This document shows, piece after piece, positions 1 through 64,000 of a stretch of DNA of 64,000 nucleotides (within the stretch, counting starts at the first letter, position 1; each line of letters starts with the position of its first letter). The translations under genes were made by a program, and so were the position numbers. Under the pieces are notes generated by a model. That model had not been told where the DNA came from, did not search any database, and saw only the letters and a program-made list of their open reading frames with translations. The stretch is from Pseudooctadecabacter jejudonensis (GTDB lineage: Bacteria; Pseudomonadota; Alphaproteobacteria; Rhodobacterales; Rhodobacteraceae): positions 744,001 through 808,000 of the forward strand of contig NZ_FWFT01000001.1 of the NCBI RefSeq assembly GCF_900172275.1, written 5' to 3'.

Positions 1-875
1 GTGTCGTAAACCTTTTTTCGGACCTCTTCGCCCAAACCCTCAAGGTCGGCCGCTGTGGCGTCCCCTGCATTGGTCAGAAAATTGGAATGCAGGGTGTTCA
101 TAACAGCGCCGCCGCGCGTGGCCCCCCGCATGCCCGCGTCATCAATCACCTTCCACGCCTTCAGGTCCATGACGTCATCCGCCCGCCCCGTTGACGAAAA
201 CCCTGCGGGATTGCGAAACGTGCTGCCCGCCGTGCGATCTTTGGTGGGTTGCGTTTCGTCGCGCTTGGCCAGCTGCGCGGCCATTCGGTCTTCCAGGATC
301 TGGGGCTCTTCGCGCGGCGCTTTCAGCACCGCTTGCGTGATGACAGCCCCCTCCGGCAAGGTCGATGACCGATACGCCAGATCAAGGTCCGCCGCCTTCA
401 ACGTCACCACCTCCCCCGAGCGCAGCACGGCCCGCACCTCAACCAGAACATCCGCCATGTAATCGCCATAGCAGCCCGCGTTCATACGAACAGCGCCACC
501 GATGGATCCGGGAATGGTGCGCAAAAACGTCAGGTTCAGCCCTTCAGCGGCTGCCTTGCGCGCCACATGGGCATCCAGCGCTGCGGCCCCCGCACGCACA
601 ACATCACCGTCAAAAGCAATCCCGTTAAACCCACGCCCAAGGCGGATCACGACACCGCGCACCCCCCCATCACGGACAATCAGGTTGGACCCGACGCCCA
701 TGGCAAACACCGGCACATCCGCGGGCAATGCAGCCAAAAACGCTGCCAGATCGTCTTCATCCGCTGGCTGAAACAACACATCTGCGGGCCCGCCCACGCG
801 CATCCATGTAAGCGAGGACAGGTCTCGGTTCTCGGTCAGGGTTCCACGAACGGGGGGCAAGCTGTCAAAAGTCAT
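1..875 (-). CDS. murB: UDP-N-acetylenolpyruvoylglucosamine reductase MurB (3' end cut by window edge)
   Basis: MurB reduces UDP-GlcNAc-enolpyruvate to UDP-MurNAc with NADPH and FAD in the cytoplasm, the second committed step of peptidoglycan precursor synthesis. I translated this open frame from ATG at 875 leftwards; it has no stop before base 1, so the C-terminus (with the family's conserved late Glu) is missing. Visible motifs are the FAD-binding [13 protein letters not shown], the [17 protein letters not shown] segment, the catalytic-serine motif GSTFRNP and [10 protein letters not shown]. It is the last dcw gene in the window. ddl, ftsQ, ftsA and ftsZ would be expected beyond the left edge, as in related bacteria, but that is inference. 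Confidence 0.96.
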
Positions 876-912
876 GCCCCCTCCTAACGCCCCGCCCCAG
901 CGGTGCCAAGCG

Positions 913-1161
913 TTAGGCATTCAAACGCAAATAATTCAGCGGACCGGAAATGATGCCGTAAATCACCACCAACGACAGGATAATCCACGCCCATTTCACA
1001 CGGGCGGCCCAGCCCGGTCGCACATATGACACCGCCGCCGCCAGCCCACTGGCCACAACATAGCCCACAACCAGATTGGCCGACGCCGCATCACCCAAAA
1101 CCGCAGCAACCCCTACATAACCAAAAGCAGCGGCCAAAACAGCAATCAACAACGCATTCAT
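913..1161 (-). CDS. Small hydrophobic membrane protein
   Basis: An 82-residue protein with about three hydrophobic segments ([20 protein letters not shown], a middle [18 protein letters not shown], and [15 protein letters not shown]) and a basic loop between the second and third. Its ATG overlaps the stop of the preceding gene in an ATGA arrangement, so it is translationally coupled to the DUF2484-like genes upstream and is followed 37 bp later by murB. I do not recognise the family. Its position suggests an inner membrane protein co-expressed with peptidoglycan synthesis, but no function can be assigned from sequence. Confidence 0.75.
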
Positions 1162-1436
1162 TTCCGCGCCTCACCGTGTGTAGATCCCGCCACCCGTCGC
1201 AGCCAGCGGCCCAAATAAACCACCGGCCAACGCAGCACGCTCATCCCGCCAATGAGGAATGCAAACCCCACAATCACCCCGTTGGAATAGGTAATCCAAG
1301 CCAGCAAGGGCAGGCCCACAGCAATCAGAACATAGGCGCGCGTCCAGTGGTTGTCGCGGCTGGGCAGCAACGCCAACACGTTGGCAAGAATGATCCAGCC
1401 AAACCCACAGGCGATTGAAATCATCGCAACCGTCAT
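1158..1436 (-). CDS. DUF2484-like small membrane protein, copy 2
   Basis: A 92-residue protein with three predicted hydrophobic stretches and a basic C-terminal tail. It aligns along its whole length with the next gene upstream: W-[IV]-L-A-x-[AV]-x-ALLP-x-R near the start, a WITYSNG/WLGFDFG loop, and a closing motif of the M-x-x-R-x-P-[LV]-x-Y form before a basic tail. DUF2484 proteins are known in Rhodobacterales between murC and murB, so this appears to be a diverged second copy. It overlaps both neighbours by 4 bp (ATGA). Function is unknown; an inner-membrane role linked to the cell wall operon is inference. Confidence 0.78.
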   Translation of the reverse strand: MTVAMISIACGFGWIILANVLALLPSRDNHWTRAYVLIAVGLPLLAWITYSNGVIVGFAFLIGGMSVLRWPVVYLGRWLRRVAGSTHGEARK

Positions 1437-1687
1437 TTTGGCACCTCACCATCATGGCCCCGAAATCGTGCCCAGAAATACCGCAGCGGATTGCGAAACA
1501 TCGACGCAAACGCCAGCGTTGCAGGCACGACCCAAAGCCAGCCAAAATCAAACCCAAGCCAGACAATCAAAACAGGCGCCGCGATCAACAAGGCCACGCC
1601 CGGACCATATTGAAACCGCATCGGCAACAACGCCGTTGCCGTGGCCAACAAGACCCAGATGATGGCCAAAACCGCGGACGGTGTCAT
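1433..1687 (-). CDS. DUF2484 family protein
   Basis: An 84-residue membrane protein with the pattern I associate with DUF2484 of Rhodobacterales: an N-terminal W-V-L-L-A-T segment, LLPMR, APVLIVWLGFDFGW, and C-terminal ASMFRNPLRYFWARFRG. Three hydrophobic spans are likely. The gene lies between murC and murB, the usual place for this family, and its stop codon overlaps the start of the next, paralogous gene. No biochemical role is known for the family. A 17-bp sequence found after several genes in this window (TTTGGGTCAAAAATACC on the plus strand) lies just upstream. Confidence 0.85.
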   Translation of the reverse strand: MTPSAVLAIIWVLLATATALLPMRFQYGPGVALLIAAPVLIVWLGFDFGWLWVVPATLAFASMFRNPLRYFWARFRGHDGEVPK

Positions 1688-1702
1688 GGCACTGCCTCTC
1701 GT

Positions 1703-1829
1703 TTCTTTGGGTCAAAAATACCTAAATCCGACCACGCCACACGCACATCATGCGCATTCAGAACGCCACCGCCCCATCCTAAACATGGCGCGGCGCAGCC
1801 GCGCGGATCGGATGGGCGCAGCCCATTCG
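1703..1829 (-). repeat. 3' element: two GC hairpins followed by the conserved 21-bp motif
   Basis: Between the small membrane gene ending at 1833 and the DUF2484 gene, the minus strand carries two hairpins (1813-1825, TGGGC-GCA-GCCCA, and 1788-1804, GCGCGGC-GCA-GCCGCGC). They are followed about 65 bp later by a 21-bp motif at 1703-1723 (core TTTGGGTCAAAAATACC on the plus strand). The same 21 bp occurs exactly at 23866-23886 and, inverted, at 52021-52041, each time on the 3' side of a gene and in the same orientation relative to that gene. A similar GGATCGGATGGG...CGCAGCC sequence lies at 36851-36879. Confidence 0.7.
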
Positions 1830-1832
1830 ACA

Positions 1833-2069
1833 TCACAACAAGCCCCCAAGAACGATCCGCCGAACAGGGCGCGCAACCATCAGCCCACTGCCCATGGCCC
1901 CCAAGGCCAAGGTGGCCTCGCCAGGGTTGTGCTGCATATGAATTAACATCATCCCAACGAATGCCACACAAAACGCCCAAACCAAACGGCGGAGCCACTT
2001 GATCAATGGCAAGACGGACACCACGATAATGGCGCCCAGAACCACCCATTCCCACGTCATAGGGTCCAC
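1833..2069 (-). CDS. Small membrane protein of the murC-murB interval
   Basis: A 78-residue protein starting at GTG (2069), with ATG three codons later as an alternative start. It has an N-terminal hydrophobic helix (VVLGAIIVVSVLPLI), a basic turn KWLRRLVW, then a second hydrophobic helix (AFCVAFVGMMLI) and a third, weaker one ending VRRIVLGG. It follows murC by 29 bp on the same strand. I do not recognise a family. Its position among three other tiny membrane proteins suggests a Rhodobacterales-specific addition to the dcw operon. Confidence 0.65.
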   Translation of the reverse strand: MDPMTWEWVVLGAIIVVSVLPLIKWLRRLVWAFCVAFVGMMLIHMQHNPGEATLALGAMGSGLMVARPVRRIVLGGLL

Positions 2070-2098
2070 GTCATCCGGCCCAAGTCATCGCACCCTCA

Positions 2099-3496
2099 TC
2101 ATGGACGCAAACGCTTGGGCAGGCTGTTGGCCCAGGTGGAAATCGAACCGGCGCCAAGGCAAACAACCATGTCTCCCTGCGTGGCCTGTTCTTTGACCAA
2201 ACGTACCAGATCATCCTCATCCGTGATGGCCCGTGCGTGACGGTGGCCCGCTCGGATCAGGCCTGCCACCAGATCATCACGGGTGGCCCCCTCGATAACC
2301 TCTTCTCCGGCCCCAAAAACCTCGGCGATGGCCACCACATCTGCGTCGTTGAAACAGGCGCAAAAATCGTCGAAGTGGTGGTGCAAACGGGTGTAGCGGT
2401 GCGGCTGGTGCACCGCGATGATGCGACCGTCGCAGGCTTGCCGCGCCGCTTTCAACACCGCTGCAATTTCTGTCGGATGATGGCCATAATCATCAATGAC
2501 CGTCACCCCGTTCACCTCGCCTACGCGGGTGAAACGTCGGTTGACGCCGCCAAAACTGGCCAGAGCGGCGCGGATTTCCTCGCGTTTCATGCCCAAATGG
2601 CGCGCGACAGCCACAGCTGACAACGCATTGGACACGTTGTGATCACCGGGCATCGGCAAGACACAGCCTTCGATCACTTGATCTTCGGATTGCAACGCCA
2701 CATCAAAATGCGCCTGCCCCCCCTCATACCGCAGGTTCACCGCACGCACGTCGGCCTGCGCATTGAACCCATAGGTCACAACGCGGCGGTCGGTGATCTT
2801 GCCCACCAAAGTCTGCACGTCGCTGTCATCAGTGCAGCACACGGCCACGCCGTAAAACGGAATGTTCGACACAAAATCATAAAACCCACGGTGCAGGTTT
2901 TCTTCGGTGCCCCAATGTTCCATGTGCTCTGGGTCGATGTTTGTGACAATCGCAATGGTCGCAGGCAGACGGTTGAACGTGCCGTCGCTCTCATCGGCCT
3001 CAACCACCATCCACTCTCCGTCGCCCACGCGGGCGTTGGACCCGTAGGCGTGGATGATGCCGCCGTTCACCACCGTGGGGTTGAAATTGCCCCCATCAAG
3101 CAAAGCGGCCACCATGGTTGTGGTCGTCGTCTTGCCGTGGGTGCCTGCAACCGCGATGTTGGACTTCAGCCGCATCAGCTCGGCCAGCATCTCGGCACGG
3201 CGCACAATCGGCAGGCCACGCGCACGGGCCGCGTCCAGTTCTGGATTGCCCGCCTTGATCGCGCTTGAAATCACCACGACCTCGGCGTCGTCGATGTTTT
3301 CAGCCCGCTGACCGGTATAAATCAGCGCGCCGAGGTCCTTCAGCCGCTTGGTGATCGGCGTCTCTTTCAAATCCGAACCCTGCACCACATAGCCATGGCT
3401 CAGCAGAACCTCCGCGATCCCAGACATACCAATGCCACCGATGCCCACGAAATGAATGGGGCCAACATCAAGGGGGAGTTTGGTTGCTGCATTCAT
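2099..3496 (-). CDS. murC: UDP-N-acetylmuramate--L-alanine ligase MurC
   Basis: MurC adds L-alanine to UDP-MurNAc using ATP, the first amino-acid ligation of the peptidoglycan stem peptide, in the cytoplasm. The 465-residue protein shows the N-terminal Rossmann motif [16 protein letters not shown], the ATP-binding loop [35 protein letters not shown] and the C-terminal HQPHRYTR. I chose the ATG at 3496 because homologues begin close to MNAATKLP. An upstream in-frame ATG at 3514, with AGGA about 9 bp before it, is a real alternative that adds six residues. It lies 33 bp downstream of murG in the same operon. Confidence 0.97.
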
Positions 3497-3529
3497 AATC
3501 GGGCTTCCGTCCATTTTTCTTTTCCTGTG

Positions 3530-4624
3530 TCAGGAGGGCGTTTCGGCCAATCCGAGTGTAAGATCAACCAGCGTTTGCGTGGCATCCGGTTTTCCGCAAG
3601 CCAGCGCCGATTGGGACATCTGCATAGCGCCTTGCGGATCCTTCAGCACGGTTGCGATTTGCTCCGCCAGACTGTCCACATGCAGCTGACGTTCCGGCAC
3701 CATGATCGCGGCACCAGCCTCGACCAGTTGTTTTGCGTTTGCCGTCTGCTCATCCCGCACGGCCGCGGCCAGCGGAACAAGGATCGACGGTCGGCCAATG
3801 ATGCTCAGGTCTGCAATCGTGGATGCGCCTGCGCGGGTAATGACCAGCTGCGCCTCAGACATGCGGGTCGGCACATCGTTGAAAAAAGTCTGCACATCGG
3901 CAGGGATGCCTTCGTCCGCGTAATATTGCGCCACACGTTCCAGATCTTCCGCACGGGCCTGATGGCTGACGCGAATGTTGCGGCGGATCTCGGATGGCAG
4001 GGCGTTGATCGCGGGCGGCACAACGTCGGACAGAATGCGCGCGCCCTGACTGCCGCCCATCACCAGGATCGACATCGGGTAATCCCCCGGCGCGATATAG
4101 CCCGCAGCCGCCCGTTCCAGTATGGCGCCGCGCACCGGATTGCCTACTGGAATGCCCTCAACACCGTCCGGCAAATCCGTGGGCCATGTGCCGCAGGCGA
4201 CCTTCTGCACCCGTTTTGCAAACAGCTGGTTCACGCGGCCCAGAACGCCGTTTTGTTCGTGGATCATCCGCGGCTTGCGCAACACAAAGGCCGCGGCCAT
4301 CGCGGGGATCGTAGGATAGCCGCCAAAGCCCACCACAACGCTGGGCTTGTCACGCATCATCCGGCTGATGGCGGCCAAAACGCCGCCTGCAATCTTGAAC
4401 GGCACGCCCACCTTGGCCAGCGCCCCGCCCCGTGCAAATGTGGCTGATCCCACCTGCTCAATTTCAACCGCATGGGGAAATCCGCCGGTGTAACGCGCAC
4501 CGCGTGCATCCGTGCTCAGCTTCACGCGCCAGCCGCGCATCAACATCGCCTCCGCCAAAGCCTGTGCCGGAAACATATGTCCGCCCGTGCCACCGGCCGC
4601 GATCACCAACAAAGGTTGCGTCAT
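3530..4624 (-). CDS. murG: Undecaprenyldiphospho-muramoylpentapeptide beta-N-acetylglucosaminyltransferase MurG
   Basis: MurG transfers GlcNAc from UDP-GlcNAc onto lipid I to make lipid II at the cytoplasmic face of the inner membrane. The 364-residue GT28 enzyme has the N-terminal glycine-rich [12 protein letters not shown] loop, [19 protein letters not shown], the second glycine-rich loop VMGGSQGA, and the UDP-GlcNAc-binding region [12 protein letters not shown]. Its ATG overlaps the stop of ftsW by one base (TGATG), which implies translational coupling. Length and motif order match the family well. Confidence 0.97.
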
Positions 4625-5793
4625 CAGACCCGCCCCCGACGTAGCAAAATATCACCGATCTGCCCTTGTGGCCGCGACCGTGTAAAGGCCAACAACATGC
4701 CCACCGCAATGCCCGACGCAATGACCGATGACCCACCGTAGCTCACGAACGGCAAGGTCATGCCCTTGGCGGGCAACAGCCGCACGGCAACGCCCATATT
4801 GATCATCGCCTGCACGCCAACGATGCAGGCCAGCCCTGTGCCCGCCAGACGAATGAACGGATCGCGTTCTTTCATCAGCCGCATCAGTGACCGGACAACG
4901 ATCGTGGCATACAGGGCGATGATCGCCAGCACACAAATCAACCCGTATTCTTCGGCGGCCACAGCGATGATGAAATCCGTATGTGCATCCGGCAGGGACC
5001 ATTTCACCTGTCCCTCGCCCACGCCCACGCCGAAAAAACCACCCTCGCGGATCGCATTGGTCGCATAGCCCAACTGCGTGGTGGGATCGACATCAGGGTT
5101 CAGGAACCCGTCAATCCGGCGCGCAAAGTGCTCCGAATTGGAATAGGCGACCGTGCCGCCAAAAATCACAATCGCACCAAGACCCACCAACAGGATAATC
5201 GGCGCACCTGCGACAAAATACATGACACCCCAGCCAAACAGGACCAGCGCGGATTGGCCAAAATCGGGCTGCATGGCTAGCATCAGCACGATCACAACCG
5301 TCAGCACAAGGGAATAGGTCTTTCCAGGCGGCCCACCAATCTCTTGGCTTGCGGCCATAAACCACGCGGCCACCACGATAAACCCAGGCTTGAGGAACTC
5401 AGACGGCTGCACAGAGGCAAAGCCCAAAGAATACCAGCGCACGGCCCCCTTGCCAAAATCAGTCCCCAAAAACGGCAACCCCGCCAAGGCAATGAAAGCG
5501 GCCAGAAACCCCAGCACCGCCAGTCGGCGCACCAAAATAGGCGACATCATCGATGTGATAAACAACACCGCAATGGCGACCGATCCGAAAAAGGCCTGAC
5601 GTTGCACATAGTGAAAGGGCTCAAACCCGTTCTTGGCCGCCAAAGGGGGCGACGCGGCCAAACCCAAAAGCAATCCAATACCAAAAAGCGCCAGAATGCA
5701 GGACAAGGTCCACTTATCGACCGTCCGCCACCAACGTGGAAGAACCGGATCGCCCGACCCAACGGGGATCGTGCCATAGACCATCTCTGTCAT
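4624..5793 (-). CDS. ftsW: Septal peptidoglycan glycosyltransferase FtsW (SEDS family)
   Basis: FtsW is the polytopic inner-membrane SEDS protein that polymerises lipid II at the septum together with the class B penicillin-binding protein FtsI, encoded in the same cluster. The 389-residue sequence has about ten hydrophobic segments and the SEDS signatures [21 protein letters not shown] (split here as GAVRWYSLG and VQPSEFLKP), [27 protein letters not shown] and the C-terminal [17 protein letters not shown] lies about 11 bp before the ATG. It is the first minus-strand gene after the divergent flavoprotein gene, so a promoter between 5794 and 5973 is likely needed. Confidence 0.96.
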
Positions 5794-5973
5794 GGTGCAA
5801 CTGCCTTACTGCCTCTGATCGCCCGATTGTTCGGGTCTATCTTTACACCGTACCCAACAAAGCGCCGCGTTTCCAGAAAAAATGCGCACGGCCCCCTTCA
5901 TCTTGGCCAATACAACTCACTGCGGCACCCTCACCTCTTGCGCAAAGGCCCGATCCAAGGCAACGAACAGCGC
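5794..5973. promoter_or_regulatory. Divergent intergenic region between ftsW and the flavoprotein gene
   Basis: This 180-bp gap separates ftsW-murG-murC (leftward) from the flavoprotein gene (rightward), so it should hold promoters for both. A small hairpin, CCCGA-TTGT-TCGGG, lies at 5822-5835. The plus-strand gene has AAGG 11 bp before its ATG. I could not identify convincing -35/-10 pairs by eye. Confidence 0.4.
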
Positions 5974-7161
5974 ATGCATGTAAACACTCTTATCCTTGGC
6001 GCAGGCGCCGCGGGCCTTTTCGCAGCCGCCCATGCCGGCCCACGCACCTTGGTCATTGATCACGCCAAAGCCGCAGGCGAAAAAATCCGTATTTCAGGCG
6101 GCGGGCGCTGCAACTTTACCAATCTTGGGGCCTCAGCTGCCAATTTTATCAGCCAGAACCCCCATTTCGCGAAATCCGCCCTGGCGCGGTACACGCAATG
6201 GGACTTCATCGACCTTGTGGACCGTCACAACATCCCGTGGCACGAAAAAACGCTCGGGCAGCTCTTCTGCGACACCTCAGCCAAAGACATCATCGCCATG
6301 TTGCGCGCTGAGATGGAGGCCGCAGGCGCGCAACTGTGGCTGGAGACCACAATCGTCGAGGTCTCCCACACCGGATCGGACTTCACTGTCACGGTTGAGA
6401 GGGGCGGCAAACGCGCCACGGTTAAGGCGTCAGCCTTGGTCGTGGCGACGGGCGGCAAATCCATCCCGAAAATGGGTGCCACGGGGTTTGCCTATCAACT
6501 GGCAGATCAATTCGGATTGGATGTCACAGACACCCGCGCGGCCCTTGTGCCGTTCACGTTTTCGGACGAACGGTTCAAACCCCTTGCGGGAACAGCCACC
6601 CCGGCCCGTGTGACAACGCAGGATGGCACATCATTTGATGAGGCCTTGTTGTTCACCCATCGCGGTCTGTCCGGCCCGGCGGTGTTGCAGGCGTCCAGCT
6701 ATTGGCAGGAGGGCGAAGACGTCACCGTCGCCATCTCTCCCGAACTTGACCTTGCTTCCCTGCTGAAAGATCAGCGCCGTACCCAGGGCCGCAAGGCCCT
6801 GACCACAGCGCTTGCCACGCATCTGCCACAACGGCTGGTGGATCATTTGGCCGATGAGGTTGATCTGTCCGGAAACGTCGGCGACATCTCGGACACGCGC
6901 ATCGACGCGCTCACGTCGCATCTGTTGAACTGGCCCCTGCGCCCGTCAGGCACCGAGGGCTACCGTACGGCGGAAGTTACCTTGGGGGGGGTGGACACCA
7001 AGGGTCTGTCGTCCAAAACGATGGAGGCAAAGGCCGTCCCGAACCTTTATTTCATCGGGGAAGCTGTGGACGTCACCGGTTGGCTTGGGGGGTACAATTT
7101 TCAATGGGCCTGGTCATCGGCCTATGCTGCTGGCACCGCCATCGCGGGGCGGTTGGGGTAG
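5974..7161 (+). CDS. BaiN/RdsA (YhiN, HI0933-like) family NAD(P)/FAD-dependent oxidoreductase
   Basis: A 395-residue flavoprotein with the N-terminal dinucleotide-binding motif LILGAGAAGLFAA, the family-specific GEKIRISGGGRCNFTN, VVATGGKSIPKMGATG and the C-terminal FAD-contact segment GEAVDVTGWLGGYNFQWAW. These mark the HI0933-like/BaiN family, whose members are uncharacterised in most bacteria; one clostridial member reduces bile acids. I took the ATG at 5974, immediately before HVNTLILGAG, rather than the much longer open frame upstream, which antisenses ftsW. The gene is inserted in the opposite direction inside the dcw cluster. The substrate is unknown. Confidence 0.9.
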   Translation: MHVNTLILGAGAAGLFAAAHAGPRTLVIDHAKAAGEKIRISGGGRCNFTNLGASAANFISQNPHFAKSALARYTQWDFIDLVDRHNIPWHEKTLGQLFCDTSAKDIIAMLRAEMEAAGAQLWLETTIVEVSHTGSDFTVTVERGGKRATVKASALVVATGGKSIPKMGATGFAYQLADQFGLDVTDTRAALVPFTFSDERFKPLAGTATPARVTTQDGTSFDEALLFTHRGLSGPAVLQASSYWQEGEDVTVAISPELDLASLLKDQRRTQGRKALTTALATHLPQRLVDHLADEVDLSGNVGDISDTRIDALTSHLLNWPLRPSGTEGYRTAEVTLGGVDTKGLSSKTMEAKAVPNLYFIGEAVDVTGWLGGYNFQWAWSSAYAAGTAIAGRLG

Positions 7162-7173
7162 CGCTTGGGGCAA

Positions 7174-7213
7174 CCCGGCCCTCCGGGGGGAGTTTTTTCG
7201 GGTCAGATGAAGA
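7174..7213 (+). terminator. Intrinsic terminator of the flavoprotein gene with a variant of the 3' motif
   Basis: A CCCGG-CCCT-CCGGG hairpin (7174-7187) is followed by GGGAG and a six-T run (7193-7198), 12 bp after the stop. The T run leads into TTTTTTCGGGTCAGATGAAG, a diverged relative of the gene-3' motif found at three other sites in this window. Confidence 0.75.
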
Positions 7214-7217
7214 AGGG

Positions 7218-8609
7218 CTAAAGGCCGCTGACCTGCGCGATAAAATCATCCCCACGTTTTTCAAAGCTGTCGTATTGATCAAATGAAGCGGCGGCGGGGG
7301 CCAGAAGGACGGTATCCCCGCTTTGCGCGTCTTCGGCCGCGCGGGAGACGGCGGTGGCCATATCGGTGCAGACTTCGACGTCCAGCCCTTTGAGCTTCAT
7401 GGCAAAGGCCGCGGCCTCGCGCCCGATGACATAGGCCTTGCGCACCGAAGGTGCAGGCAGCAGCGCGTCCAGCCCGCCCTCTTTTTCAAGCCCGCCGCAG
7501 ATCCAGCGGATGTTGTCGAAGGCGGCCAAGGCCTTGGCGGCGCTGTCCACGTTGGTGGCTTTGCTGTCGTTGACGAAGCGCACGCCGTTCTTTTCAGCGA
7601 TCAACTGACTGCGGTGGGGCAAACCCGCAAAGCTATGGAGCGCGGTTTCAATGACGCGCGGGCCGAGGCCGATGGCGCGACAGGCGGCATAGGCCGCACA
7701 GGCGTTCTGGTGATTGTGTGCCCCCGGAAGCCCGGCGATCTTGCGCAAATCGATCGAGGCCACTTGGCGGCCCTTGCGATATTCACTGAGGAACCCTTTG
7801 CGCGCAAAGACAGACCACGGCGCGCGATCCAGTTTTTGCCCCGATGAGACGCGGATCACGCGATCATCGCCCGGACCTTCGGTCAGTTGGTTCGCGAAAT
7901 AGCGCCCTTCGACCTCATCCACCCCGACCACGGCCCGATCCGGTCCGCCCTCCGCAAAGAGGCGGCGTTTGGCGGCAACATATCCGCCGAAGCCTGCATG
8001 CCGATCCAGATGGTCGGGGCTGAGGTTGGTCAGCACCGTTACATCCGGTGTCAGCGCGCGGGCAAGCTCTGTTTGGTAGGAGCTGAGTTCGAGAACCACG
8101 ACCTCGCCGTCGTGGGCAGGATCCAGATCCAGCACGCCACGCCCGATGTTGCCGGCCAGCTGTGCGGGGCGTCCGGCCTCTTCCAGGATGTGGTGGATCA
8201 GGGCCGAGGTGGTGGATTTGCCGTTGGACCCCGTGACCGCGATGACCTTTGGCATCGTATCGAAATTGTCCCAGTCTTGCGTCGCAAAGCTGCGAAAGAA
8301 CAGGCCAATGTCATTGTCGACAGGCACACCAACTCTCAATGCAGCTTCAATCGCGGGGTGCGGTTCGGGATAAAGATGCGGGATACCGGGTGAGGTGATC
8401 AGCGCATCGACGCCCTCAAACGCGCCCTCTTTGGTCAGATCGCGCAGGTCAACGCCCGCGCCATTTGCCGTGTCCGCCGCCGTCGGGCTGTCATCCCAGA
8501 CGATGACATGGGCCCCGCCGTCTTTCAGGGCGGCAACGGTCGCCAAACCAGACCGGCCAAGGCCCAGAACGCCGATGGTTTTGCCTGTCACACCCTGAAC
8601 TGCAATCAT
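7218..8609 (-). CDS. murD: UDP-N-acetylmuramoylalanine--D-glutamate ligase MurD
   Basis: MurD adds D-glutamate to UDP-MurNAc-L-Ala with ATP in the cytoplasm. The 463-residue protein shows an N-terminal [12 protein letters not shown] uracil-binding region, the ATP loop [35 protein letters not shown], and the C-terminal [12 protein letters not shown] motif. Its start follows mraY by only 9 bp, so the two are co-transcribed. It converges with the flavoprotein gene, leaving 56 bp that hold that gene's terminator. Confidence 0.97.
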
Positions 8610-8618
8610 CGCCCTGCC

Positions 8619-9701
8619 CTACCTGACCTTGAGGGTCGCCAGACCGATCACCGCCAGAATGAGAGAGATGATCCAGAAACGAATGACAATCTGCGGCTCG
8701 GCCCAGCCCTTTTTCTCATAGTGGTGGTGGATGGGTGCCATCAGGAACACGCGTTTGCCCGTGCGTTTGTAATAAAGGACCTGAATGATCACGGACAGCG
8801 CCTCAACCACGAACACACCGCCCACGATCGCCAGCACGATTTCGTGTTTTGTGGCCACGGCGATGGCCCCCAAGGCCCCCCCGAGGGCGAGAGATCCGGT
8901 ATCCCCCATGAACACCGCAGCAGGTGGGGCATTGTACCACAAGAACCCCAAACCGCCGCCAATCAGACCGGCGGCGAAAATCGCCAATTCGCCGGTGCCC
9001 GGCACGTAGTGCAAGCCCAATTCGGTTGTGAAATCGACGCGGCCCACAAAATAGGCGATCACGCCAAAGGTGCCCGCGGCGATCATCACGGGCATAATTG
9101 CAAGACCGTCGAGGCCATCAGTCATGTTCACGGCGTTGGCCGCACCCACGATGACGATCATCGCGAAAGGCACAAACAGGATGCCAAGGTTCAACAACGT
9201 GTCCTTGAACACGGGCAGCGCCAGCTGGTTCGACAGCTCCTCAGGGTGGTACTGCGCGGCCCAAAAGGCAGCGGCGGCGGCAATGGCAAAGCCGATGCCA
9301 AGACGGACCTTGCCGCTGACCCCGGCGGTGTTCTGCTTGGACACTTTGGCATAGTCGTCGGCAAACCCGATCAGCGCGAAGGCCATGGTCACAAACAGCA
9401 CCATCCAGATGAACGGGTTGTCCAGCCGCGCCCACAGCAGTGTCGAGGTCAGCAAAGCGCCGACAATCAACAAACCGCCCATCGTCGGCGTGCCCGCTTT
9501 GGCCAGATGGCTTTCGGGGCCGTCATCGCGGATGGGCTGGCCTTTGCCCTGTTTCGCCCGCAACACGCGGATCAAGGTGGGCCCAAAGACAAAGCCGAAA
9601 ATCAACGCCGTCAGAAAGGCCCCGCCCGCGCGGAATGTGATGTAGCGAAACAGGTTAAAGAAATCACCGCCGTCGCTGAGTGCGGTTAGCCAATACAACA
9701 T
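8619..9701 (-). CDS. mraY: Phospho-N-acetylmuramoyl-pentapeptide-transferase MraY
   Basis: MraY moves phospho-MurNAc-pentapeptide onto undecaprenyl phosphate to make lipid I at the inner membrane. The 360-residue protein has about ten transmembrane spans and the conserved cytoplasmic motifs GTPTMGG, the Asp-rich [38 protein letters not shown] and [14 protein letters not shown]. It lies between murF (57 bp upstream) and murD (9 bp downstream), the standard dcw order. Confidence 0.98.
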
Positions 9702-9758
9702 CTGCCTGCGCCCTTTGTTTTGATCGCTATATCATGCGGCACCTTGGGGGGCGCCTGA

Positions 9759-11189
9759 TTACCCGTCGGGATGCCCCAGTTTGCGGATCGCGTCAACGAC
9801 AAGGCTGACTTTCGACCCCTTTGATCCTTTGACCAGCACCACATCGCCCGCATCGACAAGCCGCGTCGCCTGCCCTGCAAGGTCCGATGCGATGTCCGCG
9901 TAGGCCCCGCGTTTTTCCTCAGGCAGCGCATCATAAAGCGCACGCATGCGCGGCCCTGCACAATGCACCAGATGGATGTCGGTCATGTGCGGATTGTCCG
10001 CGATAGCGGCATGCATGGCCATCTCATCCGCGCCCAACTCCAACATATCGCCCAAGATCGCCACGCGGCGCCCCTTGACGACATGGCCCACGTTATCCAC
10101 GGGCGTATAGGACGCCAAAACCTCCAACGCCGCGGTCATGGACGTGGGATTGGCGTTGAACGCATCATCAATAAGCGCCACCGTTTCTTCGCGCGCGGGG
10201 TCCGTGGTGACATGTTCCAGCGTGCCGCGCCCCGCAGGAGGCTGCCACAACCCCAAATCCAACGCGCCCTGCACCAGATCCCCGCCCAAAGCCCGCGTGG
10301 CGGCCAGAATGGCCAGCCCGTTGGCTGCAAAATGACGGCCAGCGGTGTTGAGTTTGAACATCAGCGGACCGATGTCGCGCAAGTCAGCCTCAACAATTGT
10401 GGTTCCGTCGGCCAGTTGCACGTTGCCCAGCCTGTATTGCGCGGCCTCATCCGCGCCGACGCGAAAGGCGATTTTGGCAGCCTCCCAGGCTGCGGCCTCG
10501 ACCACCTCAAGGCAATCGGCGGGGATGTCGGAATTGTAGATGGCTGTGCCCGCGTCTTCTAGCCCCTTGAAAATGGATGCTTTTTCACGGGCAATTCCGG
10601 TCAGATCCTCGAACGCCTCCAGGTGTGCGGCGGCCACGGTGGTGACCAGCGCCACATGGGGCCGTGCCAGCCGCGACAAGGGTTCAATTTCACCTGGGTT
10701 GGACATGCCAATTTCTATGATGGCAAATTCCGTGTCCTGTGGCATCCGCGCCAGCGTCAGGGGGACGCCCCAGTGGTTGTTATAGCTGGCCTCAGCTGCG
10801 TGGGTGCGGCCCTGATGGGACAGCACCACACGGGCCATTTCCTTGGCGGATGTTTTCCCGACGGACCCCGTGATCGCCAGCACCTTGGCCTGCGTGCGCG
10901 CCCGTGCGGCGGCGCCCAACGACTCCAATCCCGACAGCACATCGTCCACGATCAAAAGCGGCGCATCCTCGGCCACGCCCTCGGGGCGATGGGTCACAAG
11001 GGCGGCAGCGGCCCCCTTGTCCAGCGCCATTTGCACAAAATCATGCCCGTCGCGCGCGGCCTTCAGGGCCACAAACAAATCGCCCGTCTCAATCGTGCGC
11101 GTGTCAATGCTGACGCCGGTGGCGGCCCAATCGGTGGTGGCCTGCCCGCCCGTGGCGGCGGCAGCCTCTGCTGAAGTCCAAAGTGTCAA
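9759..11189 (-). CDS. murF: UDP-N-acetylmuramoyl-tripeptide--D-alanyl-D-alanine ligase MurF
   Basis: MurF attaches D-Ala-D-Ala to the UDP-MurNAc-tripeptide using ATP. The 476-residue sequence shows SIDTRTIETGDLFVAL in the N-domain, the P-loop AITGSVGKTSAKEM, EIGMSNPGEI, and the C-domain DDAFNANPTSM and LGDMLELG motifs. The start codon is TTG at 11187-11189. It overlaps the murE stop codon (TTGA), and no nearby ATG or GTG fits the expected N-terminus as well, so translation is probably coupled to murE. Confidence in the family is high; the TTG start rests on overlap and length. Confidence 0.95.
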   Translation of the reverse strand: MTLWTSAEAAAATGGQATTDWAATGVSIDTRTIETGDLFVALKAARDGHDFVQMALDKGAAAALVTHRPEGVAEDAPLLIVDDVLSGLESLGAAARARTQAKVLAITGSVGKTSAKEMARVVLSHQGRTHAAEASYNNHWGVPLTLARMPQDTEFAIIEIGMSNPGEIEPLSRLARPHVALVTTVAAAHLEAFEDLTGIAREKASIFKGLEDAGTAIYNSDIPADCLEVVEAAAWEAAKIAFRVGADEAAQYRLGNVQLADGTTIVEADLRDIGPLMFKLNTAGRHFAANGLAILAATRALGGDLVQGALDLGLWQPPAGRGTLEHVTTDPAREETVALIDDAFNANPTSMTAALEVLASYTPVDNVGHVVKGRRVAILGDMLELGADEMAMHAAIADNPHMTDIHLVHCAGPRMRALYDALPEEKRGAYADIASDLAGQATRLVDAGDVVLVKGSKGSKVSLVVDAIRKLGHPDG

Positions 11190-12679
11190 ATGAGGTCTCC
11201 ATCAAGGGCGGAAACGGCCACGCTGGCCTGCTCCACATCGTCAAAAGGCAAAACATCGTCGCCGATGGTCTGTCCGGTCTCATGTCCTTTGCCCGCGATC
11301 AACAACGCATCGCCAGGCCCAAGCGCGTCTACCCCGCGCAAGATCGACTCAGCGCGGTCGCCGACCTCCGTAGCCTCCGGCGCGCCTTCCATCACAGCGG
11401 CGCGAATGGTGGCCGGATCCTCGGAACGGGGGTTGTCATCGGTCACAAAAACCACATCCGCATGCTCGGCCGCTGCAGCCCCCATAAGGGGCCGTTTGCC
11501 CGCATCACGGTCCCCGCCCGCGCCCACAATGGCGACCAGTTTGCCCATCACATGGGGCCGCATCGCCTGCAGGGCGGTCGCCACCGCATCGGGCGTGTGC
11601 GCGTAATCCACAAAGACCGATCCGCCATTTTTGCGTGTCGCCGCATGCTGCATCCTGCCGCGCACGGTGGTCAGATACGGCAGGGTGTCGAACACCTCCT
11701 CCGCATCCGAACCTGAGGCGATGCACAGCCCTGCGGCCAGCAACACATTGTCCGCCTGAAACCCGCCAATCAGGTTCAGACGCGCGGAAAAACGGCCCCG
11801 TTGCCAATCGAACAGGATCTGCTGGCCAGTCGCGTCAAACCGTTGCGCGTGCAAATGCAGCCGCGCATCGGGGTGGCGGCCCACGGTGATGACTTCGATC
11901 CCGCGCTCCTCGCACAGGGCCACAACCTCAGCCCCTTTGGGGTCGTCGATGTTGATCACAGCCGCGCCGTCTTCGGGCAGCAACCGTGTAAACAGACCCA
12001 TTTTTGCGTCAAAATACGCCTCAAACGTCTTGTGATAATCCAGATGATCCTGCGTGAAATTGCTAAACCCCGCCGCCGACAGCATCACCCCGTCCAACCG
12101 GCGCTGGTCGAGCCCGTGGGACGAGGCCTCCATCGCCACATGGCTAACCCCTTCGGCGCGGGCCGCGGCCAGCGCACGGTGCAGCGTGATCGGCTCCGGC
12201 GTGGTGTGTTTCAGCGGATGGGTCCAGACCCCTTCCACGCCCGTCGTACCAAGATTGACCGCCGCCTGTTCCATCTCAACCCAGATCTGGCGCGCGAAGG
12301 TCGATACGGACGTTTTGCCGTTGGTGCCTGTCACGGCGATCACCGTATCAGGGTGTGCGCCAAACCACAGGGACGCCGTCTGCGCCAAGGCCCCACGCGG
12401 GTCTTCGGTCAAAATCAACGCCGCATCCGACGCCGCCAGTTCCTCTGCGGCGATCTCGGCCCCTTGGGCGTCGGTCAGCACCGCAGCAGCGCCCATGCGC
12501 AAGGCATACTGAATAAACGCGCCCCCATGCACCTGCGCGCCGGGCAAGGCGAAAAACAAGTGGCCGTCCTTCACCTCTCGGCTGTCGACGCTCAGGCCGG
12601 TGATGTCAGGATTTCGGCCAGCTTGCGCGGTCAAACCGAGCGCCAAAAGCGACATCTGTTGCGTGGTATTGTCCGTCAT
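11186..12679 (-). CDS. murE: UDP-N-acetylmuramoyl-L-alanyl-D-glutamate--2,6-diaminopimelate ligase MurE
   Basis: MurE adds the third stem residue to UDP-MurNAc-Ala-Glu. The protein has LSVDSREVKDGHLFFAL at the N-terminus, the P-loop AVTGTNGKTSVSTF, TTPEPITLH, EASSHGLDQRR and FTQDHLDYH. The C-terminal DDNPRSEDP carries the DNPR signature of the meso-diaminopimelate-adding subtype, so the product is the DAP tripeptide typical of Gram-negatives. I chose the ATG at 12679 (497 residues), which gives the usual N-terminus. An in-frame start at 12709 would add ten Arg/Pro/Gly-rich residues. The gene follows ftsI by 39 bp. Confidence 0.96.
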   Translation of the reverse strand: MTDNTTQQMSLLALGLTAQAGRNPDITGLSVDSREVKDGHLFFALPGAQVHGGAFIQYALRMGAAAVLTDAQGAEIAAEELAASDAALILTEDPRGALAQTASLWFGAHPDTVIAVTGTNGKTSVSTFARQIWVEMEQAAVNLGTTGVEGVWTHPLKHTTPEPITLHRALAAARAEGVSHVAMEASSHGLDQRRLDGVMLSAAGFSNFTQDHLDYHKTFEAYFDAKMGLFTRLLPEDGAAVINIDDPKGAEVVALCEERGIEVITVGRHPDARLHLHAQRFDATGQQILFDWQRGRFSARLNLIGGFQADNVLLAAGLCIASGSDAEEVFDTLPYLTTVRGRMQHAATRKNGGSVFVDYAHTPDAVATALQAMRPHVMGKLVAIVGAGGDRDAGKRPLMGAAAAEHADVVFVTDDNPRSEDPATIRAAVMEGAPEATEVGDRAESILRGVDALGPGDALLIAGKGHETGQTIGDDVLPFDDVEQASVAVSALDGDLI

Positions 12680-12718
12680 GCCCGGCCCCCGGCTTTGGCG
12701 GGGTCGCATACCGCCCCG

Positions 12719-14512
12719 TTAGTTTGAGGTCAGTGTTACACCCGTTGGCGTGGCGGTTTCAACGTCTGGTCGCATGCCAAGGAGAGGCGCCACACGGCGT
12801 GTCATTTCGGCGGCCACGGGCACAGCTGTCCAACCGGCGGTGCGGCGCTGTTCGCCCAAAGCCTCGACCGATGGTTCATCCAGCGTCACGATCAGCACAT
12901 AGCGCGGGTCATCTGCGGGAAACACGGACGCAAAGGTCGCAATCGTGCGGTCGTCATAATAGCCGCCCGTGGGGCGCGGTTTGTCTGCAGTGCCGGTCTT
13001 GCCGCCCACCTCGTAGCCCTCAACGTCACCGAAAGATGCGGTGCCTTCGGTGACAACGGCGCGCAACATATCCCGCGACACGGCGCTGACCTGCTCGGAC
13101 ACAATGCGCGGCCCATTTTGCGGCCCGTCTTGGCGCAGCAACGTAGGCTCCACCCGCGTGCCGCCATTCAGCAGGCTGGAATAGGCAGCCGCCAGATGCA
13201 CCGGGGATGAGCTAAGCCCGTGCCCGTAAGAGATTGTCATCGTTGAAATTTCCGACCAATTTGGCGGCAACAACGGATCACCTGTGGGCGCCTCGACCAT
13301 CTCAACTTGCGTTTCTTCCAACAGGCCCAGCTGGCCCAGGAAATCCCGCTGACGTTCGCCGCCAATCATCATCGCAATCCGTGCGGTCCCGATGTTGGAG
13401 GATTTGACGATCACATCGGTCGCAGACAGCTGCGCGCCGTAATCGTGGAAATCACGGATGCGAAAGCGGCCCCATTGCAACGGCCCTTGCGTGTCGATCA
13501 TCGTACCCGCGTTGATCAACCCCAGCTCAATTGCTTGCGCCACAGTGAAAATCTTGAACACCGACCCCAGCTCATACACCCCCTGCACGGCGCGGTTGAA
13601 CAAGGGGCTGTCCGATTGATCGGTGGCGTTGTCGGCGGCGGTCAGAACGCGGGGCCGGTCGTTGGGATCAAAATCAGGCAAGGACACCATGCTGATAATC
13701 TCACCGGTGTGCACATCCATCAGAACCGATGACGCGCCTTTGGCCTGCATCAGCATCATCCCGCCGTGCAACACCCGCTCAGAGGCCGCCTGAACGGTCA
13801 GATCCAGCGACAATTCCAGCGGCGCGCCCCCCCGGGACGGATCGCGCAACGCGTCGTCAAAGAATTTCTCTACCCCGGCCACGCCGATGACTTCGGCGGA
13901 ATTCACACCCTCACGGCCATAGGTCGCACCGCCCAAGATATGCGCGGCCACGGACCCATTGGGATACAGCCGCATCTCACGCGGGCCGAACAGCAAACCG
14001 GGGTCGCCAATGTCGTGGACCGCTTGCATCTGTTCTGGCGAAATCTCACGCCGGACCCACAGGAACCGCCGCGATCCGGTGAAATCCTCAAGCAGTTCAT
14101 CCTCTTCCAGCTCAGGGAAAATCGCCGCCAGTTCGCGTGCAGCCTTCGCCGGGTCAATCATGTCGGGGATCTGCGCATACAGGCTGTGCGTGTCCAGATT
14201 GGTCGCCAGAACGCGTCCGTTTCTGTCCACGATATCAGCACGTTGCCCGATAATCGGGGATCCTGAGGCCTGCGCCGTCGGCTCCTCCGGCACGGAGCCT
14301 GCCAACATGCCCATCCGCGCACCAATCACCAAAAACGCACAAAAGAACGCAACCCCCATGACCAACAAACGGCTTTCGGCCTGCAGACGGGACCGATCGC
14401 GGTCGTCCTCATGGCGCAAACGTTTGTTTTCGGCCTCAATCGCGTCAGGGTTTTGCCCCTGTTCGCGTGCCTTGAGAATACGGGCCAGTGGGCGAAGGGG
14501 GGTGCGGATCAT
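12719..14512 (-). CDS. ftsI: Septal penicillin-binding protein 3 FtsI (PbpB)
   Basis: FtsI is the class B transpeptidase that crosslinks septal peptidoglycan in the periplasm as FtsW's partner. The 597-residue protein has a basic cytoplasmic N-terminus, one membrane anchor (LLVMGVAFFCAFLVIGARMG), a pedestal domain with the RADIVDRNGRVLATNL motif, and the transpeptidase domain. Its three active-site motifs are visible: ELGSVFKIF (SxxK), VKSSNIG (SxN) and GGKTGTADKP (KTG). The start overlaps the ftsL stop by 4 bp (ATGA). A charged, coiled region (EAENKRLRHEDDRDRSRL) precedes the membrane helix. Confidence 0.97.
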   Translation of the reverse strand: MIRTPLRPLARILKAREQGQNPDAIEAENKRLRHEDDRDRSRLQAESRLLVMGVAFFCAFLVIGARMGMLAGSVPEEPTAQASGSPIIGQRADIVDRNGRVLATNLDTHSLYAQIPDMIDPAKAARELAAIFPELEEDELLEDFTGSRRFLWVRREISPEQMQAVHDIGDPGLLFGPREMRLYPNGSVAAHILGGATYGREGVNSAEVIGVAGVEKFFDDALRDPSRGGAPLELSLDLTVQAASERVLHGGMMLMQAKGASSVLMDVHTGEIISMVSLPDFDPNDRPRVLTAADNATDQSDSPLFNRAVQGVYELGSVFKIFTVAQAIELGLINAGTMIDTQGPLQWGRFRIRDFHDYGAQLSATDVIVKSSNIGTARIAMMIGGERQRDFLGQLGLLEETQVEMVEAPTGDPLLPPNWSEISTMTISYGHGLSSSPVHLAAAYSSLLNGGTRVEPTLLRQDGPQNGPRIVSEQVSAVSRDMLRAVVTEGTASFGDVEGYEVGGKTGTADKPRPTGGYYDDRTIATFASVFPADDPRYVLIVTLDEPSVEALGEQRRTAGWTAVPVAAEMTRRVAPLLGMRPDVETATPTGVTLTSN

Positions 14513-14862
14513 TGGCTGACCTCTGGTGCATTGTCGGACGAAACCTCGACCGAATTGGTCAAATCAAAAACGATGCCGCCCGGATAGGCGATCTGGTCAA
14601 TCCGGCCGAACCCATCGGGCATCAGCGGCAACAGGCCCAGACGGTCAAAATTCAACTCTGCCAGATCGCGCAGGCGGTCAGGACGGTTCAGATAGGCCCA
14701 TTCCGCATTCAAAACGTTCAACCGCTGATGCGACACCCCAATCTGGCGGTGCAGATCACGGACCTCACGCAGGGACGCCTGCGTCTCATAATTCTCATGA
14801 TAGGCCCAATAGGCCAGACACATCACCATCACACCGGACAAAATGTATAGAAGTGAACGCAT
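14509..14862 (-). CDS. ftsL: Cell division protein FtsL
   Basis: A 117-residue bitopic protein with an N-terminal membrane helix (LLYILSGVMVMCLAYWAY) followed by a periplasmic coiled coil (ASLREVRDLHRQIGVSHQR) containing a LNAEWAYLNRPDRL motif typical of alphaproteobacterial FtsL. FtsL links FtsQ/FtsB to the FtsWI synthase. Both ends overlap neighbours: one base with rsmH (TAATG) and 4 bp with ftsI. The order rsmH-ftsL-ftsI supports the call more than sequence alone, as FtsL is poorly conserved. Confidence 0.92.
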   Translation of the reverse strand: MRSLLYILSGVMVMCLAYWAYHENYETQASLREVRDLHRQIGVSHQRLNVLNAEWAYLNRPDRLRDLAELNFDRLGLLPLMPDGFGRIDQIAYPGGIVFDLTNSVEVSSDNAPEVSQ

Positions 14863-15842
14863 TACCTTGTGTCCTTCAACTGCGGCATGCCAAGCTTTCT
14901 GCGGTCTGCCGTGCCTGCCGGCGCCTCCGTGCGCCGCGCCACGCGCAGCTTGGCGGACCGCGCGCGGGTGTTGGCGGCAAGTTCATCCGCGTCTGGGCCG
15001 ATGGCCTTTTTGGTCACAATCTCAAACGCGGGTGTCTCGGTGTCCAACGCGGGCGCGTAGCGGTTGGCGTTGCCCGTGGCCCCGGCGCGCTGCTGGAAGA
15101 ACCGTTTGACCATCCGGTCTTCCACCGAATGGAACGTCACGACCGCCAGATAACCACCGGGGGCCAGCACACGTTCGGCGGCCTCCAGCCCCTCAACCAG
15201 CTGGCCGTATTCGTCATTCACCGCAATCCGGATCGCCTGAAAACTGCGGGTTGCAGGGTGCGACTGGCCGGGTTTGGGCCGTGGCAGACACCCTTCGATC
15301 AGCTTTGCAAGCTGGAGGGTTGTCTCGATGGGGGCGCTTTCACGCTGCGCAACAATTTTACGGGCGATGCGCCTGCTGGCGCGCTCTTCCCCATACGTAA
15401 ATAGAATGTCAGCAATATCGGCTTCGCCCGCGTGATTGATAATGTCAGCTGCACTTTGCCCCTCCTGTCCCATCCGCATATCCAGCGGCCCGTCTTTCAT
15501 AAAGCTGAACCCCCGTTCAGCCTGATCGATCTGCATCGACGACACCCCAAGATCGAGGACAACGCCCTGCGCGCCCTCGCCCCCAACCGCGTCGAGGTTT
15601 GAAAATGTGTCTTGAATCAACATGATAGACGGATCATCGGCCACCCATGTTGCCGCCTTGATCACATCGGGGTCGCGGTCGATCCCGATGACCTGATCCG
15701 CCCCCGCCTTGATCAATTCGCGCGTATAGCCGCCCGCCCCGAACGTCCCATCAATCCATGTGCCCCCAATGGGCGAACAGGCCGCAACAAGCGGCCCGAT
15801 CAGAACGGGAATATGGGGGGATGTGGCGGCAGCGGTCCCCAT
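14862..15842 (-). CDS. rsmH: 16S rRNA (cytosine-1402-N4)-methyltransferase RsmH (MraW)
   Basis: RsmH methylates N4 of C1402 in the decoding centre of 16S rRNA using SAM. The 326-residue protein begins with [15 protein letters not shown] and shows the SAM-binding [38 protein letters not shown] and the C-terminal [13 protein letters not shown] motif. It sits 3 bp after mraZ, the classic mraZ-mraW start of the dcw cluster. The C-terminal residues 300-326 form an Arg/Ala-rich tail ([13 protein letters not shown]). Confidence 0.97.
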
Positions 15843-15845
15843 GGA

Positions 15846-16361
15846 TCAGGCCTGATCCGGTGGGGTGGCTTGATCAAGGTAAAGAAGCGGATCGATGTCA
15901 TCGTCATCGTCGTCCTCTTCGGCCTCGAACCTCTCATAGGTGCCTGCGTCCCACAGCTCAAAATAATCGCCCATGGCGGTCATTGTTGCCAGCCCCGTGA
16001 GGCCGATCTGTTCGCGCAACCGTTGGGGCAACACGATGCGACCGTCTTTGTCGATCTCCGTTTCCCATGATTTGCCAAGGATCTTGCGCGATGCCTTTTT
16101 GCGCTGCACCGACCCGCGCGGCAGCCGTTTGATGCCCTCTTCAATCTCGGTCATCGCTTCGATGGTGTAGACATGCAGGCAGCCGTCCAGATGGGCGCCG
16201 TGCAACACAACCAAACGGGGGGATGGGTTTTCAGGGCAGCGCGGGTCACCGTCGGCTAGCACAGCGCGAAAGTCAGCCGGGATCGACATGCGCCCCTTGC
16301 CGTCCACCTTCTGGTGAAATTCGCCTCTGAAACTCAGACCCACTGTCCCGCGGCTCCTCAT
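15846..16361 (-). CDS. mraZ: Transcriptional regulator MraZ
   Basis: MraZ is an AbrB-fold DNA-binding protein that represses its own dcw operon in other bacteria. The 171-residue sequence has two MraZ repeats: FRGEFHQKVDGKGRMSIPAD in the first and WETEIDKDGRIVLPQRLRE in the second, each ending in the DxxGRxxxP signature. A very acidic tail (EAEEDDDDDDIDP) follows and is longer than in enterobacterial MraZ. I list the ATG at 16361. A GTG at 16343, eight to ten bases after AGGAG, would start the protein near SFRGEFHQ and is a serious alternative. It is the first gene after the UpsM-like leader. Confidence 0.94.
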   Translation of the reverse strand: MRSRGTVGLSFRGEFHQKVDGKGRMSIPADFRAVLADGDPRCPENPSPRLVVLHGAHLDGCLHVYTIEAMTEIEEGIKRLPRGSVQRKKASRKILGKSWETEIDKDGRIVLPQRLREQIGLTGLATMTAMGDYFELWDAGTYERFEAEEDDDDDDIDPLLYLDQATPPDQA

Positions 16362-16394
16362 CTGTCCCCCGATTAAAATCGCTCCGTTTAAACG

Positions 16395-16434
16395 GAAAAC
16401 GGCGGATCAGACTGCTGCCACTGCCTGATCCGCC
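16395..16434 (-). terminator. Intrinsic terminator inside the dcw leader
   Basis: The arms GGCGGATCAG (16401-16410) and CTGATCCGCC (16425-16434) form a perfect 10-bp stem with a 14-nt loop. Read on the minus strand, the stem is followed by GTTTTCC. It lies 40 bp before mraZ, so it must be bypassed for dcw expression. On the plus strand no T run follows, which sets the direction. Confidence 0.82.
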
Positions 16435-16604
16435 GACTTCTTCCCGTTGCCGGGAGTGTCCAGCTGCGCGCGCCACCTGGGGGGATGTCTGCTCGCTCGC
16501 GCGCCGGATCTCTTCGTTCAAGAAGTTGGGTGCCTGTATGAAACCTGACCTTGGGTTGGTCGGTGGGGTCGTTTGGTGCCCCGTGTTGTCTGCCCGTCTT
16601 CTTG
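16395..16604 (-). ncRNA. UpsM-like sRNA in the 5' leader of the dcw cluster
   Basis: On the minus strand upstream of mraZ there is a candidate promoter and, about 210 nt downstream, a strong intrinsic terminator. This is the layout of UpsM, a leader-derived sRNA of about 206 nt described upstream of mraZ in Rhodobacter sphaeroides and said to be conserved in Rhodobacteraceae. The interval has no convincing open frame with codon structure. The 5' end is predicted from the promoter and is uncertain by several bases; the 3' end is the terminator. Transcripts that read through the terminator would supply the dcw mRNA, so the leader probably controls cluster expression. Confidence 0.72.
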
Positions 16605-16610
16605 CAATCA

Positions 16611-16639
16611 TGTATGCACGGGAATTCGTGGTACGCCAA
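16611..16639 (-). promoter_or_regulatory. Candidate promoter of the UpsM/dcw leader
   Basis: On the minus strand TTGGCG (16639 to 16634) and CATACA (16616 to 16611) are separated by 17 bp, an acceptable sigma-70-like pair. Initiation about 7 bp further on gives a leader RNA of about 210 nt up to the terminator, agreeing with the known length of UpsM. The assignment is by eye only. Confidence 0.45.
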
Positions 16640-17001
16640 GGATTTTTTGGCACTTCATGGAACTACATGGTGTTTTAGGGGCCTGCTCAAAACAACATAT
16701 AGACCAAAAAGGGGGCAATTCGGGACACATTCAGTGCCAATGGGGAAATGAGTCACTAGATATTGTGACCTCTCGACCATCAAAAAAAGTTCCAGATTTT
16801 CCCAGAAAATTTCAGATTGTAGTGCCGAGAGGCCGATTTCCGGCCCCAATATGGGGAGATATACGCCGAAATCTGGCCGATTTCCACCGACTCACGGGTG
16901 ATTCACTGCAATTTGATTCGACCACACCATAAGTGTGCCATGGTTTCCCAAAGCGACCGGAAAATCCCATTCAGACCCTGATGGGCCCCAGCCCTTTGAC
17001 G
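16640..17001. other. AT-richer, repeat-bearing intergenic region upstream of the dcw leader
   Basis: No supported gene lies here. The stretch is clearly less GC-rich than its flanks. It contains an inverted repeat (GGCCGATTTC at 16831-16840 and GAAATCTGGCC at 16868-16878) enclosing CCCC-AATAT-GGGG (16844-16856), and the 11-mer GGCCGATTTCC occurs twice (16831-16841 and 16875-16885). Since the GNAT gene at 17002 reads into it, part may act as its 3' end. Otherwise it is upstream control sequence for the division cluster. Confidence 0.45.
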
Positions 17002-17496
17002 TTATGAGAGGTGTTTGTGCATGATATAGGCGTCAACCCGCCCCAAATCGGGGTGGCGGAACACCTGGGGCAGCGTGCCAATGGTCGCAAAGCCCAGCCT
17101 GCGCCACAGCGCGACCGCCCGCGTGTTGGACGCCAGCACCAGATTGAATTGCATGGCGTCAAAGCCCAGATCGCGGGCGGCCGTTAGGGAATGGGTGCAC
17201 ATGGCTGTCGCCACCCCCTGCCCTGCCGCCGCAGCCGCGGTGATATAGCCGCAATTGCAGATGTGGTCTGCATGGCCAGAAAAGTTGGCCTTTATATAGT
17301 AGGTGCCCAACAGGCCATTTGGCCCATCGGCCACAAAGCACGCCGCTGGCCCGTCAAACCACAGCGCGCGGGCGGCGTCTTCGGTGATATCTGTGGCCAC
17401 CGCATAGGTGTCGCCTGCACGAAACACCGGTTCGATCATCGCCCAGATCGCAGGCCAATCGGACGGCGCGGCCGGGCGGATGGTGATCCTGCTCAC
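17002..17496 (-). CDS. GNAT family N-acetyltransferase
   Basis: A 164-residue single-domain GNAT protein expected to transfer acetyl from acetyl-CoA to an amine. It opens with [14 protein letters not shown]. The acetyl-CoA-binding motif A is [12 protein letters not shown], matching the Q/RxxGxG/A pattern, and the C-terminal [21 protein letters not shown] is the usual motif B. Its ATG overlaps the stop of the Mrp gene by 4 bp, so it is probably co-transcribed. The substrate cannot be predicted. Confidence 0.88.
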
Positions 17497-18593
17497 CCCA
17501 TGCCGCCGTCGATAAGGCGCTTGGCAAGTGTGGCATAGGCCTCGGCCATGGGGCTGTCGCCTGCCGCGATGGGCGTGCCGGCATCCCCCGCCAGCCGGGT
17601 GTCCAGATCAATGGGAAGTTGCCCCAAGAACGGAACACCGATCGCCTCAGCCTCAGCGGCGACGCCGCCGTGCCCGAAGATGTGTTCCTCATGCCCGCAT
17701 TTGGGGCACACATAGGTCGACATATTTTCAATCAGCCCCAGAATTGGCGTTTTCAGGGTGCCGAACATGTCCAGCGCCTTGCGCGCATCCAACAAGGCCA
17801 CGTCCTGCGGCGTGCTGACCACAATCGATCCCGTCAAATGGGTTTTCTGGCAAAGTGTCAGCTGCACATCACCAGTGCCGGGCGGCAGATCGACCAACAG
17901 CACGTCAAGCTCCCCCCATTCCACCTGCGTCAACATCTGCTGCAACGCGCCCATCAACATCGGCCCGCGCCAAACAACGGCCTTGGCCGGATCCACCATC
18001 AGACCAATGGACATCATCGTCACGCCGTGGGCCTGCAATGGAATAATCGTCTTTCCGTCAGGCGACCCGGGCCGCGTGTTCACACCCATCATGCGCGGCT
18101 GGCTCGGCCCGTAGATATCGGCATCCAGCAAACCAACGCGCCGTCCCTGCCGCGCCAAGGCCACGGCGAGGTTTGACGACACGGTGGATTTGCCAACGCC
18201 GCCCTTGCCGGACCCAATCGCAATGATCCTGTCCACTCCCGGCACGCCCTCTGGCCCCGCCTGCGGCGTGGGATGACGACCGATCGTCAGATTTGGCGGT
18301 GTTTTGTCGGCGGGCGCGGCAGGCTGCTTGGCCGCCCCGCCTTGGGGCGCGTGGGCCGTCAGCACCACGGACACGGACGCCACACCATCCATCTTTTGCA
18401 CGATCATCTCAGCCGCTTGGCGAATAGGCTCCATCCGGCTGGCTGTGGCGGCATCGGGCGCTTCGATCACGAATCTGATCTGATCCCCATTCACCGACAA
18501 GGCGCGGATCATATCCCGCGAGACCAAATCCCCACCATCGGGCAGCCCAATGGTGCCCAAAGCCGCCAAAATTGTCTCTTTTGTCTGTGTCAT
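17493..18593 (-). CDS. Iron-sulfur cluster carrier protein, Mrp/NBP35 (ApbC) family
   Basis: A 366-residue P-loop ATPase that carries or assembles Fe-S clusters in the cytoplasm. An N-terminal DUF59/MIP18-like domain (residues about 1-85) is followed by a low-complexity linker and the ATPase domain with the deviant Walker [18 protein letters not shown], the [16 protein letters not shown] switch, and [16 protein letters not shown]. The cluster-binding pair C-x-x-C is in [15 protein letters not shown] chose the ATG at 18593 (AGGGA upstream) over a longer frame. It overlaps the GNAT gene downstream. Confidence 0.94.
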
Positions 18594-18894
18594 ATCCCTG
18601 TGCCCCGCCGCCGGTGATCTTCCGTCTTTTCGCCTATGGTGTTCATAAACCGCCCAGAAAGCAGACAACAGGCCTCATTGCATGCCAATCAAGTAATCTT
18701 CCCTAGGGTCAAGCCAACCCAAGGGACAAAACTCTGGGTTTTCAAGTCATTAACCATGCACTTTCTGCATAGCAGCATTGCCAGACCCGGTATTGTGCAT
18801 CCGCAGCAAAGCCTTAAATCTTGTCTCGAAGGCGCAATACGGCGCCGCAACCCGAGACCCCAGAATTGGGTCGCAACATGAAAGAGCCCTAGTA
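18594..18894. promoter_or_regulatory. Divergent intergenic region between mrp and the DUF1127 gene
   Basis: This 301-bp gap must hold the promoters of both genes. An inverted pair AACCCA/TGGGTT lies at 18716-18740, and an ATGCAC/GTGCAT pair further right. DUF1127-CcsR loci in Rhodobacter are driven by heat-shock-type sigma factors (RpoHI/RpoHII), but I could not place a confident -35/-10 pair by eye. Confidence 0.35.
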
Positions 18895-19107
18895 ATGGCA
18901 TATGTAACTGACACACGTACCGGTGGTTTTTCCATCTTCGCCCGTATCGCCGAATGGCGCGACACTGCCGCCAAATCCCGTGCGCAGCGCGAAAAGTACC
19001 TTGAGACGAAAAAAGAATTGAACCGTTTGTCCCGTCGTGAGTTGGCAGACATCGGTATCACGGTCGGCGACATTGAGCGCATCGCGCTTGAGGCAGCCAA
19101 AGGCTGA
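18895..19107 (+). CDS. DUF1127 small arginine-rich protein (CcaF1-like)
   Basis: A 70-residue basic protein ending in the DUF1127 motif, LNRLSRRELADIGITVGDIE followed by RIALEAAKG. DUF1127 proteins of this kind bind RNA: in Rhodobacter sphaeroides CcaF1 is encoded directly before the CcsR sRNAs and affects their maturation and RNA turnover. Here the gene is likewise followed within 13 bp by an array of CUCCUCCC hairpins, so I infer the same role. The start ATG at 18895 has AAAGAG about 9 bp upstream. Confidence 0.9.
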   Translation: MAYVTDTRTGGFSIFARIAEWRDTAAKSRAQREKYLETKKELNRLSRRELADIGITVGDIERIALEAAKG

Positions 19108-19119
19108 TCCGACCAGCAA

Positions 19120-19158
19120 GATCGGGGCGTCTCCTCCTCCCTTTGACGTCCCGTGATC
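19120..19158 (+). ncRNA. CcsR-like stress sRNA hairpin 1
   Basis: A hairpin whose loop carries TCCTCCTCCC. The stem pairs GGGGCGTC (19124-19131) with GACGTCCC (19145-19152) including one G-T pair, and an outer GATC/GATC segment extends it to 19120-19158. It starts 13 bp after the DUF1127 stop. The loop sequence is anti-Shine-Dalgarno-like, as in the CcsR/cuckoo RNA family. Confidence 0.85.
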
Positions 19159-19196
19159 GCGCCCCAGCCCTCTCCTCCTCCCTGGGTGACGGGCGC
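19159..19196 (+). ncRNA. CcsR-like stress sRNA hairpin 2
   Basis: The second array element. GCGCCC (19159-19164) pairs with GGGCGC (19191-19196), an internal loop follows, then CCC (19168-19170) pairs with GGG (19184-19186). The apical loop TCTCCTCCTCCCT displays the CUCCUCCC motif. It directly abuts the first hairpin. Confidence 0.85.
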
Positions 19197-19199
19197 ATT

Positions 19200-19251
19200 G
19201 ATCAAGACGCGGCGGTGTCTCTCCTCCTCCCTGACACCGCCGCACTTGATC
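19200..19251 (+). ncRNA. CcsR-like stress sRNA hairpin 3
   Basis: The best formed element. A perfect 11-bp stem GCGGCGGTGTC/GACACCGCCGC (19209-19219 and 19233-19243) is extended by an outer GATCAAG/CTTGATC stem (19200-19206 and 19245-19251). The loop reads TCTCCTCCTCCCT and contains the CUCCUCCC motif. Confidence 0.88.
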
Positions 19252-19265
19252 ACAGAATACCAAGT

Positions 19266-19283
19266 CCCCGACCTCCCACGGGG
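19266..19283 (+). ncRNA. Degenerate CcsR-like hairpin
   Basis: A short CCCCG/CGGGG stem (19266-19270 and 19279-19283) encloses ACCTCCCA, a shortened form of the CUCCUCCC loop. It lies between the third and fourth complete elements and may be a decayed array member or a spacer structure. Confidence 0.5.
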
Positions 19284-19293
19284 CACAACGTTG

Positions 19294-19334
19294 AACGGCG
19301 AAACCCACCTCCTCCCTTGGGTTTCGCCGTTTTT
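19294..19334 (+). ncRNA. CcsR-like sRNA hairpin 4, also the array terminator
   Basis: The stem CGGCGAAACCC (19296-19306) pairs with GGGTTTCGCCG (19319-19329) around a loop containing CCTCCTCCC. It is followed by TTTTT (19330-19334), so this element doubles as an intrinsic terminator that ends the DUF1127-CcsR transcript 39 bp before the MFS gene. Confidence 0.87.
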
Positions 19335-19372
19335 CGTTTGTGGTGCCGCCTCGATCAGGTCAGGCTGATGCC

Positions 19373-20605
19373 ATGGCCCTTTTGCGCACCAACCGATCCT
19401 ACCGTCTGCTTTTTTCCGCTTCAGCCGTGTCCAATCTGGGCGATGGCATTTCGGCGCTGGCCTTTCCGTGGCTTGCGACGCTGATCACCCGTGATCCGGT
19501 TTTGGTGGCCCTTGTGGCGTTTGCCCAACGTCTGCCGTGGCTGTTGTTTTCGATCCCGGTGGGTGTGGTGACGGACCGATATGACCGTCGCACGCTGATT
19601 TGGCGCGCTGATGTGGTGCGCATGGTTTTGAACGTCGGCGTGGTGGGGCTGGTTCTCGGCCTGCCTGATCTGCCGCTGCGGGGCGACCCGATCTGGGCGA
19701 TTGCGGTGTTGTCGTGTTTTGCCTTCGCATTGGGCACCGCTGAGGTCGTGCGCGACAATGCTGCTCAAACTGTTCTGCCCGCCCTTGTGGCCAAGGCGGA
19801 TCTGGAACGGGCCAATGGCCAGATGTGGACGATTGAGGAAATCATGGGATCGTTCATCGGGCCCCCATTGGCCGGCGTGCTGATTGCGATGGCCGTGCCG
19901 GTGCCCTTCGGCGTCGATGCCCTGGCCTTTGGGCTTTCGGCTGTCTGTGTCTGGATGATCGCCTTGCCCACACGCGCCGCCCCACCTCGGCGTAAAATCA
20001 CGCAAGAGCTGCGTGAGGGATGGGCCTGGATGCGCAATCACCCGACCATTTTGCGCATCGCAATCATGTTGGGCCTGATCAACGGGCTGGGTCTGATGGT
20101 GATGACGATCCTTGTGCTCTTCTCCCAGGATGTGCTGGGCCTGGATGCGGTTGGACATGGTTTTTTGTTAACATGCGGGGCTGTGGGCGCCGTCATCGGG
20201 GGGATGATCGGCCCCGCTTGGGTGGCGCGCTTTGGCGGGCAGGTCAGTATCCCGGCGGCCCTGGTTTTGATCACCGCATCTTACGTGGGGATGGCGCTGA
20301 CATCACAGGCGTGGGTGACGGCGGTCAGCCTTGCGTTGGGCACGATGGGCGGCGTGCTGTGGAATGTCGTAACCGTCTCCTACCGTCAACGGCGCATCCC
20401 GGACGCCCTATTGGGCCGCGTGAATGCGATCTACCGTTTCTTTGGCTGGGGGGCGATGCCCATCGGGGCGCTGCTGGGCGGGTGGATCGCTGCAGCGGCG
20501 GAGCCTGATCTGGGCCGTGAGGCCGCCCTACGCCTGCCCATCATCCTCTGCGCCATCGGTCACGGCCTGCTGCTGATCTACGCCCGCGCGCGATTGCGCC
20601 TTTAG
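19373..20605 (+). CDS. MFS transporter (EntS-like exporter)
   Basis: A 410-residue major facilitator with about 12 hydrophobic segments. The N-terminal half holds the loop motif VGVVTDRYDRRTLI (the MFS motif A between helices 2 and 3). The pattern RSYRLLFSASAVSNLGDGI at the start and DNAAQTVLPALVAKADLERANG fit the TMS6/EntS subgroup of drug or siderophore exporters. The start is ATG at 19373, after the CcsR array terminator. The substrate is unknown, and no siderophore genes are nearby. Confidence 0.87.
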   Translation: MALLRTNRSYRLLFSASAVSNLGDGISALAFPWLATLITRDPVLVALVAFAQRLPWLLFSIPVGVVTDRYDRRTLIWRADVVRMVLNVGVVGLVLGLPDLPLRGDPIWAIAVLSCFAFALGTAEVVRDNAAQTVLPALVAKADLERANGQMWTIEEIMGSFIGPPLAGVLIAMAVPVPFGVDALAFGLSAVCVWMIALPTRAAPPRRKITQELREGWAWMRNHPTILRIAIMLGLINGLGLMVMTILVLFSQDVLGLDAVGHGFLLTCGAVGAVIGGMIGPAWVARFGGQVSIPAALVLITASYVGMALTSQAWVTAVSLALGTMGGVLWNVVTVSYRQRRIPDALLGRVNAIYRFFGWGAMPIGALLGGWIAAAAEPDLGREAALRLPIILCAIGHGLLLIYARARLRL

Positions 20606-20631
20606 GCGCGTGTAATCGGTCGCGCCTAAAG
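20600..20631 (+). terminator. Hairpin spanning the MFS stop codon
   Basis: CTTTAGGCGCG (20600-20610) and CGCGCCTAAAG (20621-20631) form a perfect 11-bp stem with a 10-nt loop that includes the TAG stop. There is no following T run, so it may stabilise the 3' end or work with Rho rather than act as a classic terminator. Confidence 0.5.
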
Positions 20632-20745
20632 CACGTGCAGTCTGCGCGCGCTTATATCGTCAATCTCTGTCATGGGTTGCGCGCTTATTTTGTACGTCGC
20701 GATGTTCACAATTTCATTGTCACCTCATTGCTGTATCTTTGCGGC

Positions 20746-21354
20746 ATGTCCTACGAAATCTTCATCGCTTTATCCGCATTCGCCTTTGTCAGCTCCATCA
20801 CGCCAGGACCGAACAACACGATGTTGATGGCCTCCGGCGCCAACTTTGGCGTGTGGCGGACGTTGCCGCATATGCTGGGGGTCGGGATCGGCTTTTCGGT
20901 TATGATTATTATGGTCGGCATGGGCCTGATGCAGGTGTTTGAGGCCTACCCCGTGACAGATCGCATCCTCAAAATCGTCTCAGTGGTCTATCTTTTGTGG
21001 CTGGCCTTTAAAATTGCGACCGCAGCCCCCAGATTGCCCGATGCCCCCGAAACCGGCGGCACACCCTTGTCTTTCTTTCAGGCGGGCGCGTTTCAATGGG
21101 TCAATCCAAAGGCTTGGACAATGGCCGTCTACGCCATCACGAACTATGCGACAGTTGACGGGGCCCGATCATTTGTCGCCGTGGGCATGGTGGCCCTGGC
21201 GTTTGGCATCGTAAACATCCCCTGCGTCGCGTCCTGGACCATTCTGGGCCAGCAAATGCGCCGGTTCCTTACGTCGCCCGGACGGCTGCGGACATTCAAC
21301 TGGGTCATGGCCCTTTTGCTGGTTGCGACCCTCTACCCGATCTTATGGCCGTAA
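20746..21354 (+). CDS. LysE/RhtB family amino-acid exporter
   Basis: A 202-residue inner-membrane protein with five to six hydrophobic helices, exporting amino acids or related metabolites. The family signature SSITPGPNNTMLMASGANFG lies at residues about 15-35, and FQWVNPKAW in the middle matches the conserved WxNPK motif. I start it at ATG 20746 because the family begins just before the first helix; the upstream frame extension has no homology pattern. No good Shine-Dalgarno is visible. Confidence 0.9.
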   Translation: MSYEIFIALSAFAFVSSITPGPNNTMLMASGANFGVWRTLPHMLGVGIGFSVMIIMVGMGLMQVFEAYPVTDRILKIVSVVYLLWLAFKIATAAPRLPDAPETGGTPLSFFQAGAFQWVNPKAWTMAVYAITNYATVDGARSFVAVGMVALAFGIVNIPCVASWTILGQQMRRFLTSPGRLRTFNWVMALLLVATLYPILWP

Positions 21355-21366
21355 CGGTCGCCCACA

Positions 21367-21392
21367 GATCTAAAATTCCGGAATTTTAGATC
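21367..21392. repeat. 26-bp perfect palindrome with AAAATTCCGGAATTTT core
   Basis: A perfect palindrome centred on CCGG, GATCT-(core)-AGATC, lies between the convergent LysE and uvrD genes. The same 16-bp core AAAATTCCGGAATTTT recurs at 24768-24783 and 28337-28352. There is no spacer, so it is more suited to binding a dimeric protein than to RNA hairpin formation, though a short-loop hairpin is possible. Confidence 0.8.
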
Positions 21393-21422
21393 CCCACCAA
21401 ATCTCGCGAATTGCGATCAGGC

Positions 21423-23804
21423 CTAGAACGGCACATCATCCGCTTGGGCGGACCCCACGACAAACTTGGCAACGACCTTCTTTTCGCCCGCTTTGTCGAA
21501 CTCGATCACCAGCTTATCGCCTTCAATCTCCATGACCTCGCCATAGCCAAACTTCTGGTGAAACACGCGGTCGCCCACGGTGTGCGATGACGACGCCGTC
21601 ATATCGATCACCATGTTGCGGCTTTCTTGCGGTTGCGCCACGGGGCGCTGTTGGCTGCGTGATTGCAACCGCCGCCATCCGGGCGAATTGTAGACATCCG
21701 CGCTCGCCGCCTTGTCATGCAGATGGGATCCCATGCCAACGGACGCCGGGTTCGCCGCCGCCGACATGCCACCGCCATAAAGACCACTCGCGGTCAGCAC
21801 CTCTACATGGTCCTCGGGCAACTCATCAATGAACCGGCTCGCCATCTGGCTTTGCCATTGCCCATAAACCAACCGGTTCGCCGCAAAACTGATGCAACAA
21901 TGCTGTTCGGCCCGCGTGATGCCCACATAGGCCAGCCGGCGCTCTTCTTCGAGGCCCTTAAGCCCGCTTTCATCCATGGACCGCTGCGACGGAAACAACC
22001 CATCCTCCCATCCTGGCAAGAATACGGCGGGAAATTCCAAACCCTTAGCCGCATGCAGGGTCATGATGGTGACCTTGTCATCCTGTTCATCCTGCGCGTT
22101 GTCCATGATCAGACTGACGTGTTCGAGGAACCCTTGAAGGTTCTCGAAGTTCTCCAACGCCTTGACCAGTTCCTTGAGGTTTTCCAACCGCCCCGGCGCC
22201 TCAGGCGTTTTGTCGTTCTGCCAAAAGGTGGTGTAGCCGCTTTCATCAAGGATCATCTCGGCCACTTCGACATGGGTGTCCGCCTCTGCCCGCAGTTGCG
22301 CAAACCACCGGTCCAGCCCCTGCACCAACTCGCGCAGCGCCGCGCCCCCTTTGCCCTTGATCAGCCCGCCTTCGACACACAGCCGCGCCCCCTCAACAAG
22401 GTTGACGCCATTGGTGCGTGCCGTCGTCTGGATGGTCTGCACCGCCTTGTCGCCAAGGCCCCGCTTGGGCGTGTTGACGATCCTTTCAAAGGCCAAATCG
22501 TCGTCCTGGCTCACCGCAAGGCGGAAATAGGCCATGGCATCGCGGATCTCCATCCGCTCATAAAACCGCGGACCGCCGATCACGCGATACGGCAGCCCGA
22601 TCGTCAAAAACCGGTCTTCAAAGGCGCGCATCTGATGGGACGCCCGCACAAGAATTGCCATGTCGTTCAACGCCATGGGGTCAATGCCGCGCGTGCCCCG
22701 CTGCATCGCCTCGATCTCTTCGCCGATCCACCGGGCCTCGGTCTCGCCGTCCCAATGGCCGATCAGGCGAACCTGTTCCCCGTCGTCCCCATCCGTGAAC
22801 AACGTCTTGCCCAAACGGCCCTTGTTGGCCGCAATAACGCCCGCCGCGGCCCCCAGAATGTGCCCGGTTGAACGATAATTCTGTTCCAGCCGGACCACAG
22901 TCGCGCCCGGAAAGTCCTTTTCAAACCGCAGGATGTTGCCCACTTCGGCCCCACGCCATCCATAAATCGACTGATCATCATCCCCCACGCAACAAATGTT
23001 CTTGTGCCCCTGCGCCAACAGCCGCAGCCACATATACTGGGCGACGTTCGTGTCCTGATATTCGTCAACAAGGATGTATTTGAACCGCTCTTGATACTCC
23101 TTCAGCACGCCATCATGGGTCTGGAAAATCGTCACCATGTGCAGCAACAAATCGCCAAAATCACAGGCGTTAAGATCTTTCAGCCGTTGTTGATAGGCCG
23201 CATAAAGCTCAATCCCCTTCCCATCAAACGCGCTGCTTTCAGCCACAGGCACCTGAGACGGCACCCAGGCCTTGTTCTTCCAGCCATCAATAATTCCGGA
23301 CAGCATCCGCGCAGGCCACCGTTTGTCGTCAATCTCAGCCGCAGCAACCTGCTGTTTCAGCAACCGCAGTTGATCGTCCGTATCCAGAATTGTGAAATTC
23401 GTTTTCAGACCGACCAGTTCCGCATGCCGCCTGAGCAGTTTCACACAAATCGCATGAAACGTCCCCAACCATGGCATACCCTCAATATGGCCCGTCAATG
23501 CGCCCACCCGCGTCTTCATTTCGCGGGCCGCCTTGTTGGTAAAGGTGACGGCCAAAATCTCGTTCGGTTGCGCTGACCGCGTGGCCAGCAAATGGGCGAT
23601 GCGCGCGGTCAGCGCCTTGGTCTTGCCCGTGCCCGCCCCCGCCAGCATCAAAACCGGCCCGTTCAAGGCCTCAACAGCCTCCCGTTGGGCGGGGTTCAGC
23701 CCTTCCAGATAGGGCTGCGCAAACCCGCCCATGGCCCGTTGTGATAACGGCACACGGGGTGCGGCGGCGGCCTCAAAGGCATCATCGTCTGAAAAACTGC
23801 TCAT
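21423..23804 (-). CDS. uvrD: ATP-dependent DNA helicase UvrD/PcrA
   Basis: A 793-residue superfamily 1A 3'-5' helicase acting in nucleotide excision repair, mismatch repair and replication. Motifs in order are Q-motif LNPAQREAV, Walker A AGAGTGKTKALTARI (I), AVTFTNKAAREM (Ia), LVDEYQDTN (II), GDDDQSIYGWRGA (III), VRLEQNYRST (IV), MTLHAAKGLEFPAVFLPG (V), and EERRLAYVGITRA (VI). The C-terminus (VFHQKFGYGEVMEIEG) is the Tudor-like domain that contacts RNA polymerase in PcrA. It is a single monocistronic gene converging with lysE. Confidence 0.97.
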   Translation of the reverse strand: MSSFSDDDAFEAAAAPRVPLSQRAMGGFAQPYLEGLNPAQREAVEALNGPVLMLAGAGTGKTKALTARIAHLLATRSAQPNEILAVTFTNKAAREMKTRVGALTGHIEGMPWLGTFHAICVKLLRRHAELVGLKTNFTILDTDDQLRLLKQQVAAAEIDDKRWPARMLSGIIDGWKNKAWVPSQVPVAESSAFDGKGIELYAAYQQRLKDLNACDFGDLLLHMVTIFQTHDGVLKEYQERFKYILVDEYQDTNVAQYMWLRLLAQGHKNICCVGDDDQSIYGWRGAEVGNILRFEKDFPGATVVRLEQNYRSTGHILGAAAGVIAANKGRLGKTLFTDGDDGEQVRLIGHWDGETEARWIGEEIEAMQRGTRGIDPMALNDMAILVRASHQMRAFEDRFLTIGLPYRVIGGPRFYERMEIRDAMAYFRLAVSQDDDLAFERIVNTPKRGLGDKAVQTIQTTARTNGVNLVEGARLCVEGGLIKGKGGAALRELVQGLDRWFAQLRAEADTHVEVAEMILDESGYTTFWQNDKTPEAPGRLENLKELVKALENFENLQGFLEHVSLIMDNAQDEQDDKVTIMTLHAAKGLEFPAVFLPGWEDGLFPSQRSMDESGLKGLEEERRLAYVGITRAEQHCCISFAANRLVYGQWQSQMASRFIDELPEDHVEVLTASGLYGGGMSAAANPASVGMGSHLHDKAASADVYNSPGWRRLQSRSQQRPVAQPQESRNMVIDMTASSSHTVGDRVFHQKFGYGEVMEIEGDKLVIEFDKAGEKKVVAKFVVGSAQADDVPF

Positions 23805-23864
23805 GGGACATATCTAGCGCGCCCCGCCCGCCATGAAAACCCCATGTTCACAGTTCGTTCGCCC

Positions 23865-23930
23865 CTTCTTTGGGTCAAAAATACCTCAGGGGGGGGACGC
23901 GGTACGCGTCGGGGGGACAGCGTCCCCCCT
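23865..23930 (-). repeat. 3' repeat element with two alternative GC hairpins and the 21-bp motif
   Basis: Downstream of the SDR gene, GGGGGGACGC (23891-23900) can pair with GCGTCCCCCC (23920-23929). Alternatively GGGGGGAC (23911-23918) can pair with GTCCCCCC (23922-23929). After this, in the direction of the SDR gene, comes GAGG-TATTTTTGACCCAAAG (23865-23887), the same 21-bp motif as at 1703 and 52021. The T run in the motif supports a terminator role. Confidence 0.7.
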
Positions 23931-23943
23931 CTGCCATCGCCGC

Positions 23944-24693
23944 CTAGCGCAATGTCATGCCGCCATCGACCATATATTCGCTTCCCGTGACGAAACTCGC
24001 CTCGCTGGACAGAAGAAAACATGCAACGGCGGCCACTTCCTCAGATGTGCCAAAGCGGCCAAGGGGCACGCGGTTGCCCACACCCTCGCGCAACGTGTCC
24101 GCCTCTTCTCCCTCTTCGCCCAGCGCATCAAAGAAATTGGTCTCAATCGGACCCGGCGCGATGGAATTCACGCGAATGTTGCGGCCCGCCATATCGCGCG
24201 CCCAGGACCGCGCCATCGCCGCACAACTGGCCTTGGTTGCGGCATAAATTGCCCCGTTCGGCCCGCCCATATAGGGGGCGACAGAGGCTGTCAGCAGCAC
24301 CGCCGCGCTGTCATTCAACAGCGGCTTCAACTGCGCCATTTGCAAGGCAGGGCCGCGCACATTGACGTTCATCATTCCGTCAAACCCCTCTTGGGTCAGA
24401 TCTTCGGTGGCAAAATTCTCACCGTAGCCTGCGTTCAGGAACGCGCCATCAATGCCGCCCATCTGGTCCTTGATCTTCTGTGCAAGCTCTTTGGCGGCCT
24501 GCGGGTCTGATGCATCATTGCGCAGCACCAAAGATCCAGACGGCAAGGTGCGTCCCGCCTCATCCAGATGATCTTGCGTGGTTCCTGTGACAGCGACCTC
24601 CCCGCCTTCATCAACGATCCGCTTGGCCGTGGCAAAACCAATGCCCGACGTGCCGCCTGTGATCAAAATACGTTTGCCTTCAAAACGGGACAT
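23944..24693 (-). CDS. SDR family NAD(P)-dependent oxidoreductase
   Basis: A 249-residue classical short-chain dehydrogenase. It shows the Rossmann motif ITGGTSGIGFATA (TGxxxGIG), the NAG-like NAGYGEN, the catalytic Ser region LLTASVAPYMG, the active-site Y-x-x-x-K in IYAATKASCAAMA, and the C-terminal GSEYMVDGGMTL. The ATG at 24693 has AAGGAG 7 bp upstream and is preferred to a longer frame. The substrate is unknown; the gene stands alone. Confidence 0.93.
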   Translation of the reverse strand: MSRFEGKRILITGGTSGIGFATAKRIVDEGGEVAVTGTTQDHLDEAGRTLPSGSLVLRNDASDPQAAKELAQKIKDQMGGIDGAFLNAGYGENFATEDLTQEGFDGMMNVNVRGPALQMAQLKPLLNDSAAVLLTASVAPYMGGPNGAIYAATKASCAAMARSWARDMAGRNIRVNSIAPGPIETNFFDALGEEGEEADTLREGVGNRVPLGRFGTSEEVAAVACFLLSSEASFVTGSEYMVDGGMTLR

Positions 24694-24764
24694 AAGATGC
24701 TCCTTGGTGTGTGTTGCGTTGCCGGACCAACACCACCAAAGCCCCTCCCGTTCCGTCCGCGCCC

Positions 24765-24786
24765 GCCAAAATTCCGGAATTTTGGC
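24765..24786. repeat. 22-bp perfect palindrome, GCC-AAAATTCCGGAATTTT-GGC
   Basis: Second copy of the AAAATTCCGGAATTTT family, between the divergent SDR and pyruvate carboxylase genes, 105 bp before the pyc start. Flanking bases differ from the other copies but stay self-complementary, suggesting selection on symmetry. Confidence 0.8.
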
Positions 24787-24834
24787 CCGCCCCCGCACAT
24801 GGGGACAACAGGCCTACCCAGTACTAGCAGTTTA

Positions 24835-24869
24835 CAGTTGCGACATTTTCGACATAAATGCCGCAACTG
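24835..24869 (+). promoter_or_regulatory. Interrupted inverted repeat in the pyc leader
   Basis: CAGTTGCG-A-CATTT (24835-24848) and AAATG-C-CGCAACTG (24856-24869) pair with one mismatch around a 7-nt centre. It ends 21 bp before the pyc start codon, so it could be an operator or an mRNA structure near the ribosome-binding region. No named regulator can be assigned. Confidence 0.5.
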
Positions 24870-24890
24870 CACAATCAGGGGGGCCGCATC

Positions 24891-27800
24891 ATGGCTGACT
24901 TCACCAAAATCCTCATCGCAAATCGTGGCGAAATCGCCATCCGCATCATGCGGGCCGCCAACGAGATGGGGAAAAAGACAGTCGCCGTGTTCGCAGAGGA
25001 AGACAAACTCGGCCTGCACCGTTTCAAAGCGGATGAGGCCTACCGCATCGGCGAAGGCCTCGGCCCCGTCGCCGCCTACCTCAGCATTGATGAAATGATC
25101 CGCGTCGCCAAGGACTGCGGCGCTGACGCCATTCACCCAGGGTACGGGCTGCTGTCTGAAAACCCGGATTTCGTCGACGCCTGCGCGGCAAACGGCATCA
25201 AATTCATTGGGCCCAAGGCCGAAACCATGCGCGCCTTGGGCGACAAGGCCAGCGCGCGCAAGGTCGCCATCGCAGCCGGCGTGCCCGTCATTCCCGCCAC
25301 CGAAGTGCTGGGCGATGACATGGCCGCCATCAAGAAAGAGGCCGCAGAGATCGGCTATCCCCTGATGCTCAAGGCGTCGTGGGGCGGTGGTGGTCGCGGC
25401 ATGCGCCCCATCATGTCCGAGGACGAGCTTGAGGAAAAAGTCCTCGAAGGCCGCCGTGAGGCCGAGGCCGCCTTTGGCAACGGCGAAGGCTATCTGGAAA
25501 AGATGATCATGCGCGCCCGCCACGTTGAGGTGCAGATCTTGGGCGACAGCGACGGCCGCATCTATCATCTGTGGGAACGCGATTGCTCAGTCCAGCGCCG
25601 CAACCAAAAGGTCATCGAACGCGCCCCTGCGCCCTACCTCAGCGGCACCCAGCGCGAACAGCTTTGCAACTTGGGCAAAAAGATCTGCGAACACGTGAAT
25701 TACGAATGCGCAGGCACCGTCGAATTCCTGATGGATATGGACAGCGGCGAATTCTACTTCATCGAAGTGAACCCGCGCGTGCAGGTCGAACACACTGTGA
25801 CGGAAGAAGTCACCGGCATTGACATCGTGCAGGCCCAGATCAAGATTGCTGAGGGCAAATCCCTGATGGAGGCCACGGGCTGCGCATCACAATATGACGT
25901 CAAACTCGACGGCCACGCCTTGCAAACCCGCGTGACCACCGAAGACCCCTCCAACAACTTCATCCCTGACTACGGCCGCATCCAGACCTACCGCAGCGCC
26001 ACCGGCATGGGCATCCGTCTGGACGGCGGCACCGCCTATTCGGGTGCTGTCATCACCCGCTATTACGACAGCCTTCTCAGCAAGGTGACCGCTTGGGCCC
26101 CCACGCCTGAAGCCGCGATTGCGCGAATGGACCGCGCCTTGCGCGAATTCCGTATTCGCGGTGTCAGCACCAACATCGCCTTTGTGGAAAACCTGCTGAA
26201 ACACCCGACGTTTCTGAACTATGAATACCACACCAAGTTCATCGATGAGACGCCGGAGCTGTTTGATTTCAAAAAGCGCCGCGACCGTGCCACGAAAATC
26301 CTGACCTATATTGCGGACATCACCGTCAACGGGCACCCCGAAACCCAAGGCCGCGCAAAACCGGGGGCCGAGGCCATCGCCCCGCGTGCCCCCGCCCCGC
26401 GCGTGGAAGACCCAAAACCCGGCACCCGTCAGATCCTCGATCAATTCGGGCCGGAGGCCGTGGCAGACTGGATGCGCGACCAGACACAACTTCTGATCAC
26501 TGACACGACCATGCGCGATGGGCACCAATCCTTGTTGGCCACCCGCATGCGCTCCATCGATATGATCCGCGTGGCGCCGACCTATGCGGCCAATATGGAC
26601 AAACTGTTCTCCGTGGAATGTTGGGGCGGTGCGACGTTCGATGTGGCCTACCGGTTCTTGCAGGAATGCCCCTGGCAGCGCCTGCGCGATATCCGCGCGA
26701 AGATGCCGAACATCATGACGCAAATGCTGCTGCGCGCGTCCAACGGCGTGGGCTATACAAACTATCCCGACAATGTGGTGCAGGAATTTGTCCGTCAGGC
26801 CGCTGTGTCCGGCGTTGACGTCTTCCGCGTGTTTGACAGCCTCAACTGGGTGGAAAACATGCGCGTCGCCATGGATGCCGTGATCAAGGCCGAAAAGGTC
26901 TGCGAAGGTACGATCTGTTACACGGGCGACATCAACGACCCGGACCGATCCAAGTACAACGTCAAATACTACGTCGGCATGGCAAAAGAGCTTGAGGCCG
27001 CAGGCGCCCACGTTCTGGGCCTCAAAGACATGGCCGGCCTGCTAAAACCCGCCGCGGCCACGCAATTGGTCAAAGCGTTGAAAGAAGAAGTCGGCCTGCC
27101 CATCCACTTCCACACCCACGACACCTCAGGGGCTGCAATCGCCACTGTGCTGGCGGCGTCCAACGCCGGTGTCGATGTAGTCGATGCGGCCATGGATGCG
27201 CTCAGCGGCAACACCTCCCAGCCGACGTTGGGGTCAATTGTTGAGGCCCTCAAACACACCGACCGCGATACGGGCCTTGATGTGGGCGCGATCCGCGAAA
27301 TCTCCAACTACTGGGAAACGGTACGGGCGCACTACGCAGCGTTTGAAAGCGGCCTGCAGGCGCCTGCGTCCGAGGTGTATTTGCACGAGATGCCAGGCGG
27401 CCAGTTCACCAACCTCAAGGCGCAAGCGCGGTCCCTGGGTCTGGAAGAACGCTGGCACGAGGTCGCCCAGACCTATGCCGACGTGAACCAGATGTTTGGC
27501 GATATCGTAAAGGTCACGCCGTCCTCCAAGGTGGTGGGTGACATGGCGCTGATGATGGTCAGCCAGAACCTGACACGGGCGGACGTGGAAGACCCCAAGA
27601 CCGACGTCAGCTTCCCTGATTCAGTGGTCGACATGATGCGCGGCAATCTGGGCCAGCCTCCCGGTGGCTTCCCCAAAGGCATCGTCAAGAAGGTGCTGAA
27701 AGGCGAAAAGCCCAACACCGACCGCCCCGGCGCGTCCCTGCCGCCGGTTGATCTGGATGAGGTCCGCGCAGACCTCACCGCAAAGCTGGACGGCGTGGAC

Positions 27801-28334
27801 TTCGACGATGAAGATCTGAACGGCTACCTGATGTACCCCAAGGTGTATCTGGATTACGCCCAGCGCCACGACACCTACGGCCCCGTGCGCACCCTGCCCA
27901 CACGGACATTCTTTTACGGCATGGAACCGGGCGAAGAGATCACCGCCGAAATTGATCCCGGCAAGACCCTCGAAATCCGGATGCAGGCCGTGGCCGAAAC
28001 CAACGAAGAAGGCGAAGTCAAAGTCTTCTTTGAACTCAACGGCCAACCCCGCACAATCCGCGTGCCCAACCGCATGGTCACAGCCAACACGGTCCAGCGC
28101 CCCAAGGCCGAAGCGGGCAACGACAACCACATCGGCGCGCCGATGCCGGGGGTCGTGGCCTCTGTGGCGGCCACCGTGGGAGCAAAGGTCAAGGAAGGCG
28201 ATTTGTTGCTGACCATCGAAGCCATGAAAATGGAAACGGGCATCCACGCCGAACGCGACGCGACCGTCAAGGCTGTGCATGTCACGGCCGGTGGCCAAAT
28301 CGACGCAAAGGATCTGCTGATCGAACTGGACTAA
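24891..28334 (+). CDS. pyc: Pyruvate carboxylase
   Basis: A 1147-residue biotin enzyme that carboxylates pyruvate to oxaloacetate, feeding the TCA cycle. An N-terminal biotin carboxylase domain (ILIANRGEIAIRIMRAANEM, KASWGGGGRGMR, ERDCSVQRRNQKVIE, FIEVNPRVQVEHTVTE) is followed by the carboxyltransferase domain (TDTTMRDGHQSLLATRMR near residue 540, HFHTHDTSG) and a C-terminal biotinyl domain (IEAMKMETGIHA). The single-chain form and length match alpha4-type PYC. I start at ATG 24891, the usual MADFTKILIAN beginning, with a run of G about 10 bp upstream. Confidence 0.97.
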   Translation: MADFTKILIANRGEIAIRIMRAANEMGKKTVAVFAEEDKLGLHRFKADEAYRIGEGLGPVAAYLSIDEMIRVAKDCGADAIHPGYGLLSENPDFVDACAANGIKFIGPKAETMRALGDKASARKVAIAAGVPVIPATEVLGDDMAAIKKEAAEIGYPLMLKASWGGGGRGMRPIMSEDELEEKVLEGRREAEAAFGNGEGYLEKMIMRARHVEVQILGDSDGRIYHLWERDCSVQRRNQKVIERAPAPYLSGTQREQLCNLGKKICEHVNYECAGTVEFLMDMDSGEFYFIEVNPRVQVEHTVTEEVTGIDIVQAQIKIAEGKSLMEATGCASQYDVKLDGHALQTRVTTEDPSNNFIPDYGRIQTYRSATGMGIRLDGGTAYSGAVITRYYDSLLSKVTAWAPTPEAAIARMDRALREFRIRGVSTNIAFVENLLKHPTFLNYEYHTKFIDETPELFDFKKRRDRATKILTYIADITVNGHPETQGRAKPGAEAIAPRAPAPRVEDPKPGTRQILDQFGPEAVADWMRDQTQLLITDTTMRDGHQSLLATRMRSIDMIRVAPTYAANMDKLFSVECWGGATFDVAYRFLQECPWQRLRDIRAKMPNIMTQMLLRASNGVGYTNYPDNVVQEFVRQAAVSGVDVFRVFDSLNWVENMRVAMDAVIKAEKVCEGTICYTGDINDPDRSKYNVKYYVGMAKELEAAGAHVLGLKDMAGLLKPAAATQLVKALKEEVGLPIHFHTHDTSGAAIATVLAASNAGVDVVDAAMDALSGNTSQPTLGSIVEALKHTDRDTGLDVGAIREISNYWETVRAHYAAFESGLQAPASEVYLHEMPGGQFTNLKAQARSLGLEERWHEVAQTYADVNQMFGDIVKVTPSSKVVGDMALMMVSQNLTRADVEDPKTDVSFPDSVVDMMRGNLGQPPGGFPKGIVKKVLKGEKPNTDRPGASLPPVDLDEVRADLTAKLDGVDFDDEDLNGYLMYPKVYLDYAQRHDTYGPVRTLPTRTFFYGMEPGEEITAEIDPGKTLEIRMQAVAETNEEGEVKVFFELNGQPRTIRVPNRMVTANTVQRPKAEAGNDNHIGAPMPGVVASVAATVGAKVKEGDLLLTIEAMKMETGIHAERDATVKAVHVTAGGQIDAKDLLIELD

Positions 28335-28355
28335 CCAAAATTCCGGAATTTTGGT
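28334..28355. repeat. 22-bp perfect palindrome, ACC-AAAATTCCGGAATTTT-GGT
   Basis: Third copy of the AAAATTCCGGAATTTT palindrome. Its first base is the last base of the pyc stop codon. It is followed 7 bp later by a different palindrome. Confidence 0.8.
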
Positions 28356-28362
28356 CGCGCCC

Positions 28363-28384
28363 TCTAAATTTCTAGAAATTTAGA
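28363..28384. repeat. 22-bp perfect palindrome centred on CTAG
   Basis: TCTAAATTTCT-AGAAATTTAGA is self-complementary over all 22 bases. It follows the CCGG-centred palindrome after 7 bp. The outer TCTAAA...TTTAGA resembles the flanks of the palindrome at 21367, so the two families may be related. Confidence 0.78.
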
Positions 28385-28407
28385 TCGTCGCGGCCGTCCC
28401 CTCTTGA

Positions 28408-28437
28408 GGGCCTGCAGGTGTCACTGCGGGCCCTTTT
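28408..28437 (+). terminator. Intrinsic terminator after pyc
   Basis: GGGCC-T-GCAG (28408-28417) pairs with CTGC-G-GGCCC (28424-28433) around GTGTCA, followed by TTTT. It ends 21 bp before the next gene. Confidence 0.75.
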
Positions 28438-28458
28438 CACACCCAATCAGGTCCGCCG

Positions 28459-28839
28459 ATGCAACGTCTGTCCACGCTCTCGATTCTGGTCCCCTCCTAC
28501 GAAGACGGCCTTGCGTTTTTCGTAGACACTTTGGGGTTTGATCTGATCGAAGACACGGACCAGGGCCACAAACGGTGGATCAAGGTCGCGCCAAAGGGGG
28601 CGGAAACGGCGTTCCTTTTGGCCCGCGCGGACACCCCGGATCAAGTGGCAGCAATCGGCAATCAAGGCGGCGGGCGCGTCTGGCTGATCCTGGAGACCGA
28701 CGATTTCGCGCGCGATCATGCACGCTACACAGCCAATGGCGTCATCTTCGAAGAGGCCCCGCGCCATGAACCCTACGGCACAGTCGCCGTATTCCGCGAT
28801 CCATTCGGCAACCGCTGGGACCTAATCGAATTTGCCTGA
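28459..28839 (+). CDS. VOC family protein (glyoxalase/bleomycin-resistance fold)
   Basis: A 126-residue protein of the vicinal oxygen chelate superfamily. It has the two beta-alpha-beta-beta-beta repeats: STLSILVPSYEDGLAFFVDT, then DHARYTANGVIFEEAPRHEP and the closing FRDPFGNRWDLIEF, which is the commonest VOC ending with a metal-binding Glu. It might act as a dioxygenase, glyoxalase or binding protein, and the substrate is not predictable. It is preceded by the pyc terminator, so it has its own transcript. Confidence 0.9.
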   Translation: MQRLSTLSILVPSYEDGLAFFVDTLGFDLIEDTDQGHKRWIKVAPKGAETAFLLARADTPDQVAAIGNQGGGRVWLILETDDFARDHARYTANGVIFEEAPRHEPYGTVAVFRDPFGNRWDLIEFA

Positions 28840-29034
28840 CTTCTATTCGTTCCATCACGTCCTGTGACACTTTGAAATCCGGCTGGAATGCGCCCAAACA
28901 CAGCCCCGCGATCGGCGATAAACCGCGGGGGTGAAAGGACACCCGTTTTCCCCCTTATAGACCCAAGGATTATCCCTAATTGCTGTGCGCAAGGGCTGCA
29001 CACGCAGACCAAACACCAACAATAAGGATAACCC

Positions 29035-29853
29035 ATGACACTGAAAACCTTCCTGCTTACAGGCACCGCAACCGCCCTTTTGGCCACCTCCGCCGTCGCC
29101 CAAACGGCCCTGACCGCGTCAGGTGCAGAAGACCGCATCGACACATTGAACGAAAGCATCACAGACGATTTTGAACGTGATTTCGAACCCTTCGGCAACG
29201 AGGGCCGCGCTTTGGGCTTCACGGGGTCCATGGCCCTGCAGGCCAATGCCACCTCCGGCAACACCGAAACACGCAACTTGGGCATCGGGGCCAACTTCGG
29301 CTATTACGACGGCACCAACGGTTATGAGCTGCAGCTGTCTTATCAGTTCAGCGAAGACGAAGGCGACGTGTCCGAAGACAGCCTGCTGTATGAGCTCGAA
29401 TACACCCGCGATTTCAGCAGCGCCTACTACGGCTTTGCCAAATTGCAGGGCACCGTGGACAGCTTCCCAAGTGACACCTCTGACAACTTTCTGGGCGCAG
29501 GTATCGGCTACCGCATCTACAACACCCGCGACATTCAGTGGGACGTGCAGGCCGGTGTTGGCTACCGTGTGGCGGATCTGAACGGCGTGGACGATCTCGA
29601 CGAAGGCGCACTGGCTCTGTCGTCAAGCTATTACAACCAGATCAATGAATCGCTGGCCCTGACCATGGACACCGACGTCATCGGCTCCGAAAGCGGGACA
29701 CGTATTTTCAACGACCTTGGCGTGAACGTCTCCATGACGGAAACCCTGGCGCTGCGCACATCGCTGATCACGGAATTTGACACCGATCCCGCACCAGGTG
29801 TCGAGGATACAGACAACGCGCTGGGCGTCTCCTTGGTCTACAACTTCAACTAA
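29035..29853 (+). CDS. DUF481 outer membrane protein (YdiY-like)
   Basis: A 272-residue secreted protein with a Sec signal peptide (MTLKTFLLTGTATALLATSA, cleavage near AVA-Q). The mature part is rich in alternating-polarity beta strands with many Tyr/Phe residues (ANFGYYDGTNGYELQLSYQF) and ends in VYNFN, as outer-membrane barrels do. The family is DUF481 (YdiY), of unknown role. The start is supported by AAGGATAACCC just before ATG. The gene is monocistronic. Confidence 0.9.
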   Translation: MTLKTFLLTGTATALLATSAVAQTALTASGAEDRIDTLNESITDDFERDFEPFGNEGRALGFTGSMALQANATSGNTETRNLGIGANFGYYDGTNGYELQLSYQFSEDEGDVSEDSLLYELEYTRDFSSAYYGFAKLQGTVDSFPSDTSDNFLGAGIGYRIYNTRDIQWDVQAGVGYRVADLNGVDDLDEGALALSSSYYNQINESLALTMDTDVIGSESGTRIFNDLGVNVSMTETLALRTSLITEFDTDPAPGVEDTDNALGVSLVYNFN

Positions 29854-29881
29854 GCGGTCGCGCTTGGACGGATAAAACATG

Positions 29882-29913
29882 CGGGGGCGGCTTGCGTTTT
29901 GCAGCCGCCCCCG
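29882..29913 (+). terminator. Strong hairpin after the DUF481 gene
   Basis: CGGGGGCGGC (29882-29891) pairs with GCCGCCCCCG (29904-29913) around a 12-nt loop, 28 bp after the stop codon. There is no clear T run downstream, so efficiency is uncertain. Confidence 0.55.
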
Positions 29914-29926
29914 TCACGGTTTGGGC

Positions 29927-30307
29927 ATGATCACACCTGTCTTTGCCGCCCTCCTCACCCTTATCTATCTTGCGCTGTCTGCGCGGGTCATCACCTACCG
30001 TCGGGGCAACCAGCTGGGGCTGGGCGATCATGGCGATGCCAGCCTTTTGAAACGGATGCGGGCCCATGCCAATTTCGCGGAATATGTGCCTCTTGGCCTT
30101 GTGATGATGCTGATGGTCGAATTGATGGGTGCCCCGGTTTGGTTGCTTGCCATCATCGGCGCGCTGTTGCTGGTGGGCCGTGCCTTTCACGCCTACGGTT
30201 TTTCAGCCTCCCCGCCCATCATGCGCTTGCGCGTGAATGGCATGTTGATGACGTTCGGGTCTTTGCTGGTCTCCGTCGGGGCAATTTTTGTGCTGTCCAT
30301 CTTGTAG
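29927..30307 (+). CDS. MAPEG family membrane protein
   Basis: A 126-residue inner-membrane protein with four helices of the MAPEG (membrane-associated proteins in eicosanoid and glutathione metabolism) fold. ITYRRGNQLGLGDHGDASLL and the helix-2 motif RMRAHANFAEYVPLGLVMM are characteristic (xRAxxNxxEyxPl), as is RAFHAYGFS. Bacterial members may be glutathione-dependent, but the physiological role is not known. I chose the ATG at 29927, directly before the first helix. Confidence 0.9.
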   Translation: MITPVFAALLTLIYLALSARVITYRRGNQLGLGDHGDASLLKRMRAHANFAEYVPLGLVMMLMVELMGAPVWLLAIIGALLLVGRAFHAYGFSASPPIMRLRVNGMLMTFGSLLVSVGAIFVLSIL

Positions 30308-30418
30308 GAACGACGGGCCAATTCAGGGCCGCCGACGTCATGAAAAAAATCTCCACTGCCGTGCTTTTTCCTCTTGCGGGGGGCGGCCAGACTTTATAGA
30401 TCGGCGTCACGAAATGAT

Positions 30419-30493
30419 GCGGGCGTAGCTCAGGGGTAGAGCATAACCTTGCCAAGGTTAGGGTCGGGCGTTCGAATCGCCTCGCCCGCTCCA
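30419..30493 (+). tRNA. tRNA-Gly (anticodon GCC)
   Basis: A full cloverleaf with encoded CCA. The acceptor GCGGGCG pairs with CGCCCGC, the D arm is GCTC-AGGGGTA-GAGC, the anticodon arm is TAACC-TTGCCAA-GGTTA giving GCC, and the T arm contains GTTCGAATC. The discriminator is T and CCA is at 30491-30493. Confidence 0.97.
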
Positions 30494-30524
30494 TTTCGAT
30501 TGAAGGGTCACCCACCCGGATGAG

Positions 30525-30563
30525 AAAAACCGCCCACCGGCATTGGCCGACGGGCGGTTTTTT
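30525..30563. terminator. Bidirectional intrinsic terminator
   Basis: AAAAACCGCCC (30525-30535) and GGGCGGTTTTTT (30552-30563) form a stem with A and T runs on both sides. It ends the tRNA-Gly transcript on the plus strand and the GNAT gene (30579-31166) on the minus strand. Confidence 0.88.
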
Positions 30564-30578
30564 CGTTGTTGGGCCAGC

Positions 30579-31166
30579 TTAGATGATCGGCAGTTGCGGC
30601 GCGCTGTCCATGGGAAGAACGCCCGCCTTGCGCGGGTCGTCCGCAACCTCAATCTGCCGTGCATAGGCCTGAAACCCCGACCGCACATAAAACGGCAAGG
30701 CCTGCGGGCTGTCCAAGGTGCAGGTGTGCACGTGAAACCGCGAAATCGGCTGTGCCCACGCCAGATCAAGGGCCTGTTCCATCAACCATCGCCCCGCGCC
30801 GGTGCCCACCATGGCGGATGTCAGGCCGAAATAGCCCAGCTCGCATTCGCCAGAGACGCGGAAATCAAGCTCCAACATCCCCTCATCGCGGCCATCCTTT
30901 TGAACCGAATAAATATGGACGTCGTCGCGGTGCAGGATTGCGGCCAGCTCGGCGTCATTCATGCCAAGGCGCGAAAACCACATCCAGTCCTGCCCGCCGA
31001 CCCGCATGAACAGATCGCGGTACCAGTCCAGATCGGGTGCCGCGTGGGGGACCAGCGTCGCGTCCACCCGCCCCATGGGGCGCGGTGCGGGCCGTTCAAA
31101 CATCTGCAAATGGGTGACAACAGCCGCGATTTGGCCCTCTGGCACCTCCCAAAACTCAGACTTCAT
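30579..31166 (-). CDS. GNAT family N-acetyltransferase
   Basis: A 195-residue GNAT protein. The N-terminal half is family-specific (TLVPHAAPDLDWYRDLFMRV), followed by GMLELDFRVSGECELGYFGL, the acetyl-CoA loop SAMVGTGAGRWLMEQALDLA (Q/RxxGxG/A-like with GTGAGR), and SPQALPFYVRSGFQAYAR as motif B. This domain layout occurs in alphaproteobacterial acetyltransferases with unknown substrates. It is transcribed alone towards tRNA-Gly. Confidence 0.88.
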   Translation of the reverse strand: MKSEFWEVPEGQIAAVVTHLQMFERPAPRPMGRVDATLVPHAAPDLDWYRDLFMRVGGQDWMWFSRLGMNDAELAAILHRDDVHIYSVQKDGRDEGMLELDFRVSGECELGYFGLTSAMVGTGAGRWLMEQALDLAWAQPISRFHVHTCTLDSPQALPFYVRSGFQAYARQIEVADDPRKAGVLPMDSAPQLPII

Positions 31167-31284
31167 GGTGTGGCCTTTCTCAATTTTGCCTCAAACTTTC
31201 CCCGACACTGCCCCGCGCCCCGCTGAATTCTGCCACGCAAAAACGGTCTGTTGCCCATTAAGAAACAAACAGAAAGCACAGGAC

Positions 31285-31980
31285 ATGATCGCGACTGATG
31301 CAACACGACCAGAGGGATGCGCAAAGGTAAACCCCGCATCTGTTCAAGGATTGAGCGAGGCCGAAGCCCTTGCCAACCTCACCCAGTACCGCATGCGCCC
31401 GCACCGTGGGTTCGAGGCCCTGCGTCACAACACCCAGCTGTGCGCCAACGGCCAAATTGCGGCGGCTTTGGTCGAATGTGCCATCGCCGTGGGCCGTCTG
31501 GATGTCGTGGACATCGCCTTGCCCCTTGCCGATGACCGACATGGTTTGCTGGCCGCGATGGCCGCAATGGCCGCAGGCAATCCCGCCCGCGCGCTGGATC
31601 ATCTGGGCCCCCTGCCCGATCCGGACGCAGGCCTTGACCGGGCGCGCTATCTGGGTGTGTGGCTGCGTGCCTCTCTGGCGGCTGGCACCTACCACGACGC
31701 CGTGAAAGTTGTACAAATCTGGGCGCGCGATGCCGCAGGCCCCCGCCAACCCTACCGTGTGATGGCACGCGCCCTGGCCGATATGGGCGATCCCCGTGCC
31801 GAACGATGGTTCGAACGGGCCTTCGCCGTCTCTGGCCAAAGCAACGCCGCCCGCCTTGATCTGGCCGAATACCTGATCAGCCAAGGCCGGACAGAGGCCG
31901 CCCGCTATCAGTTGACCGCCATGAAAGACGTCCAGGGCCGCACCGCCCGCCGTCAAGAACGGATGCTGCGCAGGATCTGA
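31285..31980 (+). CDS. Helical-repeat (TPR-like) hypothetical protein upstream of hisB
   Basis: A 231-residue soluble protein made of predicted amphipathic helices with short Ala/Leu/Arg-rich repeats ([57 protein letters not shown]), the look of tetratricopeptide-type scaffolds. No catalytic motif is visible. It ends 116 bp before hisB on the same strand and may share its promoter, but a link to histidine synthesis is not shown. The start ATG (31285) is preceded by AGGA very close by, so it is uncertain. Confidence 0.72.
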
Positions 31981-32096
31981 CGCACGCGCTGTGTGGCGTT
32001 GCCGCATGGGTCGCGCAGTTTTCGCGCGGCCCCGCTTGGCGCGCCGCGCCTGCCCGTCTATACCGCGCCCAATCGACAGGCATTCAGGACACCCCC

Positions 32097-32684
32097 ATGC
32101 GCAGCGCAACGATCACCCGCACAACCGCCGAAACCGACATCTCCGTCACGGTCAATCTGGACGGCACCGGCGCCTATGACAATCAAACCGGCGTGGGCTT
32201 TTTCGATCACATGCTGGATCAACTGGCCCGCCACAGCCTGATTGACATGACCGTGCGCGCCACGGGCGATCTGCACATCGACGATCACCACACGGTTGAG
32301 GACACAGGCATTGCGCTGGGTCAGGCCCTGGTTCAGGCCTTGGGCGACAAACGTGGAATCAACCGCTACGGCGATTGCCATCTGGCGATGGACGACGCCC
32401 AGGTGCGTGCGGCCCTTGATCTGTCGGGCCGGCCCTATCTGATTTGCAACCTCGATCTGCCCACCGCCAAGATCGGCACGTTTGACACCGAATTGGTGCG
32501 CGAATTCTTTCAGGCGCTCAGCACCCACGGCGGCATCACCCTGCACATCGACAAACTACACGGCTTCAACAGCCACCACATCGCCGAGGCCGCGTTCAAA
32601 TCCGTGGCCCGCGCCCTGCGCGTGGCCGTTGAAACCGATCCGCGCAAAGCCGACGCGATCCCGTCAACAAAGGGCGCGCTGTGA
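32097..32684 (+). CDS. hisB: Imidazoleglycerol-phosphate dehydratase HisB
   Basis: HisB dehydrates imidazole glycerol phosphate to imidazole acetol phosphate in histidine synthesis, as a 24-mer with manganese. The 195-residue single-domain enzyme shows [15 protein letters not shown], the metal-binding [17 protein letters not shown], and the C-terminal [20 protein letters not shown] motifs. It lacks the N-terminal phosphatase domain of enterobacterial HisB. Its stop overlaps the GTG start of hisH (GTGA). Confidence 0.98.
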
Positions 32685-33319
32685 GCACCGTTCTGATCGA
32701 TTACGACAGCGGCAACCTGCACTCCGCGCAAAAGGCGTTTGAACGCATGGCGGCTGAGACAGGCGCAGGCGCCGTGCGGGTGACGTCCGATCCGGACGTT
32801 GTTCGTACGGCTGACCGGATCGTGCTGCCCGGCGACGGGGCCTTCCCCCACTGCCGCGCGCAACTGCATGGTGTCTCAGGCATGGCCGACGCCGTGCGCG
32901 AGGCGGTTGAGGTTCACGCAAAACCCTTCATGGGCATCTGCGTGGGCATGCAAATGCTGGCCACCCGTGGCTTTGAATACGAAGAAACTCCGGGCTTTGG
33001 CTGGATCGACGGCGAAATCCACAAAATAACGCCAGCCGATCCTGCCCTGCCTGTCCCGCACATGGGATGGAATGATCTGGTCATCGAACAGGATCACCCC
33101 GTGCTTGCGGGCCTCAAAACCGGCGATCATGCCTATTTCGTGCATTCGTGGCAAATGCGCATGGGCGCGCCAGACCAACGGCTGGCCCATTGCGATTATG
33201 CGGGCGATGTCACGGCCATTGTGGCCCGCGACACGATCATCGGCACGCAATTCCACCCTGAGAAAAGTCAGGATGCTGGCCTGCGCATGATTGCCAATTT
33301 CCTAAGCTGGACACCCTGA
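32681..33319 (+). CDS. hisH: Imidazole glycerol phosphate synthase glutaminase subunit HisH
   Basis: HisH supplies ammonia from glutamine to HisF for ring closure. The 212-residue class I glutamine amidotransferase has the nucleophile motif [12 protein letters not shown] (Cys), VPHMGWND and the catalytic His and Glu in [10 protein letters not shown]. Translation starts at GTG (32681) overlapping the hisB stop. The partner hisF lies 1.9 kb downstream beyond hisA. Confidence 0.97.
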
Positions 33320-33332
33320 CCGCATAGTAAAA

Positions 33333-33360
33333 GGGCCAAAGCCGATCCCGACTTTGGCCC
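33333..33360. terminator. Hairpin between hisH and the DUF2147 gene
   Basis: GGGCCAAAG (33333-33341) and CTTTGGCCC (33352-33360) form a 9-bp stem with a 10-nt loop between convergent genes. There is an AAAA-type run before it but only CAATCC after it, so it is better suited to ending the minus-strand gene. Confidence 0.6.
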
Positions 33361-33382
33361 CAATCCTGTCCGTCAGATACGG

Positions 33383-33769
33383 TTACTGACGTGTCCACGT
33401 CCCGCCATCGCGGCAAATGCCCAGCACACAGCCATTGACCGACAAGGTGTTGCCGCTCAACTGCAAACGGGAATTGTAGGTGCGGTCCCGGTCTGGCGAA
33501 TAGACCTTGCCGCGGTATTCTCCGCCGCCCTGCGCCACAGTCTGGGAAATGATCTGTCGGCCCACATTGGGGGACGACATCTGGTTGCCGTTGGCGTCAA
33601 ACGCCTGCACCAATGTCCCGCACAGCGCCGCCCCACACGGCGCCACCTGGATCAGGCCGCTGTTGCCGTTGTCGTCTTTGGCCGTGCGCCACATGCCCTC
33701 AAGCGGGTCCGCCGCAGCAGCCCCAGCCAAGCCCACGATTGCGGCCAATGTCAGTGTCAATGTCTTCAT
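33383..33769 (-). CDS. DUF2147 secreted protein
   Basis: A 128-residue periplasmic protein with a Sec signal (MKTLTLTLAAIVGLAGAAAA) and a small beta-barrel-like DUF2147 domain: PLEGMWRTAKDDNGNSGLIQ, two conserved cysteine sites (PCGAALCG and NGCVLGICRDGGTWTR) and YRGKVYSPDRDRTY. DUF2147 proteins have unknown function. The start is ATG 33769 with GGGAGGAG upstream. It sits antisense between hisH and hisA. Confidence 0.9.
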   Translation of the reverse strand: MKTLTLTLAAIVGLAGAAAADPLEGMWRTAKDDNGNSGLIQVAPCGAALCGTLVQAFDANGNQMSSPNVGRQIISQTVAQGGGEYRGKVYSPDRDRTYNSRLQLSGNTLSVNGCVLGICRDGGTWTRQ

Positions 33770-33903
33770 TTTGGTCTCCTCCCTGAGATTGCGCCCATCT
33801 TGGCCCTGCCCCGCGATTCCAATCAACAGTGACGTTAGGTCCACCGGTGCCGGTTGCACCCGCGTTCTGCCCGTGCATAAGGGGCCAAACGAAAGGAAAT
33901 GCC

Positions 33904-34623
33904 ATGATCCTCTATCCCGCGATTGACCTCAAAGACGGCCAAGCCGTGCGCCTTGTGCACGGGGATATGGATCAAACGACCGTCTTCAACGACGATCCCG
34001 CAGCCCAAGCGAAAGACTTCGTCGCGGCGGGCTGCGAATGGCTGCACCTTGTCGACCTGAACGGCGCCTTCGCCGGTGAACCTGTGAACGCCGCCCCGGT
34101 TGAGGCGATCCTCAAGGCCTGCGCCGTGCCTGCACAACTCGGCGGCGGCATCCGCGACATGGCGACCATCGAACGCTGGTTGGACAAAGGCCTCGCCCGT
34201 GTGATCCTTGGCACAGTCGCTGTGGAAAACCCCGATCTGGTGCGTGACGCGGCCCGCGCCTTCCCCGGCCAAGTGGCTGTGGGCCTTGATGCACGCAACG
34301 GCTTTGTCGCCACCAAAGGCTGGGCCGAGGAAACCGATGTGCAGGTCACAGACCTCGCCAAGTCGTTCGAAGACGCAGGGATTGCCGCAATCATCTACAC
34401 CGACATCCTGCGCGACGGCGCTATGAAAGGCCCCAATATCGATGCAACCGCCGATCTGGCCCGCGCGGTCGACATTCCTGTTATCGCGTCGGGCGGTGTG
34501 TCGTCGTTGGGGGATTTGCAGGCGTTGAAATCCACCGGCGTGATCTCTGGCGCGATTTCAGGCCGCGCGCTTTACGATGGCGCGATTGACTTGGAACAGG
34601 CCCTATCGGCCCTGAAATCCTGA
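33904..34623 (+). CDS. hisA: Phosphoribosylformimino-AICAR-phosphate isomerase HisA
   Basis: HisA performs the Amadori isomerisation of ProFAR to PRFAR. The 239-residue TIM barrel has the N-terminal Asp motif [27 protein letters not shown], the second catalytic Asp in [14 protein letters not shown], and [10 protein letters not shown] at the phosphate-binding end. The start at 33904 has AAGGA nearby. It follows hisH after the antisense DUF2147 gene. Confidence 0.98.
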
Positions 34624-34649
34624 TCCATCGCGTGTGATCCGCCCGAAAG

Positions 34650-34952
34650 CTAGTTGAAGGGTGTCATCGGGGTCAGTCCCACAAGGGACGATACATCAAC
34701 CCCGAACGATCTGCGCGCCGTCCTGTTGGCATCGGCCAATTCAAAAAGACGGGAGCGTTCCGCGTCCAAAACGATCAACGCCTCCGCGTCGAAAACCGTC
34801 ACCAGGCTATTGGTCCGGGATGTGGGGGAGGACGCTGCCGCTGACGCGAACGGCACATCCTCAACCGAGGTCAGCATGACAGTGTCGGCCTGCGCCTGTG
34901 TCAGCCCCAGAAAGGCAGCGGCCAGTGACGCGATGAAGATGTGACGGCGCAT
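34650..34952 (-). CDS. Small secreted hypothetical protein
   Basis: A 100-residue protein with a clear Sec signal peptide (MRRHIFIASLAAAFLGLTQA, cleavage after ADA-like QAQA) and AAGGA 8 bp before the ATG. The mature 78 residues include VTVFDAEALIVLDAERSRL, an acidic and hydrophobic repeat-like stretch. I do not recognise the family. It is antisense between hisA and hisF, 27 bp from the hisA stop. Confidence 0.68.
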   Translation of the reverse strand: MRRHIFIASLAAAFLGLTQAQADTVMLTSVEDVPFASAAASSPTSRTNSLVTVFDAEALIVLDAERSRLFELADANRTARRSFGVDVSSLVGLTPMTPFN

Positions 34953-35184
34953 GTGGATATTCCTTTTGTTCTGCGTTCAACGTACCACAGCACATAAGGT
35001 TCCCCCCCATCACGACCCAGTGTTGTTTCACGCCCTCACACCAACGTGCAACCGACGTGCAAACTGACATATAAGGCGCGCCCGAACGCCGTGCCAACCG
35101 CCGACTGCCCGCACACAGGCACCCTGCTTTGCACACCCCACACCGCCCCTTCCCCTCACCCGACTTTACGCCTAAACCTGCCTC
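34953..35184. promoter_or_regulatory. Gap between the small secreted gene and hisF
   Basis: This 232-bp divergent gap contains no supported gene. TATAAG at about 35071-35076 could be a -10 element for hisF. hisF itself lacks a visible Shine-Dalgarno before its ATG. Confidence 0.3.
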
Positions 35185-35943
35185 ATGTTGAAAACCCGCA
35201 TCATCCCGTGCCTTGATGTCGCCGACGGTCGTGTCGTCAAAGGCGTCAACTTCGTCGACATCGTTGACGCGGGCGACCCCGTGGAATCCGCCATCCGCTA
35301 CAACGACATGGGCGCGGATGAGCTGTGCTTTCTCGACATCATGGCCACCGAAGAAAACCGCGGCACCATGTACGATCTGGCCACCCGCACGGCTGAGGCG
35401 TGTTTTATGCCGCTGACCATCGGCGGCGGCGTGCGCACCCACGAAGACGTGCGCAAATTGCTACTGGCGGGGGCCGACAAGGTGTCGTTCAATTCGGCCG
35501 CCGTGGCCAATCCGGATGTCCTGACCGAGGCCGCGTTGCGCTTTGGCTCCCAATGCATCGTCTGCGCCATCGACGCCAAGACAGTGGCACCCGGCCGGTG
35601 GGAAATCTTCACCCACGGGGGCCGCCGCCCCACCGGCATCGACGCCGTGGAATTTGCGCTGACAGCTCAGGCCAAGGGCGCTGGGGAAATCCTGCTGACG
35701 GCCATGGACAACGACGGCACAAAATCGGGCTTCAACCTGCCGCTCACCCGCGCAGTCACCGATGCCGTGGACATCCCCGTGATTGCCTCAGGCGGCGTCG
35801 GCACGCTCGATCATCTCGTCGATGGCGTGACCAAAGGCGGCGCCTCGGCCGTGCTCGCCGCATCGATCTTTCACTTCGGCACCTTCACCATCCCGCAAGC
35901 CAAGGCGCATATGCACGCCGCCGGCGTTCCCGTAAGGCTGTGA
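35185..35943 (+). CDS. hisF: Imidazole glycerol phosphate synthase cyclase subunit HisF
   Basis: HisF uses ammonia from HisH to convert PRFAR into imidazole glycerol phosphate and AICAR. The 252-residue TIM barrel shows [29 protein letters not shown], the catalytic Asp region [13 protein letters not shown] and [12 protein letters not shown]. It is 1 bp from hisE. The ATG has only weak ribosome-binding sequence upstream. Confidence 0.98.
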
Positions 35944-35944
35944 C

Positions 35945-36247
35945 ATGAGCATCCAAAACCTCGCCCAAACCATCGCCGCCCGCAAAGACGCCGATCCCGC
36001 CACCAGTTGGACAGCCAAACTGCTGTCCCAGCCCGACAAGGCCGCCGAAAAGTTCGGCGAAGAAGCGGTTGAGGCGATCATCGAGGCCACCAAAGGCAAC
36101 CGCCGCAAACTCACGGCTGAGGCCGCCGACGCGCTCTACCATCTGCTCGTGATGTGCGCGGCCCATGACGTCACACTGGCCGATATCGAAGCCGAACTCG
36201 AAGGCCGCACCGCCCAATCCGGCCTTGCAGAGAAAGCCAGCCGATGA
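35945..36247 (+). CDS. hisE: Phosphoribosyl-ATP pyrophosphatase HisE
   Basis: HisE hydrolyses phosphoribosyl-ATP to phosphoribosyl-AMP, the second step of histidine synthesis. The 100-residue all-alpha MazG-like protein has the metal-binding motif EKFGEEAVEAIIEATKG and EAADALYHLLVM (ExxE and ExxD). It is a standalone HisE, separate from HisI. Its stop overlaps the next ATG by 4 bp. Confidence 0.96.
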   Translation: MSIQNLAQTIAARKDADPATSWTAKLLSQPDKAAEKFGEEAVEAIIEATKGNRRKLTAEAADALYHLLVMCAAHDVTLADIEAELEGRTAQSGLAEKASR

Positions 36248-36537
36248 TCCGCCACATCGCCTTTTTCTCCGCCATCGACCCCGCAGATCTGGATGAGATT
36301 GAGGCCGGCCTCTGGGTTCTCAAAGACAACCCCCACGCCCTGTCCTTTGCCGTGCACCGCAACCTCAAGCTCGACGAAATCCCAGGCCCCCACCCCGATT
36401 TCATCGTCATGGCCGACATCAAAGACGAAAACGCGCTCGCCGCCTACAAGGCCCATCCGCTTTATGCCGAAAGCATCCGCCGCGTCCGCCCCCTGCGCGA
36501 CATCCGCGTCGCCGCCGACATCACGATCGACACATAA
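36244..36537 (+). CDS. Dabb family (stress-responsive A/B barrel) protein
   Basis: A 97-residue dimeric alpha/beta-barrel protein, beginning IRHIAFFSAIDPADLDEIEA with the family pattern of a strand and helix repeated once, including PHPDFIVMADIKDENALAAY and HPLYAESIRRV. Dabb members include enzymes and stress proteins; the function here is unknown. The ATG overlaps hisE (ATGA), so it is the last gene of the hisF-hisE transcript. Confidence 0.85.
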   Translation: MIRHIAFFSAIDPADLDEIEAGLWVLKDNPHALSFAVHRNLKLDEIPGPHPDFIVMADIKDENALAAYKAHPLYAESIRRVRPLRDIRVAADITIDT

Positions 36538-36680
36538 TCCGCGTCCCACCGAAATCGGGCAGCGCGCTCTGGATCAATGCACCTCGCCGGTTTCGCTGTT
36601 TCAAAAACATGCAACCCCCTGACCGCGCGACCATCAACACCATCCGCCGGCATCGTTTCGCTGTTTCAGAAATATGCTGC
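36538..36680. repeat. 22-bp direct repeat in the gap after the his/Dabb operon
   Basis: TTTCGCTGTTTCA followed by AAAACATGC (36591-36612) recurs with two changes at 36656-36677, 65 bp apart. Both sit after GCCGG. No gene is supported in this gap. The repeat leads straight into the 35-bp tandem array. Confidence 0.6.
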
Positions 36681-36855
36681 GGGGGTCTGGGGGTGCAAAA
36701 CCCCCAGGGTGGATCGCGGGTCTGGGGGTGCAAAACCCCCAGGGTGGATCGCGGGTCTGGGGGTGCAAAACCCCGAAGGCGGATCTGGGGTCCGGGGGTA
36801 CAAAACCCCGAAGGCGGATAGCGGGTCCGGGGGTACAAAACCCCAAGGGCGGATC
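36681..36855. repeat. Tandem array of five 35-bp hairpin units
   Basis: Five units with exact 35-bp spacing (TCTGGGGG or TCCGGGGG at 36686, 36721, 36756, 36791 and 36826). Each unit contains a hairpin: CTGGGGGT-GCAAA-ACCCCCAG in the first two and a shorter GGGGT-ACCCC form with GAAGGC changes in the last three. All units end near GGATC or GGATA, and there are no unique spacers. The array lies between convergent genes and encodes only low-complexity frames. Confidence 0.85.
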
Positions 36856-36879
36856 GGATGGGGCGCAGCCTCATCCGAC
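36851..36879. repeat. Dispersed hairpin GGATCGGATG-GGGCGCAGCC-type repeat
   Basis: CGGATG...GCGCAGC...CATCCG forms a hairpin just before the end of the CoA-binding gene. It is nearly the same as 1804-1829 (GGATCGGATGGGCGCAGCCC), so it is a dispersed family. It touches the last 35-bp unit. Confidence 0.6.
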
Positions 36880-36886
36880 CTCGCGC

Positions 36887-37351
36887 TCACAACTTCGACG
36901 ACACGACACCAGTGTTGAACCCACCCATCCGCAACTCGCCAAACAACCGTTGATATTCGATCTTCGGGCAGCGGTTCTCGATCACGGTGACACCGCGCGC
37001 CTCGGCCTGTGCGGCGGCCTGCGCGTGCTCCACGCCGATCTGCATCCAGATCGTTTGCAGCTGCGGCCAGCGCGCCAACGCCTCCTCCACAATCGCAGGC
37101 ACAGCCTCGGACCGGCGGAAAATATCGACCATATCCACATCAAACGGAATGTCAGACAAACGTGCGTAAACCGTTTCCCCAAACAACGTCTGCCCCGCCA
37201 GGCCAGGGTTCACAGGCACCACCCGGAACCCCTTCAGCGACAAATACCGCGCAACAAAATAACTCGGCCGGACGGGGTTCTTCGACACCCCCACAACCGC
37301 CACAACGGACGCACGGGTCAGAACAGATTTCAGCACTTGATCAGAATACAT
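36887..37351 (-). CDS. CoA-binding domain protein (YccU-like)
   Basis: A 154-residue Rossmann-fold protein of the CoA-binding family: ASVVAVVGVSKNPVRPSYFV with the nucleotide loop, GFRVVPVNPGLAGQTLFGE, MVDIFRRSEAVPAIVEEAL, IWMQIGVEHAQAAAQAEARG and ENRCPKIEYQRL. These are standalone relatives of succinyl-CoA synthetase alpha subunits with no known reaction. I chose ATG 37351, which has GGAGGGG just upstream, over a longer frame. It is preceded by a terminator for the YHS genes. Confidence 0.9.
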   Translation of the reverse strand: MYSDQVLKSVLTRASVVAVVGVSKNPVRPSYFVARYLSLKGFRVVPVNPGLAGQTLFGETVYARLSDIPFDVDMVDIFRRSEAVPAIVEEALARWPQLQTIWMQIGVEHAQAAAQAEARGVTVIENRCPKIEYQRLFGELRMGGFNTGVVSSKL

Positions 37352-37379
37352 GTCCCCTCCTACCCCAAAATCAGCCCAC

Positions 37380-37415
37380 AAAAAAGCGCCTGAGATGTCG
37401 GAACACCTCAGGCGC
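37380..37415 (-). terminator. Intrinsic terminator after the YHS genes
   Basis: On the minus strand GCGCCTGAG (37415 to 37407) pairs with CTCAGGCGC (37394 to 37386), followed by six U (A run at 37380-37385). It lies 120 bp after the stop of the YHS gene at 37535 and directly before the CoA-binding gene start region. Confidence 0.85.
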
Positions 37416-37534
37416 AAGTGTGGAACGAGGGACAATGAAACAAAGCGGTCAAGGTTCCAATCAACCGCCATCACATAAACCGATGTAGGCAGGCGAAGGC
37501 GCGGATAAAACCCGTCCTCGCACACCTGTGATCA

Positions 37535-38002
37535 TCACTCCAGGACCCGCGGCCAGTTGGCATCCCCTTTGGAGATATTGCCAGGAATATCCCGCGCCCA
37601 ACGTCGCTGAATGCGGCGCGAATAATTGAGGTAAAGCTTACCCTCCACGATCTCCCACGCCTCTGGCACGGTCGACGCGGTGTAGCCCTGCGCCACGGCC
37701 CAGGCACAATAGCCGCCGTATTGCGGCGCGTAAGCCTCTGGGTCGGCCAAAAATGTTGCGCGGTTCTCGGCACTGGCAAAATACCACGTGGTGCCGTTCC
37801 ACTCCGCCGTATGCTCGGCTGTCCCGTAGACCGGCGCGCCTTGGATAAAATAGGCCACCGGATCGGCGCCTCTGATGGCCACGGCATCATCAGAATAGAA
37901 CGCAGGCTCCTGCGCGCGCGCAGCTGTCGCGAAACTCAAAGCAATGGGGGCCGCAACCACCGCCGTCAAAATCCCTCGGCGGGACACTGTTGGTGTCGAC
38001 AT
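37535..38002 (-). CDS. Tat-exported YHS domain protein, copy 1
   Basis: A 155-residue exported protein with a twin-arginine signal (SRRGILTAVVAAPIALSFAT-ARA). The mature part is a YHS-like metal-binding domain: AIRGADPVAYFIQGAPVYGT, TWYFASAENRATFLADPEAY and YAPQYGGYCAWAVAQGYTA, then KLYLNYS. I chose ATG 38002 because GGAG lies 7 bp upstream; an ATG at 38014 would add four residues. It is a paralogue of the gene at 38074, about half identical, and the two look like a tandem duplication. Function unknown, possibly copper or heavy-metal handling by analogy. Confidence 0.9.
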   Translation of the reverse strand: MSTPTVSRRGILTAVVAAPIALSFATAARAQEPAFYSDDAVAIRGADPVAYFIQGAPVYGTAEHTAEWNGTTWYFASAENRATFLADPEAYAPQYGGYCAWAVAQGYTASTVPEAWEIVEGKLYLNYSRRIQRRWARDIPGNISKGDANWPRVLE

Positions 38003-38073
38003 GACGTACTCCAAGAGGGGGAAACCACCATCGGGATAGGGCTTTGCCCACCCCGATGATCAAATCGTAAGGC

Positions 38074-38529
38074 TTACGCCAGCACGCCGGGCCAGTTGGC
38101 ATCGGCCTTGGCAATGTTGCCGGGGATATCTTCAGACCAGACCTGACGGACATTCACAGAATAGTTCAGGTACAGTTTGTCATCCACGATCGACCACGCC
38201 TCAGGCACGCTGGTCGCGATTGATCCGCGTGACAAGGCAAAGGCGCAGTAGCCGCCGTATTGCGGGGCATAGGCCGCAGGATTGCCCATGAAGGTCTCCA
38301 TGTTCTGGGCGCTGGCAAAATTCCAGGTCGCACCCTCCCATTCCAAGGCATGGTCCGCAGACCCGATCACCGGGGCCCCTTCGGTAAAGAACGCCACGGG
38401 ATCTGCACCGCGAATGGCAACGCCACCATGGATGAAGACGGAAGGCTTGGCCGCCAGTGCAGGGCGTGCAAACAGGGCGGCGGCGGGGGCGGCTGCAGCG
38501 GCAGCCAACAAAGTACGACGGTTCAGCAT
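38074..38529 (-). CDS. Tat-exported YHS domain protein, copy 2
   Basis: A 151-residue protein with a Tat-type signal (LNRRTLLAAAAAAPAAALFA) and the same YHS fold: AIRGADPVAFFTEGAPVIGS, TWNFASAQNMETFMGNPAAY, PQYGGYCAFALSRGSIATSV and a C-terminal SEDIPGNIAKADANWPGVL matching the paralogue's GNISKGDANWP. The AAGGA before the ATG at 38529 is clear. It is first of the pair, 71 bp upstream of copy 1, and likely shares its promoter. Confidence 0.9.
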   Translation of the reverse strand: MLNRRTLLAAAAAAPAAALFARPALAAKPSVFIHGGVAIRGADPVAFFTEGAPVIGSADHALEWEGATWNFASAQNMETFMGNPAAYAPQYGGYCAFALSRGSIATSVPEAWSIVDDKLYLNYSVNVRQVWSEDIPGNIAKADANWPGVLA

Positions 38530-38646
38530 TTTGATAGTCCTTTGGATTGCGTGTTTCGTTGCATCCTATTTGGACCAGCCTGAATTATAAAAATACCCGA
38601 CCTCTCCGTCTCGTGACCGAATGTGGGGCGGATGTGTGCAGATGTT

Positions 38647-38970
38647 TCAATCGATAATATCTTCGATCACATCCCAGGCTTCTTCCACAAAATGCCGAAA
38701 CAACCCTTTGCGTTTCTTATGTTTTTTCGCCTTCCGCGCTTTGGGATGCGGCTGTTTGGGGTGGGTCGGTTTGGGCGCACTCTGGGCCGCAGGGCGGGCG
38801 GGTGTCGCGGCACGCGCAGTCGCCCCCCCGGCCCCTTTTCGTAACATTTTCAGATCATGCAGCGGCGCGCCACAGCTTGAACAGGCCAGCTCATGCCGGT
38901 CCCGCCCCTGCAACACCAACGCCGCACGGGTGCCGCAGTAACAACAGGTGGCAATTTTCTCTGCGGGCAT
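38647..38970 (-). CDS. Zinc-ribbon protein with basic C-terminus
   Basis: A 107-residue protein with two Cys pairs, CCYCGTRA and LACSSCGAPLH, spaced like a zinc ribbon, then a long Ala/Pro/Lys/His-rich basic region (PKPTHPKQPHPKARKAKKHK) and a short acidic helix (EEAWDVIEDIID). It may bind RNA or DNA. Its function is unknown. It is transcribed divergently from nothing nearby and lies 16 bp downstream of rlmB, so the two are probably an operon. AAGGA precedes the ATG. Confidence 0.82.
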   Translation of the reverse strand: MPAEKIATCCYCGTRAALVLQGRDRHELACSSCGAPLHDLKMLRKGAGGATARAATPARPAAQSAPKPTHPKQPHPKARKAKKHKKRKGLFRHFVEEAWDVIEDIID

Positions 38971-38986
38971 GGGCGGTCCTTATGCG

Positions 38987-39760
38987 TCAGGGTTTAACTG
39001 CATATAGGGCCACGGCCGCCGCATTTGAGACGTTAAGCGAGCCAAATTCGCCCGCAAAGTCGATTTTCACCAAAGAATCGCACGTTTCTTTAGTTTTGTC
39101 CCGCAATCCCGGCCCCTCAGCCCCCAAAACAAGGGCCACCGCACGGTCGCGTTTTCCCGCAACGGCGTCTTCGATGCTCTCATCCGCCTCACCGTCCAGC
39201 CCCAACACCAGATAACCCATGTTCTGCAATTCGGTGATCGCATCCGCCAGATTGCGCACGCGAATATAAGGCTGTCGTTCCATTGCCCCACTGGCCGTCT
39301 TGGCCAATGCGCCCGTTTCGGGGGCCGCATGGCGCGACATCGCCACCACGGCCTGCGCGCCAAACACCTCAGCGGAGCGCAAGATCGCACCCACATTGTG
39401 CGGATCGGTGACGCGGTCCAGCAGCACCACCCGCGGCGGGCGCGTCCCGTCCCCCATGCAGGCCTCAGCCAAGGGCCCCCAATCCAGCGGTTTGACCTCC
39501 AACGCCGCCCCCTGATGCACGGATTGTGGATCAATGGGGGCCGCAAACTTGCGCGGATCGCTCATCTCAGGCTCGGGCCCGTGGGCCACCGCATCACCCA
39601 AACGGTCCAACGCATTGCGCGTCACCACCAACCGCAGCTTTTGGCGCGCGGGGTTCATCAACGCATCGCGCACCGCATGCAGCCCAAAAAGCCACACGGT
39701 CTGCGCCGCCGCTGCCCGCTTGGCCTGCTCTTTTTCGACGACCCACTTGGGCTTTTTCAT
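38987..39760 (-). CDS. rlmB: 23S rRNA (guanosine-2'-O-)-methyltransferase RlmB (SpoU/TrmH family)
   Basis: A 257-residue SPOUT-type enzyme that methylates G2251 of 23S rRNA. It has an N-terminal substrate-binding domain (WLFGLHAVRDALMNPARQ), and the knotted domain motifs DRVTDPHNVGAILRSAEVFG, ALVLGAEGPGLRDK and LNVSNAAAVALYAV. I chose ATG 39760, with GGAGAAC upstream, giving a protein that begins KKPKWVVEKEQAK. A longer frame to 39853 has no support. Assignment to RlmB rather than TrmH or another SpoU enzyme is by similarity pattern. Confidence 0.9.
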   Translation of the reverse strand: MKKPKWVVEKEQAKRAAAAQTVWLFGLHAVRDALMNPARQKLRLVVTRNALDRLGDAVAHGPEPEMSDPRKFAAPIDPQSVHQGAALEVKPLDWGPLAEACMGDGTRPPRVVLLDRVTDPHNVGAILRSAEVFGAQAVVAMSRHAAPETGALAKTASGAMERQPYIRVRNLADAITELQNMGYLVLGLDGEADESIEDAVAGKRDRAVALVLGAEGPGLRDKTKETCDSLVKIDFAGEFGSLNVSNAAAVALYAVKP

Positions 39761-39872
39761 CGCGTTCTCCGATCCGTTTTGTCCCTCATGCGGGGGATTT
39801 GAAAAAACCGCAAGCCAATGCACAGAATTGAGGTTGACGCCCCATAGGCCCACAGCTATTCACGCCGCCAGT

Positions 39873-39956
39873 GGGCGACAGGCCGCAAGGTGTGGCAGGG
39901 GACTGTAACTCCCTCGCGGAGACGCACGCCTGGTTCGATTCCAGGGTCGCCCACCA
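39873..39956 (+). tRNA. tRNA-Tyr (anticodon GTA)
   Basis: Cloverleaf with long variable arm: acceptor GGGCGAC paired with GTCGCCC, D arm GCC...GGC with AAGG in the loop, anticodon arm GGGGA-CTGTAAC-TCCCT with GTA, class II variable arm CGCGGAGACGCACG, T arm CCTGG-TTCGATT-CCAGG, and encoded CCA at 39954-39956. Base 8 is A instead of the usual U, which is unusual. Confidence 0.92.
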
Positions 39957-39978
39957 TCGACAAACATCAAGGGTCTCA

Positions 39979-40048
39979 CGGCGACAGGGCCCACCTGAGG
40001 TTCCCTCGCGGAGACGCACGCCTGGTTCGATTCCAGGGTCGCCCACCA
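39979..40048 (+). pseudogene. Truncated tRNA-Tyr copy
   Basis: The last 48 bases of tRNA-Tyr plus one flanking base (39910-39957) are repeated exactly at 40002-40049. The copy also keeps six of seven acceptor pairs (CGGCGAC at 39979-39985 with GTCGCCC) and the AG after it. The D arm and the 5' side of the anticodon arm are replaced by a shorter unrelated GGCCCACCTGAGG stretch, so the anticodon is lost. It is unlikely to function as a tRNA. Confidence 0.9.
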
Positions 40049-40049
40049 T

Positions 40050-40325
40050 TTCCTGAGCAATTCAAATGATTACGCAAAACACGCCCAAAGTTTCGGGGGC
40101 GAAATCAGTGACTCCACCACCCAGTCATTCCAATCAGGCGCGTTTCGCATCACCCCCGTTCGAGGCTGCCAGAAACGGAACGGCACCTTATCCAATCCGA
40201 CACCGTGCCGAATTGTGCGGTGAAACACCACGCGATCACCCCCAAGACCACTGCCCTAAGGCCACCGCGATGGCATCAACGACCGACGGACAGACCGACA
40301 ATTGCCAAGCTGCCCCCAAACGGTC
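40050..40325. other. Gap between the tRNA-Tyr repeat and the sugar transporter
   Basis: About 275 bp with no supported gene. An 87-codon frame at 40066-40329 has low-complexity composition (Thr, Pro, Ser, Arg) and overlaps the end of the ATPase gene, so I do not call it. With a truncated tRNA on one side, this could be a remnant of an integrated element, but no integrase or other relic was seen. Confidence 0.35.
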
Positions 40326-41120
40326 TTAGTTCGGTGCCTCTTTCGCGCCGGTCATGAACGCGACGGCATCGGACATCGTGTAGTCTTTTGGGTCAATCAC
40401 ACAGAGCCGTTTGCCAAGCCGGTGCACATGGATGCGGTCAGCGACTTCGAACACATGCGGCATATTGTGACTGATCAGGATGATCGGGATCCCCCGTGAA
40501 CGGACATCCAGGATCAACTCCAACACACGGCGGGATTCTTTGACACCAAGGGCCGCTGTCGGTTCGTCCAAGATGATGACCTTTGATCCAAACGCAGCAG
40601 CACGGGCAACCGCCACGCCCTGACGTTGACCACCCGATAGCGTTTCAACCGCTTGATTTATGTTCTGGATCGTCATCAGGCCAAGCTCTGACAGCTTGTC
40701 ACGGGCGATCTGTTCCATCTTCGGGCGATCCAGCTGGCGCAACCATTTGCCGCGAAAGCCAGGTTTGCGGATTTCGCGCCCCATAAACATGTTGTCCGCG
40801 ATGGACAGTGCAGGCGACATGGCAAGGGTCTGGTAAACCGTCTCGATCCCCTCCTTGCGGGCATCAATGGGCGACGTGAAGTGCACCGGTTTGCCCTCAA
40901 GAAACACATCCCCCTCATCCGGGACAACCGCACCCGAGACAGCTTTGATCAGGGATGATTTGCCCGCCCCGTTGTCACCAATCACGGCGAGGATCTCTCC
41001 GGGGTAAAGATCGAAGTCACAGTGATCGAGGGCGGTCACCTTGCCATAACGTTTAACCAGTCCACGCCCTTTCAGGATGGGTTCAATCGACCCGTTCGCG
41101 ATATTTTCCATCAAAGTCAT
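40326..41120 (-). CDS. Sugar ABC transporter ATPase (FrcA-like)
   Basis: A 264-residue ABC ATPase with a single nucleotide-binding domain: Walker A GDNGAGKSSLIKAV, the Q-loop region FTSPIDARKEGIETVYQ, signature LSGGQRQGVAVARA, Walker B VIILDEPTAALG, and H-loop ILISHNM. A one-domain ATPase plus one permease and one SBP matches the FrcA type of carbohydrate (CUT2) transporter. I chose ATG 41120 because it overlaps the permease stop (ATGA) and has AAAGG upstream; the longer frame antisenses the permease. Substrate likely fructose, ribose or mannose by homology of the SBP. Confidence 0.92.
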   Translation of the reverse strand: MTLMENIANGSIEPILKGRGLVKRYGKVTALDHCDFDLYPGEILAVIGDNGAGKSSLIKAVSGAVVPDEGDVFLEGKPVHFTSPIDARKEGIETVYQTLAMSPALSIADNMFMGREIRKPGFRGKWLRQLDRPKMEQIARDKLSELGLMTIQNINQAVETLSGGQRQGVAVARAAAFGSKVIILDEPTAALGVKESRRVLELILDVRSRGIPIILISHNMPHVFEVADRIHVHRLGKRLCVIDPKDYTMSDAVAFMTGAKEAPN

Positions 41121-42202
41121 GCTGAGACCTTTCTGATCCACTGATCTACTGCGACGGCCCCGATGATGAGTGCGCCGATAAGAAGGAATGTCCATTGTGC
41201 GTCAGCACCTGCAAGGCGAAGACCAAGGGTGAAAACGCCAACGATAAGGGCACCAAACAGCGGCCCCATGATCGACCCGCGCCCCCCGAACAGGGAAATG
41301 CCGCCGATCACCACCGCCGTGATGCTTTCAATGTTAAGCAGTTGACCAGAGGTCGGGCTGACAGACCCGATGCGACCGATAAGCGCCCAGCCCGCGATGG
41401 CACAGATGAACCCGGTGACAGCGTAGACCGAAATCAGGGTGCGTTTTACATTCACACCGGACAGCTGGGCCGCGTCAGGGTCATCCCCCACAGCGTAAAT
41501 ATGGCGACCCCAAGCGGTGTGTTTGAGGGCATAGGCAAGGAAAGCGAAAATCACCACCATGGCGATCACGCCAAAGGTGAATGTGGCCCCACCCCGCCCG
41601 TCCGCATCGGCACCGACTTTGAATGTCGTCCCAAGAAACTGAAGCAAGGGTGCGTTTTCCTCGATGTCCTGCGCACGGATCGTTTCGTTCGCGGAATAAA
41701 GGAAGTTTGCAGCCAGAACGATCTGCCACATGCCAAGTGTAACAATGAACGGCGGGAGCTTCATCACCGCCACAAGCCAGCCGTTAATCGATCCCACAAC
41801 CGTGCCAAACGCCAGACCAAGGGCAACCGCAATTTCCACGGGAACCCCGTATCGGAACGTAAACTGTCCCATGATGACGCTGGACAGAACAGCAATGGCC
41901 CCCACGCTCAAATCAATCCCTGCCGTCAGGATCACAAGGCTTTGCGCGGCGGCGACGATCCCCACGATCTGCACCTGCTGCAAGATCAATGTCAGCGCGA
42001 AGGGAGACAGGAACCTCGATCCCAACAACAGCGCAAACAGGCAAATTGAAACCACAAGGACGAACAGCGGCACAAGCGCAGGGTTCACATGCAAGGCATG
42101 TTGCAACCGTGCGAGAAAACCTTTGCGTTCGCTGAACGACGCCACCTCGTCTGCTGCGGATGGCTTGATGGCGGCTTCATAATCGTCGGCGTTGCCAGAC
42201 AT
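41117..42202 (-). CDS. Sugar ABC transporter permease (FrcC-like, CUT2)
   Basis: A 361-residue inner-membrane permease of the RbsC/FrcC type with eight to ten hydrophobic segments. Useful motifs are VILTAGIDLSVGAIAVLSSV, GVNVKRTLISVYAVTGFICA and the EAA-like loop IESITAVVIGGISLFGGRGS, which contacts the ATPase. I chose the ATG at 42202 (GAGGGG upstream); a longer frame reaches 42235. It overlaps frcA and follows a partial terminator after the SBP. Confidence 0.92.
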   Translation of the reverse strand: MSGNADDYEAAIKPSAADEVASFSERKGFLARLQHALHVNPALVPLFVLVVSICLFALLLGSRFLSPFALTLILQQVQIVGIVAAAQSLVILTAGIDLSVGAIAVLSSVIMGQFTFRYGVPVEIAVALGLAFGTVVGSINGWLVAVMKLPPFIVTLGMWQIVLAANFLYSANETIRAQDIEENAPLLQFLGTTFKVGADADGRGGATFTFGVIAMVVIFAFLAYALKHTAWGRHIYAVGDDPDAAQLSGVNVKRTLISVYAVTGFICAIAGWALIGRIGSVSPTSGQLLNIESITAVVIGGISLFGGRGSIMGPLFGALIVGVFTLGLRLAGADAQWTFLLIGALIIGAVAVDQWIRKVSA

Positions 42203-42257
42203 TGGTGGGTCCCCTCGTGCAAAATTGGAAATCAAGCAGGATCATATCCCACTTTGG

Positions 42258-42285
42258 AAAAAGGGGCGGGAAAATGACCCGCCCC
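42258..42285 (-). terminator. Intra-operon terminator between the sugar-binding protein and permease genes
   Basis: On the minus strand GGGGCGGG (42285 to 42278) pairs with CCCGCCCC (42270 to 42263) around TCATTTT, followed by a run of five U (42258-42262). It lies 38 bp after the SBP stop. It likely reduces expression of the permease and ATPase relative to the SBP, as often seen in ABC operons. Confidence 0.85.
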
Positions 42286-42322
42286 TTGTGGTGCATCTAA
42301 GATGAGATGCAGGAGGTTGGCT

Positions 42323-43342
42323 TTAGCCCCAGCAAAGCTCCGTGCCTTCGGCAACAGAGATGCTTTCAACACCATCGACGGGCTGATCGGTGACCAAGGC
42401 AACGCCGGTGTCAAAGAAGTCTTTGCCAGGGGTGTTCTCAGGCAATGTGCCATCTTCGGCGAAAGCGGCAATCGCTTCGATCCCAAGGGCCGCCATGCGC
42501 AGCGGATACTGCTGGGATGTGGCACCAATCACGCCGTCCGCAATGTTCTGAACCCCAGGGCAACCGCCGTCGACAGACACGATCAGAACATCGTTTTCAC
42601 GCCCAATGGACCGTAGGGCTTCATAGGCGCCCGCAGCAGCCGGTTCGTTGATCGTGTAGACCACGTTGATCTCCGGATCGACGGCAAGAAGGTTTTCCAT
42701 CGCGGTCCGCCCGCCCTCTTCGTTGCCGGCGGTCACGTCATTGCCAACAATGCGCGGATCGGTTTCATCGCCCCACTTATTTGGATCACCCAGATCGATG
42801 CCGAAGCCTTGCAGGAACCCTTGGTCACGCAAAACACCAACGGTTGGCTGGGACACAGCCAGATCGAGCATCGCAATTTTTGCATTGGCAGCGTCATCGC
42901 CCAGCGTTGCCGCTGCCCACTGACCGATCAGTTCACCAGCCAGGAAGTTGTCTGTCGCAAACGTGGCATCAGCCGCGTCGATCGGATTAAGCGGTGTGTC
43001 GAGGGCGATCACCAAAAGGCCGGCATCACGGGCCTGTGTCACAGCACCAACAATGGAGGATGTGTCGGACGCGGTCAGCAAGATACCGGACGCACCATCA
43101 AGGATACATGTTTCAATCGCGGCCACCTGCGTCTCATGGTCGCCATCGACCTGACCGGCAAAAGACCGAAGCGTGATGCCCGCCTCAGCGGCCGCAGCTT
43201 CTGCGCCTTCGCGCATTTTGACAAAGAAGGGGTTTGTGTCCGTTTTGGTGATCAAACACGCAGTCACAGCGTGGCCGTCGGCCATAGCGGAACCGGCGGA
43301 TGTAATGGCAGCAAAAGCGGTGCCGATAAGCAACTTTTTCAT
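42323..43342 (-). CDS. Periplasmic sugar-binding protein (FrcB-like)
   Basis: A 339-residue substrate-binding protein with a Sec signal ([21 protein letters not shown]) and a two-lobe RbsB/FrcB fold: [57 protein letters not shown] and [13 protein letters not shown]. The family resembles Sinorhizobium FrcB, which binds fructose, mannose and ribose; the ligand here is inferred, not shown. GGGAGGACATC lies before the ATG. It is the first gene of the operon, divergent from the ROK repressor. Confidence 0.92.
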
Positions 43343-43493
43343 GATGTCCTCCCAGACAATTGATTGGTCAGGGCCTTCCCCCGACAGTGATACGGCAGGC
43401 CTAAACCCGCCGATTTGCCGTAGAAAACGTGATTCTCAACTGACTGTCAATTAGTTAGTTAACTTTTTTTATTAATCTATTTACCTGTATTAT
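43343..43493. promoter_or_regulatory. Divergent control region of the frc-type operon
   Basis: This 151-bp region serves the sugar operon (left) and the ROK gene (right). It ends in an AT-rich tract with TTAGTTAGTTAACT (43451-43464), including a repeated TTAG and the palindrome AGTTAACT, then a T run and TTAAT. This is a plausible operator for the ROK regulator, by position and symmetry only. Confidence 0.5.
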
Positions 43494-44711
43494 ATGGCTG
43501 TTATGGTGCAGTCCATGGAAGACGGACTCATCAGATCAATCAGTACAGGCCTCAGCCAGAAGGGTGTTCGCGATCACAACGAACGGCTTTTGTTGTCGCT
43601 GTTGCAGCGCAATGGTCCGATGCCAGGAAGCGATCTGGCCAAGCTGGCCGCACTCTCCCCGCCGACGGTCTCAAGCATCCTCAGACGCCTTGAAGGTGAA
43701 AGGATCCTTGAACGTGGCGAACCTGTGCGGGGCAAGGTCGGCAAGCCGTCGATCCCGATGCGTTTGGCGTCGAATGGCGTGTTCTCATTTGGCCTCAAGA
43801 TCGGGCGAAGATCGACGGATCTGGTGCTGATTGATTTGAACGGCGGGTTGCGTGAAGAACGGCAGCTGACCTACCCCGTTCCAGTCCCCGACGACATTTT
43901 TGACTTCCTCGAAGACAGTGTCCGGAACATCACCGAGGCGATGGACCCCGATCATGCACAACGCATTTGCGGCATCGGGGTCGCAGCCCCCTTTGAGATG
44001 TGGAACTGGCCGGACCCAGCCATGGACATGTCAGCCGCATTCGCACCTTGGAAAGGGATCGATCTGCGGGCAGAAGCGCACGCCCGAACGCAGCTGCCTG
44101 TGCTCCTCCTGAACGACGCGACGGCCGCCTGTCAGGCCGAACACACCTACGGTCGCGGCAAGGAATTTCGGGATTACGCCTATTTCTTTATCGGCGCCTT
44201 CATCGGCGGTGGAATTGTTCTGAACAATTCGGTCTTCGAAGGACGCCAGGGCAATGCAGGCGCATTGGGCTCACTGCGAAGCATTGGCCCGCACGGTGAA
44301 AGCACGCAGTTGGTCGATATGGCATCGATCCATCAGTTGGAATTGCGCCTTCGAGAGGTTGATCTGGATACACAGCAACTGTGGTCTGATCCCGAAAGTT
44401 GGCATAATTTGTCACGCTATGTGGACCCATGGCTGGGCCAGACGGCCCAGGAATTGGCCAAAGCCTCACTGTCCACTTGCTCGGTCATCGATTTCGAAGC
44501 GATCCTGATTGATGGTGCCTTCCCTGACAGCGTCCGCGACGACCTTGTCAGCCGCGTTCGCCGCTATGTCGTGACCCAAGATACCCGTGGCTTGATCCAA
44601 CCCCGCATTGAAGGCGGAAGCATCGGCCGCAAGGCCCGTGCGATTGGTGCCGCCACGCGACCGATCGGGGCGCAATTCATGATGCAGTCAAGCGTTGGGA
44701 ACACGGCCTGA
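43494..44711 (+). CDS. ROK family transcriptional repressor
   Basis: A 405-residue regulator with an N-terminal winged helix (NERLLLSLLQRNGPMPGSDLA, SPPTVSSILRRLEGERILER) and a ROK sugar-sensing domain (GIGVAAPFEMW, VLLLNDATAACQAEHTYGRG, FIGAFIGGGIVLNNSVFEGR, QGNAGALGSL). The zinc-binding CxCGxxGC motif of many ROK proteins is absent, so it is not a kinase. Divergence from the FrcBCA-like operon suggests it represses that operon. Start ATG 43494 lacks a clear Shine-Dalgarno; later ATGs at 43503 and 43515 are alternatives. Confidence 0.9.
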   Translation: MAVMVQSMEDGLIRSISTGLSQKGVRDHNERLLLSLLQRNGPMPGSDLAKLAALSPPTVSSILRRLEGERILERGEPVRGKVGKPSIPMRLASNGVFSFGLKIGRRSTDLVLIDLNGGLREERQLTYPVPVPDDIFDFLEDSVRNITEAMDPDHAQRICGIGVAAPFEMWNWPDPAMDMSAAFAPWKGIDLRAEAHARTQLPVLLLNDATAACQAEHTYGRGKEFRDYAYFFIGAFIGGGIVLNNSVFEGRQGNAGALGSLRSIGPHGESTQLVDMASIHQLELRLREVDLDTQQLWSDPESWHNLSRYVDPWLGQTAQELAKASLSTCSVIDFEAILIDGAFPDSVRDDLVSRVRRYVVTQDTRGLIQPRIEGGSIGRKARAIGAATRPIGAQFMMQSSVGNTA

Positions 44712-44773
44712 GCGAAGACGTGACCGCCACAGGCGCAATCCCGCCCCGCGCGCCCGGTCAACCGCGAAATCCC

Positions 44774-45985
44774 CTAGCCCAACAGCCGCAGCCCTGACGG
44801 CCCCGCCCGATAATCGACCCCGTCGATCCGCCAAAGATCACGCAGGATCGCCTGATAGACGTGGCGGTAGTCGGTCGTATGGGCCAGATCTCCATCCACC
44901 AGTCGTGTCAGATCAGGCCGCGCACCGGACAGCCCGCCGCGCACGGCTCCGCCGCTGACAAAAACGGGCGCCGCTGTGCCGTGATCCGTTCCGGCAGAGG
45001 CATTTTCCCGCGCGGTGCGGCCAAATTCCGAATAGGTCACAACCGTCACATTGCCCCACAAACCGGCATCGCGCATGGCGCCTGCGAAGGCCGCAATCGA
45101 GGTTCCCAAATCTTCCAGCAAAAAGGCGTGCTCATCGGGTTGGGCATCATGGGTGTCATAGCCCCCTTGAACGACCTTCAGCACCGGCACCTGCACGCCC
45201 GCATCCAAAAGCCGCGCCGCGGTGCGCAATTGCGCGCCCAGCTCTGTTTCAGGAAACCACCAGCGTTGCGGCCCCCGCGCAGACAGCTTGCGCAAGATCG
45301 CATCGCCTGTGACCTGCGCGCTGTCGTAACTTTTCAGGACATGATCCAGGGGCGAGGTTTGGGCCACGGGCCGCACGGCATGCCCGCCGGTCCCTGCCCC
45401 CACGTCGGGCAAATACTCCATCGTTTCGCGAAACAGATCCTCGTCGCGCATGGCCGAAAACCGGCCCGCGCCAGCAAGCGGCCCCATATCGCCGCCCAGC
45501 ACCAGCCCAGCGGCATCGGTGTCTTCAAACGCAGCCGCCCCCACCGATCCGCGCGACACCCAACCGTCGCGCGCATGGCTGTCCGCCCCCATCCCCGCAT
45601 TCCAAATCTCGATTGACCGGAAATGGGACCGATTTGGGTCAGGATAGCCCACCCCTTCGATGATCTGCGCCTCGCCCGCCTCCCACAGATCGGCCATGCC
45701 GCGCAGGCTGGGATGCAGCCCTGTATCACGGTCCAACATCAAGGCGTCGCGCGTGTTGATCCCGATGGTGGGCCGCAACCCGCGATAGGCGGGATCCGTG
45801 ATCGGCACGACAGAATTCAGCCCGTCGTTGCCCCCCGCAAGTTCAACCAGAACAAGTGTGTTGCCGCCCGTGGGCGTGGCATTCGCGGCCTGCACAAAAC
45901 CGGGCAAGGACAGCATCGGAAGGCTGGCCGCACCGACCCCCAAAGCGGACAGAAAGGCACGGCGGTTCATCTTCGAATGGCTCAT
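44774..45985 (-). CDS. Tat-exported DUF1501 protein
   Basis: A 403-residue protein with a Tat signal (NRRAFLSALGVGAASLPMLS) and a DUF1501 alkaline-phosphatase/sulfatase-fold domain: LVLVELAGGNDGLNSVVPIT, HPSLRGMADLWEAGEAQIIEG (in part GLHPSLRGM), GVGYPDPNRSHFRSIEIW, VVTYSEFGRTARENASAGTD and HGTAAPVFVSGG. I picked the ATG at 45985 since GGAG lies 6 bp upstream. It is 18 bp from the DUF1800 gene, its standard partner. The enzymatic role is unknown. Confidence 0.92.
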   Translation of the reverse strand: MSHSKMNRRAFLSALGVGAASLPMLSLPGFVQAANATPTGGNTLVLVELAGGNDGLNSVVPITDPAYRGLRPTIGINTRDALMLDRDTGLHPSLRGMADLWEAGEAQIIEGVGYPDPNRSHFRSIEIWNAGMGADSHARDGWVSRGSVGAAAFEDTDAAGLVLGGDMGPLAGAGRFSAMRDEDLFRETMEYLPDVGAGTGGHAVRPVAQTSPLDHVLKSYDSAQVTGDAILRKLSARGPQRWWFPETELGAQLRTAARLLDAGVQVPVLKVVQGGYDTHDAQPDEHAFLLEDLGTSIAAFAGAMRDAGLWGNVTVVTYSEFGRTARENASAGTDHGTAAPVFVSGGAVRGGLSGARPDLTRLVDGDLAHTTDYRHVYQAILRDLWRIDGVDYRAGPSGLRLLG

Positions 45986-46003
45986 CTTCATCTCCATCAT
46001 GGG

Positions 46004-48109
46004 TTAGTTGACTTGATATTCCGGCAGCAGGATCAGCGTTCGGATCAGCGCCTCAGGCTCGCCCACGATCAGCTCATCCCGCAGGCCTTGGGCCGGGCGC
46101 GCAACCGCCAACAGCGCCTGAGCAACCCGCGCGCTTTCCAGCCCCGCCCCCGGCAAGGCATTGATCCAGTCGCGACCCGTCGCATAAGTGACCGGCGGGG
46201 CAATCGGCCTGCGGGCCGCTGCCTCCACGCCTTCAATCATGGCGTCCACGTCGGCCTCTCCCTGCCTGTAGCCCGCCAAGCCCAAGACCCGCGCATGGCT
46301 CAGCGCCGACACATAGACGCCCCCCGTGCGCCCATAGGCCTCGGCCCCCAATTCGGCAAAAACCTCTGCGCCCTGTAGGACCGCTGACAGATCCGCCGGC
46401 GCGTCGCCCTCATCGCTTTGCCTGTAGACGCGCTGGTCTGCGGTCGACGCGATAAGTGCGGGAAAATGCCCCGCAATGGCGGCAGCAAGCGCTCGATCGG
46501 CCGCTGTGTCGCCGTCCCAATAGTCGACAATCCCGTCCCAGGGCTCCAAGGCAATAAAATGCGGGTCTTCGGGGTCTCGGGGCAGGCTGACGAAACAGGT
46601 GGGTGCGCAATCGCCTGTATGGATGTAGGCCGCCGCCCAGTCTTCTGCGGCGTCATAGTCGAACCACAACGGCAAAGACCGCCAAGTCTGCCCGCCGAAA
46701 CTGACATCATAAAGCACCAGCGATCCCGCCGCGCCCTCCTGCTGGGCGCGCGGCTCAAAATAGGTGGCAAAAACCTGACCGACGCGCAAATCCTCCGGGC
46801 CAAGATCGGTCTGCGACACGGGGGCCTGTGGTGGTGGCATGCGCATATCAGCCGCCTGCGTCTCCGCCGCGTCCCACATCAGATAGGTCAGCGTGGTGGC
46901 ACGGCCTGCGGCGGTAGCATCGTTGATCCAGCCCACCCCCTCAGGCCAACCGCCGACGTTGGGCGGCATAAACAAGGCCTGCCCCAATTCGCCCGTCATC
47001 CAGCCCATGACACGGCCATCGGCCATCTCAAGACCCAGCGTGCGGACCGTGCCCACCATCAGATCCACCGGCGATTTCACCAGCCGCCCGCGATTGCTGG
47101 CATCCCAAAACGCATCGCTCATCAGCAGCGCCTCAACCAGCGGCGCAATCTGCCAATCCGCCGCACGCCACACCTCCGCCAGATCAGCCACCACCGCCGC
47201 GTCAGGCTGATCGGACACAAACAATCGCCACATCTTTTCAACCACATAAGGCCCGAACGCCGGATGCTCCAAAGTCAACGTCACAAGGTCATCCGCATCA
47301 TACCGCCCCGTTTGCCCAAACAGGGTTTTCATCCCGCTGTCGTGTGCTGCCGCGTCAAACATAAAGACCGGCGCGCCCTCCTCTGAGACGGTATAGCCCG
47401 TCAGCGCGCGGGCGGCGGCGCGCACGTCGCCTTGCGTGTACCCGCGCCCCTCGCCCAACATGAACAGCTCCAGAAACTCGCGCGCCAGATCCTCATTCGG
47501 GGCGTCAGCTGTGTTGGTTGTGTTGCTAAGGTAGTCCAACATCGCAGGGTCCAGCAGCATGCCCTGCGCCATCGCCGCGAAATCACCCGCCGCATGGGCC
47601 CGCAAATAGGCGTTCTGACGGGCCATCCACTGGGGGTTCTCGTGGACCTCAAACGAATTGGCGAAATGATCGGCCCAAAAAAGCGTCAGCTTCTCGGTCA
47701 AGGGAGACGGCGTCGCGACCATCTCGGCCAGCCACCACGCCTGCAATGTCTCAAGCTCAACATAACGGTTGGCGTAAAACAAATCCGTCGCCGTGTCGCC
47801 CAGCGCATAAATCGCGTCATAGGGATAGGCCCAATCATCGGCCCATGCCGGCAGCGGTGTGGCGGCAGTGGTGCGCAAATCGCCCATGATCCGCGCGACA
47901 CCTTCGGCGTAACTGAGACCTGTAAACGCTGTGATCTCGTGGGGTGCCGCCCCAAAGCCGGTGCGCGCCAGCAGATGGCGGGCCTCGGCGGCCGTCATGG
48001 CCTGTGGCCCCGCGAGGGCGGGCAACGGCATGAGGGCCGAGACGGTCAGCAGGCTTGCAAGAACCGCGGATTGAAACACTGGGGCTTTGAACACAGGGGC
48101 TTTGAACAT
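46004..48109 (-). CDS. DUF1800 family exported protein
   Basis: A 701-residue DUF1800 protein that is almost always encoded next to DUF1501. The signal region is MFKAPVFKAPVFQSAVLASL followed by TVSALMPLPALA. The domain includes TAAEARHLLARTGFGAAPHE, LFWADHFANSFEVHENPQWM, LDYLSNTTNTADAPNEDLAR and EFLELFMLGEGRGYTQGDVRA, and ends with LIRTLILLPEYQVN. At about 700 residues it is longer than most members; an insertion of roughly 150 residues (after MRMPPPQAPV, containing GSLVLYDVSFGGQTWRSLPL) lies in the middle. I chose ATG 48109; a longer frame reaches 48160. Confidence 0.88.
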   Translation of the reverse strand: MFKAPVFKAPVFQSAVLASLLTVSALMPLPALAGPQAMTAAEARHLLARTGFGAAPHEITAFTGLSYAEGVARIMGDLRTTAATPLPAWADDWAYPYDAIYALGDTATDLFYANRYVELETLQAWWLAEMVATPSPLTEKLTLFWADHFANSFEVHENPQWMARQNAYLRAHAAGDFAAMAQGMLLDPAMLDYLSNTTNTADAPNEDLAREFLELFMLGEGRGYTQGDVRAAARALTGYTVSEEGAPVFMFDAAAHDSGMKTLFGQTGRYDADDLVTLTLEHPAFGPYVVEKMWRLFVSDQPDAAVVADLAEVWRAADWQIAPLVEALLMSDAFWDASNRGRLVKSPVDLMVGTVRTLGLEMADGRVMGWMTGELGQALFMPPNVGGWPEGVGWINDATAAGRATTLTYLMWDAAETQAADMRMPPPQAPVSQTDLGPEDLRVGQVFATYFEPRAQQEGAAGSLVLYDVSFGGQTWRSLPLWFDYDAAEDWAAAYIHTGDCAPTCFVSLPRDPEDPHFIALEPWDGIVDYWDGDTAADRALAAAIAGHFPALIASTADQRVYRQSDEGDAPADLSAVLQGAEVFAELGAEAYGRTGGVYVSALSHARVLGLAGYRQGEADVDAMIEGVEAAARRPIAPPVTYATGRDWINALPGAGLESARVAQALLAVARPAQGLRDELIVGEPEALIRTLILLPEYQVN

Positions 48110-48115
48110 GGGGAT
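48071..48115. repeat. 15-bp minisatellite in the DUF1800 signal peptide
   Basis: Three near-identical 15-bp units (TTTGAACACAGGGGC and variants) on the plus strand encode the KAPVFKAPVF repeat at the start of the exported DUF1800 protein. Such repeats can change length by slippage. Confidence 0.75.
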
Positions 48116-48216
48116 CCTCGGATAGGTCGATGATGCCCCTGACCCTAAACCATCCTTCATGGGGGGACGCGTTACAACTCACCCCTCCAAATCATACAAA
48201 CCTGTAATCTTGGCCC

Positions 48217-49614
48217 CTAGCCTTGAAAAACAACGATAAATTCGGCCCCCGCCCCCTGTTCGGCTAGGCGAACCTCCGCCCCGTGCAGCTGCACAATGGC
48301 CTGCACCAAAGATAGACCCAGCCCGTTGCCCGGGGTCGACCGGCTCGCATCGGCGCGAAAGAACCTCTCAAAAATGCGGTCGCGGTGCACGGGCGAAATG
48401 CCGGGACCATCGTCGCCCACCACCAATGTCACGTGACCTGCGTCCCGCGTCAGACGCACCTGCACCCGCGCCGCATCGCGCGAATGCTCAAGCGCGTTTT
48501 CCAGCAGGTTCGACACGGCCTGTTCAATCAACTCTCGGTCGCCATCCAACGTGATGCCACCCGCGATCTGGGCGGTGAACGTCTTGTCCGCGTCTTCAAA
48601 CGCAGGCGCATAGGCCTCACACAGCTGGTCGATGCTGGCCGACAGATCAAACGGCGCAAAGGCCACGCGGCGCTTGCCCGCCCGCACCTCCCCCAGCCGC
48701 AACAAAGCATCAAAGACGCGCATCAACTGGCCCTGTGCCGCCTCCGCCGCGTCCACATGGGCCGCGACGGCCTGCGGGTCGGCGCTGTCACGGCGGATCA
48801 ATTCCAACCGGCCGCCAATATTGCTCAGCGGTGTGCGCAGATCATGGGCCACGCCGACGCTCACGCCCTCAATATTGGCAGTCAGACGTTCCACCTCATC
48901 CAGCATGGTGTTCAATCCGCCCGCCAGACGGTCAAATTCATCGTGTCGTCCAGATTGCGGGGCGCGGACCTCCATCTCACCGGCGGCCACGGCGGCTGTG
49001 GTGTCTGAGATATCCTCAATCCGGCGAAACACCCGTTTGCTCACGGCAAAGCCCGTGATCAGCGACAGCGGCAAGACGATCAGCAACATCGCCAAAGTCG
49101 CAAAAATCGCAAATGACAGCGTGTTTTCCCGCGCGGGATCCACAAAAGCCCCGATCGACAATCTGTCCCAGCCGCGCAAGACCACCGTGTTGACGCGCAC
49201 AGGCGTGGTGATCTCTGGGTGCTCCAGGGTGACCACCTCCCAGCCTTCTTCGCCGTGCAGCCCGTCAAAGCCCGCCTTGGGCGTGTAATCATCCGCCCGC
49301 AGCACCCACAGCAAATCCCCATTCTCCAACAGCTCAAAAATCAGGTCATCGGACCAAATAACATCTTCGTCGTCCCCAATCGCCTCCTCGATCAGGTCCT
49401 CCTCACCTCGGCTGTAGTAGACCTCTTGGGCGTATTCGACCTCCGCCTCAATCCGCGCCACCTGGGCTGCGTCGATGCGCCAGATCATGGCCCAGCAGAT
49501 GGCCCAGAGGATCGCAAGGCTGACAAGCACAAAGGCCGCGCTGGACCTCAAGATGTGTTGAAACACCGTGGATCCCAGCGTGTTGGTGGCGCGCGGACGA
49601 TCAGCCAAGGACAT
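48217..49614 (-). CDS. Sensor histidine kinase
   Basis: A 465-residue two-component sensor: transmembrane helix near residue 30 (AAFVLVSLAILWAICWAMIW), a periplasmic domain of about 120 residues that is strongly acidic (SRGEEDLIEEAIGDDEDVIW), a second helix (LSFAIFATLAMLLIVLPLSL), HAMP (VFRRIEDISDTTAAVAAGEM), DHp with the phospho-His VAHDLRTPLSNIGG, and the ATPase domain with NLLENALEHS (N box), GDDGPGISP (G1) and GNGLGLSLV (G2). The acidic sensor loop could bind cations or antimicrobial peptides (inference). It overlaps the response regulator by 14 bp. Confidence 0.94.
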   Translation of the reverse strand: MSLADRPRATNTLGSTVFQHILRSSAAFVLVSLAILWAICWAMIWRIDAAQVARIEAEVEYAQEVYYSRGEEDLIEEAIGDDEDVIWSDDLIFELLENGDLLWVLRADDYTPKAGFDGLHGEEGWEVVTLEHPEITTPVRVNTVVLRGWDRLSIGAFVDPARENTLSFAIFATLAMLLIVLPLSLITGFAVSKRVFRRIEDISDTTAAVAAGEMEVRAPQSGRHDEFDRLAGGLNTMLDEVERLTANIEGVSVGVAHDLRTPLSNIGGRLELIRRDSADPQAVAAHVDAAEAAQGQLMRVFDALLRLGEVRAGKRRVAFAPFDLSASIDQLCEAYAPAFEDADKTFTAQIAGGITLDGDRELIEQAVSNLLENALEHSRDAARVQVRLTRDAGHVTLVVGDDGPGISPVHRDRIFERFFRADASRSTPGNGLGLSLVQAIVQLHGAEVRLAEQGAGAEFIVVFQG

Positions 49615-50269
49615 ATCCTGCCCCCCTGACTGTGCGAATAACCTCTTCGTCGAAGGGCTTGTCGACCTTGGCGCGCAACCGGCTCATGTGGGTCTGGACC
49701 AGCGATGTTTTCGGGTCGAACCTGTAGCCCCAAACCTGTTCCAACAGGATGGTGCGCGTCACGACCTCACCTGCGTGGCCCATCAGAAAGTCCAGCAGAC
49801 GGAATTCAAGCGGCGACAAATCCAGATCGGTCCCCTCGCGGGTCGCGACACGGGTCACGCGGTTGATGTGCAAAGGCCCTACGGTCATCTCCGTCACCTC
49901 CGGCGTGCGCGCGGGCCTGCGTGCAATGATCTTGAGCCGCGCCAGAAGTTCGGACATGGCGAACGGTTTCAAAAGGTAATCATCCGCCCCGGCCTCCAAC
50001 CCTTCAACACGGTCATGAATGGCGGTGCGGGCGGTCAACATCAAAACGGGGGTGGTCACCCCTGCCCCCCGCATCAAACGCAGCGCGTCAACGCCGTCCA
50101 TGCCCGGCAACATCCGGTCCAACACAACCGCATCAAAATCACGGGTCGAAACCGCCAAGATCCCCTCCTGTGCTGCGGTGCACAGCTGCACGTCCCATCC
50201 GGCCTCTTGCAGGCCGCGTGTCAAATAGGCGCCCGTCTCGGCGTCGTCTTCGATGATCAGAATGTTCAA
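49601..50269 (-). CDS. OmpR-family response regulator
   Basis: A 222-residue regulator with receiver domain (LIIEDDAETGAYLTRGL; phospho-acceptor Asp51 in VVLDRMLPGMDG; MLTAR; LLKPFAMSELLAR) and a C-terminal OmpR winged helix (LSPLEFRLLDFLMGHAGEVV, RLRAKVDKPF, IRTVRGAGYVLG). The start is TTG at 50267-50269, since the canonical MNILIIEDD beginning is read from TTG with GGGTGG upstream and no ATG or GTG fits. It is first in the kinase pair, 23 bp after the hypothetical gene. Confidence 0.93.
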   Translation of the reverse strand: MNILIIEDDAETGAYLTRGLQEAGWDVQLCTAAQEGILAVSTRDFDAVVLDRMLPGMDGVDALRLMRGAGVTTPVLMLTARTAIHDRVEGLEAGADDYLLKPFAMSELLARLKIIARRPARTPEVTEMTVGPLHINRVTRVATREGTDLDLSPLEFRLLDFLMGHAGEVVTRTILLEQVWGYRFDPKTSLVQTHMSRLRAKVDKPFDEEVIRTVRGAGYVLG

Positions 50270-50292
50270 ACCGCAGCCACCCGAAAATCGAT

Positions 50293-50820
50293 CTAGGGAA
50301 TCGCGATGGCGGCACGGTCAAACGTCGCCTCAGCCGCGGTGCCGTCGTCATAGACAATCTCAACCGTAACGGACGTCACGGACCCTGCGGGCCGGATCAC
50401 ATAGGGCAGAAAATTCGCCACATCCGTGATGGCATTGGGGGTTGTGGTCTCTGCATAGCAGGGCTCCATAGCCAGAACATTGTCTGCAGGGGCGCCGTTG
50501 AACCCATAGCGGATGTCCCAAAGGCCGCAGCGCCAGGCCAACAGATGGGTGAAATAGACGTAATCCTGCCCGTTGTAATCCCGCACGCCCACCCAATTGG
50601 CGCGGGTGACATCAAGGATCGGGCGCACTTCGGTCGCGGTGGTGAACCGGCCCGTGGGCGTCTGGTCTTCGGCGGGGCGGCTGGCGTCCATGTCATCGCC
50701 TGTGCCGGTGATGTCCGTGGCAGCGGTGGCACTCGGCACGACGGGTGGGGCCGCGTCTCGGCCAGGCGCGTCAATGCCCAAAGCCAACCCGAAAATATAT
50801 GGAATAAACAAATCAATCAC
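50293..50820 (-). CDS. Hypothetical protein preceding the two-component system
   Basis: A 175-residue protein starting at GTG (50820) with AAGGGG 9 bp upstream. It opens with a short hydrophobic segment (LFIPYIFGLALG), then an Ala/Pro/Thr/Asp-rich linker, and a domain with WVGVRDYNGQDYVYFTHLLA, WRCGLWDIRYGFNGAPADN and a Cys pair (C in RCGLW and MEPCYAE) that could form a disulfide. This fits an exported or anchored protein of unknown function. It lies 23 bp before the regulator gene and may report to the kinase; that is inference. Confidence 0.75.
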   Translation of the reverse strand: MIDLFIPYIFGLALGIDAPGRDAAPPVVPSATAATDITGTGDDMDASRPAEDQTPTGRFTTATEVRPILDVTRANWVGVRDYNGQDYVYFTHLLAWRCGLWDIRYGFNGAPADNVLAMEPCYAETTTPNAITDVANFLPYVIRPAGSVTSVTVEIVYDDGTAAEATFDRAAIAIP

Positions 50821-50914
50821 GGATCGTCCCCTTCACCCAGCCCCCCATATTGATGGGTTTCGTGCGTCTTGTGTCAGCACTATAGTCCCCCCAACAGGTG
50901 AACGGGCAAGAAAA

Positions 50915-51913
50915 ATGGCAAAACCGAAAACAGGTGCGGATTTCGACATTGTGGCTGTCGCACAAGCGGGCCGGCTGCAATATGAGGCGATTTTGCTGGC
51001 CGCCTCCCTGCGGGCCAATGCGCCTGATTTTGCAGGGACATTGTATATTGCGGAACCACAGCCCGGTCCGCTCTGGTCCAAAAATCCGACCATGCGGGAT
51101 GAAATCAAGGCGGCGTTGCAGGACTTTGGGGCCGTGATCCTGCCCTTTGAAAACGTAGCCTTCGGGGAAAGCTATCCCCACGGCAACAAGATCGAGGCGC
51201 TGTGCGCCATGCCTGCGGGCCGCGATTTTCTGTTTTTGGACACCGATACCTTGATCCTGGGCGATCTGGGCGGGCTTACGACAGATTTCAGCGCGCCATC
51301 GGCGTCGATGCGGCGCACGGGCACATGGCCCGAGGAGGAGCTTTATTGGCCAGGCTACGCGGCCACGTGGAAATCGCTTTATGATCGGTTTGGGCTGGAG
51401 TTTGAAAGCACCCTCGATCTGGATCAACCGGATGAATACTGGGAACGGTATTTGTATTTCAACGCAGGCTGGGTGACGGGCCATGATGCGCCGACCTTTG
51501 GGGCACGCTGGCGCGATTGGGCGGTGGACATCCGCGACAACCGCCCCGAAGAGCTGGTTCTGCAATCGCTGGATCCCTGGCTGGATCAGGTGAGCCTGCC
51601 TCTGGTCATCCACAGTTTTGGCGGCGGACGCCCCGGCCCGGACCTGGCGGGGCTGGACGGTGATTTGACCTGCCATTACCGCATGTTGCCGCTGCTTTAT
51701 GCCCGCGAGGCAGACGCCGTGGTGGCGGCGCTGGAGGCGGTGAGTGCGCCCAACAAGGTCAAAAAATGGCTCAAGCAATACGATCCGTTCAAGCGGATGA
51801 TCTATCAAGGGCGCGGCGCCAAGGTCCGTGCGCTGTTCGATCAGGATGATCTGCCCCCCCGCGAACGTCAAATCCGCAACACCATCAAGCGGGAAGGGTT
51901 CTGGATGCGGTAG
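50915..51913 (+). CDS. Glycosyltransferase-like (nucleotide-diphospho-sugar transferase fold) protein
   Basis: A 332-residue cytoplasmic protein whose N-terminal half reads like a GT-A fold: FDIVAVAQAGRLQYEAILLA, GTLYIAEPQPGPLW, and the DxD-like metal motif RDFLFLDTDTLILGDLGGL, then FNAGWVTGHDAPTFGARWRD. The C-terminus is basic (KKWLKQYDPFKRMIYQGRG). Members of this kind are annotated hypothetical in roseobacters; acceptor and sugar are unknown. I chose ATG 50915 over an overlapping longer frame that antisenses the previous gene. Confidence 0.78.
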   Translation: MAKPKTGADFDIVAVAQAGRLQYEAILLAASLRANAPDFAGTLYIAEPQPGPLWSKNPTMRDEIKAALQDFGAVILPFENVAFGESYPHGNKIEALCAMPAGRDFLFLDTDTLILGDLGGLTTDFSAPSASMRRTGTWPEEELYWPGYAATWKSLYDRFGLEFESTLDLDQPDEYWERYLYFNAGWVTGHDAPTFGARWRDWAVDIRDNRPEELVLQSLDPWLDQVSLPLVIHSFGGGRPGPDLAGLDGDLTCHYRMLPLLYAREADAVVAALEAVSAPNKVKKWLKQYDPFKRMIYQGRGAKVRALFDQDDLPPRERQIRNTIKREGFWMR

Positions 51914-51950
51914 TCTGGATCTGACGATCCGGTCCTGCGGACGGCGGGGG

Positions 51951-52042
51951 CCAAATTTTCTGACGAAAATTTGGGGCGTTTTATCGGTGGTGGACCGCTG
52001 TGTGTCATAGGTCGCGTTTGAGGTATTTTTGACCCAAAGAAG
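51951..52042 (+). repeat. Gene-3' repeat: AT-rich hairpin plus 21-bp motif
   Basis: CCAAATTTTC-TGAC-GAAAATTTGG (51951-51974) is a 10-bp stem with four-base loop. It is followed 46 bp later by GAGGTATTTTTGACCCAAAG (52020-52042). That is the same 21-bp motif as at 1703 and 23866, here on the plus strand after a plus-strand gene. Together they look like the 3' end of the glycosyltransferase-like transcript. Confidence 0.72.
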
Positions 52043-52110
52043 CAGGCCGTCCGCGCGCCCACGCAGGTGTGATTTTCGGATGCGCGGGCGGCGGTGTTAG
52101 GGGGGGGGAT

Positions 52111-52899
52111 ATGAGACAGCTGTTGGTGTGTTTATGGATGGGTCTGCAGGCCCCTGTTGCCCAAGCCTGCACCGGCCAGGACGCTTGTGAGTTGGGGGAG
52201 CGCAGCTATCATTTGCGCGTTCCGGACAGTTGGGACGGGGCCAGCCCCCTGCCCGTTTTGTTGCATTTTCACGGGTGGGGCCGCGCGGGTGGATTGATTG
52301 TGCGCCATGACCGGATTGCCACGGGCAAGGTGGCGGAGGATGTGCTGCTGGTGGCCCCGACAGGGCTCGGCGGATCGTGGGATTTTCGGCGGGTTGGATC
52401 GCGTGACAGTGCCTTTGCACGCGCGGTGTTGGAGGATGTGGCCGCGCGGTATCCGGTGCTGGCCGATGCGATCTTTGTGTCAGGGTATTCGTACGGGGCC
52501 TATATGGCGTGGCGATTTGTCTGCGACGATGGCGCAGATATTGCGGGTTTGCTGGCTGTGGCAGGCAGTTTTGCAGACACAGCCCCGTGTGAGGCCGCGC
52601 CGCGTGAAGTGCGCCAGGTTTACGGGTTGTCGGATCAGGTGTTGGATTTTCCTTACGGCCCCGCGGGCGAGACAGACACCCCCGTGGCCCTTTGGCGAGA
52701 CCGGTTTGACTGTAACGAAGCGAACGAAAACCCCACACCGACCGAATGGAACGCGCGGTCGTTTTTGACCTTTGAGCGTCAGATATGGACCTGCGCAGGC
52801 GGACGGATTGTGCTCGACCTTCACCCCGGCGGGCATTTCATCCCCCACGACTGGATCCCCATTCAGGTGGATGAGATTTTACAAGACCAGCGGCCCTAG
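52111..52899 (+). CDS. Secreted esterase of the polyhydroxybutyrate depolymerase (LpqC) family
   Basis: A 262-residue alpha/beta hydrolase with a Sec signal (MRQLLVCLWMGLQAPVAQA). Motifs are YHLRVPDSWDGASPLPVLLH followed by FHGWG, the nucleophile GYSYGAYMA (GxSxG), YGLSDQVLDFP and the catalytic His in HPGGHFIPHDW. The family includes extracellular PHB and feruloyl/acetylxylan esterases, so the polymer is uncertain. I chose ATG 52111, right at the signal peptide. Codon use and neighbours suggest a monocistronic gene. Confidence 0.88.
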   Translation: MRQLLVCLWMGLQAPVAQACTGQDACELGERSYHLRVPDSWDGASPLPVLLHFHGWGRAGGLIVRHDRIATGKVAEDVLLVAPTGLGGSWDFRRVGSRDSAFARAVLEDVAARYPVLADAIFVSGYSYGAYMAWRFVCDDGADIAGLLAVAGSFADTAPCEAAPREVRQVYGLSDQVLDFPYGPAGETDTPVALWRDRFDCNEANENPTPTEWNARSFLTFERQIWTCAGGRIVLDLHPGGHFIPHDWIPIQVDEILQDQRP

Positions 52900-53047
52900 G
52901 AACATGTGTCCCAATCGCACCCTTTGCGTGGGTTGCGTGTTCGCACATGGGGCCAATCTTGCGAGAAATGGTCTTGCCCCTGTCCATCACATTGAGGTTA
53001 TGGCCCGTCCTCGGTACAGTCTGGACCAATTCAACCAAGGATAGACC
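52900..53047 (+). promoter_or_regulatory. metY leader
   Basis: A 148-bp leader with a possible hairpin, ACA-(T)-GGGGC (52946-52954) with GCCCC-TGT (52976-52983), and AAGGA 9 bp before the metY ATG. No SAM riboswitch pattern is evident. The function of the hairpin is unknown. Confidence 0.35.
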
Positions 53048-54340
53048 ATGACCGACACACCCACCTATGGCTTTGACACCCTGCAAATCCACGCAGGCGC
53101 CCGCCCCGATCCTGCCACCGGCGCACGCAATACACCCATTTACCAATCCACCGCTTACGTGTTTCGCGATGCCGACCACGCAGCCGCTCTCTTCAACCTG
53201 CAAGAAGTCGGCTACATCTATTCCCGCCTGACCAACCCCACCGTGGCCGTTTTGCAAGAACGCATCGCCACGCTTGAGGGGGGTGCGGGCGCTGTCTGCT
53301 GCTCCTCGGGTCATGCGGCCCAGATCATGGCGCTGTTCCCGATCATGTCACCCGGCAAGAACGTCGTGGTCTCCAACCGCCTTTATGGCGGCACGATCAC
53401 CCAGTTCAGCCAGACCATCAAACGGTTCGGCTGGGAGGCAAAGTTCGTCGACATGGACGATCTGGATGCGGTCAAAGCCGCCATCGACGACAACACCCGT
53501 GCGGTGTTCGGGGAGGCGATCGCCAACCCCGGCGGCTACATCATGGACGTGCGCGCCATTGCGGATATCGCGGATGCGGCTGGCCTGCCGCTGATCATCG
53601 ACAACACCACCGCCACGCCGTACCTGTGCCGCCCCATCGAACATGGCGCCACCTTGGTCGTGCATTCCACCACCAAATACCTGACTGGCAACGGCTCCGT
53701 CACGGGGGGCTGCGTCGTGGACAGTGGCAAGTTTGACTGGACCGCATCCGATAAATTCCCGTCGCTGAGTGAGCCGGAACAGGCCTACCATGGCCTCAAG
53801 TTTGCGGAAACCTTTGGCCCGCTGGCCTACACGTTCCACGGCATTGCCATTGGTCTGCGCGATCTTGGCATGACGATGAACCCGCAGGCGGCCCACTATA
53901 CGTTGATGGGCATCGAAACCCTGTCGTTGCGCATGGACCGTCATGTGGAGAACGCCACCAAGATCGCCAAGTGGCTGGAGGCCGACGACCGGATTGAGTA
54001 CGTCACCTACGCGGGCCTCGAAAGCTCGCCTTATTTTGAGCGTATCAAAGACGTCTGCCCCCGCGGTGCGTCCTCGCTGTTCACCTTTGCCGTCAAGGGC
54101 GGATACGACGCCTGTATCAAACTGGTCGACGCGCTGGAAATTTTCAGCCACGTGGCCAACCTGGGCGATGCGCGGTCGTTGATCATCCATTCGGCGTCCA
54201 CCACCCACCGTCAGCTGACCGCAGAACAGCAAGAAGCTGCGGGCGCAGGCCCCGGCGTGGTGCGCGTGTCCATCGGATTGGAGGACGCGGATGATCTGAT
54301 TGCAGATCTCGATCAGGCCTTGTCCAAGGCCGTGTCGTAA
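53048..54340 (+). CDS. metY: O-acetylhomoserine aminocarboxypropyltransferase (MetY)
   Basis: A 430-residue PLP enzyme that makes homocysteine (or methionine) from O-acetylhomoserine and sulfide. Motifs are IYQSTAYVFRDADHAAALF, YSRLTNPTVAVLQERIATLE, SSGHAAQIMALF, GGTITQFSQTIKRFGW, the PLP lysine in VVHSTTKYLTGNGSVTGG, and the C-terminal IHSASTTHRQL. Length (430) matches MetY better than MetZ or cystathionine enzymes, but the acyl group (acetyl or succinyl) is not certain from sequence. AAGGATAGACC precedes the ATG. Confidence 0.94.
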   Translation: MTDTPTYGFDTLQIHAGARPDPATGARNTPIYQSTAYVFRDADHAAALFNLQEVGYIYSRLTNPTVAVLQERIATLEGGAGAVCCSSGHAAQIMALFPIMSPGKNVVVSNRLYGGTITQFSQTIKRFGWEAKFVDMDDLDAVKAAIDDNTRAVFGEAIANPGGYIMDVRAIADIADAAGLPLIIDNTTATPYLCRPIEHGATLVVHSTTKYLTGNGSVTGGCVVDSGKFDWTASDKFPSLSEPEQAYHGLKFAETFGPLAYTFHGIAIGLRDLGMTMNPQAAHYTLMGIETLSLRMDRHVENATKIAKWLEADDRIEYVTYAGLESSPYFERIKDVCPRGASSLFTFAVKGGYDACIKLVDALEIFSHVANLGDARSLIIHSASTTHRQLTAEQQEAAGAGPGVVRVSIGLEDADDLIADLDQALSKAVS

Positions 54341-54397
54341 GTCAAACGACAAAACGCAGACTGCGGTCCACGCACCTGCGGGATCGTCCTTGATCAC

Positions 54398-54429
54398 AAA
54401 AGCCCCCCGCACCCTTGGGCGCGGGGGGC
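54398..54429 (-). terminator. Intrinsic terminator after the YjhQ-like gene
   Basis: GCCCCCCGC (54402-54410) and GCGGGGGGC (54421-54429) form a 9-bp stem with 10-nt loop. On the minus strand it is followed by TTTT (54398-54401). It lies 9 bp beyond the gene's stop and may also end metY from the other side. Confidence 0.85.
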
Positions 54430-54437
54430 GAACGTTT

Positions 54438-54902
54438 CTACAGCGCTTTGCGAAAGATCACCTTGTCGTCGCCATGCGCCCAAAAATCGCGAATGCGGGC
54501 CTCTTCTTCATAGCCATTCTGGGCATAGAACTGACGCGTCAAGGCGAAGTCATCGGTGCCAGAGGTGTCCACGATCAGGATGCGCTGCCCCTTGTTCTTG
54601 AGGTGTTGCTCGGCGGTTTTGACAAGCGCCGCCCCGAGCCGCTTGCCTTGCATGTCCGGACGGACAGCCAGAGCAAGCATGTTCCACGTGCCCTCGGCCA
54701 ATTCTTCTGGAACCGTGTAGCACAGACCGACCGCCTCGCCGCCCTTGTGGCAGGTCAGCCAGAAGGCTTCCGTGTCACCTGACAAAAATGGTGCCAACAT
54801 GTCTGGCAGCATCTCGCTTGGGAAAAGCTCGGTCCCATCCAACACGGCCTGTAGCCCCGCAATGTCGTCAGTTGATGTGGGTCTGATAATTGGGTTTGTC
54901 AT
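54438..54902 (-). CDS. GNAT protein, likely YjhQ-type antitoxin
   Basis: A 154-residue acetyltransferase-fold protein: IIRPTSTDDIAGLQAVLDGT, LAVRPDMQGKRLGAALVKTA (acetyl-CoA loop), ILIVDTSGTDDFALTRQFYA and QNGYEEEARIRDF. It is encoded directly after a YjhX-type protein, with its start inside the yjhX reading frame. In E. coli YjhQ is a GNAT protein acting as antitoxin of YjhX. I used ATG 54902 with GGACATCAAG about 10 bp upstream; an ATG at 54929 is possible. Whether it has acetylation activity cannot be told. Confidence 0.82.
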   Translation of the reverse strand: MTNPIIRPTSTDDIAGLQAVLDGTELFPSEMLPDMLAPFLSGDTEAFWLTCHKGGEAVGLCYTVPEELAEGTWNMLALAVRPDMQGKRLGAALVKTAEQHLKNKGQRILIVDTSGTDDFALTRQFYAQNGYEEEARIRDFWAHGDDKVIFRKAL

Positions 54903-55173
54903 TTTCTTGATGTCCTTTTCGGGTGTCATACTGAGGGATCACGGACCAACTGCCGAGGTTTGTGGCGCGGTCAGGTCGTCCGTTTTCTGATGTGATGAAC
55001 CGCCGTGTCTTCAGGCGTTCGGTAAGCTTCAGTAGGCAATCAGCCAGAACTTGGCCGTCGCCCGCAAAGCTTGCGACACTGCGCACTTTGCCGTTCGTCA
55101 TGCGCTCAAAATGGATGGATCCACCTTGCGCCAGAACGTGCAAAACACGTCGCTCGTCTCTTGAGATGTTCAA
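54868..55173 (-). CDS. YjhX (TopAI) family toxin homologue
   Basis: A 101-residue protein of the UPF0386/YjhX family: LNISRDERRVLHVLAQGGSI, HFERMTNGKVRSVASF, GQVLADCLLKLTERLKTRRF, ITSENGRPDRATNLG. E. coli YjhX (TopAI) is a toxin reported to inhibit DNA topoisomerase I and is neutralised by the GNAT protein YjhQ. Homologues start at NISRDE, so I used TTG at 55171-55173; an ATG at 55218 would add 15 residues. The C-terminal 28 residues extend past the family's usual ending and overlap the GNAT start. Confidence 0.82.
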   Translation of the reverse strand: MNISRDERRVLHVLAQGGSIHFERMTNGKVRSVASFAGDGQVLADCLLKLTERLKTRRFITSENGRPDRATNLGSWSVIPQYDTRKGHQENDKPNYQTHIN

Positions 55174-55393
55174 TGGTTTGTCTCTTGATTTTATGTCACG
55201 CAAAAAGGCCTCCGGCATCTCGCGCGGAAGTCTCTTGGTTCAATCTGGTCCAATCGGGCGGACCTTAGCGGCGGGCCGCAATCGTAAACATAAAATCTCC
55301 ATCGCTCTGCATCCTTGCAGGGCATAGCAACAGCTTATTGCAGACAGCGCCTGTCGGCAAGTCGACGTGACGCCCAACCGTCAAGGCGTCCGC

Positions 55394-56113
55394 CTAATCG
55401 TCCATCCCAAACACCATGTTGATGCTGGCCGACACCTCAATCTCACCCGCAGCGACGGGCACATCGAAGGACGGGGCTGAGGCCATGGCCTCCATCATCA
55501 CCGGCTCCGCACGCAAGGCGCGGTACTGTGGCGCGCCCTGTTCGGCGATCTGCAAAACGTCTCCCACAGCCACGCCCGAGGCTTCGGCATAAAGGGCTGC
55601 ACGCGCAAGGGCGTCGGCCACGGCACGACGGCGGGCCTCATCCATGGCTGCGGACGGGTCTTGCAATCCAAAGCTCACCCCATCCAGCCGGTTGGCGCCG
55701 TCGCCCACAAGTGCCGCCAACAGCCCGCCCAGGTCATCCAAATCGCGCACCTGCACCACGACCGTGTTGGTCGCGTGATAGCCCACAATCTGCTGGCCGC
55801 TGCTGATGACACTGTTGGAATAGCGCGGACGCAATTGCACAGCACCTGATTGTACGTCTGCCGCCGCGACGCCCTCGGCATCCAGCCGCCCCAAAATCGC
55901 CAAGGTGGCCGCACTTGCCGCATCAAGCGCCTGCGCGGCCGCCTCCCCTTCGGTTTGTACACCCAACCGGATGGTCGCCATATCAGGGGGCAAGGACACC
56001 TCGCCCATGCCCGTGACAGAAATCGTGCGCGCGGCCTCATCTGCTTTGGCAGACACACCCGCCAAAACCAAAGTCGCAACAACACACATCAGGGCAACAA
56101 AAGACCGCATCAT
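55394..56113 (-). CDS. SIMPL domain (DUF541) periplasmic protein
   Basis: A 239-residue protein with a Sec signal (MMRSFVALMCVVATLVLAGV-SAKA) and a SIMPL domain: TISVTGMGEVSLPPDMATIR, GVQTEGEAAAQALDAASAAT, VQSGAVQLRPRYSNS, GYHATNTVVVQVRDLDDLGG and the C-terminal EIEVSASINMVF. SIMPL proteins of enteric bacteria affect oxidative stress tolerance, but the function is unknown here. GAGGATTTT precedes both ATGs (56113 and 56110). It diverges from the large fusion gene. Confidence 0.9.
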   Translation of the reverse strand: MMRSFVALMCVVATLVLAGVSAKADEAARTISVTGMGEVSLPPDMATIRLGVQTEGEAAAQALDAASAATLAILGRLDAEGVAAADVQSGAVQLRPRYSNSVISSGQQIVGYHATNTVVVQVRDLDDLGGLLAALVGDGANRLDGVSFGLQDPSAAMDEARRRAVADALARAALYAEASGVAVGDVLQIAEQGAPQYRALRAEPVMMEAMASAPSFDVPVAAGEIEVSASINMVFGMDD

Positions 56114-56281
56114 AAAATCCTCACATAATCGAATGCTCTTAGTATGACGTTAAAGCAGCCCCGATCCTTGGGGGAATTCTCAAAAAATCTCCCGCTTGGT
56201 TTGGGCGAAACCATGCCTTACAAAGCGCCCCAACTGGAATGGGGAGTTTGCAGCCCCGCGCGGGGATGCTAAATCACGGCC

Positions 56282-59200
56282 ATGACACCAAATTTTGCCC
56301 TTTCGCTCTCTTTCGATGGCCTGCGCCTGATGCACCGTGTGGACGGGGGCTGGCTCTTGGTGGGTCAAGTGGCGTTGGACGATCCGGACATGGCGGGGGC
56401 GCTGGCGCGGCTGCGCACGGCGGCCCAAACGCTTGATCCTGCGCCGATGGCCACAAAACTGCTGATTCCCAACGATCAGATCAAATACATCGCCCTCGAC
56501 ACCACCCGCGCAGACGAAGACGACGTGCGCGCCGCCCTCGAAGGGGCCACGCCCTACGCCGTGGATGAACTGGTGTATGATTTCGCGAAGGGCGGCGGGC
56601 GCACCTACATCGCCGCCGTCGCACGGGAAACCTTGGACGAGGCACAAGCCTTCGCCAGCGAACACGACTTCAATCCGGTCAGTTTTGCGGCTGTCCCCGA
56701 ACCGTTTACCTATGTGGGTGAGGCGTTTTTGGGGCCGGTGGGCGACCATCCCGCCGAACGAGACAGCGATGCCGTCGTGGTGATTGGTGAGGCAGACGTC
56801 ACCCTCCCCGATGCGCCGCTCCCGACCCAAGAAACCGCCACAGCGCCAGATACGATGCCTGCTCCGATGCCTGAGGTCGAGGCCGAGGCGGGCGCACACG
56901 CTGAGGCAGAAGCGCAAGCCGCGCCCGCCGAACCTGCACCCCCAGCTGAACCGGACACCACCGATCCGACGGACGCCAACCCTGCGCCGGAAGCAGAAGC
57001 TCAGCCGGAAGCAGAGGCGCAGCTCGAAGCAGAGGCGCAGCCCGAAGCAGAGGCGCAGCCCGAAGCAGAGGCGCATCCGGAAGCAGAGGCGCAGCCCGAA
57101 GACACCGCACCATCCACTGAAGACGCTGCGCCTGATCCAGCCCCAGCGCCCCTTGATCAAGCAGACGACACTGCCACTGCAGTGGCCCCGCCCCCTGCTG
57201 ATCCATCGCCGGACAGATCCCCGCAAGAGGCCGATCCCGCAGAGGCCCCGATCGTCCCCACACCTGCGGACAGTGAGGCGCCCGAAACTGCGGCAAATGA
57301 TGACGCCACCCCGACCGAGGGCCAAACGCCCCCCCCTGCGGGACCAAGCACTGAGGCATCCTCTGCCCCCGCGCCTGAGGCCGACACCCCCCCGATGTTT
57401 GCGTCCCTTCGGGCGGATCGGTCTGACGGTCTCCCCCCCGCGCCAGCGCCAACCACCCCAGAACCATCAGCCGTCGAACCACTAGCCACAAACACCCGCA
57501 CAGAGCCGACCTTGGCCCGCCCGACGGGGGCCACCCTCGCCGTGCCCACAGGCCAAGGCACCGACCCGATGCCACCTGTTGCGGCCCCCCCTCGTGACGA
57601 TATCGCAGCCCCACCCGTTGCAGCGCCCGATCCACAGGTCCCTGGCGGGGCTGTCGATGCCGCACCCGCCATCACCGGTGAGGCCGCAGCAACCGTGACA
57701 CCAGACGTGACCGCCGCCACCCTGCGTGCGGACGCCGACGCTCAAGTGCCCGCTGAAACAGACAGCAAAAGCACAGGTGCCGCAGCCCTTGGCGCAGCCA
57801 CGGCAGTCGGCGGCGCGGTCACCGGCGCGGTGGGCGGCATGTTTGCCAGCCGCCGCATGGCCCGCGCGGATCGTCAAGCCAAAGAGGCCGAGGCCGCAGC
57901 AGCGGCCGCAAAACCGGATGAAAAATCTCGGCTGACGGTCTTTGGCGCGCGCAAGAAAACGCCTCCGAAGAAAAAGGTGGTGGGCGGCAAACCGCGCTTC
58001 CTCGGCCTGATCCTGACGGCGATCTTGTTGCTGTTGCTTCTGGCGGTGGCCGCCTTTGCAGCACTGTCCAACGAAACCGTGGCCCGCTGGCTGGGCCTTG
58101 GCGGGGCCGACACGCAAATCGCCGCCACCGACGACACCGCCCCGGTTGACGACACCGCAACGCCAGAAGCGGTAGTCCAGCCCGACGTCACAGAGCCCGA
58201 GGTCGCCGCAACAGACACGCCCGCCCCGCCAGCCGCCCCTGCGACGGGCCGCATCCTCACGCCCGAAGAAGCCCAGCGGATTTATGCAGCCACCGGCGTG
58301 TGGCAACGCGCCCCGCGCATCGGCCAAACCCCGCGCACCACAACTCTCGCCACCCTTGATCTGGCAGTGTCGCCTCGCCCCGTGCCCCGCGTGCCCGCCA
58401 GTCCCTTGGCCGACGCCAACAGCGTGGCGGGCGACGCGGTCATTGCCACGCCGGTCGATCCCCCGCCGCCCTCCGCCACGTTCAATTTCGGCGCCGATGG
58501 CCTTGTCGTCGCCACCCCTGAGGGCAGCGTCACACCGGACGGCATTTTGGTGATCGCGGGCACACCACCGCTCAATCCGCCCACGCGGCCCGGGACTGTC
58601 GCGCCTGAAATCACACCGCAAGATCAGCTCGCCGCCGTGGTGCCTGACACAGCCGCCCCCCTCTCTGACGCCCCTGATGGCGTCATTGTCATTTCTGGCA
58701 GCCCCGCGATCACACCGCCCATCCGGCCCGGCACAGCGGCCCCGGCGCCCACCCCGACGACGCAGGCCCTGGCCGAGGGCACAGCGCCCTTGGTGGCCAC
58801 CGACGGGCTTGTTGTTCTGGCGGGCGCGCCGCCCGTCCTGCCCCCCGTCCGGCCGGGCACCGTCGCCCCCGTGGTGACACCCCCCGTCACGCCACTCGTC
58901 ACGCCACCCGCAGCCGAACCTGCACCAACCGCACCCGCCGAAACAGTTGAATCCGCACCGGATCAACCCGAAGGCCTGAACGTGATCGCAGGCTCACCGC
59001 CTGTCTTGCCGCCCGTTCGCCCCGGCACCGTGGCCCCGCAAGAGGACGCCAGCGCCCCCGATTTGACCACCGATGCGACCACAGCGCTTGCCACATCAAC
59101 CGCGCAAACGCCGACCCCTGACACCCTGCGCCCGGCCCCGCGCCCCAACGCCATTGTCGAGGCCGCCGTGGCCCGCGCCAACACCCCCGTGCTGGGCACG

Positions 59201-59791
59201 CTGACCTTTGCACAGGCCGCAGCCTTCCGCCCGCAAACGCGGCCCGCAGGCCTTGCCCCCGCGCCTGATACAGGGCCTGATACCGAACCTGAACCAGACC
59301 CAACTCCCGCCGCCGCCGACCCCACTGGGCTGCAACTGGCGCCAGAAATTGCCGCCGCCGTACAGGCCGCCGCGAACCGGCCCAACCCTATTGTAAACCC
59401 GACGCGTCAGGCCATTGCCGTCTCTGAACGCCCCGACAGCCGCCCACGCAACATGGCGCGCATCGTTGAACGCGCGCAGGCCGCACAGGCCCGTGCCGCC
59501 CAACAGGTCGCCGCCGTGGCCCCGCGCACCGTGCAACCCAGCGGGCCGACAGGCAGCGCCGTTGCCCAGAACGCCACGTTGGACAACGCGATCAACCTGC
59601 GGGATCTCAACCTCATCGGCATCTATGGCGGCTCCGGCGACAGGCGGGCCCTCGTGCGGCTGGCCAATGGCCGCTATCAGCGTGTCACGGTTGGCGACCG
59701 TCTGGATGGGGGCCGTGTGACCGCCATCAGCGCCGGCGCTCTCAGCTACACCAAACGCGGCCGTGCCATCACCCTTGAGGTCCCGGGCTAA
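56282..59791 (+). CDS. Large membrane protein: PilM/GspL-like N-domain, acidic repeats, TM helix, GspC/PilP-like C-domain
   Basis: An 1169-residue protein I do not find in any named family as a whole. Residues 1-150 (LSLSFDGLRLMHRVDGGWLL, LLIPNDQIKYIALDTT, EGATPYAVDELVYDFAK) recall the actin-like domain of PilM/GspL. Residues about 190-560 are Pro/Ala/Glu-rich, with EAEAQP repeats, predicted cytoplasmic. One helix at about 575-597 (FLGLILTAILLLLLLAVAAF) follows a basic stretch. The periplasmic part holds four copies of an RPGTVAP-containing repeat (about 750-920). Residues about 1105-1169 (NLRDLNLIGIYGGSGDRRAL, RYQRVTVGDRLDGGRVTAIS) resemble the GspC/PilP homology-region domain. The type IV pilus or type II secretion link is inference. 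Automatic pipelines often misname such proteins IF-2. Confidence 0.8.
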   Translation: MTPNFALSLSFDGLRLMHRVDGGWLLVGQVALDDPDMAGALARLRTAAQTLDPAPMATKLLIPNDQIKYIALDTTRADEDDVRAALEGATPYAVDELVYDFAKGGGRTYIAAVARETLDEAQAFASEHDFNPVSFAAVPEPFTYVGEAFLGPVGDHPAERDSDAVVVIGEADVTLPDAPLPTQETATAPDTMPAPMPEVEAEAGAHAEAEAQAAPAEPAPPAEPDTTDPTDANPAPEAEAQPEAEAQLEAEAQPEAEAQPEAEAHPEAEAQPEDTAPSTEDAAPDPAPAPLDQADDTATAVAPPPADPSPDRSPQEADPAEAPIVPTPADSEAPETAANDDATPTEGQTPPPAGPSTEASSAPAPEADTPPMFASLRADRSDGLPPAPAPTTPEPSAVEPLATNTRTEPTLARPTGATLAVPTGQGTDPMPPVAAPPRDDIAAPPVAAPDPQVPGGAVDAAPAITGEAAATVTPDVTAATLRADADAQVPAETDSKSTGAAALGAATAVGGAVTGAVGGMFASRRMARADRQAKEAEAAAAAAKPDEKSRLTVFGARKKTPPKKKVVGGKPRFLGLILTAILLLLLLAVAAFAALSNETVARWLGLGGADTQIAATDDTAPVDDTATPEAVVQPDVTEPEVAATDTPAPPAAPATGRILTPEEAQRIYAATGVWQRAPRIGQTPRTTTLATLDLAVSPRPVPRVPASPLADANSVAGDAVIATPVDPPPPSATFNFGADGLVVATPEGSVTPDGILVIAGTPPLNPPTRPGTVAPEITPQDQLAAVVPDTAAPLSDAPDGVIVISGSPAITPPIRPGTAAPAPTPTTQALAEGTAPLVATDGLVVLAGAPPVLPPVRPGTVAPVVTPPVTPLVTPPAAEPAPTAPAETVESAPDQPEGLNVIAGSPPVLPPVRPGTVAPQEDASAPDLTTDATTALATSTAQTPTPDTLRPAPRPNAIVEAAVARANTPVLGTLTFAQAAAFRPQTRPAGLAPAPDTGPDTEPEPDPTPAAADPTGLQLAPEIAAAVQAAANRPNPIVNPTRQAIAVSERPDSRPRNMARIVERAQAAQARAAQQVAAVAPRTVQPSGPTGSAVAQNATLDNAINLRDLNLIGIYGGSGDRRALVRLANGRYQRVTVGDRLDGGRVTAISAGALSYTKRGRAITLEVPG
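56990..57097 (+). repeat. 18-bp coding repeat, six copies (EAEAQP)
   Basis: Six tandem 18-bp units (GAAGCAGAGGCGCAGCCC and close variants) code for (EAEAQP)n in the large fusion gene. The units are nearly identical, unlike the degenerate flanking region, so recent expansion is likely. Confidence 0.9.
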
Positions 59792-59867
59792 GCCGCAGGC
59801 GCATCTGCGGCCTGCACACCCCCCCCTGCCTCTTGCCAACCGCGCGGCACTGGCCGATAGCTAGGGC

Positions 59868-61808
59868 ATGCAGGACATCCTCCTTCTCGCCACGCTCCTT
59901 CTGGGCGCCGCCGTCATCGCGGTGCCACTGGCTTCGCGCCTGGGCCTTGGGTCGGTGCTGGGCTATCTCTTGGCTGGCATCGCCATCGCCCCCCTTATCA
60001 GCGCCGAAGCGGCAGAGCTTCAACACGTGGCCGAATTCGGCGTCGTCCTGATGCTCTTTCTCATCGGGCTTGAGCTTGAACCCCGCGTTCTTTGGGGCAT
60101 GCGCCACCGGCTCATTGGGTTGGGCGGCTTGCAAATAGGCCTCTCTACGATGCTGTTGACGGCGCTGTTCTGGGCCACCGGCCAGCCGCTGATCACAGCC
60201 TTCGCGATCGGGCTGATCTTTGCGTTGTCCTCCACCGCGATCGTTCTGCAAACCCTGTCCGAAAAGGGGCTGATGCAGACGTCCGGCGGGCGCAACACCT
60301 TCTCGGTGCTGCTGACCCAGGACATCGCCGTGATCCCCATGCTCGCGATCTTGCCCCTTTTGACGCTGCGCCAACCGGTCATCATCCAGCAAGACGGCTC
60401 CATGACCCGTGCGGCTGAAGACCACGCCGCCCCCCACGGCTACAGCCTGGTGGAAGGCCTGCCAGGCTGGGGGGTCACCCTTGTGACCATCGGGGCCGTC
60501 GCTGCCGTGGTGCTGGTGGGCGTCTACCTCACGCGGCCGGTTTTCCGCTATATTCATCAGGCCAAACTGCGCGAGATGTATACGGCGTTGGCGCTGCTGA
60601 TTGTGGTCTCCATCGCCGCACTCATGGGCCTCGTCGGTTTGTCCGCCGCCCTTGGCTCCTTTTTGGCGGGGGTTGTTCTGGCGAACTCCGAATTCCGGCA
60701 CGAATTGGAAAGCGACCTTGAACCGTTCAAGGGCCTGCTCCTTGGCCTCTTTTTCATCACCGTGGGTGCGGGCATCGACTTTGGCCGCCTGCTGTCAAAC
60801 CCCGCAGGCCTTATCGCACTGACACTCGCCGTCATTGTGATCAAAGGCGTGGTCCTTTATGCCCTCGCCGTGCTCTTCAAAATCAAGGGCCGCGCCCGCT
60901 GGCTCTTCACCCTTGGCCTTGCACAGGCGGGCGAATTCGGCTTCGTCCTCATCGCCTTTTCGCTGCAACAAAACGTCCTGTCTGCCGCGTTGGGGGCGGA
61001 TCTGTTGCTCATCGTGGCGCTCTCCATGCTGGTCACCCCGCTGATGTTCATCGCCTACGACCGGTTCTTTCACGGGATGGACGAAGGCCCCTCCGTCCCG
61101 GCCGACGACATCGACGACCAAGGCACCGTCCTCGTCGCAGGCATCGGCCGCTTCGGCCAAGTCATCAACCGTCTGGTGCAAAGCGCGGGCTTCAGCACCG
61201 TCGTCCTCGATCACAACTTGGAGACCGTGCAGCTCATGCGGACCTTCGGGTTCAAAGGCTACTTTGGCGATCCCACCCGCCCCGATATCCTGGCCGCAGC
61301 GGGCCTCAAAGACGCCAAGGTCCTCGTCGTGGCGCTGGATGGCAAGGCCGAGGCGATCAAGCTGGTCAAATACGCCCGCAAAACCCGCCCCGATCTGCAC
61401 ATCGTGGCCCGCGCCCGTGACCGCGTCCATGTCTACGAACTCTTCGCCGCCGGGGCCGACGACATCGTGCGCGAACTCTTTGACAGCTCCCTGCGCGCGG
61501 GCCGATACGTCCTCGAAAACCTCGGGCTCAGCGAATATGAGGCCGCAGAGGCCGAGATGAACTTCTACCACTACGACCGCCACATCCTGCGCGACTTGGC
61601 CGAGCTCTGGGATCCAGACATCCCCATCAGCGAAAACACGGCCTACGTGGACCGCGCCCGCGCCGCCAACCGCGACCTTGAAACCGCATTGGCCGAAAAA
61701 CTCGATCAGTCAGAACGCATGACCCGCCCCCAAACAGGTGGCAACAAAACCGGACGCGGCAGCGCGCCCCGCCGCCCCGGCGGCCGCGCTCCCAAAAACA
61801 GCGAATGA
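59868..61808 (+). CDS. CPA2 monovalent cation:proton antiporter (KefB/KefC-like)
   Basis: A 646-residue transporter with about 12 membrane spans (residues 1-395) and a C-terminal TrkA-N NAD-binding domain (VLVAGIGRFGQVINRLVQSA, VVLDHNLETVQLMRTFG, GYFGDPTRPDILAAAGLKDA). The antiporter core includes LFLIGLELEP, ALSSTAIVLQTLSE, LTQDIAVIPMLA and GLFFITVGAGIDF. KefB/KefC export K+ when glutathione adducts or other signals are present. No ancillary KefF/KefG subunit is nearby. A Lys/Arg/Gly-rich tail ends the protein. It overlaps the Nudix gene by 4 bp. Confidence 0.93.
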   Translation: MQDILLLATLLLGAAVIAVPLASRLGLGSVLGYLLAGIAIAPLISAEAAELQHVAEFGVVLMLFLIGLELEPRVLWGMRHRLIGLGGLQIGLSTMLLTALFWATGQPLITAFAIGLIFALSSTAIVLQTLSEKGLMQTSGGRNTFSVLLTQDIAVIPMLAILPLLTLRQPVIIQQDGSMTRAAEDHAAPHGYSLVEGLPGWGVTLVTIGAVAAVVLVGVYLTRPVFRYIHQAKLREMYTALALLIVVSIAALMGLVGLSAALGSFLAGVVLANSEFRHELESDLEPFKGLLLGLFFITVGAGIDFGRLLSNPAGLIALTLAVIVIKGVVLYALAVLFKIKGRARWLFTLGLAQAGEFGFVLIAFSLQQNVLSAALGADLLLIVALSMLVTPLMFIAYDRFFHGMDEGPSVPADDIDDQGTVLVAGIGRFGQVINRLVQSAGFSTVVLDHNLETVQLMRTFGFKGYFGDPTRPDILAAAGLKDAKVLVVALDGKAEAIKLVKYARKTRPDLHIVARARDRVHVYELFAAGADDIVRELFDSSLRAGRYVLENLGLSEYEAAEAEMNFYHYDRHILRDLAELWDPDIPISENTAYVDRARAANRDLETALAEKLDQSERMTRPQTGGNKTGRGSAPRRPGGRAPKNSE

Positions 61809-62230
61809 CCCAAAGCGGCACCAAAATCATCCTGTATCATGGCGCGCGCCTCATCAGCCTGCTGCGCGATGACGTCCCGTCGATCCCCTACCCCAACCAC
61901 TGGGATCTGCCCGGCGGCGGGATCGAGGCGGACGAAGACGCAAAAGACGCAATTCTACGCGAAACGGCTGAGGAAATCGGCCTGCACATCGCCCCCGCAA
62001 CCGTCACATGGACGCGCGCCTATTCAAAGGCCAATGGCTTTACCTCCACCTTCTATGCAGCCCCCGTCACTGCAGCTCAAATCGCGGCGATCACATTGGG
62101 CAACGAAGGCCAGGCATGGTCCCTCATGCCAATCGCCACCTTTTGCAGCCACCCACAGGCCGTCCCACATTTTCGAACCCGCGTCCGCGACTACCTCACA
62201 GACGCCCGCAAAACCAAGACCGAGGCATGA
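61805..62230 (+). CDS. Nudix hydrolase
   Basis: A 141-residue Nudix protein that should hydrolyse nucleoside diphosphate derivatives. The Nudix box GGGIEADEDAKDAILRETAEE fits Gx5Ex7REUxEExGU, followed by IGLHIAPATVTW. The N-terminal ILYHGARLISLLRDD is shorter than in MutT. Substrate unknown. The ATG overlaps the Kef stop (ATGA), so the two are co-transcribed. Confidence 0.92.
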   Translation: MTQSGTKIILYHGARLISLLRDDVPSIPYPNHWDLPGGGIEADEDAKDAILRETAEEIGLHIAPATVTWTRAYSKANGFTSTFYAAPVTAAQIAAITLGNEGQAWSLMPIATFCSHPQAVPHFRTRVRDYLTDARKTKTEA

Positions 62231-62287
62231 CAACGGCCGCGCAACGCGCCCGCCCCTTCATCTGACCAGAAAAACTCAAATCCCGGG

Positions 62288-63298
62288 CTATCCGTCCGCC
62301 ACTCCGGCTTCGGCAAAGGTTGCCATGCCCGAATGACAGGCCACAGCGCCCTTCAGCACCCCGATCGCCAGCGCCGCACCGGATCCTTCGCCCAACCGCA
62401 GCCCCAAGGACAAAAGCGGCGCTTTTTCAATGCCGTCCAGCAACCGCTGATGCGCGCCCTCGGCTGACAAATGGCCGGCCACGCAGTGATCCAAGGCCCC
62501 CGCATGGGCCTTTTCCAAAACAGCCGCCGCCGCCGAACAGATAAACCCATCCAAAATCACCGGAATGGAATGATGGCGCGCCGCCGCAATGGCGCCCGCC
62601 ATGGCCGCCAACTCGCGCCCGCCCAAACACCGCAACGCCTGCAACGGGTCAGCCACGTCATGCAACGCCAATCCCCGGGCCACCACATCAATCTTGCGTT
62701 GCAGACCTGCGTCATCCACGCCCGTGCCGCGCCCAACCCAATCCTCGGCCGCGCCCCCCAAAACAGCGGCGGCCACAGCCGCGGCGGAGGTCGTATTGCC
62801 GATCCCCATCTCACCCGTCACCACCAGATCAGAGGCCGGATCGACCGCGTTCCACCCCGTGATCAAGGCCTGAATGACCTCCGCCTCGCTCATGGCAGGG
62901 GCCGCTGTGAAATCCTGCGTCGGCATGTCCAGATCCAGGGCATACACATTCATCGTTGCGCCAAACGCCTTCGACAGCTGATTGATCGCGGCCCCTCCGG
63001 CCTTGAAATTGGCCACCATCTGCACGGTCACCTCAGAAGGGAAGGCCGACACGCCTTGCGCACAGACCCCGTGATTGCCTGCAAAAATCAACACCTGCGG
63101 CGCCGTCAGCTGAGGCTGCGCCTGCCCCCGCCAGCCCGCATACCAAATCGCCAAATCCTCCAGACGGCCCAAAGCCCCCGGCGGCTTGGTCAATTGACCG
63201 TTGCGATCATTGGCCGCCGCCAATGTCTCCATATCTGGCCCGGGGGCGTCTTCCAATGTGCGGCGAAACTCGTCCAGCGTGGCGAAAGGGGCAGTCAT
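62288..63298 (-). CDS. cobT: Nicotinate-nucleotide--dimethylbenzimidazole phosphoribosyltransferase CobT
   Basis: CobT makes alpha-ribazole phosphate, activating the lower ligand of vitamin B12. The 336-residue enzyme has [60 protein letters not shown] and [19 protein letters not shown]. The catalytic Glu in the GNHGV...PSE region is as expected. The gene diverges from cobS, as in Rhodobacter-type genomes, and the 78-bp gap between them must hold both promoters. Confidence 0.95.
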
Positions 63299-63376
63299 AT
63301 CAGGGCCTCATTGCAATCTCTTGGCCCAATCTCTACCGATTGGGACAGGATTGACCAGACAGGAAACGGCCAAGCG

Positions 63377-64000
63377 ATGACAAAGGACGACACCACCCCC
63401 CTTGTCACCCTCACAGACATCCCCGCCGCCTTGGGCCTGCTGTCGCGCTTGCCCGTCCCCGTGGATTTTGAGGCCGCAACCGCGCGCGGCCCACGCTCCG
63501 CTTGGGCCTACCCCGTCGCGGGCCTCGTCCTTGCCCTCATTGCAGCGCTCTGCGCTCACATCGCCCTCAGCCTCGGCCTGCCGGCGCCGGCCGCAGCGGG
63601 CCTTGCCCTCGCCACTCTGGTGATGACCACCGGCGCCATGCACGAAGACGGTCTGGCCGACAGCGCCGATGGCCTTTGGGGGGGCTGGACGTCCGAGCGC
63701 CGCCTCGACATCATGAAGGACAGCCACACCGGCGCCTACGGCGTCATCGCCCTGATCCTCGGGCTGGGTCTGCGCTGGGTGGCCCTGACAGCGGTCATCG
63801 ATGCCGGAGCGCTGTGGGCTGGCCTTATCGCCACAGCAATGCTCAGCCGCGCTGCCATGGTTCCGCTCATGGCCCGCCTGCCCCACGCGCGCAGCACGGG
63901 CCTCAGCCACAGCGTCGGCCAGCCCAGCATCACAACCGCACGCCTCGCCGAAGCCTTGGGCGTCGCAGCCTGTGTCATCCTGTTTGGGTGGTGGGGCCTC
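63377..64000 (+). CDS. cobS: Adenosylcobinamide-GDP ribazoletransferase CobS/CobV (3' end cut by window edge)
   Basis: CobS joins adenosylcobinamide-GDP with alpha-ribazole phosphate, the last core step of B12 assembly, in the inner membrane. I translated from ATG 63377 and the frame stays open to the last base, giving about 208 residues of a protein usually near 250. The family motif MHEDGLADSADGLWGGW with RLDIMKDSHTGAYG (metal-binding DxxxD) is clear, and several hydrophobic helices follow. The start is taken near the MTKDDTTPLVTLTDIPAALG beginning; the 3' end is outside the window. Confidence 0.94.
   Translation, partial: MTKDDTTPLVTLTDIPAALGLLSRLPVPVDFEAATARGPRSAWAYPVAGLVLALIAALCAHIALSLGLPAPAAAGLALATLVMTTGAMHEDGLADSADGLWGGWTSERRLDIMKDSHTGAYGVIALILGLGLRWVALTAVIDAGALWAGLIATAMLSRAAMVPLMARLPHARSTGLSHSVGQPSITTARLAEALGVAACVILFGWWGL

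Follow-up and report, generated by a model that had tools for sequence, protein, structure and literature searches.

An UpsM-type leader ahead of the dcw genes of a Rhodobacteraceae bacterium and its probable StsR-type partner RNA

What kind of RNA precedes the first gene of the dcw cluster in this Rhodobacteraceae bacterium, and what might act on it? In the 64,000-nt stretch of DNA that we analysed (the window), the cluster lies on the minus strand, where mraZ, rsmH, ftsL and a transpeptidase gene succeed one another from 16343 down to 12719. MraZ was identified by NCBIfam and Pfam models (15846-16343, start set by comparison), and is followed by rsmH (mraW; 14862-15842; TIGR00006, PF01795), ftsL (14509-14862; NF049847.1) and the transpeptidase gene, ftsI by position (12719-14512; PF00905, PF03717). 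The conserved start of MraZ appears to be the GTG at 16343 rather than the ATG at 16361, since the ATG is not kept among relatives and the frame VGLSFRGEF read from the GTG is kept within the genus; a GTG start is also given for mraZ of R. sphaeroides (PMC5089854). Directly before mraZ lies a leader of about 261 nt, the position held in R. sphaeroides by UpsM (RSs0682). The latter is described as a 206-nt RNA with an intrinsic terminator in a 268-nt 5′ UTR, with read-through past the terminator of about 1 in 100, and as being processed to 130 nt in an RNase E- and Hfq-dependent manner (PMC5089854; the 130-nt length also in PMC6238624).

We found a candidate leader promoter on the minus strand, with a −35 element TTGGCG (16634-16639) and a −10 element CATACA (16611-16616) spaced by 17 nt. 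By eye it matches the sigma-70 consensus at 7 of 12 positions, and it is absent from the output of a consensus promoter scan of the window. Its place upstream of mraZ is constant across the relatives in the leader comparison, with the TTG kept and the CATA kept in many of them, and because of this conserved position we consider the promoter credible despite its weak consensus. Transcription is predicted to start near 16604. Downstream, the intrinsic terminator stem-loop (R4, 16435-16400, minus strand) reads CGGCGGATCAG(GC)...(GT)CTGATCCGCCG and is followed by an interrupted U-tract, TTTTCCGTTT (16390-16399), recognised from the sequence and the leader comparison. Its loop is larger than the 8 nt to which our terminator scan was limited; the stem is recognised from the sequence, from covariation and from a count of its pairs, made in the identical hairpin of locus L003. 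Counted from the predicted start, and ending with the first U-run, whose last U is at 16396, the terminated RNA would measure about 209 nt (16396-16604). The minus strand of the leader folds better than all of 200 dinucleotide shuffles (z −3.16). A preliminary description of this DNA had placed a promoter and a perfect 10-bp terminator around some 210 nt before mraZ. The enclosed RNA holds up on the sequence, the fold score and compensatory changes, and the stem is indeed perfect, with 11 perfect pairs instead of 10 (13 when one G-U pair is counted).

A hairpin in this place might instead serve mainly to insulate mraZ from upstream transcription, with mraZ transcribed from its own promoter after the hairpin and no functional sRNA made, and the poor consensus of the promoter at 16639-16611 would fit such an arrangement. 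We consider this very improbable: more than 350 bp separate the leader promoter from the end of the nearest upstream gene of its strand, fragments without the UpsM promoter are described as giving no mraZ activity in R. sphaeroides (PMC5089854), and conservation reaches beyond the terminator to the target site, the R1 helix and the R2 hairpin considered below.

Around the leader promoter (16617-16670, minus strand) there are CC boxes at 10-nt spacing, which are clearer in relatives than in the window and which we take to resemble MraZ operators (TGGGN repeats). They raise the possibility that the leader promoter is under feedback from MraZ by way of boxes recurring every 10 nt, and that this transcriptional loop, not an RNA, is the main control. 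CC/GG boxes 10 nt apart are present around the promoter in many relatives, in favour of such feedback; in the window itself 156 of 1000 shuffles score as well, so that the boxes are not significant there, and the conserved parts of the RNA would be left unexplained. We regard feedback as the main control as quite unlikely.

Elsewhere in the window (18898-19340, plus strand) lies a DUF1127 gene (PF06568). Four CUCCUCC-type repeats come after it, near 19131, 19172, 19221 and 19308, and so does a terminator-like hairpin. The repeat type presumably matches that of ccsR1-4 of R. sphaeroides, and by analogy the locus looks like a ccaF1-ccsR1-4 locus. That locus is described in the R. sphaeroides literature (PMC8625941, PMC11354728).

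Between the promoter and R4 the leader contains, in order, the 5′ strand of a helix R1, a 16-nt site AGGUUUCAUACAGGCA (16531-16546), the 3′ strand of R1, a hairpin R2 (16459-16508; conservation, covariation and folds) and a short hairpin R3 (16442-16455; folds), all on the minus strand. MraZ was detected in 55 of a set of 61 genomes that includes the window's own, and 30 leaders were compared. Three blocks are nearly invariant, namely AGGUUUCAUACAGGC, the loop side of R2, CGAGCAGACAUCCCCCCAGGUGG, and the loop side of the terminator, GUGGCAGC. The terminator stem itself varies among relatives with many compensatory changes. Two-sided changes occur in at least one leader at 11 of 40 predicted pairs when 19 leaders are used and at 16 of 36 when 55 are used, mostly in the terminator. 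Both the alignment and a covariance model derived from the set of 19 indicate that the R2-R4 structure is conserved in Rhodobacteraceae. Within the order, 288 of 292 genomes matched the model; they cover 109 of 112 genera and all belong to the window's family, taken here as Rhodobacteraceae in the broad sense. In a sample of the class the model matched 5 of 385 genomes, all five in-family, and none of the 380 outside the family. In a count over 58 leaders, in which one leader cut by a contig end (G035) is scored as a miss, ACAGGC is present in 55, CATACAGGC in 43 and CGAGCAG in 47. The leader is a probable homologue of UpsM, and the UpsM-like identity proposed earlier is supported by its place before mraZ, its length, its R1-R4 anatomy and its conservation. 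The preliminary description further held that this would extend the arrangement to another genus; it is a further instance, and the novelty falls away with the report of Weber et al. 2016 that the feature is found 'consistently' in Rhodobacteraceae (PMC5089854). Our literature search returned no paper on sRNAs and mraZ in Rhodobacterales.

The conservation of R2 equals that of the 16-nt site, and most leaders carry its side AGCAGACAUCCCCCCAGGUGG unchanged or almost unchanged. This invariance is not explained by the site, and would suit an attenuator that senses a ligand or a protein, with R2 and its invariant C-rich loop as the sensor and pairing with another RNA as a secondary matter. A riboswitch was indeed suggested by Weber et al. 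2016 (PMC5089854). The same source did not find an R2-R4 switch to be conserved, Rfam 15 yielded no match to the leader at E up to 1, and two leaders (G019, G033) lack R2 yet keep all or most of the 16-nt site, and we therefore hold a sensing attenuator to be unlikely. We also observed that G-rich stretches ahead of mraZ, GGGGGA for example, could lie opposite the C-run of CGAGCAGACAUCCCCCCAGGUGG (within 16459-16508, minus strand). Candidate orphan R2-like elements elsewhere came down to one weak match, in G257 (L092). A search for the R2 pattern in 40 genomes gave a single match each in 31, of which 29 were exact or one base off, and those matches with coordinates that were compared with the leader matches were the mraZ leader. 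Two matches differed by 2-3 bases, lying about 160 nt before the mraZ match in G272 and about 23 kb from the leader in G101. On this search we rejected a family of orphan R2 copies, and orphan copies of the whole leader were rejected likewise, the extra model matches being mostly opposite-strand self-hits of hairpins or a leader split by a contig end (G194).

We return to the reading of the leader as an UpsM RNA that is acted upon by a second RNA. In R. sphaeroides this RNA is StsR (RSs0827), a 72-nt stress-induced sRNA (PMC8307010) made under stress and in stationary phase and induced by RpoHI/RpoHII, which is described as binding UpsM and the dcw 5′ UTR, remodelling the structure, opening an RNase E site and lowering dcw mRNA (PMC8307010, PMC8625941, PMC11354728). 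When the complement of the invariant block was searched for across the genome, UpsM and one other site came up (C5:419897-419915, minus strand), the latter on the same contig and about 340 kb from the leader. It carries TGCCTGTATGAAACCT, with 16 nt perfectly complementary to leader positions 16546-16531, which in silico would form an StsR binding site. The exact 16-mer occurs twice in this genome (G000), as its complement in UpsM and in the StsR-like RNA, against a chance expectation of about 0.0016. The locus is intergenic and lies downstream of promoter-like elements (TTGGAT..TTATAA); it forms a hairpin with the loop UUGCCUGUAU and ends in a terminator. From a predicted start at ACUGCUCG to the U-tail the RNA would be about 74 nt long, close to the 72 nt of StsR, and we regard it as the probable StsR-type partner of the leader. 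The preliminary description made no mention of the StsR target, of the StsR-like gene or of R1.

Reading 31 copies of the StsR-like RNA, we found ACTGCTCGATAGGTTTCT and GCCTGTATGAAACCTGCCTC common to all. Within a set of 33 genomes, 22 have two exact sites and six have one exact site and one with a single mismatch; the leaders of G029 and G033 have diverged, and three incomplete genomes (G002, G011 and G018; 61-79%) have one exact site only. The 16-nt site is nearly invariant and therefore offers hardly any compensatory change between the RNAs; in G007 a single C-to-U change in the leader site is retained as a G-U pair with StsR. A second near-match, GGCCTGTTTGAAACCT, was seen in five genomes of the genus (G007, G012, G014, G017 and G018).

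A covariance model of StsR matched all 292 genomes of the order (112 of 112 genera). In the class sample it matched 8 of 385 genomes, five in-family and three of the 380 outside (E 3e-4 to 9e-4), and these three were rejected, being plain terminators that lack the seed. The locus matched nothing in Rfam 15 at gathering score. A scan of named genomes with an exact StsR 35-mer returned at least 118 stretches; among the matches listed with titles, 80 in number, all titles are of known Rhodobacteraceae or Rhodobacterales genera or of unspecified Alphaproteobacteria, and none of the 80 is R. sphaeroides (Cereibacter). The genera concerned, including Neomegalonema, we take to be Rhodobacteraceae or Rhodobacterales. 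On either side of the StsR locus the neighbouring gene aligns with several named loci, which makes the locus syntenic. The literature collection that we searched contained no paper on StsR conservation in Rhodobacteraceae, and we make no claim that the pairing or its conservation is new to the literature.

The two RNAs do not occur together in every family genome. All of 28 family genomes, most of them chosen because the leader had diverged or was missing, have StsR, and in several of them the StsR site of the leader is shrunk or unrecognisable. StsR is kept and a recognisable leader is missing in G167, G198, G022, G026, G032 and G035, and the leader is weak in G254 and G282. StsR thus has a wider distribution than the leader, which suggests additional conserved targets. 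A 40-nt block of the StsR-like RNA, ACUGCUCGAUAGGUUUCUUGCCUGUAUGAAACCUGCCUCA (L097 1460-1540, minus strand), is almost unchanged across the family; this is more conservation than one target would need, and other conserved targets probably exist.

How might pairing with StsR be transmitted to the dcw mRNA? In our folds the 5′ end of the leader, CAAGAAGACGGG (16593-16604), pairs with CCCAACUUCUUG (16519-16530), the strand immediately 3′ of the StsR site, to form R1. The helix recurs in other leaders with different letters, for example GAUGAGGACGGG/CCCGCUUUCAUC and GGUAACGACGGG/CUCGUUUUUACC. In 31 of 55 leaders at least 10 of the 12 positions of its strands are paired, compared with a mean of 25% and a maximum of 38% when strands are swapped between species, and shuffling single leaders gave p ≤0.05 in 24 of 55 and ≤0.01 in 16 of 55. 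RNAalifold run on the 55 leaders did not predict R1. Taken across genera, the sequences suggest that R1 covaries. Counting 130 nt back from the RNA 3′ end would put the RNase E cut of this leader at about 16525, inside the 3′ strand of R1 and adjoining the StsR site. Co-folding StsR with UpsM opened R1 and formed 31 intermolecular pairs (delta −15.5 kcal/mol), and from this modelling we infer that R1 may act as a gate, keeping the RNase E site concealed as long as StsR is not bound. Duplex energy was discarded as a test of specificity, random windows reaching the same values as UpsM. A second contact, between CUGCUCG at the StsR 5′ end and the CGAGCAG of UpsM (47 of 58 leaders), is possible; co-folding chose another partner for it, and the conservation of CGAGCAG may be explained by R2 itself.

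We suggest, with a probability of roughly 0.8, that the leader and its StsR-type partner work as a sequence of termination, StsR pairing, R1 opening and RNase E cleavage that lowers dcw expression. Transcription would start near 16604 and mostly end at R4, so that an RNA of about 209 nt becomes abundant, and a minority of polymerases would read through the imperfect U-tract into mraZ. Once StsR is made, its hairpin loop UGCCUGUAU would pair first with AUACAGGCA of the leader, the duplex then extending to 16 bp. This duplex would break R1 and expose its 3′ strand (16530-16519), directly after the site, to RNase E, which would cut both UpsM and the leader-bearing dcw mRNA, so that dcw expression falls. 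In this genome the mechanism is suggested by anatomy, conservation, covariation and complementarity; termination, read-through, binding and cleavage come from work in R. sphaeroides, and it is by analogy with that species that we infer the same mechanism, and the loop-first order, here. The preliminary description had also argued that all division and murein gene expression must depend on read-through. Such dependence has been demonstrated for mraZ in R. sphaeroides; it need not hold for every division gene, since seven conserved promoters are described within the dcw cluster of that species (PMC9275681).

Somewhat more tentatively, with the odds only a little in its favour, we propose that across Rhodobacteraceae cell division is braked by a pair of RNAs, the near-invariant StsR and the dcw leader, where the StsR loop reads the 16-nt site (core ACAGGCA) and the covarying R1 helix gates the RNase E site. 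The leader adds a probable instance of UpsM-type control of division genes in another genome. For any Rhodobacteraceae species, the comparison pinpoints both RNAs, where exactly they touch, and which helix a mutation should target. The work cited on StsR and UpsM was done in R. sphaeroides; the models described here match 292/292 and 288/292 genomes of the order, respectively.

We likened the two RNAs to those of R. sphaeroides by published description (position, length and anatomy). Like UpsM, the leader RNA lies upstream of mraZ, is of similar length (209 against 206 nt, in a leader of about 261 against 268 nt), ends in a terminator and has the R1-R4 anatomy. It differs in R1, which appears to covary here, whereas R1 is called 'hardly conserved' in PMC5089854. 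The partner resembles StsR in its length (about 74 against 72 nt), its own terminator and its complementarity to UpsM. Beyond this family, the riboswitch-derived SreA and SreB of Listeria are likewise attenuated leaders that also serve as trans-acting RNAs (PMC5089854); unlike them, the leader described here has no known ligand, and its partner is an sRNA.

Follow-up and report, generated by a model that had tools for sequence, protein, structure and literature searches.

The ccaF1-like gene and its hairpin array

The window, by which we mean the whole 64,000-nt stretch of DNA that was analysed, holds a ccaF1-like gene directly followed on the same strand by five hairpins and preceded by two operator-like sites and a putative RpoH-like promoter (Table 1). 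An earlier note on this DNA had described the DUF1127 gene, four hairpins with CUCCUCC(C) loops and one short hairpin, and had taken the last hairpin, with its T run, as the end of the array. Its coordinates and count were right: the gene product matched PF06568, all five hairpins folded, H1, H2, H3 and H5 carry CCUCCUCCC loops and the short H4 a CCUCCC loop, and H5 is the terminator.

Table 1. Features of the ccaF1-like locus, in positions of the window
Feature	Position	Strand	Remarks
Distal operator-like site, TTTCTGC-ATA-GCAGCATTG	18762..18780	+	core CTGCATAGCAG at 18765-18775
Proximal operator-like site, TTGTGCATCCGCAGCA (also written TTGTGCANNYGCAGCA)	18793..18808	+	overlaps putative -35 and spacer
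Putative RpoH-like promoter	18793..18819	+	-35 TTG 18793-18795; -10 CTTAAAT 18813-18819
ccaF1-like gene, 70-aa DUF1127 protein	18895..19107	+	PF06568, 32 bits (cut-off 23.3 bits), E 1e-7
H1	19123..19153	+	loop UCCUCCUCCCUUU; z -2.9; positional orthologues in genus
H2	19159..19196	+	loop UCUCCUCCUCCCU; z -3.3
H3	19199..19252	+	loop UCUCCUCCUCCCU; z -9.7; stem nearly invariant in genus
H4 (short)	19264..19286	+	loop ACCUCCCA; z -2.0; degenerate fifth unit of the earlier note
H5, intrinsic terminator	19293..19332, with T run to 19336	+	loop CCUCCUCCCU; z -7.4

As a whole, the 236-nt array folded at -109.7 kcal/mol, compared with -70.1 in shuffled sequences (z = -8.4, 0/200), and its minimum-energy structure leaves all five loops single-stranded. 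Judged by fold z alone, H3 and H5 lie far beyond chance and H1, H2 and H4 are modest, so that support for the latter comes from the comparative data. The window contains 13 copies of the motif CTCCTCC against a shuffle mean of 6.1 (13 reached in 0/100 shuffles), and seven of these copies fall inside 185 bases of the array. A strand test based on G-U pairs and fold energy found both strands alike, without strand preference; the direction of the array (+) is therefore given by the terminator, the gene and the promoter. A CsrA sponge on the opposite strand, with GGAGG loops, was also considered and set aside; the T run after H5 is present only on the + strand.

On these sequence features, the array belongs, as an Octadecabacter member, to the CcaF1-CcsR (cuckoo, CIN1) family, an array type already known, and the CcaF1-CcsR architecture recognized in the earlier note was right. 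We took the family definition from papers citing the primary ones: a DUF1127 gene directly upstream of the array and on its strand, two or more hairpins whose loops are of the CCUCCUCCC type (here H1, H2, H3 and H5), stems that vary within the array while the loops are kept, and a terminator at the array end (here H5 and its T run), each of which was found in the window. In the covariance-model search that the earlier note had suggested, the Rfam models CcsR1 (RF02791; 42 bits, E 8e-9) and ar14 (RF02344; 48.5 bits, E 1e-7) both matched, but with scores under their gathering cut-offs of 65.3 and 58.8, which are database thresholds and not biological definitions. Matches to CcsR1 at E 0.001 were found in 121 of 150 family genomes, nearly all from different genera, and only 8 of the 150 reached the cut-off; the CcsR1 model is therefore narrow, missing most of the family at its cut-off. 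The 88 named loci among the matches listed carry arrays of 2 to 17 hairpins, some of them cut by the end of the contig sequence. One locus titled Exiguobacterium profundum (L111, CP059262.1) has a ccaF1 of the Rhodobacteraceae type followed by eight hairpins, and its title looks mislabelled. The H3-type pattern also matched MAGs labelled Thermoflexia, Immundisolibacterales and Actinomycetota (L072, L079 and L083), where no DUF1127 gene was found upstream of the pattern; these matches may reflect chance or contamination, or may be unrelated.

The start region of ccaF1 contains neither AGGAG nor GGAGG in any of the 88 named loci among the matches listed, its Shine-Dalgarno being GAGG-like, as compared with 10% (AGGAG) and 6% (GGAGG) of other long ORFs, for which the start calls are rough. 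Because these motifs are missing from its start region, ccaF1 may be spared by its own anti-Shine-Dalgarno RNAs. Two inverted repeats lie in the presumed 5' UTR of ccaF1, at 18831-18846 (GGCGC-AATACG-GCGCC) and 18854-18873 (GACCC...GGGTC), and are apparently conserved across Octadecabacter with both arms changing. A divergent gene for an Mrp/ApbC-type P-loop ATPase (17493-18590, minus strand) adjoins ccaF1, and similar proteins are encoded divergently to ccaF1 in other genera (L272, L274, L289 and L290).

Conservation and turnover of the hairpins

H1 to H5 are positional hairpins common to the Octadecabacter genomes, with the exception of L017, where the array stops after H3 and the later hairpins are missing. 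The earlier note had staked its reading beforehand on compensatory stem changes among related genomes, and these were found. H3, whose sequence is almost invariant across the genus, has five pairs (14 cells) changed on both sides with 97% of cells paired, and H5 has six such pairs with 99.3% of cells paired. H4, with CCUCCC invariant in 13 distinct rows, has 16 compensatory cells and a covariation score of 0.509, compared with 0.258 when shuffled. The changed-pair counts of H3 and H5 and the score of H4 were each reached in 0/500 shuffles, counts that are not to be read as probabilities in alignments that are small and made of related rows.

The claim that the stems have diverged while the loops are kept holds within an array, where the stems are unrelated and the inner arms are about as similar as random pairs (3.77 versus 3.49 of 8), but not between species, where the stems are conserved and H3 is nearly invariant. 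The near-invariance of the H3 stem across the genus was missed by the earlier note, as were the PhaR-type operators upstream.

The same note had taken the fifth unit, H4, for a decayed one and had seen in it a sign of changing copy number. Changes in copy number were indeed observed, but they proceed by duplication and not through a decayed unit: H4 is duplicated intact in one genome (L194, G006), and an apparent H1-H3 block is doubled in two loci that have eight hairpins (L195 and L196). By sequence comparison, then, the copy number of the array turns over inside the genus, by duplication of H4 or of the apparent H1-H3 block, and in L017 by loss of what follows H3. H4 is a positional orthologue throughout the sampled Octadecabacter loci and absent only from L017, its assignment in the eight-hairpin arrays of L195 and L196 resting on order and on its place before the terminator. 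Since its place, its invariant CCUCCC and the compensatory changes in its stem are kept, H4 is maintained, with a shorter loop.

That H4 is instead a degenerating unit that the array is losing is scarcely credible to us: it has a shortened loop, and no hairpin of the array in the window is weaker, but its place, its CCUCCC loop and its covarying stem persist in 13 distinct rows, and it was duplicated intact in G006. It is likewise very improbable that the hairpins do no more than terminate transcription strongly and stabilise the 3' end of the DUF1127 mRNA, with loops that have no targets in trans. H5 is a good intrinsic terminator, as such a role would have it, but stabilisation does not require one and the same loop, and CCUCCUCCC stands in 671 of the 774 hairpin loops of the 88 named loci among the matches listed; the CcsR RNAs of R. 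sphaeroides, moreover, are described as processed and as targeting flhR (PMC8307010). The view of the earlier note that selection acts on the anti-Shine-Dalgarno loop was judged right.

Operator-like sites upstream and the distribution of phaR

Aligning the region upstream of ccaF1 across Octadecabacter revealed two blocks conserved above the level of the rest of the promoter region. The core of the distal block fits exactly the site CTGCNNNGCAG that PMC12542648 gives for R. sphaeroides PhaR, the regulator that senses the carbon-storage polymer PHB, and 61 of the 84 named ccaF1-array loci among the matches listed have a distal site with at most two mismatches to TGCTGCATRGCAGCATTG. The proximal site is without mismatch in 73 of these 84 loci and has at most one in 81, compared with mostly 4-6 mismatches in shuffled upstream sequence. 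Of 73 loci in which the spacing was compared, again among the matches listed, 72 have the two sites 30-31 bp apart. With one additional spacer base, the proximal site resembles the PhaR site of S. meliloti mmgR, TTGTGCACCGCAGCA; its spacer has four bases and those of published PhaR sites three. An RpoH-like promoter, for which the earlier note had suggested a search, is apparent family-wide as TTGTGC-N14-CCnCATnT in the logo of 81 aligned loci among the matches listed, where the GCAGCA half of the operator falls within the spacer. In the window itself the TTG and the spacing fit RpoH, but the -10 CTTAAAT is a poor match. Two loci (L285 and L286) have DUF1127 genes with both operator sites and no anti-Shine-Dalgarno hairpins downstream; because they keep the sites without hairpins, they suggest that the operator belongs to the DUF1127 gene rather than to the array.

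A relaxed operator pattern (at most two mismatches) gave no excess in the window's own genome, with 44 and 38 matches versus 50 and 42 for the reversed control, so only exact or near-exact sites were used. The exact motif ATTGTGCANNNGCAGCAWT matched 45 times in 101 family genomes and its reversed pattern not once. Among the 36 matches inspected, 30 were linked to DUF1127 genes or arrays, including four (L255, L262, L266 and L274) that were counted on the basis of hairpins and a distal site, the gene having been missed by the search motif. The remaining 9 of the 45 lie close upstream of CcsR1 matches. The six other sites inspected stand at phaC/phaZ (in the window's own genome), a thiolase, a PHB-depolymerase-type esterase, a patatin, an HpcH/DUF1611 pair and a pyruvate carboxylase, the last named by its likeness to the pyruvate carboxylase of the window. 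The pyruvate carboxylase, and perhaps the patatin and the HpcH/DUF1611 pair, belong to central or uncertain carbon metabolism and are not PHB genes proper. A prediction that six unclassified motif hits would prove to be PHB genes failed, five being DUF1127 promoters and one a pyruvate carboxylase.

The window's genome encodes phaR (C5:847808-847990, 99.2 bits), and phaR, a phasin gene and the phaC/phaZ site are no more than 3 kb from one another. In most Octadecabacter phasin promoters, fetched independently, CTTGAA is flanked by a pair of TGCTGC-N3-GCAGCA palindromes. A copy of the proximal operator with one mismatch (24859-24874, minus strand) lies just upstream of the pyruvate carboxylase gene of the window (24891-28334, plus strand), and in another genus (L288) an exact site precedes a pyruvate carboxylase; this pattern of sites makes the pyruvate carboxylase gene a possible additional target of PhaR.

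We then compared genomes with and without phaR, which is absent from 9 of 398 family genomes (completeness at least 95). Six of these nine, from four genera, keep a CcaF1-type gene, with clear arrays of 4-10 hairpins in four (L022, L291, L294 and L295), two hairpins in L292 and a locus broken by N runs in L293. The proximal site is gone from all six, the best match having four or five mismatches; in five of them the left half can still be recognised as a TTGTG- or TGTGC-like remnant, and GCAGCA is lost. Among phaR-containing genomes with an array, the proximal site has at most one mismatch in 28 of 31, the exceptions being G025 and L186, in which it is lost and the distal site kept, and L179, with two mismatches. 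The association between phaR and the proximal site gives a Fisher p of ~4e-5, or 3e-4 by genus, values that ignore kinship and rest on six phaR-less genomes. This joint loss of site and regulator gene is the best evidence that PhaR would read the proximal site.

It is conceivable, if unlikely, that the array belongs to the CcsR family and that some regulator different from PhaR binds the conserved sites upstream of it, or that the proximal site is an extended RpoH-type promoter. The proximal site does overlap the -35, its four-base spacer is unlike the published PhaR consensus, and CcsR of R. sphaeroides is described as dependent on RpoHI/RpoHII (PMC10253847). However, the GCAGCA half is invariant although its place is the spacer and not a promoter hexamer, and it is this half that the phaR-less genomes lose, whereas the ATTGTG part is still recognisable in five of the six. 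The distal site, furthermore, equals the published R. sphaeroides PhaR consensus, and the exact motif also stands at phaC/phaZ and other PHB-type genes.

Proposed regulation and comparison with known systems

We consider it probable that the locus is a CcaF1-CcsR member with a five-hairpin 3' UTR, whose RpoH-like promoter is repressed by PhaR through two operators. There is, in our judgement, an equally good chance that across Rhodobacteraceae the PhaR regulon includes the CcaF1-CcsR operon as a core and direct member, PHB accumulation de-repressing the sRNAs together with the RNA-binding protein. One predicted transcript, made from the RpoH-like stress promoter with a sigma factor of the RpoH type as the stress input, would carry the coding sequence of the DUF1127 RNA-binding protein and the five anti-Shine-Dalgarno hairpins in its 3' UTR. 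PhaR, most likely, would repress it from a pair of operators with a spacing of 30-31 bp, the distal one lying upstream of the -35 and the proximal one over the -35 and the spacer. In the published model, PHB accumulation draws PhaR from DNA onto granules (PMC12542648); here, PHB build-up would thus free the promoter and de-repress ccaF1 and the array, such that sRNA levels would increase under stress in cells with stored carbon. By analogy with R. sphaeroides, from which the steps after transcription are carried over, hairpin sRNAs would be cut out of the transcript by RNase E, the DUF1127 protein (CcaF1) having a part in their maturation, and their open CCUCC(UCC)C loops would base-pair with ribosome-binding sites of the GGAGG type and so block mRNAs with strong Shine-Dalgarno sequences.

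If this is true, carbon storage would be tied to post-transcriptional control and stress, PhaR would gain a post-transcriptional arm, as it does by MmgR in Sinorhizobium, and a reason would be suggested for an acetyl-CoA-linked target such as pyruvate dehydrogenase. We found no report of a PhaR link to CcsR or DUF1127 genes in a literature search that left subscription papers and regulon databases outside; the link appears to be a new point, and prior notice of it is possible. The R. sphaeroides papers, in the excerpts available, describe RpoHI/RpoHII control and do not mention control by PhaR.

Earlier work has treated the CcsR RNAs and CcaF1 as stress RNAs acting on C1 metabolism, pyruvate dehydrogenase and photosynthesis genes. 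The CcaF1-CcsR1-4 locus of R. sphaeroides shares with the window a DUF1127 gene of ~70 aa followed by co-oriented anti-Shine-Dalgarno hairpins, a terminator at the array end and, putatively, an RpoH-like promoter, but it comprises four two-hairpin RNAs, whereas the window has five hairpins, one of them with a single CCUCCC, along with a CcsR1 score below the cut-off and a weak -10. A locus of another genome (L041, G154) has four tandem CcsR1 matches of up to 104 bits and a proximal operator without mismatch. The cuckoo/CIN1 RNAs (SmelA075 and SmelA099; RF02344 ar14) resemble the array in having several CCUCCUCCC-loop hairpins on unrelated stems, loops that have been interpreted as anti-Shine-Dalgarno (PMC3927594). 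They are described as having 2-4 hairpins, with helices lacking conservation (PMC4504443), compared with five hairpins in the window and an H3 sequence conserved within the genus.

On the regulatory side, PhaR-controlled phasin promoters likewise have two PhaR palindromes flanking the -35 (PMC12542648 and the Octadecabacter phasins), but these lie ~26 bp apart, as against 30-31 bp at the window array, and published PhaR sites differ from its proximal site, which has a four-base spacer and a TTGTGC left half. The closest parallel to the proposed control is S. meliloti mmgR, an sRNA gene that PhaR represses through a closely similar site (PMC12542648), although MmgR is an RNA unrelated to the hairpins of the window.
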